A stretch of 43,165 nucleotides of DNA from Rhodospirillales bacterium (lineage in GTDB: Bacteria > Pseudomonadota > Alphaproteobacteria > Geminicoccales > Geminicoccaceae): positions 1 to 43,165 of the forward strand of contig WFXL01000150.1 in assembly GCA_015490605.1 (NCBI GenBank), in the 5' to 3' direction. Under the pieces are notes generated by a model, which saw only the letters and a program-made list of their open reading frames with translations, was not told the DNA's origin and made no database searches. Each line of letters opens with the position of its first letter. Positions within the stretch are counted from its first letter, which is position 1. A program made the translations under genes and the position numbers. Below, piece after piece: positions 1 through 43,165 of this stretch.

Positions 1-318
1 GCCATAGAGCAGCGGATCGCCCAGGCACAGGAGGGCCACGTCGCGGCCCTGCTGACTGCTGGCGCGGGCGGCCTCGGCGATGGCGCCATAGACGCCGTCC
101 TTGGCGCTGCGGGTTGCCGTCATGGCGAGGGGGAAGAGGCGCAGGCGCGTGCCCGCCGGCAGCTGGGGGCGGACCGCCTCCAGCGCCCGCGCACGGCCGT
201 CGCTGGCGGCGATGGCCCACACCTCCTGCACCCGCCGCAGTTGCTCGAGGGCGGCGAGGGTGAGCTGGCCCGGCGCGCCCGGTCCGGTGCCCACGAGATG
301 GAGGGTGCCGGGCGTCAT
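1..318 (-). CDS. cobI: precorrin-2 C20-methyltransferase, N-terminal part (truncated by window edge)
   Basis: Reverse-strand translation MTPGTLHLVGTGPGAPGQLTLAALEQLRRVQEVW...GRDVALLCLGDPLLYG, typical tetrapyrrole methylase; start overlaps the cobL stop (ATGA). Confidence 0.8.
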   Translation of the reverse strand, partial: MTPGTLHLVGTGPGAPGQLTLAALEQLRRVQEVWAIAASDGRARALEAVRPQLPAGTRLRLFPLAMTATRSAKDGVYGAIAEAARASSQQGRDVALLCLGDPLLYG

Positions 319-1541
319 GCGGGTCGGGTCCACACCAGCCGGGTGATGGGGGCAAGGGCGCGCCACACCCGCCGCCGGCCGACGGTAACCAGCCGGCTGG
401 TCTGAAGCCGCACGAGCTCGCCGCCCCGGGCCTCGGCGAACGCCAGAAGCCGCGCTTCACCGGTGGCGGTGACGGCATGGGCCACCAGCCGGCCGCCGGG
501 GCGCAGCCGCTCGGCACAGGTCTCGAGCAGTCCCGGCGCATCCAGCCCACCGCCCACGAAGATGGCGTGGGGCGAAGGTTCCTCGGGCAGTGCCGCCGGC
601 GCCTCACCCTCCACCAGCTGCAGTTCGGGCACACCCAGGCGTTGGGCATTCTCGCGGATGCGGGCGGCTGCCTCGGGGTCCTTCTCGATGGCCACCGCCC
701 GGCTCCAGGGGGTGCTGCGCAGCCACTCGATGGCCACCGCGCCCGAGCCTGCACCCACATCCCAGAGGATGTGGCCCGGCTGGGGGGCAAGCGCAGCGAG
801 GGCGGAAGCGCGCACTTCCGCCTTGGTGATGCGGCCATCGTGGCGGAACAGGGCTTCGGGCAGGCCCGGGGTGCGCGGCGGCAGCGGCCGCGCGGGATTG
901 TCCGGCAGCTCGAAACCCACGAGATTGAGCTCGGCGAAGACCTTGCCGCGGGCCTCGGCGGCACGGCCGTGCCAGCGCGCTTCCCGCGGGCCACCCAGAT
1001 GGGCCAGCACATGCAGGGGCGCATCGGCGAAGCCGTCCTGGCACAGGAGCTCGGCGATGCGTGCCGGTCCCTCCTCGTCGGCGGTAAGCGCCAGGATGCG
1101 CGCACCGGGGGCATAGGCGCGGCGCAACCGCGCCAGCGGCCGGCCGTGGACGGTGGTGGTGACGGTCTCCTCCAGCGGCCAGCCGAGGCGCGCACAGGCC
1201 AGCTGGAAACTTGAGACGTGGGGGACGAAGATCACCTCCTCGGAGGCGAACACCCGCGCCACCAGCCGGCCGACACCGTACCAGAGGGGGTCGCCGGAGG
1301 CCAGCACCACCGTCGGCCGCCCGCGATAGCGGGCGAGATCCCGCACCGCCTGGAGGATCGGCGCGGTCCACACCACCCTGAAGGCGCGCGAGGGTGGGAT
1401 CAGCGCCAGATGGCGGCGCCCGCCCACCACCACTTCGGCGCGGTCCAGCAGCCGGCAGGCATGGGCCGAGAGCCCGGCGAGCCCGTCCTCGCCGATGCCT
1501 ACCACCGCAAGCCAGGGCTCATCCTCCGTTGGCGCCGCCAT
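315..1541 (-). CDS. cobL: precorrin-6Y C5,15-methyltransferase (decarboxylating), bifunctional CbiE/CbiT type
   Basis: MAAPTEDEPWLAVVGIGEDGLAGLSAHACRLLDRAEVVVGG... followed by CbiT-like DVGAGSGAVAIEW; start trimmed from the longer ORF because of ATGA coupling with cobH. Confidence 0.9.
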   Translation of the reverse strand: MAAPTEDEPWLAVVGIGEDGLAGLSAHACRLLDRAEVVVGGRRHLALIPPSRAFRVVWTAPILQAVRDLARYRGRPTVVLASGDPLWYGVGRLVARVFASEEVIFVPHVSSFQLACARLGWPLEETVTTTVHGRPLARLRRAYAPGARILALTADEEGPARIAELLCQDGFADAPLHVLAHLGGPREARWHGRAAEARGKVFAELNLVGFELPDNPARPLPPRTPGLPEALFRHDGRITKAEVRASALAALAPQPGHILWDVGAGSGAVAIEWLRSTPWSRAVAIEKDPEAAARIRENAQRLGVPELQLVEGEAPAALPEEPSPHAIFVGGGLDAPGLLETCAERLRPGGRLVAHAVTATGEARLLAFAEARGGELVRLQTSRLVTVGRRRVWRALAPITRLVWTRPA

Positions 1542-2182
1542 CAGCCCTCCGCCTCCACCAGCACCGCATTGACCGCCGCCGCTGCCAGCGCCGAGCCGCC
1601 GAAGCGGCCCGCGAGGGTGAGGTAGACCAGCCCGTGGGCGGCTGCCAGCTCCATGAGCGCCCGCTTGCTCTCCACCGCGCCGACGAAGCCCACGGGAAAG
1701 GCGAACACCACCGCCGGCCGCACGCCCTCCGCCAGCACCCGCTCCAGCAGGCGGAAGAGAGCGGTGGGGGCATTGCCCACCGCCACCACCGCCCCCTCGA
1801 GGGCCTTGCCCCAGTGCTCCACCGCCACCAGCGCGCGGGTCACCCGCCGCCGGGTGGCCTCGGCCACCACCCGTGGATGGTCGATGGTGCACACCACCCG
1901 ATTGGCGGCGGGCAGGTGGCGGCGGAGGATGCCGGCGGCGGTGGCGTGGGTATCGCACAGGAGCGGCGCGCCGGCAGCCAGCGCTCGGCGGGCGGCGGCG
2001 GCGGGATCGCCGCGATGGCGCAGGTCCTGGACGATCGCCGGAAGGCCGCAGGCATGGACCAGCCGCAGGGCAAAGGGGCGGAGCTCGGGGGCGAGCTCGA
2101 CCCCCTCCAGGGCGGCACGCACCCGCTCGAACGAGAGCCGGTAGATGGCGGCGGGATCACGCAGATAGAAGAGGCCGCTCAC
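1541..2182 (-). CDS. cobH: precorrin-8X methylmutase
   Basis: 213 aa with CobH/CbiC-like sequence (VCTIDHPRVVAEATRRR, GNAPTALFRLLE, PVGFVGAVESKRAL). Confidence 0.92.
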   Translation of the reverse strand: MSGLFYLRDPAAIYRLSFERVRAALEGVELAPELRPFALRLVHACGLPAIVQDLRHRGDPAAAARRALAAGAPLLCDTHATAAGILRRHLPAANRVVCTIDHPRVVAEATRRRVTRALVAVEHWGKALEGAVVAVGNAPTALFRLLERVLAEGVRPAVVFAFPVGFVGAVESKRALMELAAAHGLVYLTLAGRFGGSALAAAAVNAVLVEAEG

Positions 2183-3189
2183 GGTCCGCCGTCGCGAAAG
2201 GCCCGCTCCGCCACCGCCAGCGCCCGCGCCTGGGGGTGCGGGCCGCGGGTGTGGTGGAGGTGCGGATGGGGATGGTCGTGGGCGTGGTGGGCATGATCGT
2301 GGTGGTGGCCGTCGGCGTCGGTGCCGATGCCTTCCACATGGTGGTGGTGGCTCTGCTGGGGGGTGCCCACGTCCGCCTCATAGCCGAGGATGCGCTCGCG
2401 ATACTTGCACAGGGCGCAGTTCATGGCGGTATCGCCCGCGAGGATGCCGCGGATGCGGCGGACAAAGGTGTCGATCACCCCGGGGTGGTGGGCGAGATAG
2501 CCGGCCCTGATGAAGCGCACGGCGGGATGGCGCGCTGCCACTTGGTCGGCGGCGGCATAGATGCGCCGCACCAGCACGCCGGTAAACAGGAACCAGGGGA
2601 ACACCACCACCTGGCGGAAGCCGAGGCGGGCGATGCGGTCGAGGGCGATGTGGGTGCGCGGGTGGGCGACACCGGAATAGGCCACTTCCGCATGCTGAAA
2701 ACCGAGGCCCTCCCACAGCAGCCGGCAGACCTTGGCGACATTGGCGTTGGCATCGGCATCGGAGGTGCCGCGGCCCACCACCACCAGCGCCGTCTCCTCC
2801 GGCGGCACGGGCTCGTCCGCTGTCTCAAGGGCCGTGCGGATGCGATCGCGAGCCGCCTCCAGCAGCCGCGGGTCGATGCCGAGCTCGCGCGCCATCCGCA
2901 CTTCGAGCCCGTGCTCGTGGGCATAGCGGTTGAGCACCGAGGGCACGTCATTCTTGACGTGGCCGGCGGCGAACAGCATGGCGGGAAGGGCGAGGATGCG
3001 CCGCACCCCCTTTGCCCGCAGCCGATCGAGCCCCTCGCGCAGGGTCGGGCGGGCGAATTCGAGATAGCCCATGGCCACCGGCCAGTCGGGAAAGTGCGGC
3101 TCAAGCCGGGCTACCAGCTCGGCGAATTCCGCGCAGGCCTCGGGATCGCGGCTGCCATGGCCGCAGATCATCACGCCGGTCTCAGACAC
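2179..3189 (-). CDS. cbiX: sirohydrochlorin cobaltochelatase CbiX-type with MNCALC motif and His-rich C-terminal tail
   Basis: MSETGVMICGHGSRDPEACAEF..., duplicated chelatase motifs, MNCALCKYRERILGYE, then HHHHVEG...HHHDHAHHAHDHPHPHLHH. Confidence 0.88.
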   Translation of the reverse strand: MSETGVMICGHGSRDPEACAEFAELVARLEPHFPDWPVAMGYLEFARPTLREGLDRLRAKGVRRILALPAMLFAAGHVKNDVPSVLNRYAHEHGLEVRMARELGIDPRLLEAARDRIRTALETADEPVPPEETALVVVGRGTSDADANANVAKVCRLLWEGLGFQHAEVAYSGVAHPRTHIALDRIARLGFRQVVVFPWFLFTGVLVRRIYAAADQVAARHPAVRFIRAGYLAHHPGVIDTFVRRIRGILAGDTAMNCALCKYRERILGYEADVGTPQQSHHHHVEGIGTDADGHHHDHAHHAHDHPHPHLHHTRGPHPQARALAVAERAFRDGGP

Positions 3190-3260
3190 GGGTCGGGCTC
3201 CCTCGGTGCAAGCGGCGAGCTAGCATCGGCCCGAGGGCGCGCCAAGGGGCCCGCGGCGGC

Positions 3261-3686
3261 TCAGACCGCGAGCGGCACCAGGCCGGCCACCACCAGATAG
3301 CGGAGGCCCTTGCCGAGGGCGACCAGCGGCAGGAAGAGCCAGAGCGGCGTGCGGAACAGGCCCGCCACCAGGGTCAGCGGATCTCCCACCAGCGGCAGCC
3401 AGCTCAGCAGCAGCGCCGGCGTGCCGAAGCGGCGAAAGAGGCGCTCGGCTTGGGCATAGCGCTTGGGGTCCAGCGGAAAGCGGCGGTGGTGGCGCAGCGC
3501 CGCGAGCCCTCGGCCGATGGCCCAGTTCACCAGCGCGCCGAGGGTGTTGCCCAGGGTCGCCGCCGCCACCAGCGGGCCGAGGCGCTCGGGCGCTAGCCAC
3601 ACCGCCCCCGCCAGCACCGCCTCGCTGGAGAAGGGCAGGATGGTGGCGGCGAGAAAGGCGGAGAGAAAGACCGCCGCCAGCGACAC
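3261..3686 (-). CDS. YqaA/DedA-like small membrane protein
   Basis: 141 aa hydrophobic: MSLAAVFLSAFLAATILPFSSEAVLAGAVW...SWLPLVGDPLTLVAGLFRTPLWLFLPLVALGKGLRY. Confidence 0.78.
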   Translation of the reverse strand: MSLAAVFLSAFLAATILPFSSEAVLAGAVWLAPERLGPLVAAATLGNTLGALVNWAIGRGLAALRHHRRFPLDPKRYAQAERLFRRFGTPALLLSWLPLVGDPLTLVAGLFRTPLWLFLPLVALGKGLRYLVVAGLVPLAV

Positions 3687-3689
3687 GGA

Positions 3690-4079
3690 TCAGACGGCGG
3701 CCACCACCCGCTGCAGGCGGGCCCTGACCTCGCGCGCCACCTCGTGCACCGTGGGATTGTCGATCATCTGCATGGCGGCCTCGGGATCCATGGCCGAGAC
3801 CTCCACCCGGCCATCCTCGAGCTCACGCACCACCACATTGCACGGCAGCAGCACGCCGATGTGGGGCTCGGCCTCCAGCACCCGATGCGCGAGCGGCGGG
3901 TTGCAGGCGCCGAGGATGAGATAGGGGCGCATCTCCAGCCCCAGCTTCTGCTTCAGGGTGGCCTTGACGTCGATCTCGGTAAGGACGCCGAAGCCCTCCT
4001 TGGCGAGCTCCTCGCGGGTGCGTGCCACCACCTCGTCAAAGCCGCGTCCGTCAATGATGCGGTCGATGCTGTAGCCCAT
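3690..4079 (-). CDS. DUF302 domain protein
   Basis: 129 aa: [74 protein letters not shown], classic DUF302 pattern. Confidence 0.85.
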
Positions 4080-4095
4080 GGCCTGTTCCTCCGCT

Positions 4096-4521
4096 TCAGC
4101 GGACGCCGTTGGCCCGCTGCAGTTCCCTCAGATAGGCGATCACCGCCGGAATGTCGTCGTCGGCGACCTCCGGTCGCGGCGGCATGTCGCCGAAATACCA
4201 GTGGTGCTGACGCACGCCGAAGCGAATCGCCGTGGCGAAGGCGAAATCCGCATGGTGGGCGGGGCGGTAGATGGGATGCACCAGCGGCGGCCCGCGATCA
4301 CTGCCACCGGCGGTGGCCCCGTGGCAGCTGGCGCACTGGGCCTCGAACACCGCCTTGCCCCGCTGCGCCAAAGGCGAGAGCTGGCGCGGCAGCGTCACCT
4401 CCACCAGCGGGGCTTCCTGCTGGCGGCTCCACCACCACCAGCCGGCTGCCACCACCACCACGCCCAGCAGCAGCCACCACGCACTGCGCCGACTGCCGGC
4501 GGCAGGGGACGGCTCGCTCAT
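4096..4521 (-). CDS. membrane-anchored c-type cytochrome
   Basis: [31 protein letters not shown] anchor, single CASCHG heme motif, distal [14 protein letters not shown]. Confidence 0.85.
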
Positions 4522-4555
4522 CCCTGCCCTCCTCCACCGGTTGCCTCCCGCAGAT

Positions 4556-4583
4556 GGACCTTCCCCCTGCGGGAAGGTCAAGC
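4556..4583 (-). promoter_or_regulatory. CueR/HmrR-type MerR-family operator-promoter (copper-responsive), site 1
   Basis: Minus strand CTTGACCTTCCCGCAGGGGGAAGGTCC: perfect 9-bp arms GACCTTCCC/GGGAAGGTC around GCAGG, -35-like TTGACC followed by a 19-nt spacer; upstream of the cytochrome c gene. Confidence 0.7.
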
Positions 4584-5411
4584 GCGCCCGCCCGGGGCAC
4601 TCGCTGCACTGGCATCGGTGCCACGGGCAAGCCGCAGGCCGATGGCGGTCAGGGCCGTGGCGGTCAGGGCGGATTCGGCATAGCCCAGCGAGCGCAGAGC
4701 AAGTTCCAGCAGCACCGCGCCCACGGTGAAGGGACCGCCCTCCGACGGCAGCTTCACCCCGTCCTCGCCCACCAGCCACCCCACGAGGCTCACGCCCAGC
4801 GCCGCCGCCAACACCAGCGGCAGCACCATGCCGAGCTGGATGGCGAGGATCCGCAGCGCCTGGCCGCGGGTGCGCCGCCAGGTGGTGGCCGGGGCGAAGG
4901 TGCCGTCGAGGGCGGCGGCGACTGGCAGCGGCGCGAGCCGCCCATAGACCCACAGCACCACCGCCACCAGCCCGAGCCCCGCCGGCAGCATCAGCAGGCC
5001 GGCCAGCGGCGTGGCTTCGCGTGCGGCCACCGCCAGCAGGGTGAAGAGGAGGAAGGGCATCAGCCCGGCGAGTGCTACCAGCAGCCCCACCAGCAGATGC
5101 CCCAGCAGATAGCGCGCGGCCATGGCATCGAAGGGAGCACCCAGTCGCGGCCAGGGATCGCCGCGGCGGATGTGGCGCACGAAACTGGCGCCCAGGGCAC
5201 TCATGCCGGCGAAATCGAGGAAGCCACCCACCGACGACCAGCCCTCGATGCTCCCGAGCCCCCAGCGCGGCGGCAGCGTGGCCACGGCGAAGGCCGCCAG
5301 CAGCCACGGCAGCGCCAACCGCGCCATCACCGGCTGGTGATGGAGCACGAAGCGCCAGGACTCGGCCACGATGGTGGCGACGGGGAGCGGGCTCGCCATG
5401 GCGGCATCCAA
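4578..5411 (-). CDS. multi-pass membrane protein of unknown function
   Basis: 277 aa, several hydrophobic segments (LLAAFAVATLPP, LLVGLLVALAGLMPFLLFTLLAVAA, LAGLLMLPAGLGLVAVVLWVYG). Confidence 0.65.
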   Translation of the reverse strand: MDAAMASPLPVATIVAESWRFVLHHQPVMARLALPWLLAAFAVATLPPRWGLGSIEGWSSVGGFLDFAGMSALGASFVRHIRRGDPWPRLGAPFDAMAARYLLGHLLVGLLVALAGLMPFLLFTLLAVAAREATPLAGLLMLPAGLGLVAVVLWVYGRLAPLPVAAALDGTFAPATTWRRTRGQALRILAIQLGMVLPLVLAAALGVSLVGWLVGEDGVKLPSEGGPFTVGAVLLELALRSLGYAESALTATALTAIGLRLARGTDASAASAPGGRA

Positions 5412-5437
5412 TAGCGGCCGGGCCCCTGTGTGGCGAT

Positions 5438-5869
5438 TCAGGCGGGCGAGGACAAGCGCGGCATGGTGCCGGGAAAGCCCGGCGGCAGGGCGCGGGCGAT
5501 GCGCACCGGTCGCAGTTTGGGGTCCAGCGCCACCAGGGTGATTTCCACCACCGCCAGAAGCTCGCCCGCCCGCAGCACCCGCTGGTCCAGCACCAGCCGC
5601 GCTCCACTAACGGCCACCACCCGGGTCTCCACCGTCAGCAGGTCGTCCAGCTGTGCCGGCCGGCGATAGTCCACCACGCAGCGGCGCACGGCAAAGCGCA
5701 CGCCGTGGCGTTCGGCCAGGGTGCGGTGGTCGAGTCCCAGCGCCCGCAGCCACTCGGTGCGGGCCCGTTCGACGAATTTGAGGTAGTTGGCATAGTAGAC
5801 GATCCCGGCGGCATCGGTGTCCTCATAATAGACCCGCACCGGGTGGCGGTGGACGGTCTCAGGCGGCAC
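5438..5869 (-). CDS. ybgC: YbgC-type acyl-CoA thioesterase
   Basis: [40 protein letters not shown], hot-dog thioesterase signature. Confidence 0.92.
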
Positions 5870-6899
5870 CGGGATCCTCCGGGTCGAACAGTTGCGGCTG
5901 GTCGAGGGAGCGCGGCGGCGTCAGCCCCAGATGGTCGAAGGCGAGGCGGGTGAGGACGCGGCCGCGGGGTGTGCGCCGGATCAGCCCCTGCTGCAGCAGA
6001 TAGGGTTCCACCGTCTCCTCGAGGGTATCCCGCTGTTCCGAGAGGGCGGCGGCGACGGTATCGATCCCCACCGGCCCGCCGCCATACTTCTCGGCGATGA
6101 GGCGGAGATAACGGCGATCGAGGGCATCGAGCCCGAGGCCGTCGATCTCGAGCCGGCGCAGCACCTCATCGGCAAGCTCGGCATCCACCGGGGCGGCCTC
6201 GCGCACGGTGGCAAAATCCCGCACCCGCCGCAGCAGGCGGGTGGCGATGCGCGGGGTGCCGCGGGCACGGCGGGCGATCTCGCGGCAGGCGGCATCGGTG
6301 AGCTCGAGGCCGAGAATGCGCGCACCCCGGCGGACGATGGCCTCGAGCTCTTCCACCCGATAGAAGTCGAGCCGGGCGAGGATGCCGAAGCGGTCCCTGA
6401 GCGGGGTGGTCAAAAGGCCGGTGCGGGTGGTGGCACCCACCAGGGTGAAGGGCGGCAGGTCGATGCGCACCGAGCGCGCCGCCGGCCCCTCGCCGATCAC
6501 CAGATCGAGCTTGAAGTCCTCCATCGCCGGATAGAGCACCTCCTCCACCGCCGGCGGCAGGCGGTGGATCTCGTCGATGAAGAGCACATCCCGCGGCTGG
6601 AGGTTGGTGAGGATGGCGGCCAAGTCGCCGGCACGGGCGATGATGGGGCCGGCGGTCATGCGAAAGCCGACCCCGAGTTCGGCGGCGAGGATCTGGGCGA
6701 GGGTGGTCTTGCCGAGCCCGGGCGGGCCGGCGAACAGCACATGGTCCAGAGGTTCGCCGCGGCTGCGGGCGGCCTCGATGAACACCGCGAGATTGGCCTT
6801 GAGCCGGCTCTGGCCGATGAAGGCGGCAAGCCGAGTGGGTCGCAGGCCGGCATCGGCATCATCCTCATGGGCGGTGGCGGCGACGATGCGATCGCTCAC
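5859..6899 (-). CDS. ruvB: Holliday junction branch migration ATPase RuvB
   Basis: [51 protein letters not shown]...[11 protein letters not shown]. Confidence 0.97.
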
Positions 6900-7504
6900 G
6901 GGGCGAGCTCCCTCAGCGCCTCACGCACGAGCTCCTCAAGCGGCGGCTCGTCGCGGCCGAGGCGCTGGCGTGCCGCCGCGATCGCCCGCCAGGCCTCGCT
7001 CCGATCATAGCCGAGATGGACCAGCGCCGAGAGGGCATCCTCCACCACCCCGCCGGCGGAACTGGCAGGCGTTCCCGGTGCGGCCGGAGCGACCCCGCGC
7101 GGCAGCTGGGCGATCTGCGGTTCGAGCTCGGCCAGGATGCGGCGGGCAAGCCGCGGCCCGACGCCGGCAGCGCGGGTGAGGCTCGCGCTGTCGCGGGCGG
7201 CGATGGCGGTGTGCAGCCGCTCGGGGTCGAGCACCGAGAGGAGCGAGAGGGCAAGGCGCGCGCCCACCCCCTGCACCTGGCGCAGGCGGCGAAACCATGC
7301 GAGCTCGGCGGCATCGGCGAAGCCGTAGAGAAAGGTGCCGTCCTCGCGGGTCACGCTGTCGATCCGGAGTTCCACCGCCTGCCCCGGCTCGAGCCGCGCC
7401 AGCAGGCGGGTGGGGCAATAGACCCGATAGCCCACACCCTGCACCTCCACCACCAGGGCGTCGTCCTCAAGCCAGGCGATGCGGCCCCGCAGCAGCGCGA
7501 TCAT
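6896..7504 (-). CDS. ruvA: Holliday junction DNA helicase subunit RuvA
   Basis: [35 protein letters not shown]..., C-terminal [12 protein letters not shown]. Confidence 0.96.
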
Positions 7505-8004
7505 CGGCCCACCGCCGCGGCGATGCGGCTTTGGGTGGCGCGGTGGTGGGCGTGGCAGATGGCCACCGCCAGGGCGTCGGCGGCATCGCCCTCCAGCGCC
7601 GGGGCGGTGGGCAGCAGCACCCGCACCATCACCGCCACCTGGCGCTTGTCGGCACCGCCGGTGCCGGTAAGGGACCGCTTGATGTGGCGCGCGGCATATT
7701 CGGCCACCGGCAGGCCGGCGTGGGCGGCCGACAGCAGCACCACCCCGCGGGCCTGACCCAGCCGCAGGGAGGTGGCCGGATTGCGGTTCACCACCGTCTC
7801 CTCCACCGCCGCCTCCCGCGGGCGGTAGCGCCGGATCACCTCGGCGAGGCCGCGGTAGAGGGCATCGAGCCGGGCTGCCAGCGGCTCCTCGCTGCGGCTG
7901 GTGACCACCCCGGCCGCCACGAAACCGAGGCTCGCCCCCGCGACCTCCACGATTCCCCAGCCGGTGCGGGCGAGGCCGGGGTCGAGCCCGATGATCCTGG
8001 TCAT
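7501..8004 (-). CDS. ruvC: crossover junction endodeoxyribonuclease RuvC
   Basis: [21 protein letters not shown]...[24 protein letters not shown]...[15 protein letters not shown]. Confidence 0.97.
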
Positions 8005-8744
8005 CCGGCCTGGGCCAGCACCTCCTCGGAGACCTCGAAGTTGGCGATCACCCGCTGGACGTCGTCATTCTCATCGAGCGCCTCCAGCAGCCGGAAGAGG
8101 CTCTTGGCCACCTCACCGTCCACCGGCACGGTGACGGTGGGGCGCCAGCCCAGATGGGCCTCCACCGGCGGGCCGAAGCGCGCCTCCAGTGCCTCGCGCA
8201 CCGCCGCCAGGTCCTCCGGCCGGCAGCGAATTTCGTGGCCGGCCTCCGAGCTCTCCACATCCTCGGCACCGGCCTCGATGGCCGCCTCCAGCATCTCCTC
8301 CTCGCTGGCGGTCTCGGCGGGATAGCGCACAAGGCCGATGCGCTCGAACTGGAAGGCGACGCTGCCGGTCTCGCCGAGACTGCCGCCATGCTTGGAGAAG
8401 GCGGCGCGCACCTCGGCGGCGGTGCGGTTGCGGTTGTCGGTCAGGGCCTCGACGATGATGGCCACGCCGCCGGGGCCGTAGCCCTCATAGCGCACCTCCT
8501 CGTACGACTCGCCGTCGCTGCCCTGACCCTTGCGGATGGCGCGCTCGATGTTGTCCTTGGGGACATTGGCGGCCTTGGCCGCCTGGATGGCCGCCCGCAG
8601 CCGCGGATTGTGCTCGGGGTCGGGCAGCCCCATGCGCGAGGCCACCTGGATCTCCCGCAACAGCCGGGTGAAGCGACGCGCCCGCAGCGCGTCCTGCCGG
8701 CTCTTGCGGTACATGATGTTCTTCCACTGCGAATGTCCGGCCAT
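8001..8744 (-). CDS. yebC: YebC/PmpR family protein
   Basis: [32 protein letters not shown]...; start moved to MAGHSQW from the longer ORF. Confidence 0.95.
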
Positions 8745-8880
8745 GGTCTCACCGCATCCGCTTCCGCAGAGGTCAATTGGCACGCGTGCTCGGAGGCGAC
8801 AAGGGCACGTGGTCTTAACGATTCGGCAACTTCCAGGCGGCAGGATGGGGGCGGATCCCGGCCCGAGGAAGGGGTATGCG

Positions 8881-9225
8881 ATGGTGATGCGTCGCGAGGG
8901 AACCGTGGGCGCGGTCCAGGCCAGCGAGCGCCGCCTGTTCCGCCGCTACGAGACGGCGCTGCCGGCGCGCTTCGTGGTGGAGGGCGAGGAGGCGTTCGAC
9001 TGCGTGATCCGCGACCTCTCCCTCGGTGGAGCGCGGCTGGTGCCGGGCCGGCCGGAGCTCAGCGGCCGGACGGGCCGCCTGTGTTTCGAGGAGTTGTGGC
9101 ATCCGCCGGGGCTGCCGGCGCGGGTGGTGGCGGCGGATGAGGCGTGCGTGCGCCTCGCCTTCGAGCTCGACCCGCTGGCGGAACAGGCGCTGACCTTCTT
9201 CCTCGCGGCGGCGGTGCACGAGTGA
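8881..9225 (+). CDS. single-domain PilZ protein
   Basis: [39 protein letters not shown], PilZ RxxxR and D/NxSxxG motifs. Confidence 0.82.
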
Positions 9226-9874
9226 GGCGGTGCGGGGCGCGGCGTGCCACCGGTCGGAGTCCGCCCGCGCAGCCGCCTCCGGGGATGGGGGAGCGCGTGC
9301 TGATGCGCGACGGGCGCGGGCCGGTCGGTTGCCGCCAATCGAGGCGCCGAACCGCCGCCGGGCCCGCATGGGGTGGCGGAGCCGCTGGTGCGCACGCACG
9401 CACCCGGACAGCCCCCTGCGCTTGCGGGGGCAGTCGCGTCTGCCGCGTCTGCCCGAACGGCCAAAGACGGTCCCGCTCGCGCGGCTTTCTCATCCGAGCC
9501 CGCCGTCGATGCCCCGAGAGTCGTGAGGAGGTCTGATAGCCGAGCGGCATAAACGCACCCGTGAGTGGCGAAGAGGCCTGAGGGCCGGAACCGGCGCAAC
9601 CACCCACGTAGGCGGCGCGGGGGCCTGAGGGCCGAAGCTGGTCGCACAGGGCCGCGAGGCGGCGCCGGGTCTGTGGGCCAGCCGGCCGCCGATCGCCCGT
9701 GGCAAGCGCTCCGAGGGCCGGTGCCGGTGGCATCGGAGCCTGCGGGCGGTCAGGTGGTGGCGAGCAGCGCACGCGCGCTGTCCCCATGGGCTTTCGGGCC
9801 GCGGACGCGCACAGGCCATGGGGACGAAGCCAGCCACCCGCGCCAGGGGTCCGCCACCGGCGGGCGGAGGTTTT

Positions 9875-9902
9875 CGGACCGTGGGCCGGTGCCCACGGTC
9901 CG
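9875..9902. terminator. strong hairpin between convergent genes (possible bidirectional terminator)
   Basis: CGGACCGTGGGC-CGGT-GCCCACGGTCCG: perfect 12-bp stem with 4-nt loop; no 3' U-tract on either strand. Confidence 0.35.
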
Positions 9903-9984
9903 TGCAAGGCGGCGTCGGTCGCCGGGACGTCGGCCTCTGTATCGAAATGCGCCAGAGCGGCCGGTGTTGCAGCTCCGGCGACCC

Positions 9985-10926
9985 TCAGCGGCGGGCGAAC
10001 AGGTCGACGGCGTAGGTCTCTACCGGCGGGGTCTCGCGCAAAAGGCCACGATCTTTGAGGAAGGCGGCAAAGCGGGCGTAGCGGCCCACATCCAGTGCCG
10101 CCGGGCGCAGCGCGAAGCGCGGCAGGGTATCGTACCAGGCGCGGCGGTTGAGCTCATCATCCAGCTCGCGGCCGCTTTTGCGGAAGATCTCCCAGCCCTC
10201 GTCGGAATGGTTCACGAGCCACAGGGTGGCGCGCTCCACTGCCCGCAGGAAGGCCTTGAAGCGGGGATCATCCAGGCGGTCGCGGCGGGCCACATAGATC
10301 AGCTCATCATAGGCCGGCACCCCCTCCTCCTCGGGGTAGAAGGCGCGCCCCTCACGCCCCTCGAGGGCCAGCTGGTTGAGCTCGAAATTGCGGAAGGCGC
10401 CGATCACCGCATCCACCTGGCCCGACAGCAGCGCCGGCGTGAGATTGAAGTTGACGTTGATAAGCTCCACCGAGTCGAGCGTAAGGCCCGCGCGCGCCAG
10501 CATCGTGCCCAAAAGCGCATCCTCGAAGCCGCTTACCGAAAAGCCGATGCGGCGGCCGGCCAGATCCTCGATCCGGCGGATGGGGCTGTCGGCCAGCACC
10601 ACCAGCGAATTGAGGGGGGTGGCCACGAGCGTGCCGATGCGCACCAGCGGCAGCCCCTCCTGCACCTGGAGGTGGAGCTGGGGCTGGTAGGAGACCGCCA
10701 GATCCGCCCGTCCCGCCGCCACCAGCTTGGGCGGATCGTTGGGATCGGTCGGCGGCACCAGCTCCACGTCAAGCCCCTCCTCGGCGAAAAAGCCCTTCTC
10801 GCGGGCGATCACCAGCGGGCCGTGGTCGGGGTTGACGAACCAGTCGAGGATCAGGGTGAGGCGTTCGGCGGCGGCCGCCGGTGCCGCCAGCAGGCCCAGG
10901 AGGAGTGTGATGATGAGGCGTTTCAT
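9985..10926 (-). CDS. thiY: ABC transporter substrate-binding protein, NMT1/THI5-like (pyrimidine precursor)
   Basis: MKRLIITLLLGLLAAPAAAAERLTLILDWFVNPDHGPLVIAREKGFFAEEGLDVELV; located in TPP riboswitch operon. Confidence 0.88.
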   Translation of the reverse strand: MKRLIITLLLGLLAAPAAAAERLTLILDWFVNPDHGPLVIAREKGFFAEEGLDVELVPPTDPNDPPKLVAAGRADLAVSYQPQLHLQVQEGLPLVRIGTLVATPLNSLVVLADSPIRRIEDLAGRRIGFSVSGFEDALLGTMLARAGLTLDSVELINVNFNLTPALLSGQVDAVIGAFRNFELNQLALEGREGRAFYPEEEGVPAYDELIYVARRDRLDDPRFKAFLRAVERATLWLVNHSDEGWEIFRKSGRELDDELNRRAWYDTLPRFALRPAALDVGRYARFAAFLKDRGLLRETPPVETYAVDLFARR

Positions 10927-11693
10927 GGGCGTTCTCCGTGGCTGGTCGGGGTCAGGGTTTCCCTTTGCCAGTAGACCAGGCGGGCGGTGAGTCGGTCGAC
11001 CGCCGCCCACAGGGCGATGGCCATGGCCGCCAGCAGCACCAGTGCGGCAAACACCAGATCCACCTGCAGGCGGGCGTTGGCGTGCAGCATCAGAAAGCCG
11101 AGGCCGCGGCTGGCACCGACCCACTCGCCGATGACCGCGCCGATGGGGGCCACCGCCGCCGCCACCCGCAGCCCGCCCGCCAGCGCCGGCAGCGCCGCTG
11201 GCACCCGCAGCTCCAGCAGGATCCTGAGCGGACGCGCATCCATCACCCGGGCGAGCTCGAGCCAGGCGGGATCGGTGCGCCGCAGTCCCTCGAAGAAGGC
11301 GGCGGTCACCGGAAAGAAGATGATCAGCAGCGCCATGGCCACCTTGGAGGCGAGGCCATAGCCGAACCACAGCACCAGCAGCGGTGCCAGAGCGAACACC
11401 GGAATCGCTTGGCTTGCCACCAGCACCGGCTCGAGCCAGCGGCGCAGCGGGCGGAAGGCGGCCAGAGCCGCCGCCGCCAGCACGCCGAGGAGGGTGCCCA
11501 GCACCAGCCCCAGGAGGATCTCCAAAAGCGTGGTGAGACCGTGCTGCAGCAGCAGATCGCCATCCCGCAGCATCCGCTGCGCCACCGCCAGCGGCCCCGG
11601 GAGGATGTAGCGGGGGAGCCCGGCAAGCCGCACCAGGAGCTCCCAGGCGGCCAGCAGGCCGGCAGCCGTCACGAGCGGGCGGAGGCCGCGCAC
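10923..11693 (-). CDS. thiX: ABC transporter permease (thiamine precursor uptake)
   Basis: YILPGPLAVAQRMLRDG..., BPD-type permease; 4-bp overlap with thiY. Confidence 0.87.
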   Translation of the reverse strand: MRGLRPLVTAAGLLAAWELLVRLAGLPRYILPGPLAVAQRMLRDGDLLLQHGLTTLLEILLGLVLGTLLGVLAAAALAAFRPLRRWLEPVLVASQAIPVFALAPLLVLWFGYGLASKVAMALLIIFFPVTAAFFEGLRRTDPAWLELARVMDARPLRILLELRVPAALPALAGGLRVAAAVAPIGAVIGEWVGASRGLGFLMLHANARLQVDLVFAALVLLAAMAIALWAAVDRLTARLVYWQRETLTPTSHGERP

Positions 11694-12454
11694 GGTCCCG
11701 TCTCCTCCGCGAGGGTGGCCGAGGCCAGGAGCTCCCGCAGCAGCTCCGCCTCCCGCTGAAGCAGGGCGGGGTCGGCGGGATCGCGCGGCGGCTCGCCCGG
11801 CGGTGGCGCCACCTCCCGCAACCGCGCCGGCCGCCCGCCCATCACCAGCACCCGGTGGGCCAGCCGCAGCGCTTCCCGGGGGCTGTGGGTTACCAGCAGC
11901 ACGGTGCGATCCCGCAGCAGGTCCGCCGCCAGCTCCTGCAGCCGATGGCGGGTGATGGCATCCAGGGCTGAGAAGGGCTCGTCCATGAGCACCACCGGCC
12001 GTTCCTCCATCAGCGTGCGCGCGAGCGCCACCCGCTGGCGCATGCCGCCCGAGAGGGTGGCCGGCAGATCACGCTCGCGCCCGGCCAGGCCGAGACGGGC
12101 CAGCAGCGCATCCGCCCGGCGTTCGAGTTCGGCCGCGCGCGCCCGGCGTGTCCCCCGCAGCCGATGGCCCAGGAGCACATTCTCGCGCACCGACAGCCAC
12201 GGCAGCAGCAGGTCCTGCTGGGCCATCAGCGCGATCCGCCCGGCCAGCGGCCGGCCATCATCGGTGATCACCAGCGCGCCCGGCACGAGCCCGGCCAGCA
12301 GCCGCAGCAGGGTGGTCTTACCCACCCCCGACGGACCCAGAAGACAGGTCCAGCGGCCGGCCTCGAGCCTGAGACGGAAATTCTCGAACAGCAGCCGGCC
12401 GCCCAGCTCGAGCCGGGGAATGCCGAGGGTGATGGCGGGTGGGCGCTCAAGCAC
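11669..12454 (-). CDS. thiZ: ABC transporter ATP-binding protein (thiamine precursor uptake)
   Basis: LLGPSGVGKTTLLRLLAGL, LSGGMRQRVALARTLMEERPVVLMDEPFSALD; GTG start proposed. Confidence 0.85.
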   Translation of the reverse strand: MLERPPAITLGIPRLELGGRLLFENFRLRLEAGRWTCLLGPSGVGKTTLLRLLAGLVPGALVITDDGRPLAGRIALMAQQDLLLPWLSVRENVLLGHRLRGTRRARAAELERRADALLARLGLAGRERDLPATLSGGMRQRVALARTLMEERPVVLMDEPFSALDAITRHRLQELAADLLRDRTVLLVTHSPREALRLAHRVLVMGGRPARLREVAPPPGEPPRDPADPALLQREAELLRELLASATLAEETGPCAASARS

Positions 12455-13526
12455 CGAGGCGGGCCTCCAGGAACCCCATGATCGACACCCGCGGCCATGC
12501 GCCCAGCTCCTCCAGCATGGCGCGATAGGAGCGGTAGATGCGCCCGCTGATCCCCGGCCGGTTGAACTGGGCCAGCACCTCGCGGGCCTGCCGGCGGGCG
12601 GCGGCGATGACATCGGCGGGAAAGCGCCGCAGTTGGACACCGTGGCGGGTGGTGAGGGCCCGCAGGGCGGCCGCATTGCGCCGCTCGGACTCCGCCAGCG
12701 CATAGGCGTTCTCGGCGCGGCAGGCCTCCGCCACCACCGCCCGCAGCTCCTCATCCAGCGCCGCCCACGCCGCGCGGTTGACCAGCGCCTCGCCGGTGCC
12801 GTTGGGCTCGTGCAGGCCGGGCCAGTAGTAGTAGCGGGCCACCTTGTGGAAGCCCAGGGCGAGGTCGCTCGCGGGTCCGGCGAACTCGGCGGCATCGATG
12901 GCACCGCTCTGCAGCGCCGGCAGGATCTCACCCGGCGGCAGCGACACCTGGACGATGCCGAAGGGGGCATAGAGCTCGCCGCCGAGCCCGGGCATCCGCC
13001 AGCGCAGTCCGCGCAGGTCGGCGGCCGAGCGGATCTCATGGCGGAACCAGCCGCCCATGGACATGCCGGTGTTGCCGGCCATGAAGGGCTTGACGCCGAA
13101 GTCGGCATAGAGCTCGTCCCACAGGGCTTGGCCGCCGCCATGCTCGATCCAGGCCGTGTGCTCGAGCGGGGTCAGCCCCATGGGGGCGGCGGTGAACAGG
13201 GCGGCCACCTTGGCCTTGCCCATCCAGAACAGCGCCGCGCTGTGGCCCATCTCGGCCACGCCCCGCCCCACCGCATCCAGCACCTCGAAGGCCGGCACCA
13301 GCTCGCCGGCGGCGTGGAGCTCCACCACCAGGCGGCCGCCGGACATGGCGGCGATGCGCTCGGCCAGCCGCCGGGCGGTCACGCCGGGACCGGGGAGATC
13401 CCGCGGCCAGCTGGTGACCATGCGCCAGCGATGATGTCGGGCCGCGCGCACCACCCGGGGCGCTGCGAGGGGGGCTGCGGCGGTGGCGGCGAGGGCGCTG
13501 CGACGGGTGAGACTCACGGTTGCCAT
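12447..13526 (-). CDS. TRAP transporter solute-binding protein (DctP/TakP-like), orphan
   Basis: RRSALAATAAAPLAAP Tat-like leader; RWRMVTSWPRDLPGPGVTARRLAERIAAMSGGRLVVELHAAGELVPAFEVLDAVG...ALQSGAIDAAEFAGP. Confidence 0.88.
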   Translation of the reverse strand: MATVSLTRRSALAATAAAPLAAPRVVRAARHHRWRMVTSWPRDLPGPGVTARRLAERIAAMSGGRLVVELHAAGELVPAFEVLDAVGRGVAEMGHSAALFWMGKAKVAALFTAAPMGLTPLEHTAWIEHGGGQALWDELYADFGVKPFMAGNTGMSMGGWFRHEIRSAADLRGLRWRMPGLGGELYAPFGIVQVSLPPGEILPALQSGAIDAAEFAGPASDLALGFHKVARYYYWPGLHEPNGTGEALVNRAAWAALDEELRAVVAEACRAENAYALAESERRNAAALRALTTRHGVQLRRFPADVIAAARRQAREVLAQFNRPGISGRIYRSYRAMLEELGAWPRVSIMGFLEARLGA

Positions 13527-14338
13527 CCCTCCAGATGGGGCCAGAGATGCCAGAAGTGGTGGACCGGGCCGTGGCCGTGGCCGATGCCAAGGGCATCGGC
13601 ATGGCGCAGGGCGCCGGTGAGGTAGCGTTTGGCCAGCGCCACCGCCTCGGGCAGGGGGCGGCCGCGGGCTAGCCAGGCGGCGATGGCGGCGGCCAGGGTG
13701 CAGCCGGTGCCGTGGGTGTTGGCGGTGGCCACCCGCTCGGCCTCAAGCCAGTGGAGTTCGCCCCCCACCAGCAGCAGATCGGGGCTTTCCGCCGCACCCA
13801 GATGGCCACCCTTGAGGAGCACATTGCGGGCCCCCAGCCCCTGCAGGCGGGCGGCAAGCCGACCCATGTGGCGGCGCTCGCGGACGGGCTCTGCGCCCGC
13901 CAGCACCGCCGCCTCGGGCAGATTGGGGGTGATGAGGTCGGCAAGCGGCAACAGATGGCGCCGCAGCGCCGCCACCGCCTCCTCACGCAACAGCCGATCC
14001 CCGCTCTTGGCCACCATCACCGGATCGAGCACGATCCAGCGCGGGCGCCAGTGGCGCAGGCGCTCGGCCACCGCCTCGATGATGTCGGCATCCGCCAGCA
14101 TGCCGATCTTGACGGCATCGATGCGGATGTCGGCGAAGACGGCATCCATCTGAGCGGCCACGAAATCCGCCGGCACCTCATGGATGGCGGTGACGGCGCG
14201 GGTGTTCTGGGCGGTGAGGGCGGTGAGCACCGAGGCCCCGTAGACGCCGAGGGCCGAGAAGGTCTTGAGATCGGCCTGGATGCCGGCCCCGCCACCCGAA
14301 TCCGAACCGGCGATGGTGAGCGCCGTGGGCACACTCAT
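13514..14338 (-). CDS. thiD: hydroxymethylpyrimidine/phosphomethylpyrimidine kinase
   Basis: [46 protein letters not shown]...[15 protein letters not shown]. Confidence 0.96.
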
Positions 14339-15009
14339 GGCTCCTCCCTCCCGCGCATGCTCAGGGCCGATTCGACCACCGCCCGCAGCCTTCGGGCGGC
14401 GGCCTCGATGTCCTCGGCCAGGAACAGGGCGCCGATCACCGCCACCCCATCGGCCCCCGCCCGGATCACGGCGGCCGCATTGGCGGCACTGATGCCGGCG
14501 ATGGCCACCACCGGAAAGCCGGGGGCCCGCCGGCGCAGCCGCGTGATCAGCCGGGCGAGCCCGGCCGGTCCCAGCGGCGGGTCGCCGGGGTCCTTGCTGG
14601 TGGTGGGAAAGACCGGGCCGAGACCGGCATAGTCGGCGATCGCAGGATCGATGGCGTCCACCTCCTCGGGACGGTGGGCGGTCACGCCGATGACGCGGTC
14701 CGCGCCCAGGAGACGGCGGGCATCGGCCGGCGCCATGTCCTCGCGCCCGAGGTGCACGCCGGCAGCGTCTGCGGCTAGGGCCACATCCACCCGGTCGTTC
14801 ACGATCAGCGGCACCCCCAGGGGCTGGAGCCGGCTCCTGAGGGTTCGGGCCAGCGCCACCAGGCGCCGGGTGTTGCCGCCCTTGTCCCGCAGCTGCACCA
14901 GGGTGGCACCGCCGCGCACCGCCGCCTCGGCCGCCGCCACGGGATCGCGGCCGCAGGTCAGGCCGGGGTCGAGGATGGCGTAGAGCCGGAGGTCCAAAGG
15001 CGGTTTCAT
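14335..15009 (-). CDS. thiE: thiamine phosphate synthase
   Basis: [21 protein letters not shown]...[15 protein letters not shown]...[19 protein letters not shown]. Confidence 0.94.
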
Positions 15010-15779
15010 CGCACCCGTGCCCGCTCATGCAGCAGAGTGGGGGTGAGGGCGTAGAGGGAATCCAGCAGACGGGCGGCCAGCGTCCCCGGCCCCGCAGCCT
15101 CGAAGGCGGCCACTTCGGCGGCCACGCCATAGACCAGGGTGCAGGCGGCGGCGGCCTCGAAGGGATCGCCGTGGACCGCGAGGAAGGCGCCGGTCAGGGC
15201 CGAGAGGGCACAGCCGGTGGCGGTAAGGCGGTCCAAAAGCGCGGTGCCGTTGCCGATCTCAAGGGTGCGACGGCCATCGGTGACGAGATCTGTGGGGCCG
15301 CTTACGGCCAGCACCAGCCCCGCGCGCCGGGCCCACGCAGCCACCACTTCGGGCTCGCTGGAGCCCACCAGCGCCGTCGCCTCACAGCGGTTGAGCCGCA
15401 CCACCCGCGGGCTCTGGGCCAGCAGCTCGTGGGTGAGGGTGTTGCGCGCACCGCTGAGCTCGAGCTTGACCGGATCCAGAAGCCAGGGCGTGCGGCGGCG
15501 GATGGCCTGGCCCACGGCCAGGCGTGCGGCCAGCTCCCGCTCGGCATCGAGCATGCCGAGATTGACCACGAGGGCGTCGGCCGCGCGCACGAAGTCCACC
15601 ACATCCCGCACCCGGATGGTCATGGAGGGGATTGCGCCGGCGGCGGTGAGCACATCGGCCGAGCGCTGGGCCGCCACCGGACTGGTCAGCACATGGACGC
15701 GCGGCCGCAGGCGGCGGAGGCGCTCGAGGATCTCGCCGGCACGGTGGCTGAGGGCGCGGGCGGGGTCAGAAGGCTGCAT
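15006..15779 (-). CDS. thiM: hydroxyethylthiazole kinase
   Basis: RVHVLTSPVAAQRSADVLTAAGAIPSMTI...LLDPVKLELSGARNTLTHELL...GNGTALLDRLTATGCALSALTGAFLAV. Confidence 0.93.
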   Translation of the reverse strand: MQPSDPARALSHRAGEILERLRRLRPRVHVLTSPVAAQRSADVLTAAGAIPSMTIRVRDVVDFVRAADALVVNLGMLDAERELAARLAVGQAIRRRTPWLLDPVKLELSGARNTLTHELLAQSPRVVRLNRCEATALVGSSEPEVVAAWARRAGLVLAVSGPTDLVTDGRRTLEIGNGTALLDRLTATGCALSALTGAFLAVHGDPFEAAAACTLVYGVAAEVAAFEAAGPGTLAARLLDSLYALTPTLLHERARVR

Positions 15780-15841
15780 CACCGTCCCCCGGGCACGGGC
15801 CGGTCGGGGGACGATGCGGGCACGGGCGTGTCGGCATCTCA

Positions 15842-15936
15842 ATTCCCTCCGCCGGTGTTAACCGGATCAGGTTCGACGGGTTGCCGCGAGGCTACGCGGC
15901 TCTCAGCGCCTTCCCGGCGCACCCCGTTGAGATCCC
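15842..15936 (-). promoter_or_regulatory. TPP (THI element) riboswitch upstream of thiM
   Basis: Minus strand ACGGGGTGCGCCGGGAAGGCGCTGAGAGCC...AACCCGTCGAACCTGATCCGGTTAACACCGGCGGAGGGAA: hallmark GGGGTGC, CTGAGA, ACCC, GAACCTGATC and CGGAGGGA blocks. Confidence 0.97.
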
Positions 15937-16058
15937 GGAGCAAGATGGAGCATCCGTCGGGTGCCGGCAAGGGGCGGGCGGGATATGGCGCCCCGTGCCA
16001 CCAGCGCCCGCTTCTGGGCCCCGCCCCGGCGGCAACGCCCGGAGCGACAGCGGGGGCG

Positions 16059-16445
16059 TCAGTCGAGGGCCAAGAGGGCCGCCAGGGCGGCCTCGCTGCG
16101 GGCGAGCACCCAGCCGTCCAGACGGCACAGGCGACGATGGGCGAAGTCCTCGCGGATCCGGCGGGCACACCAGGCGCGCCAGCGCGGGCCATCCCAGGAG
16201 GGGTCAGGTGCTTCGCCGTCACCGGTCAGCATCCGCAGGAGGGCCGCACGGTCGCGGGGCATGAGCTCCCGGTCCAAGAGCTGCCGGCCGAGGCGGCGGA
16301 AGGCCTCGGGGTGCTGCAGCGAGGTCCTAAGCCGGCCGAGGGGATCACCCACGCTGGCCGCGGCCTTCAGGCGGCTCCAGGGTCGCAGGATGGCGGTGGC
16401 GGCCACAAGACGCAGCAGCCAGCGACGGCTGAAGGGCAGGCTCAT
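16059..16445 (-). CDS. small accessory protein coupled to GMC oxidoreductase
   Basis: MSLPFSRRWLLRLVAATAILRPW leader; 4-bp overlap with the downstream end of the GMC oxidoreductase gene. Confidence 0.6.
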   Translation of the reverse strand: MSLPFSRRWLLRLVAATAILRPWSRLKAAASVGDPLGRLRTSLQHPEAFRRLGRQLLDRELMPRDRAALLRMLTGDGEAPDPSWDGPRWRAWCARRIREDFAHRRLCRLDGWVLARSEAALAALLALD

Positions 16446-18016
16446 GGGGCGAGTCTCCGGCGCAGATGGTCGGCAAGCCGCATGGCCAGGGCGATGATCA
16501 TGAAGGTGGGGGTACCGATGCCGGGGAAGGGAAAGATGGAACTGCCGGCGATGTAGAGATTGTCGATCCCGTGCACGCGCCCGTCGGGGTCGACCACGCC
16601 CTGGCGCGGATCGGTGGCCATGCGAGTGGTGCCCACATGGTGGTTGGCGCCCTCCATGTCCTCCGGCCAGCTTTCGCCCTCCTCCTCGAAGGTCAGGCGC
16701 AGCCGGCCGAGGCCGAGACGGCCCACCTCCGCCCCCAGAAGTTCGGCGCCGCGGGCGATGGTGCGACGATCGAAGGGGGTCAGCCGCCAGTCCAGCACCA
16801 CCCGGGGGCGGCCCAGGGCGTCGCGCTCCTCGCCCAGCAACACCCGGCTTTCGGGATGGGGCACCGGCACGGTAGCGGCATAGACGTCGATCCGGCCGAT
16901 GGGCTGTTGCCATGCCCAGGCCGTCTCATAGGCGTAGTCGAGGACCGAGCCCAGGTCGGTGATGATCGCCAGAAGGTCGTCGCTGACGCCGTCGAAGTCC
17001 CAGCGGGCGAAGCGGCCCCGCAGCCTGCGCAGCGCATACATGCCGGGGGCGTCATAGGACTCGATCGGGATCGGCCGCAGGTCGAAGGTGACCGGCCCCA
17101 CCTGCAGCTCCTCCCAAGCCTCCGGTGCCAGGATGACAAAGGGCGAGACCCGGCCGCCGTCCTCCAGCCAATGGTCATCGTAGAACCAGGCATCCACGCT
17201 CGGGTCCACCGGCAGGATCTCCGCCACCTTCATCACCGGATGTTCGGCGAAGAAGCGGCCCACGAGCCCGTGGGCGTTGCCCAGGCCCTCCGGCTGCACC
17301 GAGCGCGAGAGCAGCAGGATGCGGGCATTCTCGATGCCGCCGGTGGCGAGCACCACCGTGCCGGCGCGGATGCGAAAGCGGCGGCCGTCGGGGGTGGCCA
17401 CCGCGAGCCCTGTCACATGATCGGCGCGCTCATTGGCCAGGATCTCCAGCACGTCGGCATGGAGCAGCACCCGCACGCGCTCGGCCTGGGCGAGCTCGTC
17501 GCGCAGCACCGGGCCCATGCGCACCGGGCGGATCACATGGACCGCATTCTCAAAGCGCCGCGGATCCAGCGGCCACGGCCGATAGCCCAGCCGCTCGGCC
17601 CAGCCGGCCACATTCCAGGCATCAGCGGCAAAGCCGAGGAATTCGGCGGTGCGCCGGATCCACGGGGCCATCTCCTCGGGGCCGAAGGGCCAGCCGCTCC
17701 AAGGGATCCACGGCCGCGGGGCATATTCGTAGGGGCGGAAGGGAAGGCAGAAGCCGGCCCAGTGGTTGGTGGTGCCGCCGTAATAGCGCAGCCTGCAGGT
17801 GTCGAGGTCGAAATAGGGAAGGCCGACATTGCGGCCGACATAGGCATCCTGGATCTCGGGCTCGAGCTCGAAGCCACCCGCCTCCAGCACCAGAATGTCA
17901 AGCCCGCTGTCGCGGAGCTCGTGGGCGAGGGTGAGACCCGCGGCACCACTGCCGACGATGCACAGGTCACAGGCGAGGCTCGCTCCCTCCTCGTAGGTCC
18001 GCAGGTCCTCAAACAC
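16442..18016 (-). CDS. GMC family FAD-dependent oxidoreductase
   Basis: CDLCIVGSGAAGLTLAHELRDSGLDILVLEAGG..., YYGGTTNHWAGFCLPF, C-terminal GANHHVGTTRMATDPRQGVVDPDGRVHGIDNLYIAGSSIFPFPGIGTPTFMI; GTG start proposed. Confidence 0.88.
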   Translation of the reverse strand: MFEDLRTYEEGASLACDLCIVGSGAAGLTLAHELRDSGLDILVLEAGGFELEPEIQDAYVGRNVGLPYFDLDTCRLRYYGGTTNHWAGFCLPFRPYEYAPRPWIPWSGWPFGPEEMAPWIRRTAEFLGFAADAWNVAGWAERLGYRPWPLDPRRFENAVHVIRPVRMGPVLRDELAQAERVRVLLHADVLEILANERADHVTGLAVATPDGRRFRIRAGTVVLATGGIENARILLLSRSVQPEGLGNAHGLVGRFFAEHPVMKVAEILPVDPSVDAWFYDDHWLEDGGRVSPFVILAPEAWEELQVGPVTFDLRPIPIESYDAPGMYALRRLRGRFARWDFDGVSDDLLAIITDLGSVLDYAYETAWAWQQPIGRIDVYAATVPVPHPESRVLLGEERDALGRPRVVLDWRLTPFDRRTIARGAELLGAEVGRLGLGRLRLTFEEEGESWPEDMEGANHHVGTTRMATDPRQGVVDPDGRVHGIDNLYIAGSSIFPFPGIGTPTFMIIALAMRLADHLRRRLAP

Positions 18017-18241
18017 GGCCGATCCATCCCGATCCCTCCCGTCCCTAGCCAGCCCCGGCGCGCGGTGCAAGCACGGCCGGCCGCGGGGCTGTCTCCGGGG
18101 ACGGCAGCACCACCGTCGCGGGCCCATGGGGGCTGCGACATGCGGGGCGCTGGAACGGCGGCGGAGCGCCCTCGACGCCTCTGCCGGCGGCGGCTAAGAG
18201 AGCCCTCCGGGAGGTGCGGTGCGCATCCGGGGAGAGCATCC

Positions 18242-19738
18242 ATGTCCAAGGAGATCGGCCACTTCATCGACGGTCGGCGGGTGCCCGGCGAGAGCGGGCG
18301 CAGCGGGCCCATCTACAATCCCGCCACCGGCGAGGAGACCGGGCGGGTGGCGTTTGCCAGCGCCGCCGAGGTGGACCGGGCGGTCCAGGCCGCCAAGCGG
18401 GTGCAACCCGAATGGGCCCAGCTTCCCATCATCCGCCGCACCCGCATCATGTTCCGCTACAAGGAGCTCATCGAACGGCACATGGATGAGCTCGCCCGGC
18501 TGATCACCGAGGAACACGGCAAGACGCTGGAGGACTCGAAGGGGTCGCTCATCCGCGGCCTCGAAGTGGTGGAGTTCGCCTGCGGCGCGCCGCATCTCCT
18601 CAAGGGTGAGTACAGCCTCAATGTGGGCACCGGGGTGGACCTGATCTCCCAGCGCTATCCGCTGGGGGTGTGCGCCGGCATCACCCCGTTCAACTTCCCG
18701 GCCATGATCCCGTTGTGGATGGCGCCGCTCGCGCTGGTGACGGGCAACGGTTTCGTCCTCAAGCCGTCGGAGAAGGACCCCTCCTGTCCCATGCGGCTGG
18801 CGGAGCTCGCCCTCGAGGCCGGCGTGCCCGAGGGGCTGTTCAATGTGGTCAATGGCGACAAGGAGGCGGTGGACGCGCTTTTGAGCCACCCGGATGTGGC
18901 CGCCATCTCCTTCGTGGGCTCGACCCCGGTGGCGGAATATGTCTGGCGCACCGGCACCGCCCACAACAAGCGGGTGCAGGCCCTGGGCGGTGCCAAGAAC
19001 CACATGGTGATCATGCCCGACGCTGACCTCGACCAGGCGGTGGATGCCCTCTATGGCGCCGCCTATGGTTCAGCCGGCGAGCGCTGCATGGCGGTGTCGG
19101 TGGCGGTGCCCATCGGTGAGGAGGTGGCCGATCGGCTGATCGAGAAGCTGGCGCCGCGGGTGCGACAGATCCGCATCGGCCCCGGCACCGAGCCCGGCGT
19201 GGAGATGGGGCCGCTGGTCACGCGCGAGCATCTGGAGCGGGTGCGGCGCTACATCGATCTCGGCGTGGAGGAGGGTGCCGAGCTGGTGGTGGACGGGCGC
19301 GACTTCCGCATGCAGGGCTACGAGAAGGGCTTTTTCATCGGGGGGTCGCTGTTCGACCGGGTCACACCCGAGATGCGCATCTATCGGGAGGAGATCTTCG
19401 GCCCGGTGCTGTCGGTGGTGCGCATGCCGAGCCTTGAGAAGGCGGTGGAGATCATCAACCAACACGAGTACGGCAATGGGGTCGCCATCTTCACCCGCGA
19501 CGGCGGGGTCGCGCGGGAGTTCGCCCAAGCGGTGAAGATCGGCATGGTGGGGATCAATGTGCCGATCCCGGTGCCGGTGGCCTATCACAGTTTCGGCGGC
19601 TGGAAGCGCTCGCTCTTCGGCGACCACCACACCCATGGGCTCGAAGGGATCCGCTTCTACACCCGCCTCAAGGCCATCACCAGCCGCTGGCCCGACCGGC
19701 CCCAGGGCCCCGAGTGGACCATCCCGACGCTGGGGTGA
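18242..19738 (+). CDS. mmsA: CoA-acylating methylmalonate-semialdehyde dehydrogenase
   Basis: GHFIDGRRVPGESGRSGPIYNPATGE...RYPLGVCAGITPFNFPAMIPLWM...AYGSAGERCMAVSVAV. Confidence 0.94.
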   Translation: MSKEIGHFIDGRRVPGESGRSGPIYNPATGEETGRVAFASAAEVDRAVQAAKRVQPEWAQLPIIRRTRIMFRYKELIERHMDELARLITEEHGKTLEDSKGSLIRGLEVVEFACGAPHLLKGEYSLNVGTGVDLISQRYPLGVCAGITPFNFPAMIPLWMAPLALVTGNGFVLKPSEKDPSCPMRLAELALEAGVPEGLFNVVNGDKEAVDALLSHPDVAAISFVGSTPVAEYVWRTGTAHNKRVQALGGAKNHMVIMPDADLDQAVDALYGAAYGSAGERCMAVSVAVPIGEEVADRLIEKLAPRVRQIRIGPGTEPGVEMGPLVTREHLERVRRYIDLGVEEGAELVVDGRDFRMQGYEKGFFIGGSLFDRVTPEMRIYREEIFGPVLSVVRMPSLEKAVEIINQHEYGNGVAIFTRDGGVAREFAQAVKIGMVGINVPIPVPVAYHSFGGWKRSLFGDHHTHGLEGIRFYTRLKAITSRWPDRPQGPEWTIPTLG

Positions 19739-19957
19739 GGGTCAGCACCGCTCCTGCCCGTGGGCCTTGCTGGGCTCCGGGGGAACGTGCCATGCTGTCT
19801 TCTTAGGGCCCCATGGGGCGCATCAGTGGCGGTGTACGCCCCCGATGATCTGCGACCTGGCGCGCTGGCAGCGCTCTCGAGGCGGTTCCGGCATGGGAGC
19901 GACGCGCGCCCCGCGCCCGGTGAACCGACCGACCCGCGTGTCCGGGCAGGCGTCCCA

Positions 19958-20257
19958 TCAGGGCATCAGCCGGGCGACATCGGCCAGCACGCGATCGGCC
20001 ATCTGCAGGCAATAGGTGGTTTCATCTTTCCACGAGTCCGCACCGGCAGATGCGGGATAATTGTAGCCCGCTTCGTGGGGATCGCAGTCGGACCTGTTGT
20101 CGGCCGTGGTGACGAGGGCGCCATGGAGATAGTCGCCGGCGTTTTCCTGTGCCGGCTCGAAGCGTAGCTCCCAGATGGCTTCACGAGCGGCGGCTTGCGC
20201 AGACGTTTGGGCACGCCGCTCACCCCGGCTCTCCCGGCAAGCATGAACACGATAGTT
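19958..20257 (-). pseudogene. 3'-terminal remnant of a truncated gene (no start codon), unknown family
   Basis: Hand translation of the minus strand gives an open frame: [99 protein letters not shown]; upstream in-frame TAG at 20258-20260 lies at the edge of AT-rich DNA. Confidence 0.5.
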
Positions 20258-20379
20258 CTACGTAAAAATACAGCATCGCTTGTAAATTTCCGCAATGGAA
20301 TTTCTAGTAATGTTTGGTTGATGCAAAGCCGCCAATAAGCAGAATAATTATTCACCAAACAATCTCTAGGAATGCGATG

Positions 20380-20760
20380 CTATTCTTCAGACAATTTATG
20401 ATATCTCCTGACAACTCTATGCCCCTTTTTAAATCCGAAAAGATCCATATAAATGAGATGCGCTATTCTCTCCTTTGGAAGTTTTTTGTTTGTCGGCTTT
20501 CCCCTCACTTCCGAATATATTGTTGCTAACATATCTTTATTGAACGACTTGGTTAAATACTCAATGCGCTTCTCTTTGTCCTTTATTTCTACCATCTTCC
20601 TCTTAATCTGGTTGATATCGATATGGAATTTTCCTTGATGGCGCTTGTTAAAAGCGTCATGATGCTCATCTTGACTAAAATGTTTTTCAAGAGATGTAGA
20701 AATCCTGTTAATTTCTTCTGCAATTTTTCTCAGTTGTTTAGCGATATATTTTGTATCCAT
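20380..20760 (-). CDS. small Lys-rich, likely coiled-coil/DNA-binding partner of ParA
   Basis: 126 aa MDTKYIAKQLRKIAEEINRISTSLEKHF...YSEVRGKPTNKKLPKERIAHLIYMDLFGFKKGHRVVRRYHKLSEE; starts 12 nt downstream of the parA-like stop. Confidence 0.75.
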   Translation of the reverse strand: MDTKYIAKQLRKIAEEINRISTSLEKHFSQDEHHDAFNKRHQGKFHIDINQIKRKMVEIKDKEKRIEYLTKSFNKDMLATIYSEVRGKPTNKKLPKERIAHLIYMDLFGFKKGHRVVRRYHKLSEE

Positions 20761-20772
20761 TTTTGCATCTCC

Positions 20773-21672
20773 CTAAGGCGATGTAACACGATCATAAAAT
20801 TCTTCAGCAAGTTGTTTTATTCTTTTCTCATATTCCTCATCCTGTGCATAGCCAGATAGCGCGATAGGTATGCGAATTTCGGGTCTGGATGCAATCCTGT
20901 CTGAAGTAGGAATCCAAGTTTCGAATACTTTTTCACCGTATTCTCTTTTAATTAAATCCATGATTCGCGCTTGTGTCTGAGCGCCGCCAGTTCTATATTT
21001 CACTTTATTAAATATAATCCCCAGAAGTCGGCAAGACTTTTTAGATGATCCGCCCATGTTTCTATATAGATTCAAGGTTGTCGTAACAGAATGAATAATT
21101 TGTCCGATTCCTATCGTGGATAAATATTCTGGCAACGCCACAATTGCATAATAATCGCTTGATATAATTCCGTTTTGTGTTGAAAGATACATATTAGGAG
21201 GGCAGTCTATCAATATAAAAGAGTATTTTTTCTCAAGGCCGGACAAGGCTATATGAAGAAGATTCATGGTAGTTATATTTTTGTTCCCATATTTTTGAAT
21301 GATTTCCATGTCCATCCCAAAAAGTTCAATATCGGAAGGAACGAGTTCAAGTTTGATATGTTTCTGAAGGCTTTTGAAAAGTCGTTTGGCGATCTCATCT
21401 TTTATAACAAGTTTCTCTAATATATCAGGAAGAGCCGTTATGTCAGAATTGTCATAAAATTGCTTATAAAAGTCTCTTAGAGTTCCGGTTGTGTTTCTCC
21501 TTCTTTCCCATTCTTGCTCGTCGATCAAATAAAATGTAGCATTTGATTGTGGATCGAGATCAACAACGAGGACAGGCTCATTCATTTTTCCAGCCAGGGC
21601 CGCGGCGATCTCAACGCATAACGTGGTTTTTCCAACGCCGCCTTTGAAGTTAATGAAGGAGATCGTTGGCAT
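20773..21672 (-). CDS. ParA/MinD-family (deviant Walker A) ATPase, orphan
   Basis: MPTISFINFKGGVGKTTLCVEIAAALAG...VLVVDLDPQSNATFYL...FILIDCPPN; ATG at 21672 preferred (TTG at 21699 also possible). Confidence 0.9.
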   Translation of the reverse strand: MPTISFINFKGGVGKTTLCVEIAAALAGKMNEPVLVVDLDPQSNATFYLIDEQEWERRRNTTGTLRDFYKQFYDNSDITALPDILEKLVIKDEIAKRLFKSLQKHIKLELVPSDIELFGMDMEIIQKYGNKNITTMNLLHIALSGLEKKYSFILIDCPPNMYLSTQNGIISSDYYAIVALPEYLSTIGIGQIIHSVTTTLNLYRNMGGSSKKSCRLLGIIFNKVKYRTGGAQTQARIMDLIKREYGEKVFETWIPTSDRIASRPEIRIPIALSGYAQDEEYEKRIKQLAEEFYDRVTSP

Positions 21673-21695
21673 CGTCCGTTTCCTTGCTCTGGAAG

Positions 21696-24353
<2,658 letters not shown>

Positions 24354-24386
24354 GGTCCGTCCGTATCCGGTGGCTTGGGGCCGGGC

Positions 24387-25457
24387 TCAGTCCAGGGCAG
24401 GCTCTTCCTCGGCGGTGAGATCATAGCCCGGGGTGCTGGCGACGATGCCGGCGTTCTCCCGCACCCGGCGCTCGATCTCCTGGGCGATCTCGGGATGGGC
24501 TTCGAGGAACGCCTTGGCGTTCTCGCGCCCCTGGCCGATGCGCTGGTCGCCGTAGGCGTACCACGAGCCCGACTTCTCCACGATGCCGGCCTTCACCCCG
24601 AGATCGAGCAGCTCGCCGGCCTTGGAGATGCCCTTGCCGTAGACGATGTCGAACTCCACCTGGCGGAAGGGCGGGGCGACCTTGTTCTTGACCACCTTGA
24701 CCCGCGTCTGGTTGCCGATCACCCGATCGCGGTCCTTGATCTGGCCCATGCGGCGTACGTCCAGCCGCACCGAGGCATAGAACTTGAGGGCATTGCCGCC
24801 GGTGGTGGTCTCCGGGTTGCCGAACATCACCCCGATCTTGGAGCGGATCTGGTTGGTGAAGATCACCAGCGTGCGCGAGCGGTTGATGGAGGCGGTGAGC
24901 TTTCTGAGCGCCTGGCTCATGAGCCGCGCCTGCAGCCCCACATGGGCATCGCCCATCTCGCCCTCGAGCTCGGCCTTGGGCACCAGCGCCGCGACGCTGT
25001 CCACCACGATCACGTCCACCGCGCCGCTGCGCACCAGCGTGTCGGTGATCTCCAGTGCCTGTTCGCCGGTATCGGGCTGGCTGATGAGGAGATTGTCCAG
25101 ATCCACCCCGAGGGCGGCGGCATAGGTGGGGTCGAGGGCGTGTTCGGCATCCACGAAGGCGCACACGCCCCCCTCCTTCTGCGCCTCGGCCACCACATGC
25201 AGCGCCAGGGTGGTCTTGCCGGAGCTCTCGGGGCCGAAGATCTCGACGATGCGCCCGCGCGGCAGGCCGCCCACGCCGAGGGCAATATCCAGCCCCAAGG
25301 AGCCGGTGGAGATGGTCTCGATCTCGATCTTCTGGTCGCTCTGGCCGAGGCGCATCACCGAGCCCTTGCCGAACGCCCGCTCGATCTGGGCGATGGCCGC
25401 TTCAAGGGCCCGCTGGCGCTCGTCCACCTCGCGACGTCGGCTTGCCGCTTCCGCCAT
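24387..25457 (-). CDS. recA: recombinase RecA
   Basis: GKGSVMRLG...[38 protein letters not shown]. Confidence 0.98.
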
Positions 25458-25532
25458 GTCTTGAGGACTCGCTGTCGCAGGGGTTGTCGCTGGAGCTAAT
25501 ATAGTGCGGCGGCAGGGTGGGAAAGCCGGGTG

Positions 25533-26537
25533 TTAGAGCAGGCCGGCGGAACGGAAGCTGGTGTGGCCGTGCTTCCCCACGACCACATGGTCATGCACGG
25601 TGATTCCCACCGCCTGCAGCGCCGCCACCACCTGGCGGGTCATGGCGATGTCGGCCTCGGAAGGGGTGGGATCGCCGCTTGGATGGTTGTGCACCAGGAT
25701 CACCGCACTCGCTCCGAGCTCCAGCGCCCGCCGCACCACTTCGCGGGGATAGAGCGGCGTGTGGTCGACGGTGCCGCGTCCCTGCAGCTCGTCGGCGATG
25801 AGGCGGTTCTTGCGGTCGAGGAAGAGGATGCGGAACTGTTCGCGCGGCTCGTGGGCGAGGCTTGCCTCGAGATAGCGCACCAGCGCCGACCAGCTGGAGA
25901 TGAGCTCGCGCTCGCGCACTTCCTCCGCCAGCACCCGCTTGTGGAGTTCATAGATGGCCTTGAGCAGCACCCGGGTGAACAGGAGATCGTCCTCGCGCTG
26001 CTGGCGGCGTTCGCCTTCCGCCACCGCCTCCGGGTCGAGGCCGAAACATTCGCGATAGCGCGAATCATCCGCCGCCAGCACCCCGCCGAGCGAGCCGAAG
26101 CGCCGCAGCATGTCCTTGGCGATGGGCTTGGTATCCCGCCGCCAGACGGCGAAAAACAGCAGCAGCTCCAAAAGCTCATAGTCGGCCAGCGCCGCCCCCG
26201 AGGCCCGCAGGAAGCGCTCCCTGAGCCGCCGGCGATGGCCGTGGTAGTGGCGCTGGCCCCAGCGCACTCGCTCGCCGGCTGCCTGTTCGAAGGTGGCCGG
26301 CCGTTCGGCAAGCCCGTCCTGGGCCGCCAACGCTTCGAGCCGCTCGCACAGACGCGCCAGAGCGGCAGCATCGAGCCGCCAACGCCGGCGCTCCCCATCC
26401 CACCTGCCGCCGGCCGCGCGGATCAGATGGCGCAGGGGAAAGGTCTCGCCGACAAGGGCATAGTCCCCCGCCGCGGCCTCGAGGGTGAGGCCGAAGCGGG
26501 CGAGCCGGCGGTGGAGATCCTCGGGGGCACCGCTCAT
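25533..26537 (-). CDS. radC: RadC-like JAB-domain protein with N-terminal extension
   Basis: C-terminal [23 protein letters not shown] RadC motif; N-terminal ~60 aa [36 protein letters not shown] is extra. Confidence 0.88.
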
Positions 26538-26550
26538 GGCCCCCCGAGAA

Positions 26551-27246
26551 TTAAACCACAGGGATAGCGTCGTCCAGAACGATCTCTTCAAGGTTGATAT
26601 GACAGCGCCGCACCGCCACCTGGACGCCGGCTGTCCGCGCCCGCGCGAAGGCGTCGCCATAGGCCGGGTCCACATCAGCCGCCACCGCAAAGCGGTCCAC
26701 ATCGGCGCGCTGGGCCACGAACAGCAACAGCGTCGCCTCACCGTCGGCGGCAAGGCGGGCGAGCACCTCGAGATGGCGCCGGCCGCGGGTGGTGGGGGCG
26801 TCGGGAAAGGCGGCAAGGCCGCCGCCGCGGTTCCAGGTGATGCCCTTGACCTCGATCCACAGCCGGCGGCCGTCGTCGCGCTCCAGCAGGAAGTCGAGGC
26901 GGGTGCCGCGGCCGGGCGAGGGCTCCGGGCGGATGCGGCGCACGGGGCCGAGGTCGAGATCGCCCGCCGCCAGCGCCTCGCGCACCAGCCGGTTGGGGTT
27001 GCGGCTGTCCACCGCCACCAGCTGGCCGTGCTGTTCCATCAGCCGCACCGTCCAGGCGAGGCGGCGGTGCGGGGCTGGATCGTGCGACAGCCACACCCGT
27101 GCGCCGGGCACCGCCAGCCCCGGCAGCCGGCCGGGGTCGGCGATGTGGGCGGTGACGGTGGTGCCGTCCGCGAGCTCGACATCGGCCAGAAAGCGTCTAT
27201 AGCGTCGCAGCAGCAGACCCGGATGGAGCGGATGGGGCAGGCGCAC
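26551..27246 (-). CDS. sfsA: SfsA family protein
   Basis: [34 protein letters not shown]...[24 protein letters not shown]. Confidence 0.93.
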
Positions 27247-27272
27247 GGCAGGCGTTTCTCCGACGAGGTGGC

Positions 27273-28046
27273 ATGAGCGACGGCCAGGTGCGACCGCGGA
27301 CCGCCGCGGTGATCATCATCGGCAATGAGATCCTCTCGGGCCGCACACGCGATGCCAATCTTCCCTTCCTTGCGCGGGAGCTCGCGGCGCTCGGCATCCG
27401 CCTGCGCGAGGCCCGGGTGGTGCCGGATGAGATCGACGCGGTGGTGGAAGCGGTCAACAGCTGCCGGCGCCGGTATGACTGGGTGTTCACCACCGGCGGC
27501 ATCGGCCCCACCCATGACGACATCACCGCCCAGGCGATCGCCCGTGCCTTCGGCCGGCCGCTCGTGCGCCATCCCGAGGCCGAACGGCGGCTGCGGGCCT
27601 GGTACGGCGAGGACGCCCTCAATGCGGCGCGCCTCAAGATGGCGGACATGCCCGAGGGGGCTGAGCTGATCGACAATCCGATAAGCGCCGCCCCCGGCTT
27701 TCGCCTGAGCAATGTGTTGGTGCTGGCAGGCATTCCCGAGGTGGCACGGGCCATGTTCACCACCTTGAGGCCCGTGCTTGCCGGCGGACCGCCCATGGCC
27801 TCCCGCACCCTGCTGGTGCATGCCCCCGAAGGCGATGTGGCAGCGCTGCTGGCGGACATCCAGCGCGCCTTCCGGGATCTCGAGATCGGCAGCTATCCCT
27901 TCTACCGCAAGGGGCAGGTGGGGACCCATGCGGTCTTTCGCGGCACCGATCCTGCGCGGCTGGAAGCCGCCCGCGCGGCCCTCGCGCGCCGGCTGGAGGC
28001 CGCTGGCATTGCCTTTGAGCGGTGGGATGGGGCGGAGGGCGCATGA
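27273..28046 (+). CDS. CinA-like molybdopterin-binding-domain protein
   Basis: AAVIIIGNEILSGRTRDANLPFLARELAALGIRL...WVFTTGGIGPTHDDITAQAIARAF. Confidence 0.88.
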   Translation: MSDGQVRPRTAAVIIIGNEILSGRTRDANLPFLARELAALGIRLREARVVPDEIDAVVEAVNSCRRRYDWVFTTGGIGPTHDDITAQAIARAFGRPLVRHPEAERRLRAWYGEDALNAARLKMADMPEGAELIDNPISAAPGFRLSNVLVLAGIPEVARAMFTTLRPVLAGGPPMASRTLLVHAPEGDVAALLADIQRAFRDLEIGSYPFYRKGQVGTHAVFRGTDPARLEAARAALARRLEAAGIAFERWDGAEGA

Positions 28047-28492
28047 GGCGGGATGACGGTGGCTGGCCCGGGGCGCTCTATCCGCCCAGCCTGGACGATG
28101 TGGCTACGGTCGCGCACGAGCTTCTGCGGGCGCTGCCGGAGCCCTTCCGCGGACTGGTGGCGGTGGTGCCGGTGAAGGTGGAGGACTGGCCCGATGAGGC
28201 GACGCTGGCCCAGCTGGAGATCGACGATCCGCTGGAGCTCACCGGCCTCTATCGCGGCGTGCCGGTGGGCGAACGTCAGGCCATGGCACTGCCGCCGGCC
28301 GAGCCCGAGATGATCCACCTCTACCGCCTGCCGATCCTTCACGAGTGGTGCGCCCGCGGCTGCAGCCTTGAGGAGGTGGTGTTCGACGTGCTGATGCACG
28401 AGATCGGCCACCATTTCGGCATGAGCGAGGAGCAGGTGCTGGCGCTGGAGGCGGAGGTCCGCCGCCAGCGCGCCCGCAACAACCCCCCTTAG
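28043..28492 (+). CDS. zincin-like metallopeptidase family protein
   Basis: EEVVFDVLMHEIGHHFGMSEEQ (HExxH); 4-bp overlap with upstream gene. Confidence 0.82.
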   Translation: MRRDDGGWPGALYPPSLDDVATVAHELLRALPEPFRGLVAVVPVKVEDWPDEATLAQLEIDDPLELTGLYRGVPVGERQAMALPPAEPEMIHLYRLPILHEWCARGCSLEEVVFDVLMHEIGHHFGMSEEQVLALEAEVRRQRARNNPP

Positions 28493-28531
28493 GCCCTCGG
28501 GCCCTCGCAAAGGAGCGGCGGGGCGTGCGGC

Positions 28532-28906
28532 TCAGATGTGGCGGGCGAAGGGGTCGGGCCGAAGCCGCCAGATGCCGCGGGGATCGCGGCAGGCAAAGCC
28601 GATGAGCGGGGTAGCGCCCGCCCGCTCGATGCGAAACCGCCGGCACCAGCGCCCATCCCGCCGCCGGTAGGTGCCCAGCACCACGATCCGGCCGACAGTC
28701 CCGTCACGGACCCGCAGGGGCTCGCCGCTGCGGCGGGTCTCCAGCACCTCCTGCAGCGCCTGGCCCCAGACGGGATTCTGCAGAAGCCGCTCGAGGGCTG
28801 CCGGGGATGGTACGGCGGCGGTGAGGGCGGCGCGATCACCCCCGCAGCCACCGAGCCATCCCACCAGCAGAAGCAGGGTGCCCAAACACCGTGCGGGCCG
28901 GACCAT
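28532..28906 (-). CDS. putative lipoprotein of unknown function
   Basis: MVRPARCLGTLLLLVGWLGGCGGD lipobox; C-terminal half GEPLRVRDGTVGRIVVLGTYRRRDGRWCRRFRIE. Confidence 0.65.
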   Translation of the reverse strand: MVRPARCLGTLLLLVGWLGGCGGDRAALTAAVPSPAALERLLQNPVWGQALQEVLETRRSGEPLRVRDGTVGRIVVLGTYRRRDGRWCRRFRIERAGATPLIGFACRDPRGIWRLRPDPFARHI

Positions 28907-28908
28907 GA

Positions 28909-29832
28909 TCAGGATTTCCAGCGAAGCCGCAGGATGATCTCTTCCTCCTCTTCGGGCACGGGCTCATAGTCTTCGGGCGAATCGCCCCCATCCTCGTCCG
29001 CGGGCGGCCTCAGCCAGGGGAGAGGTGGCGTCATGTCCCCGCCCAGCGTCTCATCAACATCCAAGCCATCGTCGCTGTCGTCCTCGCTGTTCGTGGCCGC
29101 AGACGAGTCGTCACCATCCGTTGCCTCGTCCTCCCCGCCCGTTGCCGTAGCGGCTGCGCCGGCATCTTCAGCACCCTCCTCGGTGTCGGCCGTGTCATCC
29201 TCGGCCACCGGGGACTCACTGTCATCGTCGCCGCCGGGCCCGTCACCGCTCCCGTCGCCGTCATCAGCCGGCGCGTCATCGCTCACGCTGTCATTCGCGG
29301 CACCATCGTCCGCCCCCGCGGAGTCCCCGCCGTCGCTGTCGCCCGCATCCGCCGAGGCATCGTCATCGCGGCCATCGTCCGAGGAAGTCCCCTCATCGCT
29401 TAGGGAATCGTCACTGTCCGCGCCGGCATCGTCGTCATCATCACCCGGATCATCCGACGGGTCGTCGGCGGAATCCGCGTTCGATCCCGCAGAATCGCTG
29501 CCGTCGCCGGCACCGTCGTCGTCGGATCCGTCGTCCGCGTCATCACCTTCGTCCCCATCATCGGAACTGCCGGTATCCGCTTCGCCGTCGTCGTCGGAAT
29601 CGTCATCGGCAGCGCTGTCGCCGGACACGTCAGAATCGTCGCGGTCGTCATCCCGGTCCTCATCGCGGTCATCCGCCGGATCGTCTTCATCCTGCTCCTC
29701 ATCCGCCCAGGCGATGCCGCCTCCTGTGAGCGGGGTCACCAGGGGCGGCGTCAGCAGCCACCCCAGCGCCAGCAGCGACGCCCCCAGGAGCGCGCGGGTG
29801 AGCCGTCGGACCTCGTCCATCCTGCCAGCCAT
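28909..29832 (-). CDS. exported hyperacidic Asp/Ser-rich low-complexity protein
   Basis: Hydrophobic N-terminal segment ALLGASLLALGWLLTPPLVTPLTGGGIAWA, then ~200 aa of D/S/G/A repeats, then a Pro-rich C-terminus. Confidence 0.65.
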   Translation of the reverse strand: MAGRMDEVRRLTRALLGASLLALGWLLTPPLVTPLTGGGIAWADEEQDEDDPADDRDEDRDDDRDDSDVSGDSAADDDSDDDGEADTGSSDDGDEGDDADDGSDDDGAGDGSDSAGSNADSADDPSDDPGDDDDDAGADSDDSLSDEGTSSDDGRDDDASADAGDSDGGDSAGADDGAANDSVSDDAPADDGDGSGDGPGGDDDSESPVAEDDTADTEEGAEDAGAAATATGGEDEATDGDDSSAATNSEDDSDDGLDVDETLGGDMTPPLPWLRPPADEDGGDSPEDYEPVPEEEEEIILRLRWKS

Positions 29833-30006
29833 GGTGGGCGCCCTCGCATCTCGGAATGTTCTTTTTCGGGAGGATGCTGCCGCGCCAAGCTTGACTCAAC
29901 CTTGCGCCGAAGCCGCGCGGGGGTCATCGCGCAGTACGCGGGTGCTCCCTTCCCCAACCGCGTCCTTCGTGCCACATGGGCGCGCGGGCGGGAAGCGGGG
30001 AGTCTC

Positions 30007-31416
30007 ATGTCCGAACATGCGACGGCGGCCGCCCGGAAGGCGGCACTGGCCCGGCTGGAAGCGCGTTTTGGCGCGCGCGCCTCGCGCAATCCCACGGTCT
30101 TGGCCCAGCACGGTCGCGGCGAGGCATGGCATCCGGCAAGGCCGCCCGAGCTGGTGCTGTGGCCCGAGAGCACCGAGGAGGTGGCGGAAGTGCTGCGGGT
30201 ATGCCACGAGGCCCGGATCCCGGTGGTACCCTTCGGCACCGGCACCTCGCTCGAGGGACATGTGTTGGCCACCCGCGGCGGCGTGTGCCTCGACCTTTCG
30301 CGTATGGACCGGATTCTCGAGGTCCATGGGGAGGACATGGATGTGGTGGTGCAGCCGGGGGTCACCCGCCGAAGGCTGGAGGACCATCTGCGGGATACCG
30401 GCCTGTTTTTCCCGGTGGATCCCGGGGCCGATGCCAGTCTCGGCGGCATGGCCGCCACCCGCGCTACCGGCACCACCACCGTGCGCTATGGCGGCATGCG
30501 CGAGAATGTGCTGGCGCTGGAGGTGGTGCTGCCGGGCGGACGCATCCTCCGGACCGGCAATCGCGCGCGCAAGTCGGCCGCCGGCTACGACCTCACCCGC
30601 CTGTTCCTGGGCTCCGAGGGCACGCTCGGGGTCATCACCCGCCTCACCCTGCGCCTGTGGCCGCGGCCGGAACACATGGCGGCGGCGGTGTGCACCTTTC
30701 CCGAGGTGGGGGCGGCGGTGGATGCGGTGGTGGAGACCATCGGCAGTGGCATTCCAGTGGCGCGGATCGAGCTTCTGGACGAGCTGCAGATGCGCGCCTG
30801 CATCGACTTCGCCCGGCTCGAGGGGTTCGCATCGGCGCCGACGCTGTTCTACGAGTTCCATGGCAGCGAGGCGGCGGTGCGGGAGCAGGCGGAGCTCGCC
30901 GGTGAGATCGCCCGCGCCCATGGCGGCACCGCCTTCCGCTGGGCGACGCGGCCGGAGGAGATGCGCCGGCTGTGGCGCGCGCGCCATGATGCCTTCTATG
31001 CCGCCAAGGCGCTGCGGCCCGGGGCCGAGTCCTGGGTGACGGACGTGTGCGTGCCGGTCTCGCGGCTGCCGGACCAGATCCGCGCGGCCCAGGCGGACAT
31101 CGCCGCCTGCGGTATCCCCGCCACCATCGTCGGTCATGTGGGGGATGGCAATTTTCATCTGATCCTGCTGGTGGATCCGGACTCGCCGGAGGAATGGGCG
31201 CGGGTGCGGGCGCTCAATGAGCGGCTGGTGGCGCGGGCGCTGGCGGCGGAGGGCACCTGCACCGGCGAGCATGGCGTGGGGCTCGGCAAAAAGCGATGGC
31301 TTGGGCGGGAGCTGGGCGAGGAGGCGGTGGCGGCCATGGCGGCCATCAAGCGCGCCCTCGATCCGCACGGCATTATGAATCCCGATAAGGTCGTTCCCTA
31401 TATGTATGAGAACTGA
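30007..31416 (+). CDS. FAD-linked oxidase (D-lactate/glycolate dehydrogenase GlcD-like)
   Basis: VVPFGTGTSLEGHVLATRGGVCLDLSRMDRIL...GHVGDGNFHLILLVDP...GTCTGEHGVGLGKKRWL. Confidence 0.9.
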   Translation: MSEHATAAARKAALARLEARFGARASRNPTVLAQHGRGEAWHPARPPELVLWPESTEEVAEVLRVCHEARIPVVPFGTGTSLEGHVLATRGGVCLDLSRMDRILEVHGEDMDVVVQPGVTRRRLEDHLRDTGLFFPVDPGADASLGGMAATRATGTTTVRYGGMRENVLALEVVLPGGRILRTGNRARKSAAGYDLTRLFLGSEGTLGVITRLTLRLWPRPEHMAAAVCTFPEVGAAVDAVVETIGSGIPVARIELLDELQMRACIDFARLEGFASAPTLFYEFHGSEAAVREQAELAGEIARAHGGTAFRWATRPEEMRRLWRARHDAFYAAKALRPGAESWVTDVCVPVSRLPDQIRAAQADIAACGIPATIVGHVGDGNFHLILLVDPDSPEEWARVRALNERLVARALAAEGTCTGEHGVGLGKKRWLGRELGEEAVAAMAAIKRALDPHGIMNPDKVVPYMYEN

Positions 31417-31615
31417 TGGAATATCATTCGCCAAACTTGAGGGTGATAGCCGAATTTACTCCAATCATCATTCTGGTTATACAAGAGTTATTTTGCATCA
31501 CATTTTCGAGATCAGGCAGACAACAAACGATATTATCACATATAAAGCTAAAGAGATTGCCAATAAAATTAAAATCTTTGTTTTTAAACTAAAAACCATT
31601 GAAATCAAATTTTAG
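31406..31615 (+). CDS. possible small AT-rich ORF
   Basis: 69 aa ORF starting inside the 3' end of the FAD-oxidase gene; no recognisable motif. Confidence 0.2.
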   Translation: MRTDGISFAKLEGDSRIYSNHHSGYTRVILHHIFEIRQTTNDIITYKAKEIANKIKIFVFKLKTIEIKF

Positions 31616-31646
31616 GTAAATTTATCAAAATTGCAAACACACATCG

Positions 31647-31711
31647 ACATCTGCATATTTTCGATATTTTTGAAAATTTTGCAAGTATTCATTTATGAGC
31701 ATTGCAGATGT
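31647..31711. repeat. 9-bp inverted repeat flanking an AT-rich spacer
   Basis: ACATCTGCA (31647-31655) and TGCAGATGT (31703-31711). Confidence 0.45.
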
Positions 31712-31841
31712 AAAATATGCTTTGATATGGTGAATGCGAAATATGCCCTGGTGTTGAGAATGTTAAACGTGTTTTATTAGCGAGAATGCTAAATATGTCT
31801 TGGCGTTGAGAAATCCAAATATATGTCAGTTTGGGCATTGA
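31706..31841. repeat. degenerate tandem repeat array, 26-bp period
   Basis: Units at 31706, 31732, 31758, 31784, 31810: agatgtaaaatatgctttgatatggt / gaatgcgaaatatgccctggtgttga / gaatgttaaacgtgttttattagcga / gaatgctaaatatgtcttggcgttga / gaaatccaaatatatgtcagtttggg. Units 2 and 4 match at 22/26 positions. Confidence 0.7.
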
Positions 31842-32133
31842 ATTTCGCCCGCCATATTTAGGTCGTTGTTGCTTTGTTTATTTTTTATCATTTTAAAAGC
31901 GCTATGAGTTAGTTTTTTAAGATTCTCGTGTGCTTTACTGAAAAGAATTAGGTTCGCTAAGTTAATTTTGATATGTAGAGCGCATTTGTGAGATCCGATC
32001 GATTCTGGAAAACGGATGTGTGGGCACTTCTAATGATCTGCGACGGCCGCACGTCAGCTCTGGCGCATCTGCACGAAGGACCCCCCGGTGGCCGGCGTCA
32101 CCACCGCCCGGTGGACGCGCCGCCGCGGGCGGC

Positions 32134-32553
32134 TCACGCCACCGCCCGCGGCTCGGCCGCTTCCTCCTCCGCCGCCAGATCCTCGAGGATCGGACAGTCG
32201 GGCCGGTCCTCCCCGTGACACTTCTCCGCCAGATGTTCCAGCGCCCGCTTCATCGCCTCGAGTTCGCGGATGCGCCGTTCGATCTCGCGGATGCGTGCCA
32301 GTGCCAGCCGCTTGACCTCGGCCGCCGAGCGCTGAGGGTCGAGGTAGAGGGCCAGCAGTTCACGGCAGTCCGCCACCGAGAACCCCAGCGCCCGGGCCCG
32401 CTGGACGAAGCGTAGCAGGTGGACGTCGCGCTCGCTGTAATCACGATAGCCGTTGTCCTTCCGCCCGCTCGGCCGCACCAGGCCGATCTCCTCGTAGTAG
32501 CGCAGCGTCTTCGCGGGCAGCCCCGCGCGCCGTGCCGCCTCGCCGATGTTCAT
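32134..32553 (-). CDS. cueR: MerR-family copper-responsive regulator (CueR/HmrR-like)
   Basis: MNIGEAARRAGLPAKTLRYYEEIGLVRPSGRKDNGYRDYSERDVHLLRFVQRARALGFSV...CHGEDRPDCPIL metal-loop cysteines. Confidence 0.9.
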   Translation of the reverse strand: MNIGEAARRAGLPAKTLRYYEEIGLVRPSGRKDNGYRDYSERDVHLLRFVQRARALGFSVADCRELLALYLDPQRSAAEVKRLALARIREIERRIRELEAMKRALEHLAEKCHGEDRPDCPILEDLAAEEEAAEPRAVA

Positions 32554-34975
32554 GGCTCTCCTCCTCCTGTGGGATCTCCGGCCGCCAGCGCCGCAGCAGC
32601 AGCGCGTTGGTGACCACGCTCACGCTCGAGAATGCCATGGCGAAGGCCGCCACCGCCGGATCCAGCAGACCCGCGGAAGCAATGGGAATGCCGGTGACAT
32701 TGTAGATGAAGGCCCAGAACAGATTCTGCCGGATCTTGCGGCGGGTGCGGCGGGCGATGTCGAGGGCCGCCGGCACCAGCACCGGCCGCGGCCGCATGAG
32801 GGTGATGCCGGCGGTCTCGAGCGCCACATCGGTGCCCGAACCCATGGCGATGCCCACATCCGCCGCCGCCAGCGCCGGCGCGTCATTGACACCATCGCCC
32901 ACCATCGCCACCACCCGGCCCTCGCCCTGCAGCGCCACCACCCGCGCGGCCTTCTCCTCGGGCGGCACCGGCGCCAGCACCTCATCGATGCCGAGCCGGG
33001 CCGCTACCGCCTCGGCGGTGGCGCGATTGTCACCCGACATCATCACCACCTTGAGGCCCTCGGCCCGCAGCCGCCGCACCGCCTCGGCCGCATCCGGCCG
33101 CACCCGGTCGGCCAGGGCGATGAGGCCTGCCACCCGACCGTCCACCACCACCCAGGTGACGGTGGTGCCCGCCCGCTCGAGCTCATCCGCCCGGCGCTCG
33201 ACGGCGGGGTCCACCGAAAGACCGGAGGTGGCAAAGCCGGGTCGGCCGACGCGCACCCCGTGCCCCTCCACCTCGGCTTCGATGCCACGCCCGGGTACTG
33301 CCTGGAAGCGGCTCGGCGGCGTCAGGGCAAGGCCGCGCGCTTCGGCCGCCCGCACCATGGCGCGCCCGAGCGGATGTTCGCTGCGGAGCTGGGCGGAAGC
33401 CGCGAGCCGCAGCACCTCCTCCTCCGACGGGCCGAGGGGCACGATCTGGACCACATCTGGCCGGCCCTCGGTGAGGGTGCCGGTCTTGTCGAACACCACC
33501 GTATCGGCGGCGTGGGCGCGCTCCAGGGTTTCGATGTCCTTCACCAGGATGCCGGCGCGGGCGGCCGAGCCGGTCCCCGCCACCAGTGCGGCCGGCGTCG
33601 CCAGACCGAGGGCGCAGGGACAGGCGATCACCAGCACCGACACCGCCGCCACCAGCGCCTGTTCGAAGGTGCCGCCGGCCAGCAGCCAGCCGCCGAAGGT
33701 GAGGGCAGCGATCCCCACCACCACCGGCACGAACACCGCCGCAACCCGGTCCACCAGCTTCTGGATGGGCGCCTTGCCAGCCTGGGCCTGTTCCACCAGC
33801 CGGGCGATGCGGGCCAGGGTGGTATCGCGGCCCACCCGGGTCGCGCGCACCTCCACATAGCCGCTGCCGTTGACCGCGCCGGCGATCACCGTATCGCCCT
33901 CACCCCGGGCCACCGGCAGGCTCTCGCCGGTGACCAGCGACTCGTCGAACTCGCTCTCGCCCGCGAGGATCACGCCATCCACCGGCACCCGCTCGCCGGG
34001 GTAGACCAGCACCACATCGCCCACCCGCACCTCATCCACGGGCACCTCCACCTCTTGCCCGTCGCGGCGGATACGGGCGCGCTCGGGCCGCAGCTCCATC
34101 AGCCGGCGGATGGCCTCGGCGGCGCTGCGCTTGGCCCGCTCCTCAAGCCACTTGCCGATGCGGGTGACGGCGATGATGGCGGCGGAGGCCTCGAAGTAGA
34201 GCAGGCCCGCCGAGGCCGCGCCCAGATCCCATACCAGCCACAGGCTGTAGCCATAGGCGGCGGTGGTGCCGAGCGCGATCAGGAGGTCCATGTTGCCGCT
34301 CTTTGCCCGCAGCGCCTTCCAGGCCCCACGGTAGAAGCGCCAGCCGGCGATGAACTGGACCGGCGTGGCCAGCAGCACCTCCTGCAGGGGCGTCAGATGG
34401 AACGGCCAACCCACAAGGCGCGCCACCATCTGGGCCACCAGCGGCAGGGTCAGGATCACCGACCCCAGGGTCAACAGCGCGTCCATACGGCCGCTGCCGG
34501 CACGTTCCGGCGTCTCGTGCCGCGTCTCGCTCTGCAGATGGGCCTCATAGCCTGCGGCCTTGACCGCCTCGATCAGGGCCCGCGGCTCCACCGCACCCGC
34601 CACCACCTCCACATCCGCCCGCGCCAGCGCCAGATTGACCCGTGCCTCCAGCACGCCCGGGACCCGGCGCAGCGCCTGTTCGATGCGGCGCACGCAGGCG
34701 GCACAGCTCATACCCTCGATGGTGAGGGTGACGGTCTCGCGCGGCACGCCATAGCCGGTGCGCTCCACCGCCTGCACCACCTCCGCAAGCGAGCCCTCGG
34801 ACGCGAGCTCCACCCGTGCGCGCTCCAGCGCCAGGTCCACCTCGACCCCACGCACCCCCTCCAGCTTCTCGAGGGCCTTGCGGATGCGCGTCGCGCAGGC
34901 GGCGCAGCTCATCCCCTCCACCGGAAACGCCAGCTCCTGCCCGGCCTTGTCCATCGCACCGGCTGTCTCGGCCAT
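32441..34975 (-). CDS. copA: Cu(I)-translocating P1B-type ATPase
   Basis: Two GMSCAAC heavy-metal domains, ACPCALGLATPAAL, DKTGTLTEG, GDGVNDAPAL; 3' end overlaps cueR by 113 bp. Confidence 0.94.
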   Translation of the reverse strand: MAETAGAMDKAGQELAFPVEGMSCAACATRIRKALEKLEGVRGVEVDLALERARVELASEGSLAEVVQAVERTGYGVPRETVTLTIEGMSCAACVRRIEQALRRVPGVLEARVNLALARADVEVVAGAVEPRALIEAVKAAGYEAHLQSETRHETPERAGSGRMDALLTLGSVILTLPLVAQMVARLVGWPFHLTPLQEVLLATPVQFIAGWRFYRGAWKALRAKSGNMDLLIALGTTAAYGYSLWLVWDLGAASAGLLYFEASAAIIAVTRIGKWLEERAKRSAAEAIRRLMELRPERARIRRDGQEVEVPVDEVRVGDVVLVYPGERVPVDGVILAGESEFDESLVTGESLPVARGEGDTVIAGAVNGSGYVEVRATRVGRDTTLARIARLVEQAQAGKAPIQKLVDRVAAVFVPVVVGIAALTFGGWLLAGGTFEQALVAAVSVLVIACPCALGLATPAALVAGTGSAARAGILVKDIETLERAHAADTVVFDKTGTLTEGRPDVVQIVPLGPSEEEVLRLAASAQLRSEHPLGRAMVRAAEARGLALTPPSRFQAVPGRGIEAEVEGHGVRVGRPGFATSGLSVDPAVERRADELERAGTTVTWVVVDGRVAGLIALADRVRPDAAEAVRRLRAEGLKVVMMSGDNRATAEAVAARLGIDEVLAPVPPEEKAARVVALQGEGRVVAMVGDGVNDAPALAAADVGIAMGSGTDVALETAGITLMRPRPVLVPAALDIARRTRRKIRQNLFWAFIYNVTGIPIASAGLLDPAVAAFAMAFSSVSVVTNALLLRRWRPEIPQEEESHEHRRGGTARGAAREDAALLRGDRPGAAERAEGQRLS

Positions 34976-35012
34976 GATCCCCTCCGCCGGAGGTTCCAGT
35001 CCGGTGGAACAT

Positions 35013-35041
35013 CTGGACCCTCCAGCAGAGGGAAGGTCAAG
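35013..35041 (-). promoter_or_regulatory. CueR/HmrR-type operator-promoter (copper-responsive), site 2 upstream of copA
   Basis: Minus strand CTTGACCTTCCCTCTGCTGGAGGGTCCAG: TTGACC, 19-nt spacer, dyad ACCTTCC...GGAGGGT. Confidence 0.75.
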
Positions 35042-36041
35042 AGGGCAGAGTCGATTCCACGTGGTGTTGGCGATCGCGCGCCACCAGGCGCAGGAAGATG
35101 TCCTCGAGGTCGGGTTCGTGGGTGGACAGGTCGAGGATGCGGAAGCCGGCCCGGCGCACCGCCTCCAGCAGCGCATCCGCCGTCATGTGGCCGCGCAGAT
35201 AACGCACCCTAAGCCGGCCGTCGCCGATGCGCTCGAACCCCAGCCGCCTGAGTTCGTCCGCGAGGGTGGTGGGTGCCGGTTCCACCCGCAGCACCAGTTC
35301 CTTTTCGTCGATGCGGTGGAGCAGCCGTTCGGTACGATCACACGCCACCACCCGGCCGCGGTCGATGATGGCGATCTGATCGCACAGTTCCTCCGCCTCC
35401 TCGAGATAGTGGGTGGTGAGCACCACCGTGGTGCCGCGGCGGTTGAGCTCGCGCATGTAGCGCCAGAGCTGGCGGCGCAGCTCCACATCCACGCCGGCGG
35501 TGGGTTCGTCCAGGATCACCACCGGCGGATCGTGCACCAGCGCCTTGGCCACCAGCAGCCGCCGGCGCATGCCGCCGGAGAGGGTGCGCGCATAGGCGTC
35601 GGCCACATCCTGAAGCCCCAGGGCCGCCAGCAGCTCCTCGGTGCGCCGGCGCCCGGGCGGCACTCCATAGAGGCCGGCCTGGTATTCGAGGGTCTCGCGC
35701 GGGGTGAAGAAGGCGTCGATGTTGAGCTCCTGCGGCACCACCCCGATCAGCCGGCGGGCGAGGCGTGGACGCCGGTCGATGTCCACCCCGAGGATGCGGC
35801 AGCGGCCGGCGGTCTTGATCACCAGCCCGGCGAGGATGTTGATGGTGGTGGACTTGCCGGCACCGTTGGGGCCCAGCAGCCCGAAGAAGCTGCCCCGGGG
35901 GACGGTGAGGTCGATGCCGGCGAGCGCCTCCTTATCGGGCCGCCCGCCCTGGCCGCGGTAGATCTTGCGCAGGCCGCGGATCTCGATGGCGGCTGCGACC
36001 GCTTCGGGACTCGACGCTGGTGGGGCAGGCGGCCTATCCAT
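35037..36041 (-). CDS. ABC-2 type transporter ATP-binding protein
   Basis: IEIRGLRKIYRGQG...GLLGPNGAGKSTTINILAGLVIKTAG...LSGGMRRRLLVAKALVHDPPVVILDEPTAGVD. Confidence 0.9.
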   Translation of the reverse strand: MDRPPAPPASSPEAVAAAIEIRGLRKIYRGQGGRPDKEALAGIDLTVPRGSFFGLLGPNGAGKSTTINILAGLVIKTAGRCRILGVDIDRRPRLARRLIGVVPQELNIDAFFTPRETLEYQAGLYGVPPGRRRTEELLAALGLQDVADAYARTLSGGMRRRLLVAKALVHDPPVVILDEPTAGVDVELRRQLWRYMRELNRRGTTVVLTTHYLEEAEELCDQIAIIDRGRVVACDRTERLLHRIDEKELVLRVEPAPTTLADELRRLGFERIGDGRLRVRYLRGHMTADALLEAVRRAGFRILDLSTHEPDLEDIFLRLVARDRQHHVESTLPS

Positions 36042-36077
36042 GACGGCGCGACCTCGATGATCGGAGATACACTGTTC

Positions 36078-36329
36078 ATGTCGGCTGCGGCGATGGCGAG
36101 TAAAGGGATCGAGGAACACTACATCCTCGACGGCGAGGAGGTGGTGATCACCGACCGCCTCGAGGTGAGCTGCGACGGCGGCGGGGGCGTCCTCGGCCAC
36201 CCGGTGGAATACATCACCCTGGAGAAGGGCGGCGAGGCGGTGTGCAAGTACTGCGACCGCCACTTCTACCATGTGGCGCACCCGCGGGTGGCGGAGATCC
36301 GCCAGAAGGGCGAGCCCTTCGCCGGCTAG
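36078..36329 (+). CDS. zinc-finger domain (zf-CHCC, NDUFS6-like) protein
   Basis: CDGGGGVLGHPVEYITLEKGGEAVCKYCDRHFYH. Confidence 0.85.
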   Translation: MSAAAMASKGIEEHYILDGEEVVITDRLEVSCDGGGGVLGHPVEYITLEKGGEAVCKYCDRHFYHVAHPRVAEIRQKGEPFAG

Positions 36330-36354
36330 GGCCGGGTCGTCGGGGGAGGGGACC

Positions 36355-37890
36355 ATGGACATCGGCCGCTGGATCGAACGCCATGCCGCCTTCCAGCCGG
36401 AACGGCCGGCCCTGCGCTTCGGCGAGCGGCTGCTCACCTATGGAGCGCTGGATGCGCGGGTGCGGGCCATGGCCCGGGCCCTCAAGCACGGTCATGGCGT
36501 TGGTCGCGGCGATCGCATCGCCTGGCTCGGCTACAACCACCCCGACATGCTGGTGCTGCTGTTCGCCGCCGCCCGCCTCGGCGCCATGCTGGTGCCCCTC
36601 AACTGGCGGCTGGCGCCGGCCGAACACGCCTGGATCCTGCGCCATGCCGGCTGCGAGCTGTTGCTCTGCGGCCCCAGTTTCGCCGCGGCCGGCTACGATC
36701 TCGCCGACCAGGTGCCGCGGCTGGTGGCGCTGGCGGTGGAGCCGGAGGATCCGCTGCCCCACCTGGACCTCGAAGCCGCACCCGAAGGCGATGACCGCAA
36801 CCCCCATGTGGAGCTCACAAGTCCGCTCCTGGTGGTCTACACCTCCGGCACCACCGGCCGGCCCAAGGGGGCGGTGCTCACCCAGGAGGCGCTGTTCTGG
36901 AACGCCCTCAATGCGCTTCACATGCACGAGCTGACCGGGGCGGACCGGGTGCTCACGGTGCTGCCGCTGTTCCATGTGGGCGGGCTCAACATCCAGACCA
37001 CGCCGGCTCTCTATGCCGGCGGTGAGGTGGTGCTGCTGGAGCGGTTCGACGCCACCCGCACGCTTGCCGCCATCGCCCGCCACCGCCCCACCCTCACCGT
37101 GCTGGTGCCGGCCACCATGCAGGCGCTCGTGGACCATCCCCGCTGGCCGGAGACGGACTTAGGCTGTCTGCGGATGATTGCCTGCGGCTCGCAGATGGTG
37201 CCACGCCATCTGCTGGAGGCCTTCAACCGCCGCGGCGTGCCCGCCGCCCAGGTCTATGGCGCCACCGAGACCTGCCCGATCGCGGTCTATCAGCGGCGCG
37301 AGGATGCGCTGGCACGGCCCGGGTCCGTCGGCAAGCCGGGGTTGCATGTGGAGATGCGGCTGGTGGACGAGCACGGCCGCGAGGTGGCCGCGGGCGAGGC
37401 GGGCGAGGTGCTGATCCGCGGTCCCAATGTGATGTATGAGTACTGGGCGGATGAGGCCGCCACCCGCGAGGCCTTCCTCGACGGCTGGTTCCGCACCGGC
37501 GACATCGGCCGGCTCGACGAGTGTGGCGATCTCTGGATCGTCGACCGCAAGAAGGATGTGGTGATCTCCGGCGGCGAGAATATCTATCCGGCCGAGCTGG
37601 AGGCGGTGCTGCGGGAGGATCCCCGCATCCGGGATGCGGTGGTGGTGGGCCGGCCCGACCCGCACTGGGGCGAGATCCCGGTGGCGGTGGTGGTGCGGGC
37701 CGATCCCACCCTCGACGAAGCGGCGGTGCTGGCGCTGTTCGCCGGCCGGCTCGCCCGCTTCAAGCATCCCCGGGCGGTGGTCTTCATGGACGAACTGCCG
37801 CGCAACGCCATGGGCAAGGTGCTGAAGTATCGCGTGCGCGACTGGATCGCCCGCGGCTGTGCGCCCTGTCGCCCGTTTACCGGATCTTGA
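36355..37890 (+). CDS. acyl-CoA synthetase (AMP-forming)
   Basis: VVYTSGTTGRPKGAVLTQEAL...GATETCP...GWFRTGDIGRLDECGDLWIVDRKKDVVISGGENIYPAELEAVL. Confidence 0.93.
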   Translation: MDIGRWIERHAAFQPERPALRFGERLLTYGALDARVRAMARALKHGHGVGRGDRIAWLGYNHPDMLVLLFAAARLGAMLVPLNWRLAPAEHAWILRHAGCELLLCGPSFAAAGYDLADQVPRLVALAVEPEDPLPHLDLEAAPEGDDRNPHVELTSPLLVVYTSGTTGRPKGAVLTQEALFWNALNALHMHELTGADRVLTVLPLFHVGGLNIQTTPALYAGGEVVLLERFDATRTLAAIARHRPTLTVLVPATMQALVDHPRWPETDLGCLRMIACGSQMVPRHLLEAFNRRGVPAAQVYGATETCPIAVYQRREDALARPGSVGKPGLHVEMRLVDEHGREVAAGEAGEVLIRGPNVMYEYWADEAATREAFLDGWFRTGDIGRLDECGDLWIVDRKKDVVISGGENIYPAELEAVLREDPRIRDAVVVGRPDPHWGEIPVAVVVRADPTLDEAAVLALFAGRLARFKHPRAVVFMDELPRNAMGKVLKYRVRDWIARGCAPCRPFTGS

Positions 37891-37931
37891 CCTTCACCCG
37901 CCATGCTGGCCGGGAGCGCGAGGAGCCGAGG

Positions 37932-39017
37932 GTGACCGTCGTCCGCGAGATCGAACATCGCGAGAGCACGCCGCCGGCCACCGTTCCGCCGGCGCCATCG
38001 TCTCCGGCGGTGTCGGCCACCACCGATGCCGTGCACCGCCCGTCGCGCCTGTGGCTCAAGCGGCTGGTGTCGCTGGCCGTGGGCCTGGCTCTGCTCGCCT
38101 TCTCCCTCAAGGTGCTGGCCGGCTGGGCCGCACATGTGACCCTCGCCCAATTGTGGGCCGAGCTCGTGGCCATCGGGCCCACGCGGGTGGTGCTGGCGGT
38201 GGTGTTCACCGGGCTCAGCTTCGTGGCGCTGGTGGGGTATGAATACTATGCCGTGGGCTATACCCGCCGCCAGCTGGCGCTGCCGGTGGTGGCGCTCTAT
38301 TCCTTCATCACCCAGGGGATCGCCCACGCCACCGGCTTCGCCATCTTCATCGGCGCCACCGTGCGCTACAAGCTCTACGGTGCGCGCGGCTTCAGCCTGC
38401 TCGATGTGATCACCATCCAGGTCTATTTCTCCACCACCTTCGGCCTCGCCCTGTTCATGCTGGTGGGGCTGGGGCTTGCCCTCGACCCCGAACCCCTGGC
38501 CCACGCCCTCGGCACCGGCACCTGGCCCTGGCGGCTTGCGGGCAGCCTGCTGATCCTGGCGGTGGCGGCGGTGGTGTTCACAAGCTCGGTGCTCCACCGC
38601 AAGATCCGCCTCTTTGGCCATCTCATCGACCTGCCCTCTCTCGGCACCAGCCTGTTCCTGCTCTCCCTCGGGGTGGGCGATCTGTTGGGGGTGGCGGCGA
38701 CGCTCCATGTGCTGCTGCCCGAAGCGCTGGGACTCTCCTATTTCGAGACCCTCGCCATCTTCGTCGCGGCCCTGGGCCTGGGGCTGCTTTCCTCCATGCC
38801 GGGCAGTCTCGGCGTGTTCGAGGGGGCGGTGATGCTGCTGGTGGATCCGGCGCCGGAGCTGGCGGCGGCGGTGCTGGGCGCGCTGGTGGCCTTCCGCGCC
38901 ATCTACTACATGCTGCCGCTGCTGCTGGCGCTCTTGAGCTTCGGCCTGGTGGAACTGGTGCGGCTGGTGCGCCGGCCGGCGCTGGCCCGGCCCGACGACG
39001 CCCGCCCGGGCCTGTGA
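37932..39017 (+). CDS. lysylphosphatidylglycerol synthase TM region/UPF0104-like membrane protein
   Basis: Multi-TM; YEYYAVGYTRRQLALPVVALYSFITQGIAHATGFAIFIGATVRYKLYGARGFSLLDVITIQVYFSTTFGLA...SMPGSLGVFEGAVML; GTG start proposed. Confidence 0.82.
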   Translation: MTVVREIEHRESTPPATVPPAPSSPAVSATTDAVHRPSRLWLKRLVSLAVGLALLAFSLKVLAGWAAHVTLAQLWAELVAIGPTRVVLAVVFTGLSFVALVGYEYYAVGYTRRQLALPVVALYSFITQGIAHATGFAIFIGATVRYKLYGARGFSLLDVITIQVYFSTTFGLALFMLVGLGLALDPEPLAHALGTGTWPWRLAGSLLILAVAAVVFTSSVLHRKIRLFGHLIDLPSLGTSLFLLSLGVGDLLGVAATLHVLLPEALGLSYFETLAIFVAALGLGLLSSMPGSLGVFEGAVMLLVDPAPELAAAVLGALVAFRAIYYMLPLLLALLSFGLVELVRLVRRPALARPDDARPGL

Positions 39018-39309
39018 GAGGTGCCAGGGAGCGCCGGGCCCCGGGGATGACGGCGGCCTTCAGGTCAGGAAGGTCCTATGACGCGGCGTGCTGCGCGTGC
39101 CGGTGGATTCGATCGGGCCAGGGATGGGGCATCCCTGCGGGCGCAGCGCGGCCGGGAGCCGAAGCGGGCTCCGCAGGGGCCTGGGCGCGGTGACCTTTCC
39201 TTCGGATGGTGAAGGGACCCGCCACGGCCTGCGGACATTCCGCCGGAGCCAAGGCCGATCCGCGCAGAGGCTGTGGCAAGACTGTGGATGGCGTCGGTCA
39301 CCGACCCTC

Positions 39310-40701
39310 TCAGGCGTCCACCACCTTGCCGGGGTTGAGGATACCGTTGGGGTCGAGCGTGCGCTTGAGACGCCGCAGCACCGCCAGGTCGGCGCGCCCG
39401 CGCACGAGATGAAGCCAGGGCTTCTTGATGGTGCCGATGCCGTGTTCGGCCGAGATGGTGCCGCCGAAGGCGCCGGCGGTCTCATAGACCAGCGCCTCCA
39501 CCTCCCGCTTGGCGACCCCTTCGGGCAGGCCCGTCACCACATGGATGTTGCCGTCGCCCAGATGGCCGAAAAAGACCGCCACAATGCCGGGAAAGCGGCG
39601 CGGCAGCTCGCGCCGCAGCGCCTCCACGAAGGGCTGGGTGCGCTCCGGCACGAAGCCCAAGTCGAAATTCACGTGGCGGTCGTGGCCGAAGAGGATGGGG
39701 AATTCCGCCACCGCATCGCGCACCGCCCAGAAATCGCGCACATCCGCCTCGGAGCGCGCCAGCGCGGCATCCTCCAGCAACCCCTCCTCCACCATCTCCT
39801 CCAGAAGCCGCTGGAAGCGGCCAGGGTCGGTCTCGGGATCATGGCCCTGGGCCTCCAGCAGCACATACATGCCGTGACGGCCGGCAAGCGGCCGGCGCAG
39901 GCGCGCCACCCGCGACATCATCAGCTCATAATATTCGGGCCACATGGCCTCGAAGGCCGACAGCAGCCCGCCCAGGCGGGCGCGCGCCCGCCGCAGGAGC
40001 GTGATCACCGCGGCGAAGTCCTTGAGACCGCAGAAGGCGGCCATGGTGGTGACGGGCTCCGGCTGCAGCCGCAGCACCGCGCGGGTGATGACCCCGAGGA
40101 TGCCCTCCGAGCCGATGAACAGCCGCTCCAGATCGGGGCCGGCATTGTTCTTCACCAGGCGATTGAGCCGGCCCACGTGGGTGCCGTCGGCCAGCACCGC
40201 CTCGAGCCCGAGACAGTTCTCCCGCGCCATGCCGAAGCGGATCACCCGATTGCCGCCGGCGTTGGTGGCCAGCACCCCACCTACCTGGCATGAACCCCGG
40301 GCCCCCAGATCCAGCGGCAGGAACAGTCCCGCCTCGCGCGCCGCCGCCTGGGCGCGCTCCAGCACCACCCCGGCCTCCACCACCATGGTGGCGCCGTCCG
40401 GGTCCGTGTCCACCACCCGATCCAGCCGCTCGAGCGACAGCACCACCGCTCCCGGGCTCGGCCGCGCGGCCCCGGCAAGGCCGGTACGGCCGCCCTGGGG
40501 CACCACCGGCTGCAGATGGCGGTGACAGATGGCAAGGGCCAGGGCCACCTCCTCGGCCGTGTGCGGTCGCACCACCGCCTTGGGGGTGACCGGCTCGAGC
40601 CCCGCCCAGTCGTTGGCATAGCGGGAATCCGCCTCCTCGCCCGCCATCACCGCCGCGCGCCCGAGCGCATCCGTAAGCTCCCGCAGGACCGGATCCTTCA
40701 C
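39310..40701 (-). CDS. FAD-binding oxidoreductase (D-2-hydroxyacid/D-2-hydroxyglutarate dehydrogenase-like)
   Basis: [33 protein letters not shown]...[22 protein letters not shown]...[13 protein letters not shown]...[15 protein letters not shown]. Confidence 0.9.
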
Positions 40702-42146
40702 CGCTCCTCCTCTCCCGCCGCTTCATCCTGCTCGAGGCCGAAGCGGCGCACCGCTTCGGCCAGGGCCGCCCGCACCCGCTCGGGGGCGGTGCCGCCATAG
40801 GAGCGGCGGCTTGCCAGCGCCTGCTCCACGGTGAGCACCGCCAGTGCCGCCGCATCCAGGCGCGGATCCACCGCCCGCAGATCCTCCGCCGTAAGCTCAT
40901 GGAGCTCCACCCCGCGCTCCTCCGCCCGCCGCACCACCCGTGCGGCGATCCCGTGGGCCTCGCGGAAGGGTATGCCTTTCGTGCGCACCAGCCAGTCGGC
41001 CAGATCGGTAGCGAGCGTATGGCCGACCGTGGCGGCGGCGCGCATGCGCTCGGGGTTGACCGTCATGGTGCGGATCATCTCGGCCGTCACCGCGAGGCTG
41101 AGCTCGAGGGTGTCGGCGGCATCGAAGACGCCCTCCTTGTCCTCCTGCATGTCCTTGGAATAGGCCAGCGGCAGACCCTTGAGCACCACCAGCAGCCGCT
41201 CGAGGTCGCCGCAGATGCGCCCGGCCTTGGCCCGCACCAGCTCGGCGGCGTCGGGGTTGCGCTTTTGGGGCATGATGGAGCTGCCCGAGGTGAAGGCCTC
41301 GGCCATGCGCACGAAGCCGAACTGGGGGGTGGACCACACCACCAGCTCCTCCGCCAGGCGCGAGAGATGGACCGCGGTGATGGCGCAGGCGGCGAGATAT
41401 TCGAGGGCGAAGTCGCGGTCCGAGACGGCGTCGATGGAATTGGCACAGGGCCGGGCGAAGCCCAGCTCGGCGGCGGTCATGAAGCGGTCGATGGGATAGG
41501 AGGTGCCGGCCAGCGCCGCCGCCCCCAGCGGACATTCGTCCATGCGCCGGCGGGCATCGGCGAAGCGGCCGCGGTCGCGGCCGAACATCTCCACATAGGC
41601 CAGCAGATGGTGGGCGAAGCTCACTGGTTGCGCCGCCTGCAGGTGGGTGAAGCCCGGCATGGGGGTGGCCACATGCTCCCGCGCTCGCACCACCAGCACC
41701 TGCTGGAGTGTGCGCAGCCCCTGATCGGCGCGCGCGCAGGCGCCTTTGACCCACAGGCGGAAGTCGGTGGCCACCTGGTCGTTGCGCGAGCGCGCGGTGT
41801 GCAGCCGGCGGCCGGGCTCGCCCACCAGTTCGGTGAGGCGCGCCTCGATGTTGAGGTGGATGTCCTCGAGCGCCGGCGAGAAGGCGAAGCGGCCCTGTTC
41901 GATCTCGTAGGCGATCTGGTCGAGACCCGCAAGGATGGCGTCGCGATCGGCCGGCGTGATGATGCCGCAGGCGGCGAGCATGCGCGCGTGCGCGCGCGAA
42001 CCGGCGATGTCCTCGCGCCACAGCCGGCGGTCGACATCGATGGAGGCGTTGATACGTTCCATGAGCGGCGCCGCATCCTCGCCGAAATGCCCGCCCCAGA
42101 GGGCGCGGGCGGTGGGGGTGCGACGCTCCTGGTCCCGGTCACTCAC
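40698..42146 (-). CDS. argH: argininosuccinate lyase
   Basis: [42 protein letters not shown]...[20 protein letters not shown]. Confidence 0.97.
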
Positions 42147-42161
42147 GGGGAGGTCTCCCTG

Positions 42162-42689
42162 ATGGTGCGAATCGCGACTCTCGTCCTGATCCTGCTGATG
42201 GCCGTCACAGCCCCGGCGGCGGCGAAACTCGAGCCGACGCCGCCCGCGGCGCGCTCGCCGGTTCCCGAATTGCCGATGCGCGGCCTCGACGGCAAGTCGA
42301 TGCGGCTCGAGGACTTCCGCGGCAAGGTGGTGGTGCTCAATGTCTGGGCCACCTGGTGCCTGCCCTGCCGCGAGGAGATGCCCACCCTCGAGCGGCTGCA
42401 GCAGGCCTTCGCCGACCGGCCGGTGGTGGTGCTGGCGCTGTCGGTGGACCGCGGCGATGACGAAAAGGTGGTGGCCTTTCTCGACGAGATCGGTGTGAAG
42501 AGCCTCACGGTGGCGCGCGATCCCAAGATGCGCACGGTGCGCATCCTCGGTATCCCCGGCCTTCCCGCCACCCTCGTGATCGACCGCGAGGGCCGCGAGG
42601 TGCTGCGCCGCTTCGGCCTCTACGAGTGGGACGGAGAGGATGTGAAGGCGCTGATGGAAGCACTGCTGGCGGAACCCCCGGCCTCCTGA
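42162..42689 (+). CDS. tlpA: TlpA-like thiol:disulfide interchange protein
   Basis: Signal peptide; [47 protein letters not shown]. Confidence 0.9.
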
Positions 42690-43165
42690 GGCCCATTGCC
42701 GTCCGCGGGCGGGCGACCGCCTGCGGGCGCCCGCGCCAGTGCCGGTGGCGTGCGCACCACCGCCTCGGGCAAAAGCCGCATGAGGTCGGCTGCGAGGTGG
42801 CGGCCCGTCTCCACCACCTCCGGCACCACCACCGTCGCCCCGAGCTCGAGATAGGCCTCCACCTCCTCCTCGAGATGGGCCCGCACCAGGACCGGCATCT
42901 CGGGGAAGAGATAGCGCACGAAGGCCATCACCCGGCGGGTGCGGGCAGGGCCGTCGAGGGCCAGCACCAGCGCCCGCGCCTCGGCGAGGCGGACATCATC
43001 CAGCACGTCGGGCTGGGTGACGTCGCCATAGTAGAAGGGCAGGCCCCGGCGGCGGGCGGCCTCCACCCGCACCGGATCGCGATCGAGGCCGATCACCGGC
43101 ACGCCCGCCGCCTGCAGGCTCTCCACCACCTGCCGACCGACGCTGCCAGCCCCCGCCACCACCAC
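42620..43165 (-). CDS. KefC/KefB-like potassium efflux protein, C-terminal TrkA-N part (truncated by window edge)
   Basis: [71 protein letters not shown]. Confidence 0.85.

Follow-up and report, generated by a model that had tools for sequence, protein, structure and literature searches.

A predicted CueR-type operator-promoter upstream of a cytochrome c–DUF302–VTT operon in a Rhodospirillales bacterium

The locus considered here raises the question of whether an operon that encodes a c-type cytochrome can be assigned to the copper regulon of its genome when no copper genes adjoin it. In the window (the whole stretch of DNA that was analysed, 43,165 nucleotides from a member of the family Geminicoccaceae), copA lies about 30 kb from the cytochrome operon, and the link between the two is a CueR box only. 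A preliminary description of the window had taken this box for a second CueR/HmrR-type operator and had placed the cytochrome operon in the same copper regulon as copA. The features that bear on this proposal are collected in Table 1.

Table 1. Predicted regulatory sites and genes of the window, with the other boxes of the same genome (positions that begin with C).
Feature	Position	Strand	-35 start to start codon (nt)	Spacer (bp)	Description
CueR/HmrR-type operator-promoter of cytC–DUF302–VTT (predicted)	4555..4581	minus	60	19	-35, 19-bp spacer with 9-5-9 dyad, -10-like hexamer
-35 TTGACC of cytC operator-promoter	4581–4576	minus
-10-like hexamer CATCTG of cytC operator-promoter	4551..4556	minus
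cytC	4096..4521	minus			membrane-anchored mono-heme c-type cytochrome, 141 aa; PF00034 E=4e-15
DUF302 protein	3690..4079	minus			129 aa; PF03625 E=3e-30
VTT-domain (YqaA/DedA-like) membrane protein	3261..3686	minus			third operon gene; PF09335 E=2e-14
CueR operator-promoter of copA (predicted)	35014..35040	minus	65	19	TTGACC-19-CAGATG; fifth box, slightly weaker than strict
copA	32441..34975	minus			Cu(I)-exporting P1B-type ATPase, two HMA domains; TIGR01511/TIGR01525
cueR	32134..32553	minus			Cu(I)-responsive MerR-family activator, 139 aa
Box of coxII–coxI–cupredoxin-like operon	C37:31116		70	19
Box of secreted YVTN-type β-propeller gene	C134:7592		59	19
Box of His-rich CopB-type ATPase gene	C2:17733		57	19

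Read on the minus strand, the site upstream of cytC consists of TTGACC, TTCCCGCAGGGGGAAGGTC and CATCTG in that order, the last hexamer ending at 4551, and the 27-mer at 4555–4581 is TTGACCTTCCC-GCAGG-GGGAAGGTCCA. The preliminary description had located the site at 4556-4583, which is correct as to its presence on the minus strand but off by 1–2 bases in its coordinates, and had called the dyad perfect. The latter term applies to the arms GACCTTCCC and GGGAAGGTC at 4557–4579, which form a perfect inverted repeat of 9+9 bp around a 5-bp centre, but not to the outermost bases of the 27-mer, which are asymmetric (TT…CA). This is the sole dyad with 9-bp arms and a 5-bp spacer in the whole window, and the ACCTTCC…GGAAGGT dyad inside the promoter spacer, present as ACCTTCCC-GCAGG-GGGAAGGT, has a chance expectation of 0. 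A search of the window for the 27-mer at up to three mismatches returns three rows that correspond to two sites, the cytC site and the copA site, while the expectation computed from 100 dinucleotide shuffles of the window is 0.00. The copA site is two mismatches away from the 27-mer pattern, and both sites have TTGACC followed by a 19-bp spacer, so the common architecture that had been reported for the two operators is borne out.

The hexamer CATCTG is a poor match to the -10 consensus, yet it stands exactly at the 19-bp CueR spacing, and its counterparts at sister sites are CATGTG and CAGATG. The frame formed by a TTGACC- or TTGACA-like -35 element and the 19-bp spacing is kept at ten sister and congener sites. 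The -35 element starts 60 nt ahead of the cytC ATG at 4521, which is preceded by GGAGGAGGG; at the other end of the site, the TGA stop codon of an upstream ORF (5411–4578) falls inside the -35 hexamer. The product of this ORF (window 4578-5411) is a membrane protein without a Pfam match. The published CueR signal is ACCTTCCC-(5)-TGGAAGGT with a promoter spacer of 19 bp (Permina et al. 2006, PMC1526738), and the cytC site is one base away from it.

The gene cueR begins before the copA frame has ended, and the cueR product scores 169.6 bits against the CueR equivalog model TIGR02044 (NCBIfam), for which the cut-off is 147.4; the ZntR, MerR and CadR models score well below TIGR02044 on the same product. 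The best solved match is E. coli CueR (1q05, E=3e-33). The metal loop has the form C-x7-C, reading CHGEDRPDC in the CueR of the window and CPGDDSADC in the solved CueR. The divalent-metal sensors have Cys at the position of Ser77 in E. coli CueR, where the CueR of the window has Ala, as read by eye from the alignment.

A motif scan of the genome, which the preliminary description had proposed as a check, shows how selectively the box is distributed. The strict pattern TTGASCTTNCCNNNNNBGGRA, scanned at zero mismatches over the 2.19-Mb draft genome, occurs in four boxes as against zero in the reversed control, and two of the three boxes other than that of cytC precede copper-efflux or heme-copper-oxidase genes. 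When the copA box is added, the genome has five boxes, all of them with 19-bp spacers and situated 57–70 bp upstream of the start codon. The β-propeller gene among the targets was named by eye and from annotated homologues. A multicopper oxidase (L012:6892-8292) and a second MerR-family regulator (C134:12045) lie 3–5 kb from the box of this gene, and no strict box was found at that multicopper oxidase. Two looser matches were not counted, one (C130:637) because its TTGAAC half-site is shifted and no copper gene was seen there, and the other (C156:9331) because the surrounding sequence looks coding. Since the draft is 89% complete and is divided into 157 contigs, additional regulators of the MerR family, or additional boxes, may be absent from it.

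Related genomes allow the association of the box with the operon to be followed. In a congener with a genome of 2.7 Mb (G002), the strict pattern occurs only twice, before copA and before the orthologue of cytC–DUF302–VTT, in which the gene order is kept. The cytC box there is TTGACC-19-CATGTG, and the CueR is 92% identical to that of the window. The upstream neighbour of the window operon was not found beside the G002 operon, and because the upstream flank differs, the box travels with the operon. A second congener (G001) has no orthologue of the cytC–DUF302–VTT operon, and its boxes stand at other genes. One of them precedes the orthologous cox operon (L159); the heme-copper oxidase operon behind the box at C37:31116, with its box kept in this congener, would bring a terminal oxidase into the copper-sensor regulon. 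Two further boxes in G001 (L125 and L128, assigned by eye) stand before a gene for a small protein, with a Rieske gene next in line, and before a gene for a DUF5676-like two-helix membrane protein; gene kinds of both sorts, Rieske and DUF5676, also occur in the Indioceanicola copper island. In the sister genus (g2; genomes G004, G019 and G025), no box lies directly upstream of cytC–DUF302; a box follows the pair instead, and in G019 this box is situated ahead of a copB-like ATPase gene.

At the level of the class, homologues detected with the cytC profile are present in 22 of 289 sampled genomes, the genome of the window included. With a threshold of at least 14 matches to the 18 consensus positions and an upstream search range of about 320 bp, a box is found directly upstream in 11 of the 28 cytC homologue loci outside the family, distributed over 6 of 15 families. 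The background rates are 0.05% for shuffled upstream regions and 3.8% for other windows of the same loci; the latter rate means that the neighbourhoods of cytC homologues hold several boxes, some of which are probably also real because the loci are copper-rich. The arrangement box–DUF4396–cytC, divergent from cueR, is present at three additional loci from two families (L205, L207 and L208); the label DUF4396 is a reading of the translation. The DUF302 family, by comparison, appears to be linked to copper in part only: of 80 named DUF302 loci, 13 have a CopA or CopB homologue no more than 4 kb away. DUF302 alone was also considered as a tag for the operator and was rejected, since most of the 80 loci are without a box.

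The plasmid-borne homologues of cytC supply evidence of another kind. A sample of 15 loci, made up of the seven top matches and eight taken at even steps down the ranking, was inspected, and every one (15/15) lies inside a copper-resistance cluster, with multicopper oxidases, copper P-type ATPases, CopB/C/D, CusA or CueR as partners; the Roseicitreum plasmid also carries a DUF302–VTT pair. The kinds of gene that are boxed here or in G001, for Cu-ATPase, β-propeller, VTT, DUF302, Rieske and DUF5676 proteins, form physical clusters in Ruegeria, Roseicitreum and Indioceanicola, and the β-propeller of the plasmid loci is YncE. Because the same kinds of genes are clustered on plasmids, the assignment of the operon to the regulon is supported independently of the motif. 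The plasmid copper islands of Dinoroseobacter and Phaeobacter (L185, L186) hold four cytochrome genes together with ccmF/ccmI/dsbE, as if they carried a private maturation line.

The three genes are separated by gaps of only 16 nt (cytC/DUF302) and 3 nt (DUF302/VTT), and they are therefore likely to form one operon. The cytochrome has the heme site CASCH (C63, C66, H67), with M113 as the likely axial ligand, and its predicted structure includes an N-terminal helix (residues 10–33) that is presumably a membrane anchor. This structure was predicted from sequences of the window and the sampled genomes, and a structural search with the model recovered only the generic class-I cytochrome c fold, with no match below E=0.001. 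In the alignments, the homologues pair HH and HHW motifs with CXXCH and an axial Met, and the residues H89, H90, H106, H107 and W108 are invariant in 48/48 and 42/42 aligned sequences, while HH pairs are absent from the related CcoP-like control cytochromes of the same genomes. These conserved His pairs may constitute a copper site. The DUF302 protein, for which the profile score is 104.5 bits as against a gathering score of 23 (Pfam PF03625), has two Cys that are invariant in the alignment (C59, C80), a predicted structure with a pLDDT of 92, a solved homologue in TT1751 (1j3m), and no signal peptide that could be seen.

The earlier proposal, which placed the cytochrome operon in the copper regulon of copA and CueR, thus draws support from the CueR encoded beside copA, from the small and specific set of boxes, from conservation in the congener, from the boxes at homologues, and from the copper neighbours on plasmids. 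The cytC site, the other boxes that accompany it in the genome, and the conservation of the site can be read directly from the sequences, and the operon is predicted from them to be under CueR control with a probability of about 0.92, a figure that covers the control of the operon and excludes its biochemical role. By analogy with established CueR biology, CueR would bind the site and activate it in a Cu(I)-dependent manner. When copper is absent, CueR would hold the promoter inactive on account of its over-long 19-bp spacer; Cu(I)-CueR would then distort the promoter, so that RNA polymerase fires and transcribes cytC–DUF302–VTT behind a leader about 20–25 nt long, in step with copA–cueR and with the genes for the CopB-type ATPase, the coxII–coxI–cupredoxin operon and the β-propeller protein.

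The biochemical roles of the three proteins are weakly constrained. The most likely task of the operon would be redox protection of the periplasm under copper stress, in which the His-rich, membrane-anchored cytochrome would pass electrons toward a terminal oxidase, perhaps taking them from Cu(I) or from a respiratory chain damaged by copper, or leading them around such a chain; the DUF302 protein, with its two invariant Cys, would be a cytosolic copper- or redox-handling partner, and the VTT protein would be an accessory membrane protein. A more specific version, which is speculative and rather unlikely in all its parts, would make the HH…HHW cytochrome a CueR-controlled electron-entry protein that binds and oxidises Cu(I) and sends the electrons to oxygen by way of the cupredoxin and the heme-copper oxidase of the coxII–coxI–cupredoxin operon. 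If true, this would amount to respiratory copper detoxification, complementing or replacing a CueO-type multicopper oxidase.

An alternative account of the role of the operon, which is compatible with CueR control, deserves to be taken seriously as a tentative possibility: the operator may be copper-responsive while the cytochrome handles no copper and is instead a replacement electron carrier, needed since copper blocks the assembly of c-type cytochromes. According to Durand 2015, as cited in PMC10304878, the toxicity of copper in the periplasm is known to act on this assembly, and both the ccm maturation genes beside these cytochromes in some plasmid copper islands and the presence of the coxII–coxI operon in the same regulon fit such a function, but a role that is specific to copper is suggested by the invariance of HH…HHW and by the multicopper oxidases and Cu-ATPases that constantly accompany the cytochromes. 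As regards CueR control itself, it is very unlikely that another MerR-family regulator, for example that at C134:12045, binds the cytC box and that the operon answers a different metal. The genome does have at least three other genes with a MerR_1 domain, and MerR-family boxes look alike, but the half-sites agree with the CueR signal of PMC1526738 and with the box of copA, the neighbour of cueR, and not with the MerR and ZntR signals given in the same paper, and the strict box in G002 is limited to copA and the cytC operon. Finally, that the dyad is an RNA hairpin (a terminator or attenuator of the upstream gene) or a chance palindrome is scarcely credible, because, although a GC-rich inverted repeat directly after an ORF whose stop codon it overlaps might suggest a hairpin, there is no terminator-like T-run 3' of the dyad on either strand and no terminator call, which tells against a hairpin, and the zero expectation in shuffles and the conservation of the site tell against a chance palindrome; in addition, the -35/19-bp frame is kept at every sister site, and G002 retains the half-site sequence itself, beyond mere complementarity and despite a different upstream flank.

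With CueR control as the preferred reading, the regulon of a copper sensor would come to include a c-type cytochrome and a DUF302 protein, as well as a heme-copper oxidase of the same genome, and several families of the class lend support to this. DUF302, a family that has solved structures and whose function is not known, would thereby gain a testable context, and the conserved His pairs of a widespread cytochrome are flagged as a possible copper site. The cytC box is a refinement of known regulatory logic and represents no new mechanism of regulation. The idea of cytochromes in the CueR regulon is not new, since Permina et al. 2006 (PMC1526738) had predicted CueR sites upstream of the cytochrome c553/c554 genes of three Vibrio species. 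A limited literature search found no description of the DUF302–VTT operon, of the wide link between box and cytC, or of the cox operon in this setting; it likewise found nothing on DUF302 with CueR, and only passing mentions of DUF302 or DUF4396 with copper.

The system may be compared with four known ones. Gammaproteobacterial loci (L061, L064, L069, L086) also have a mono-heme cytochrome gene directly before DUF302, and the HH pair of their cytochromes aligns with H89–H90 (hhalign probability 98%), but these cytochromes belong to another subfamily (GHxWHH; PPLNGxGHxWHH) and are without HHW at the second position, and no CueR box was found directly upstream of the pairs. The Vibrio c553/c554 genes (PMC1526738) resemble the present case in that a c-type cytochrome is a predicted member of the CueR regulon, a likeness in the kind of gene, whereas a DUF302–VTT operon is not described for them. 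The copA/cueO operators of E. coli and the actP–hmrR operators share with the present sites the TTGACC -35 element, the 19-bp spacer, the ACCTTCCC-(5)-xGGAAGGT dyad and the position of cueR beside copA; they differ in that the targets here are cytC–DUF302–VTT and the cox operon, and not cueO, and in that the -10-like hexamers here are weak. The plasmid islands of Ruegeria, Roseicitreum, Indioceanicola and Dinoroseobacter contain a homologous cytochrome together with multicopper oxidase, Cu-ATPase, VTT, DUF302, β-propeller, Rieske or DUF5676 genes; in these islands the genes are clustered, and several of the islands carry two-component regulators, whereas in the genome studied here the genes are scattered, with CueR boxes as the tie between them.
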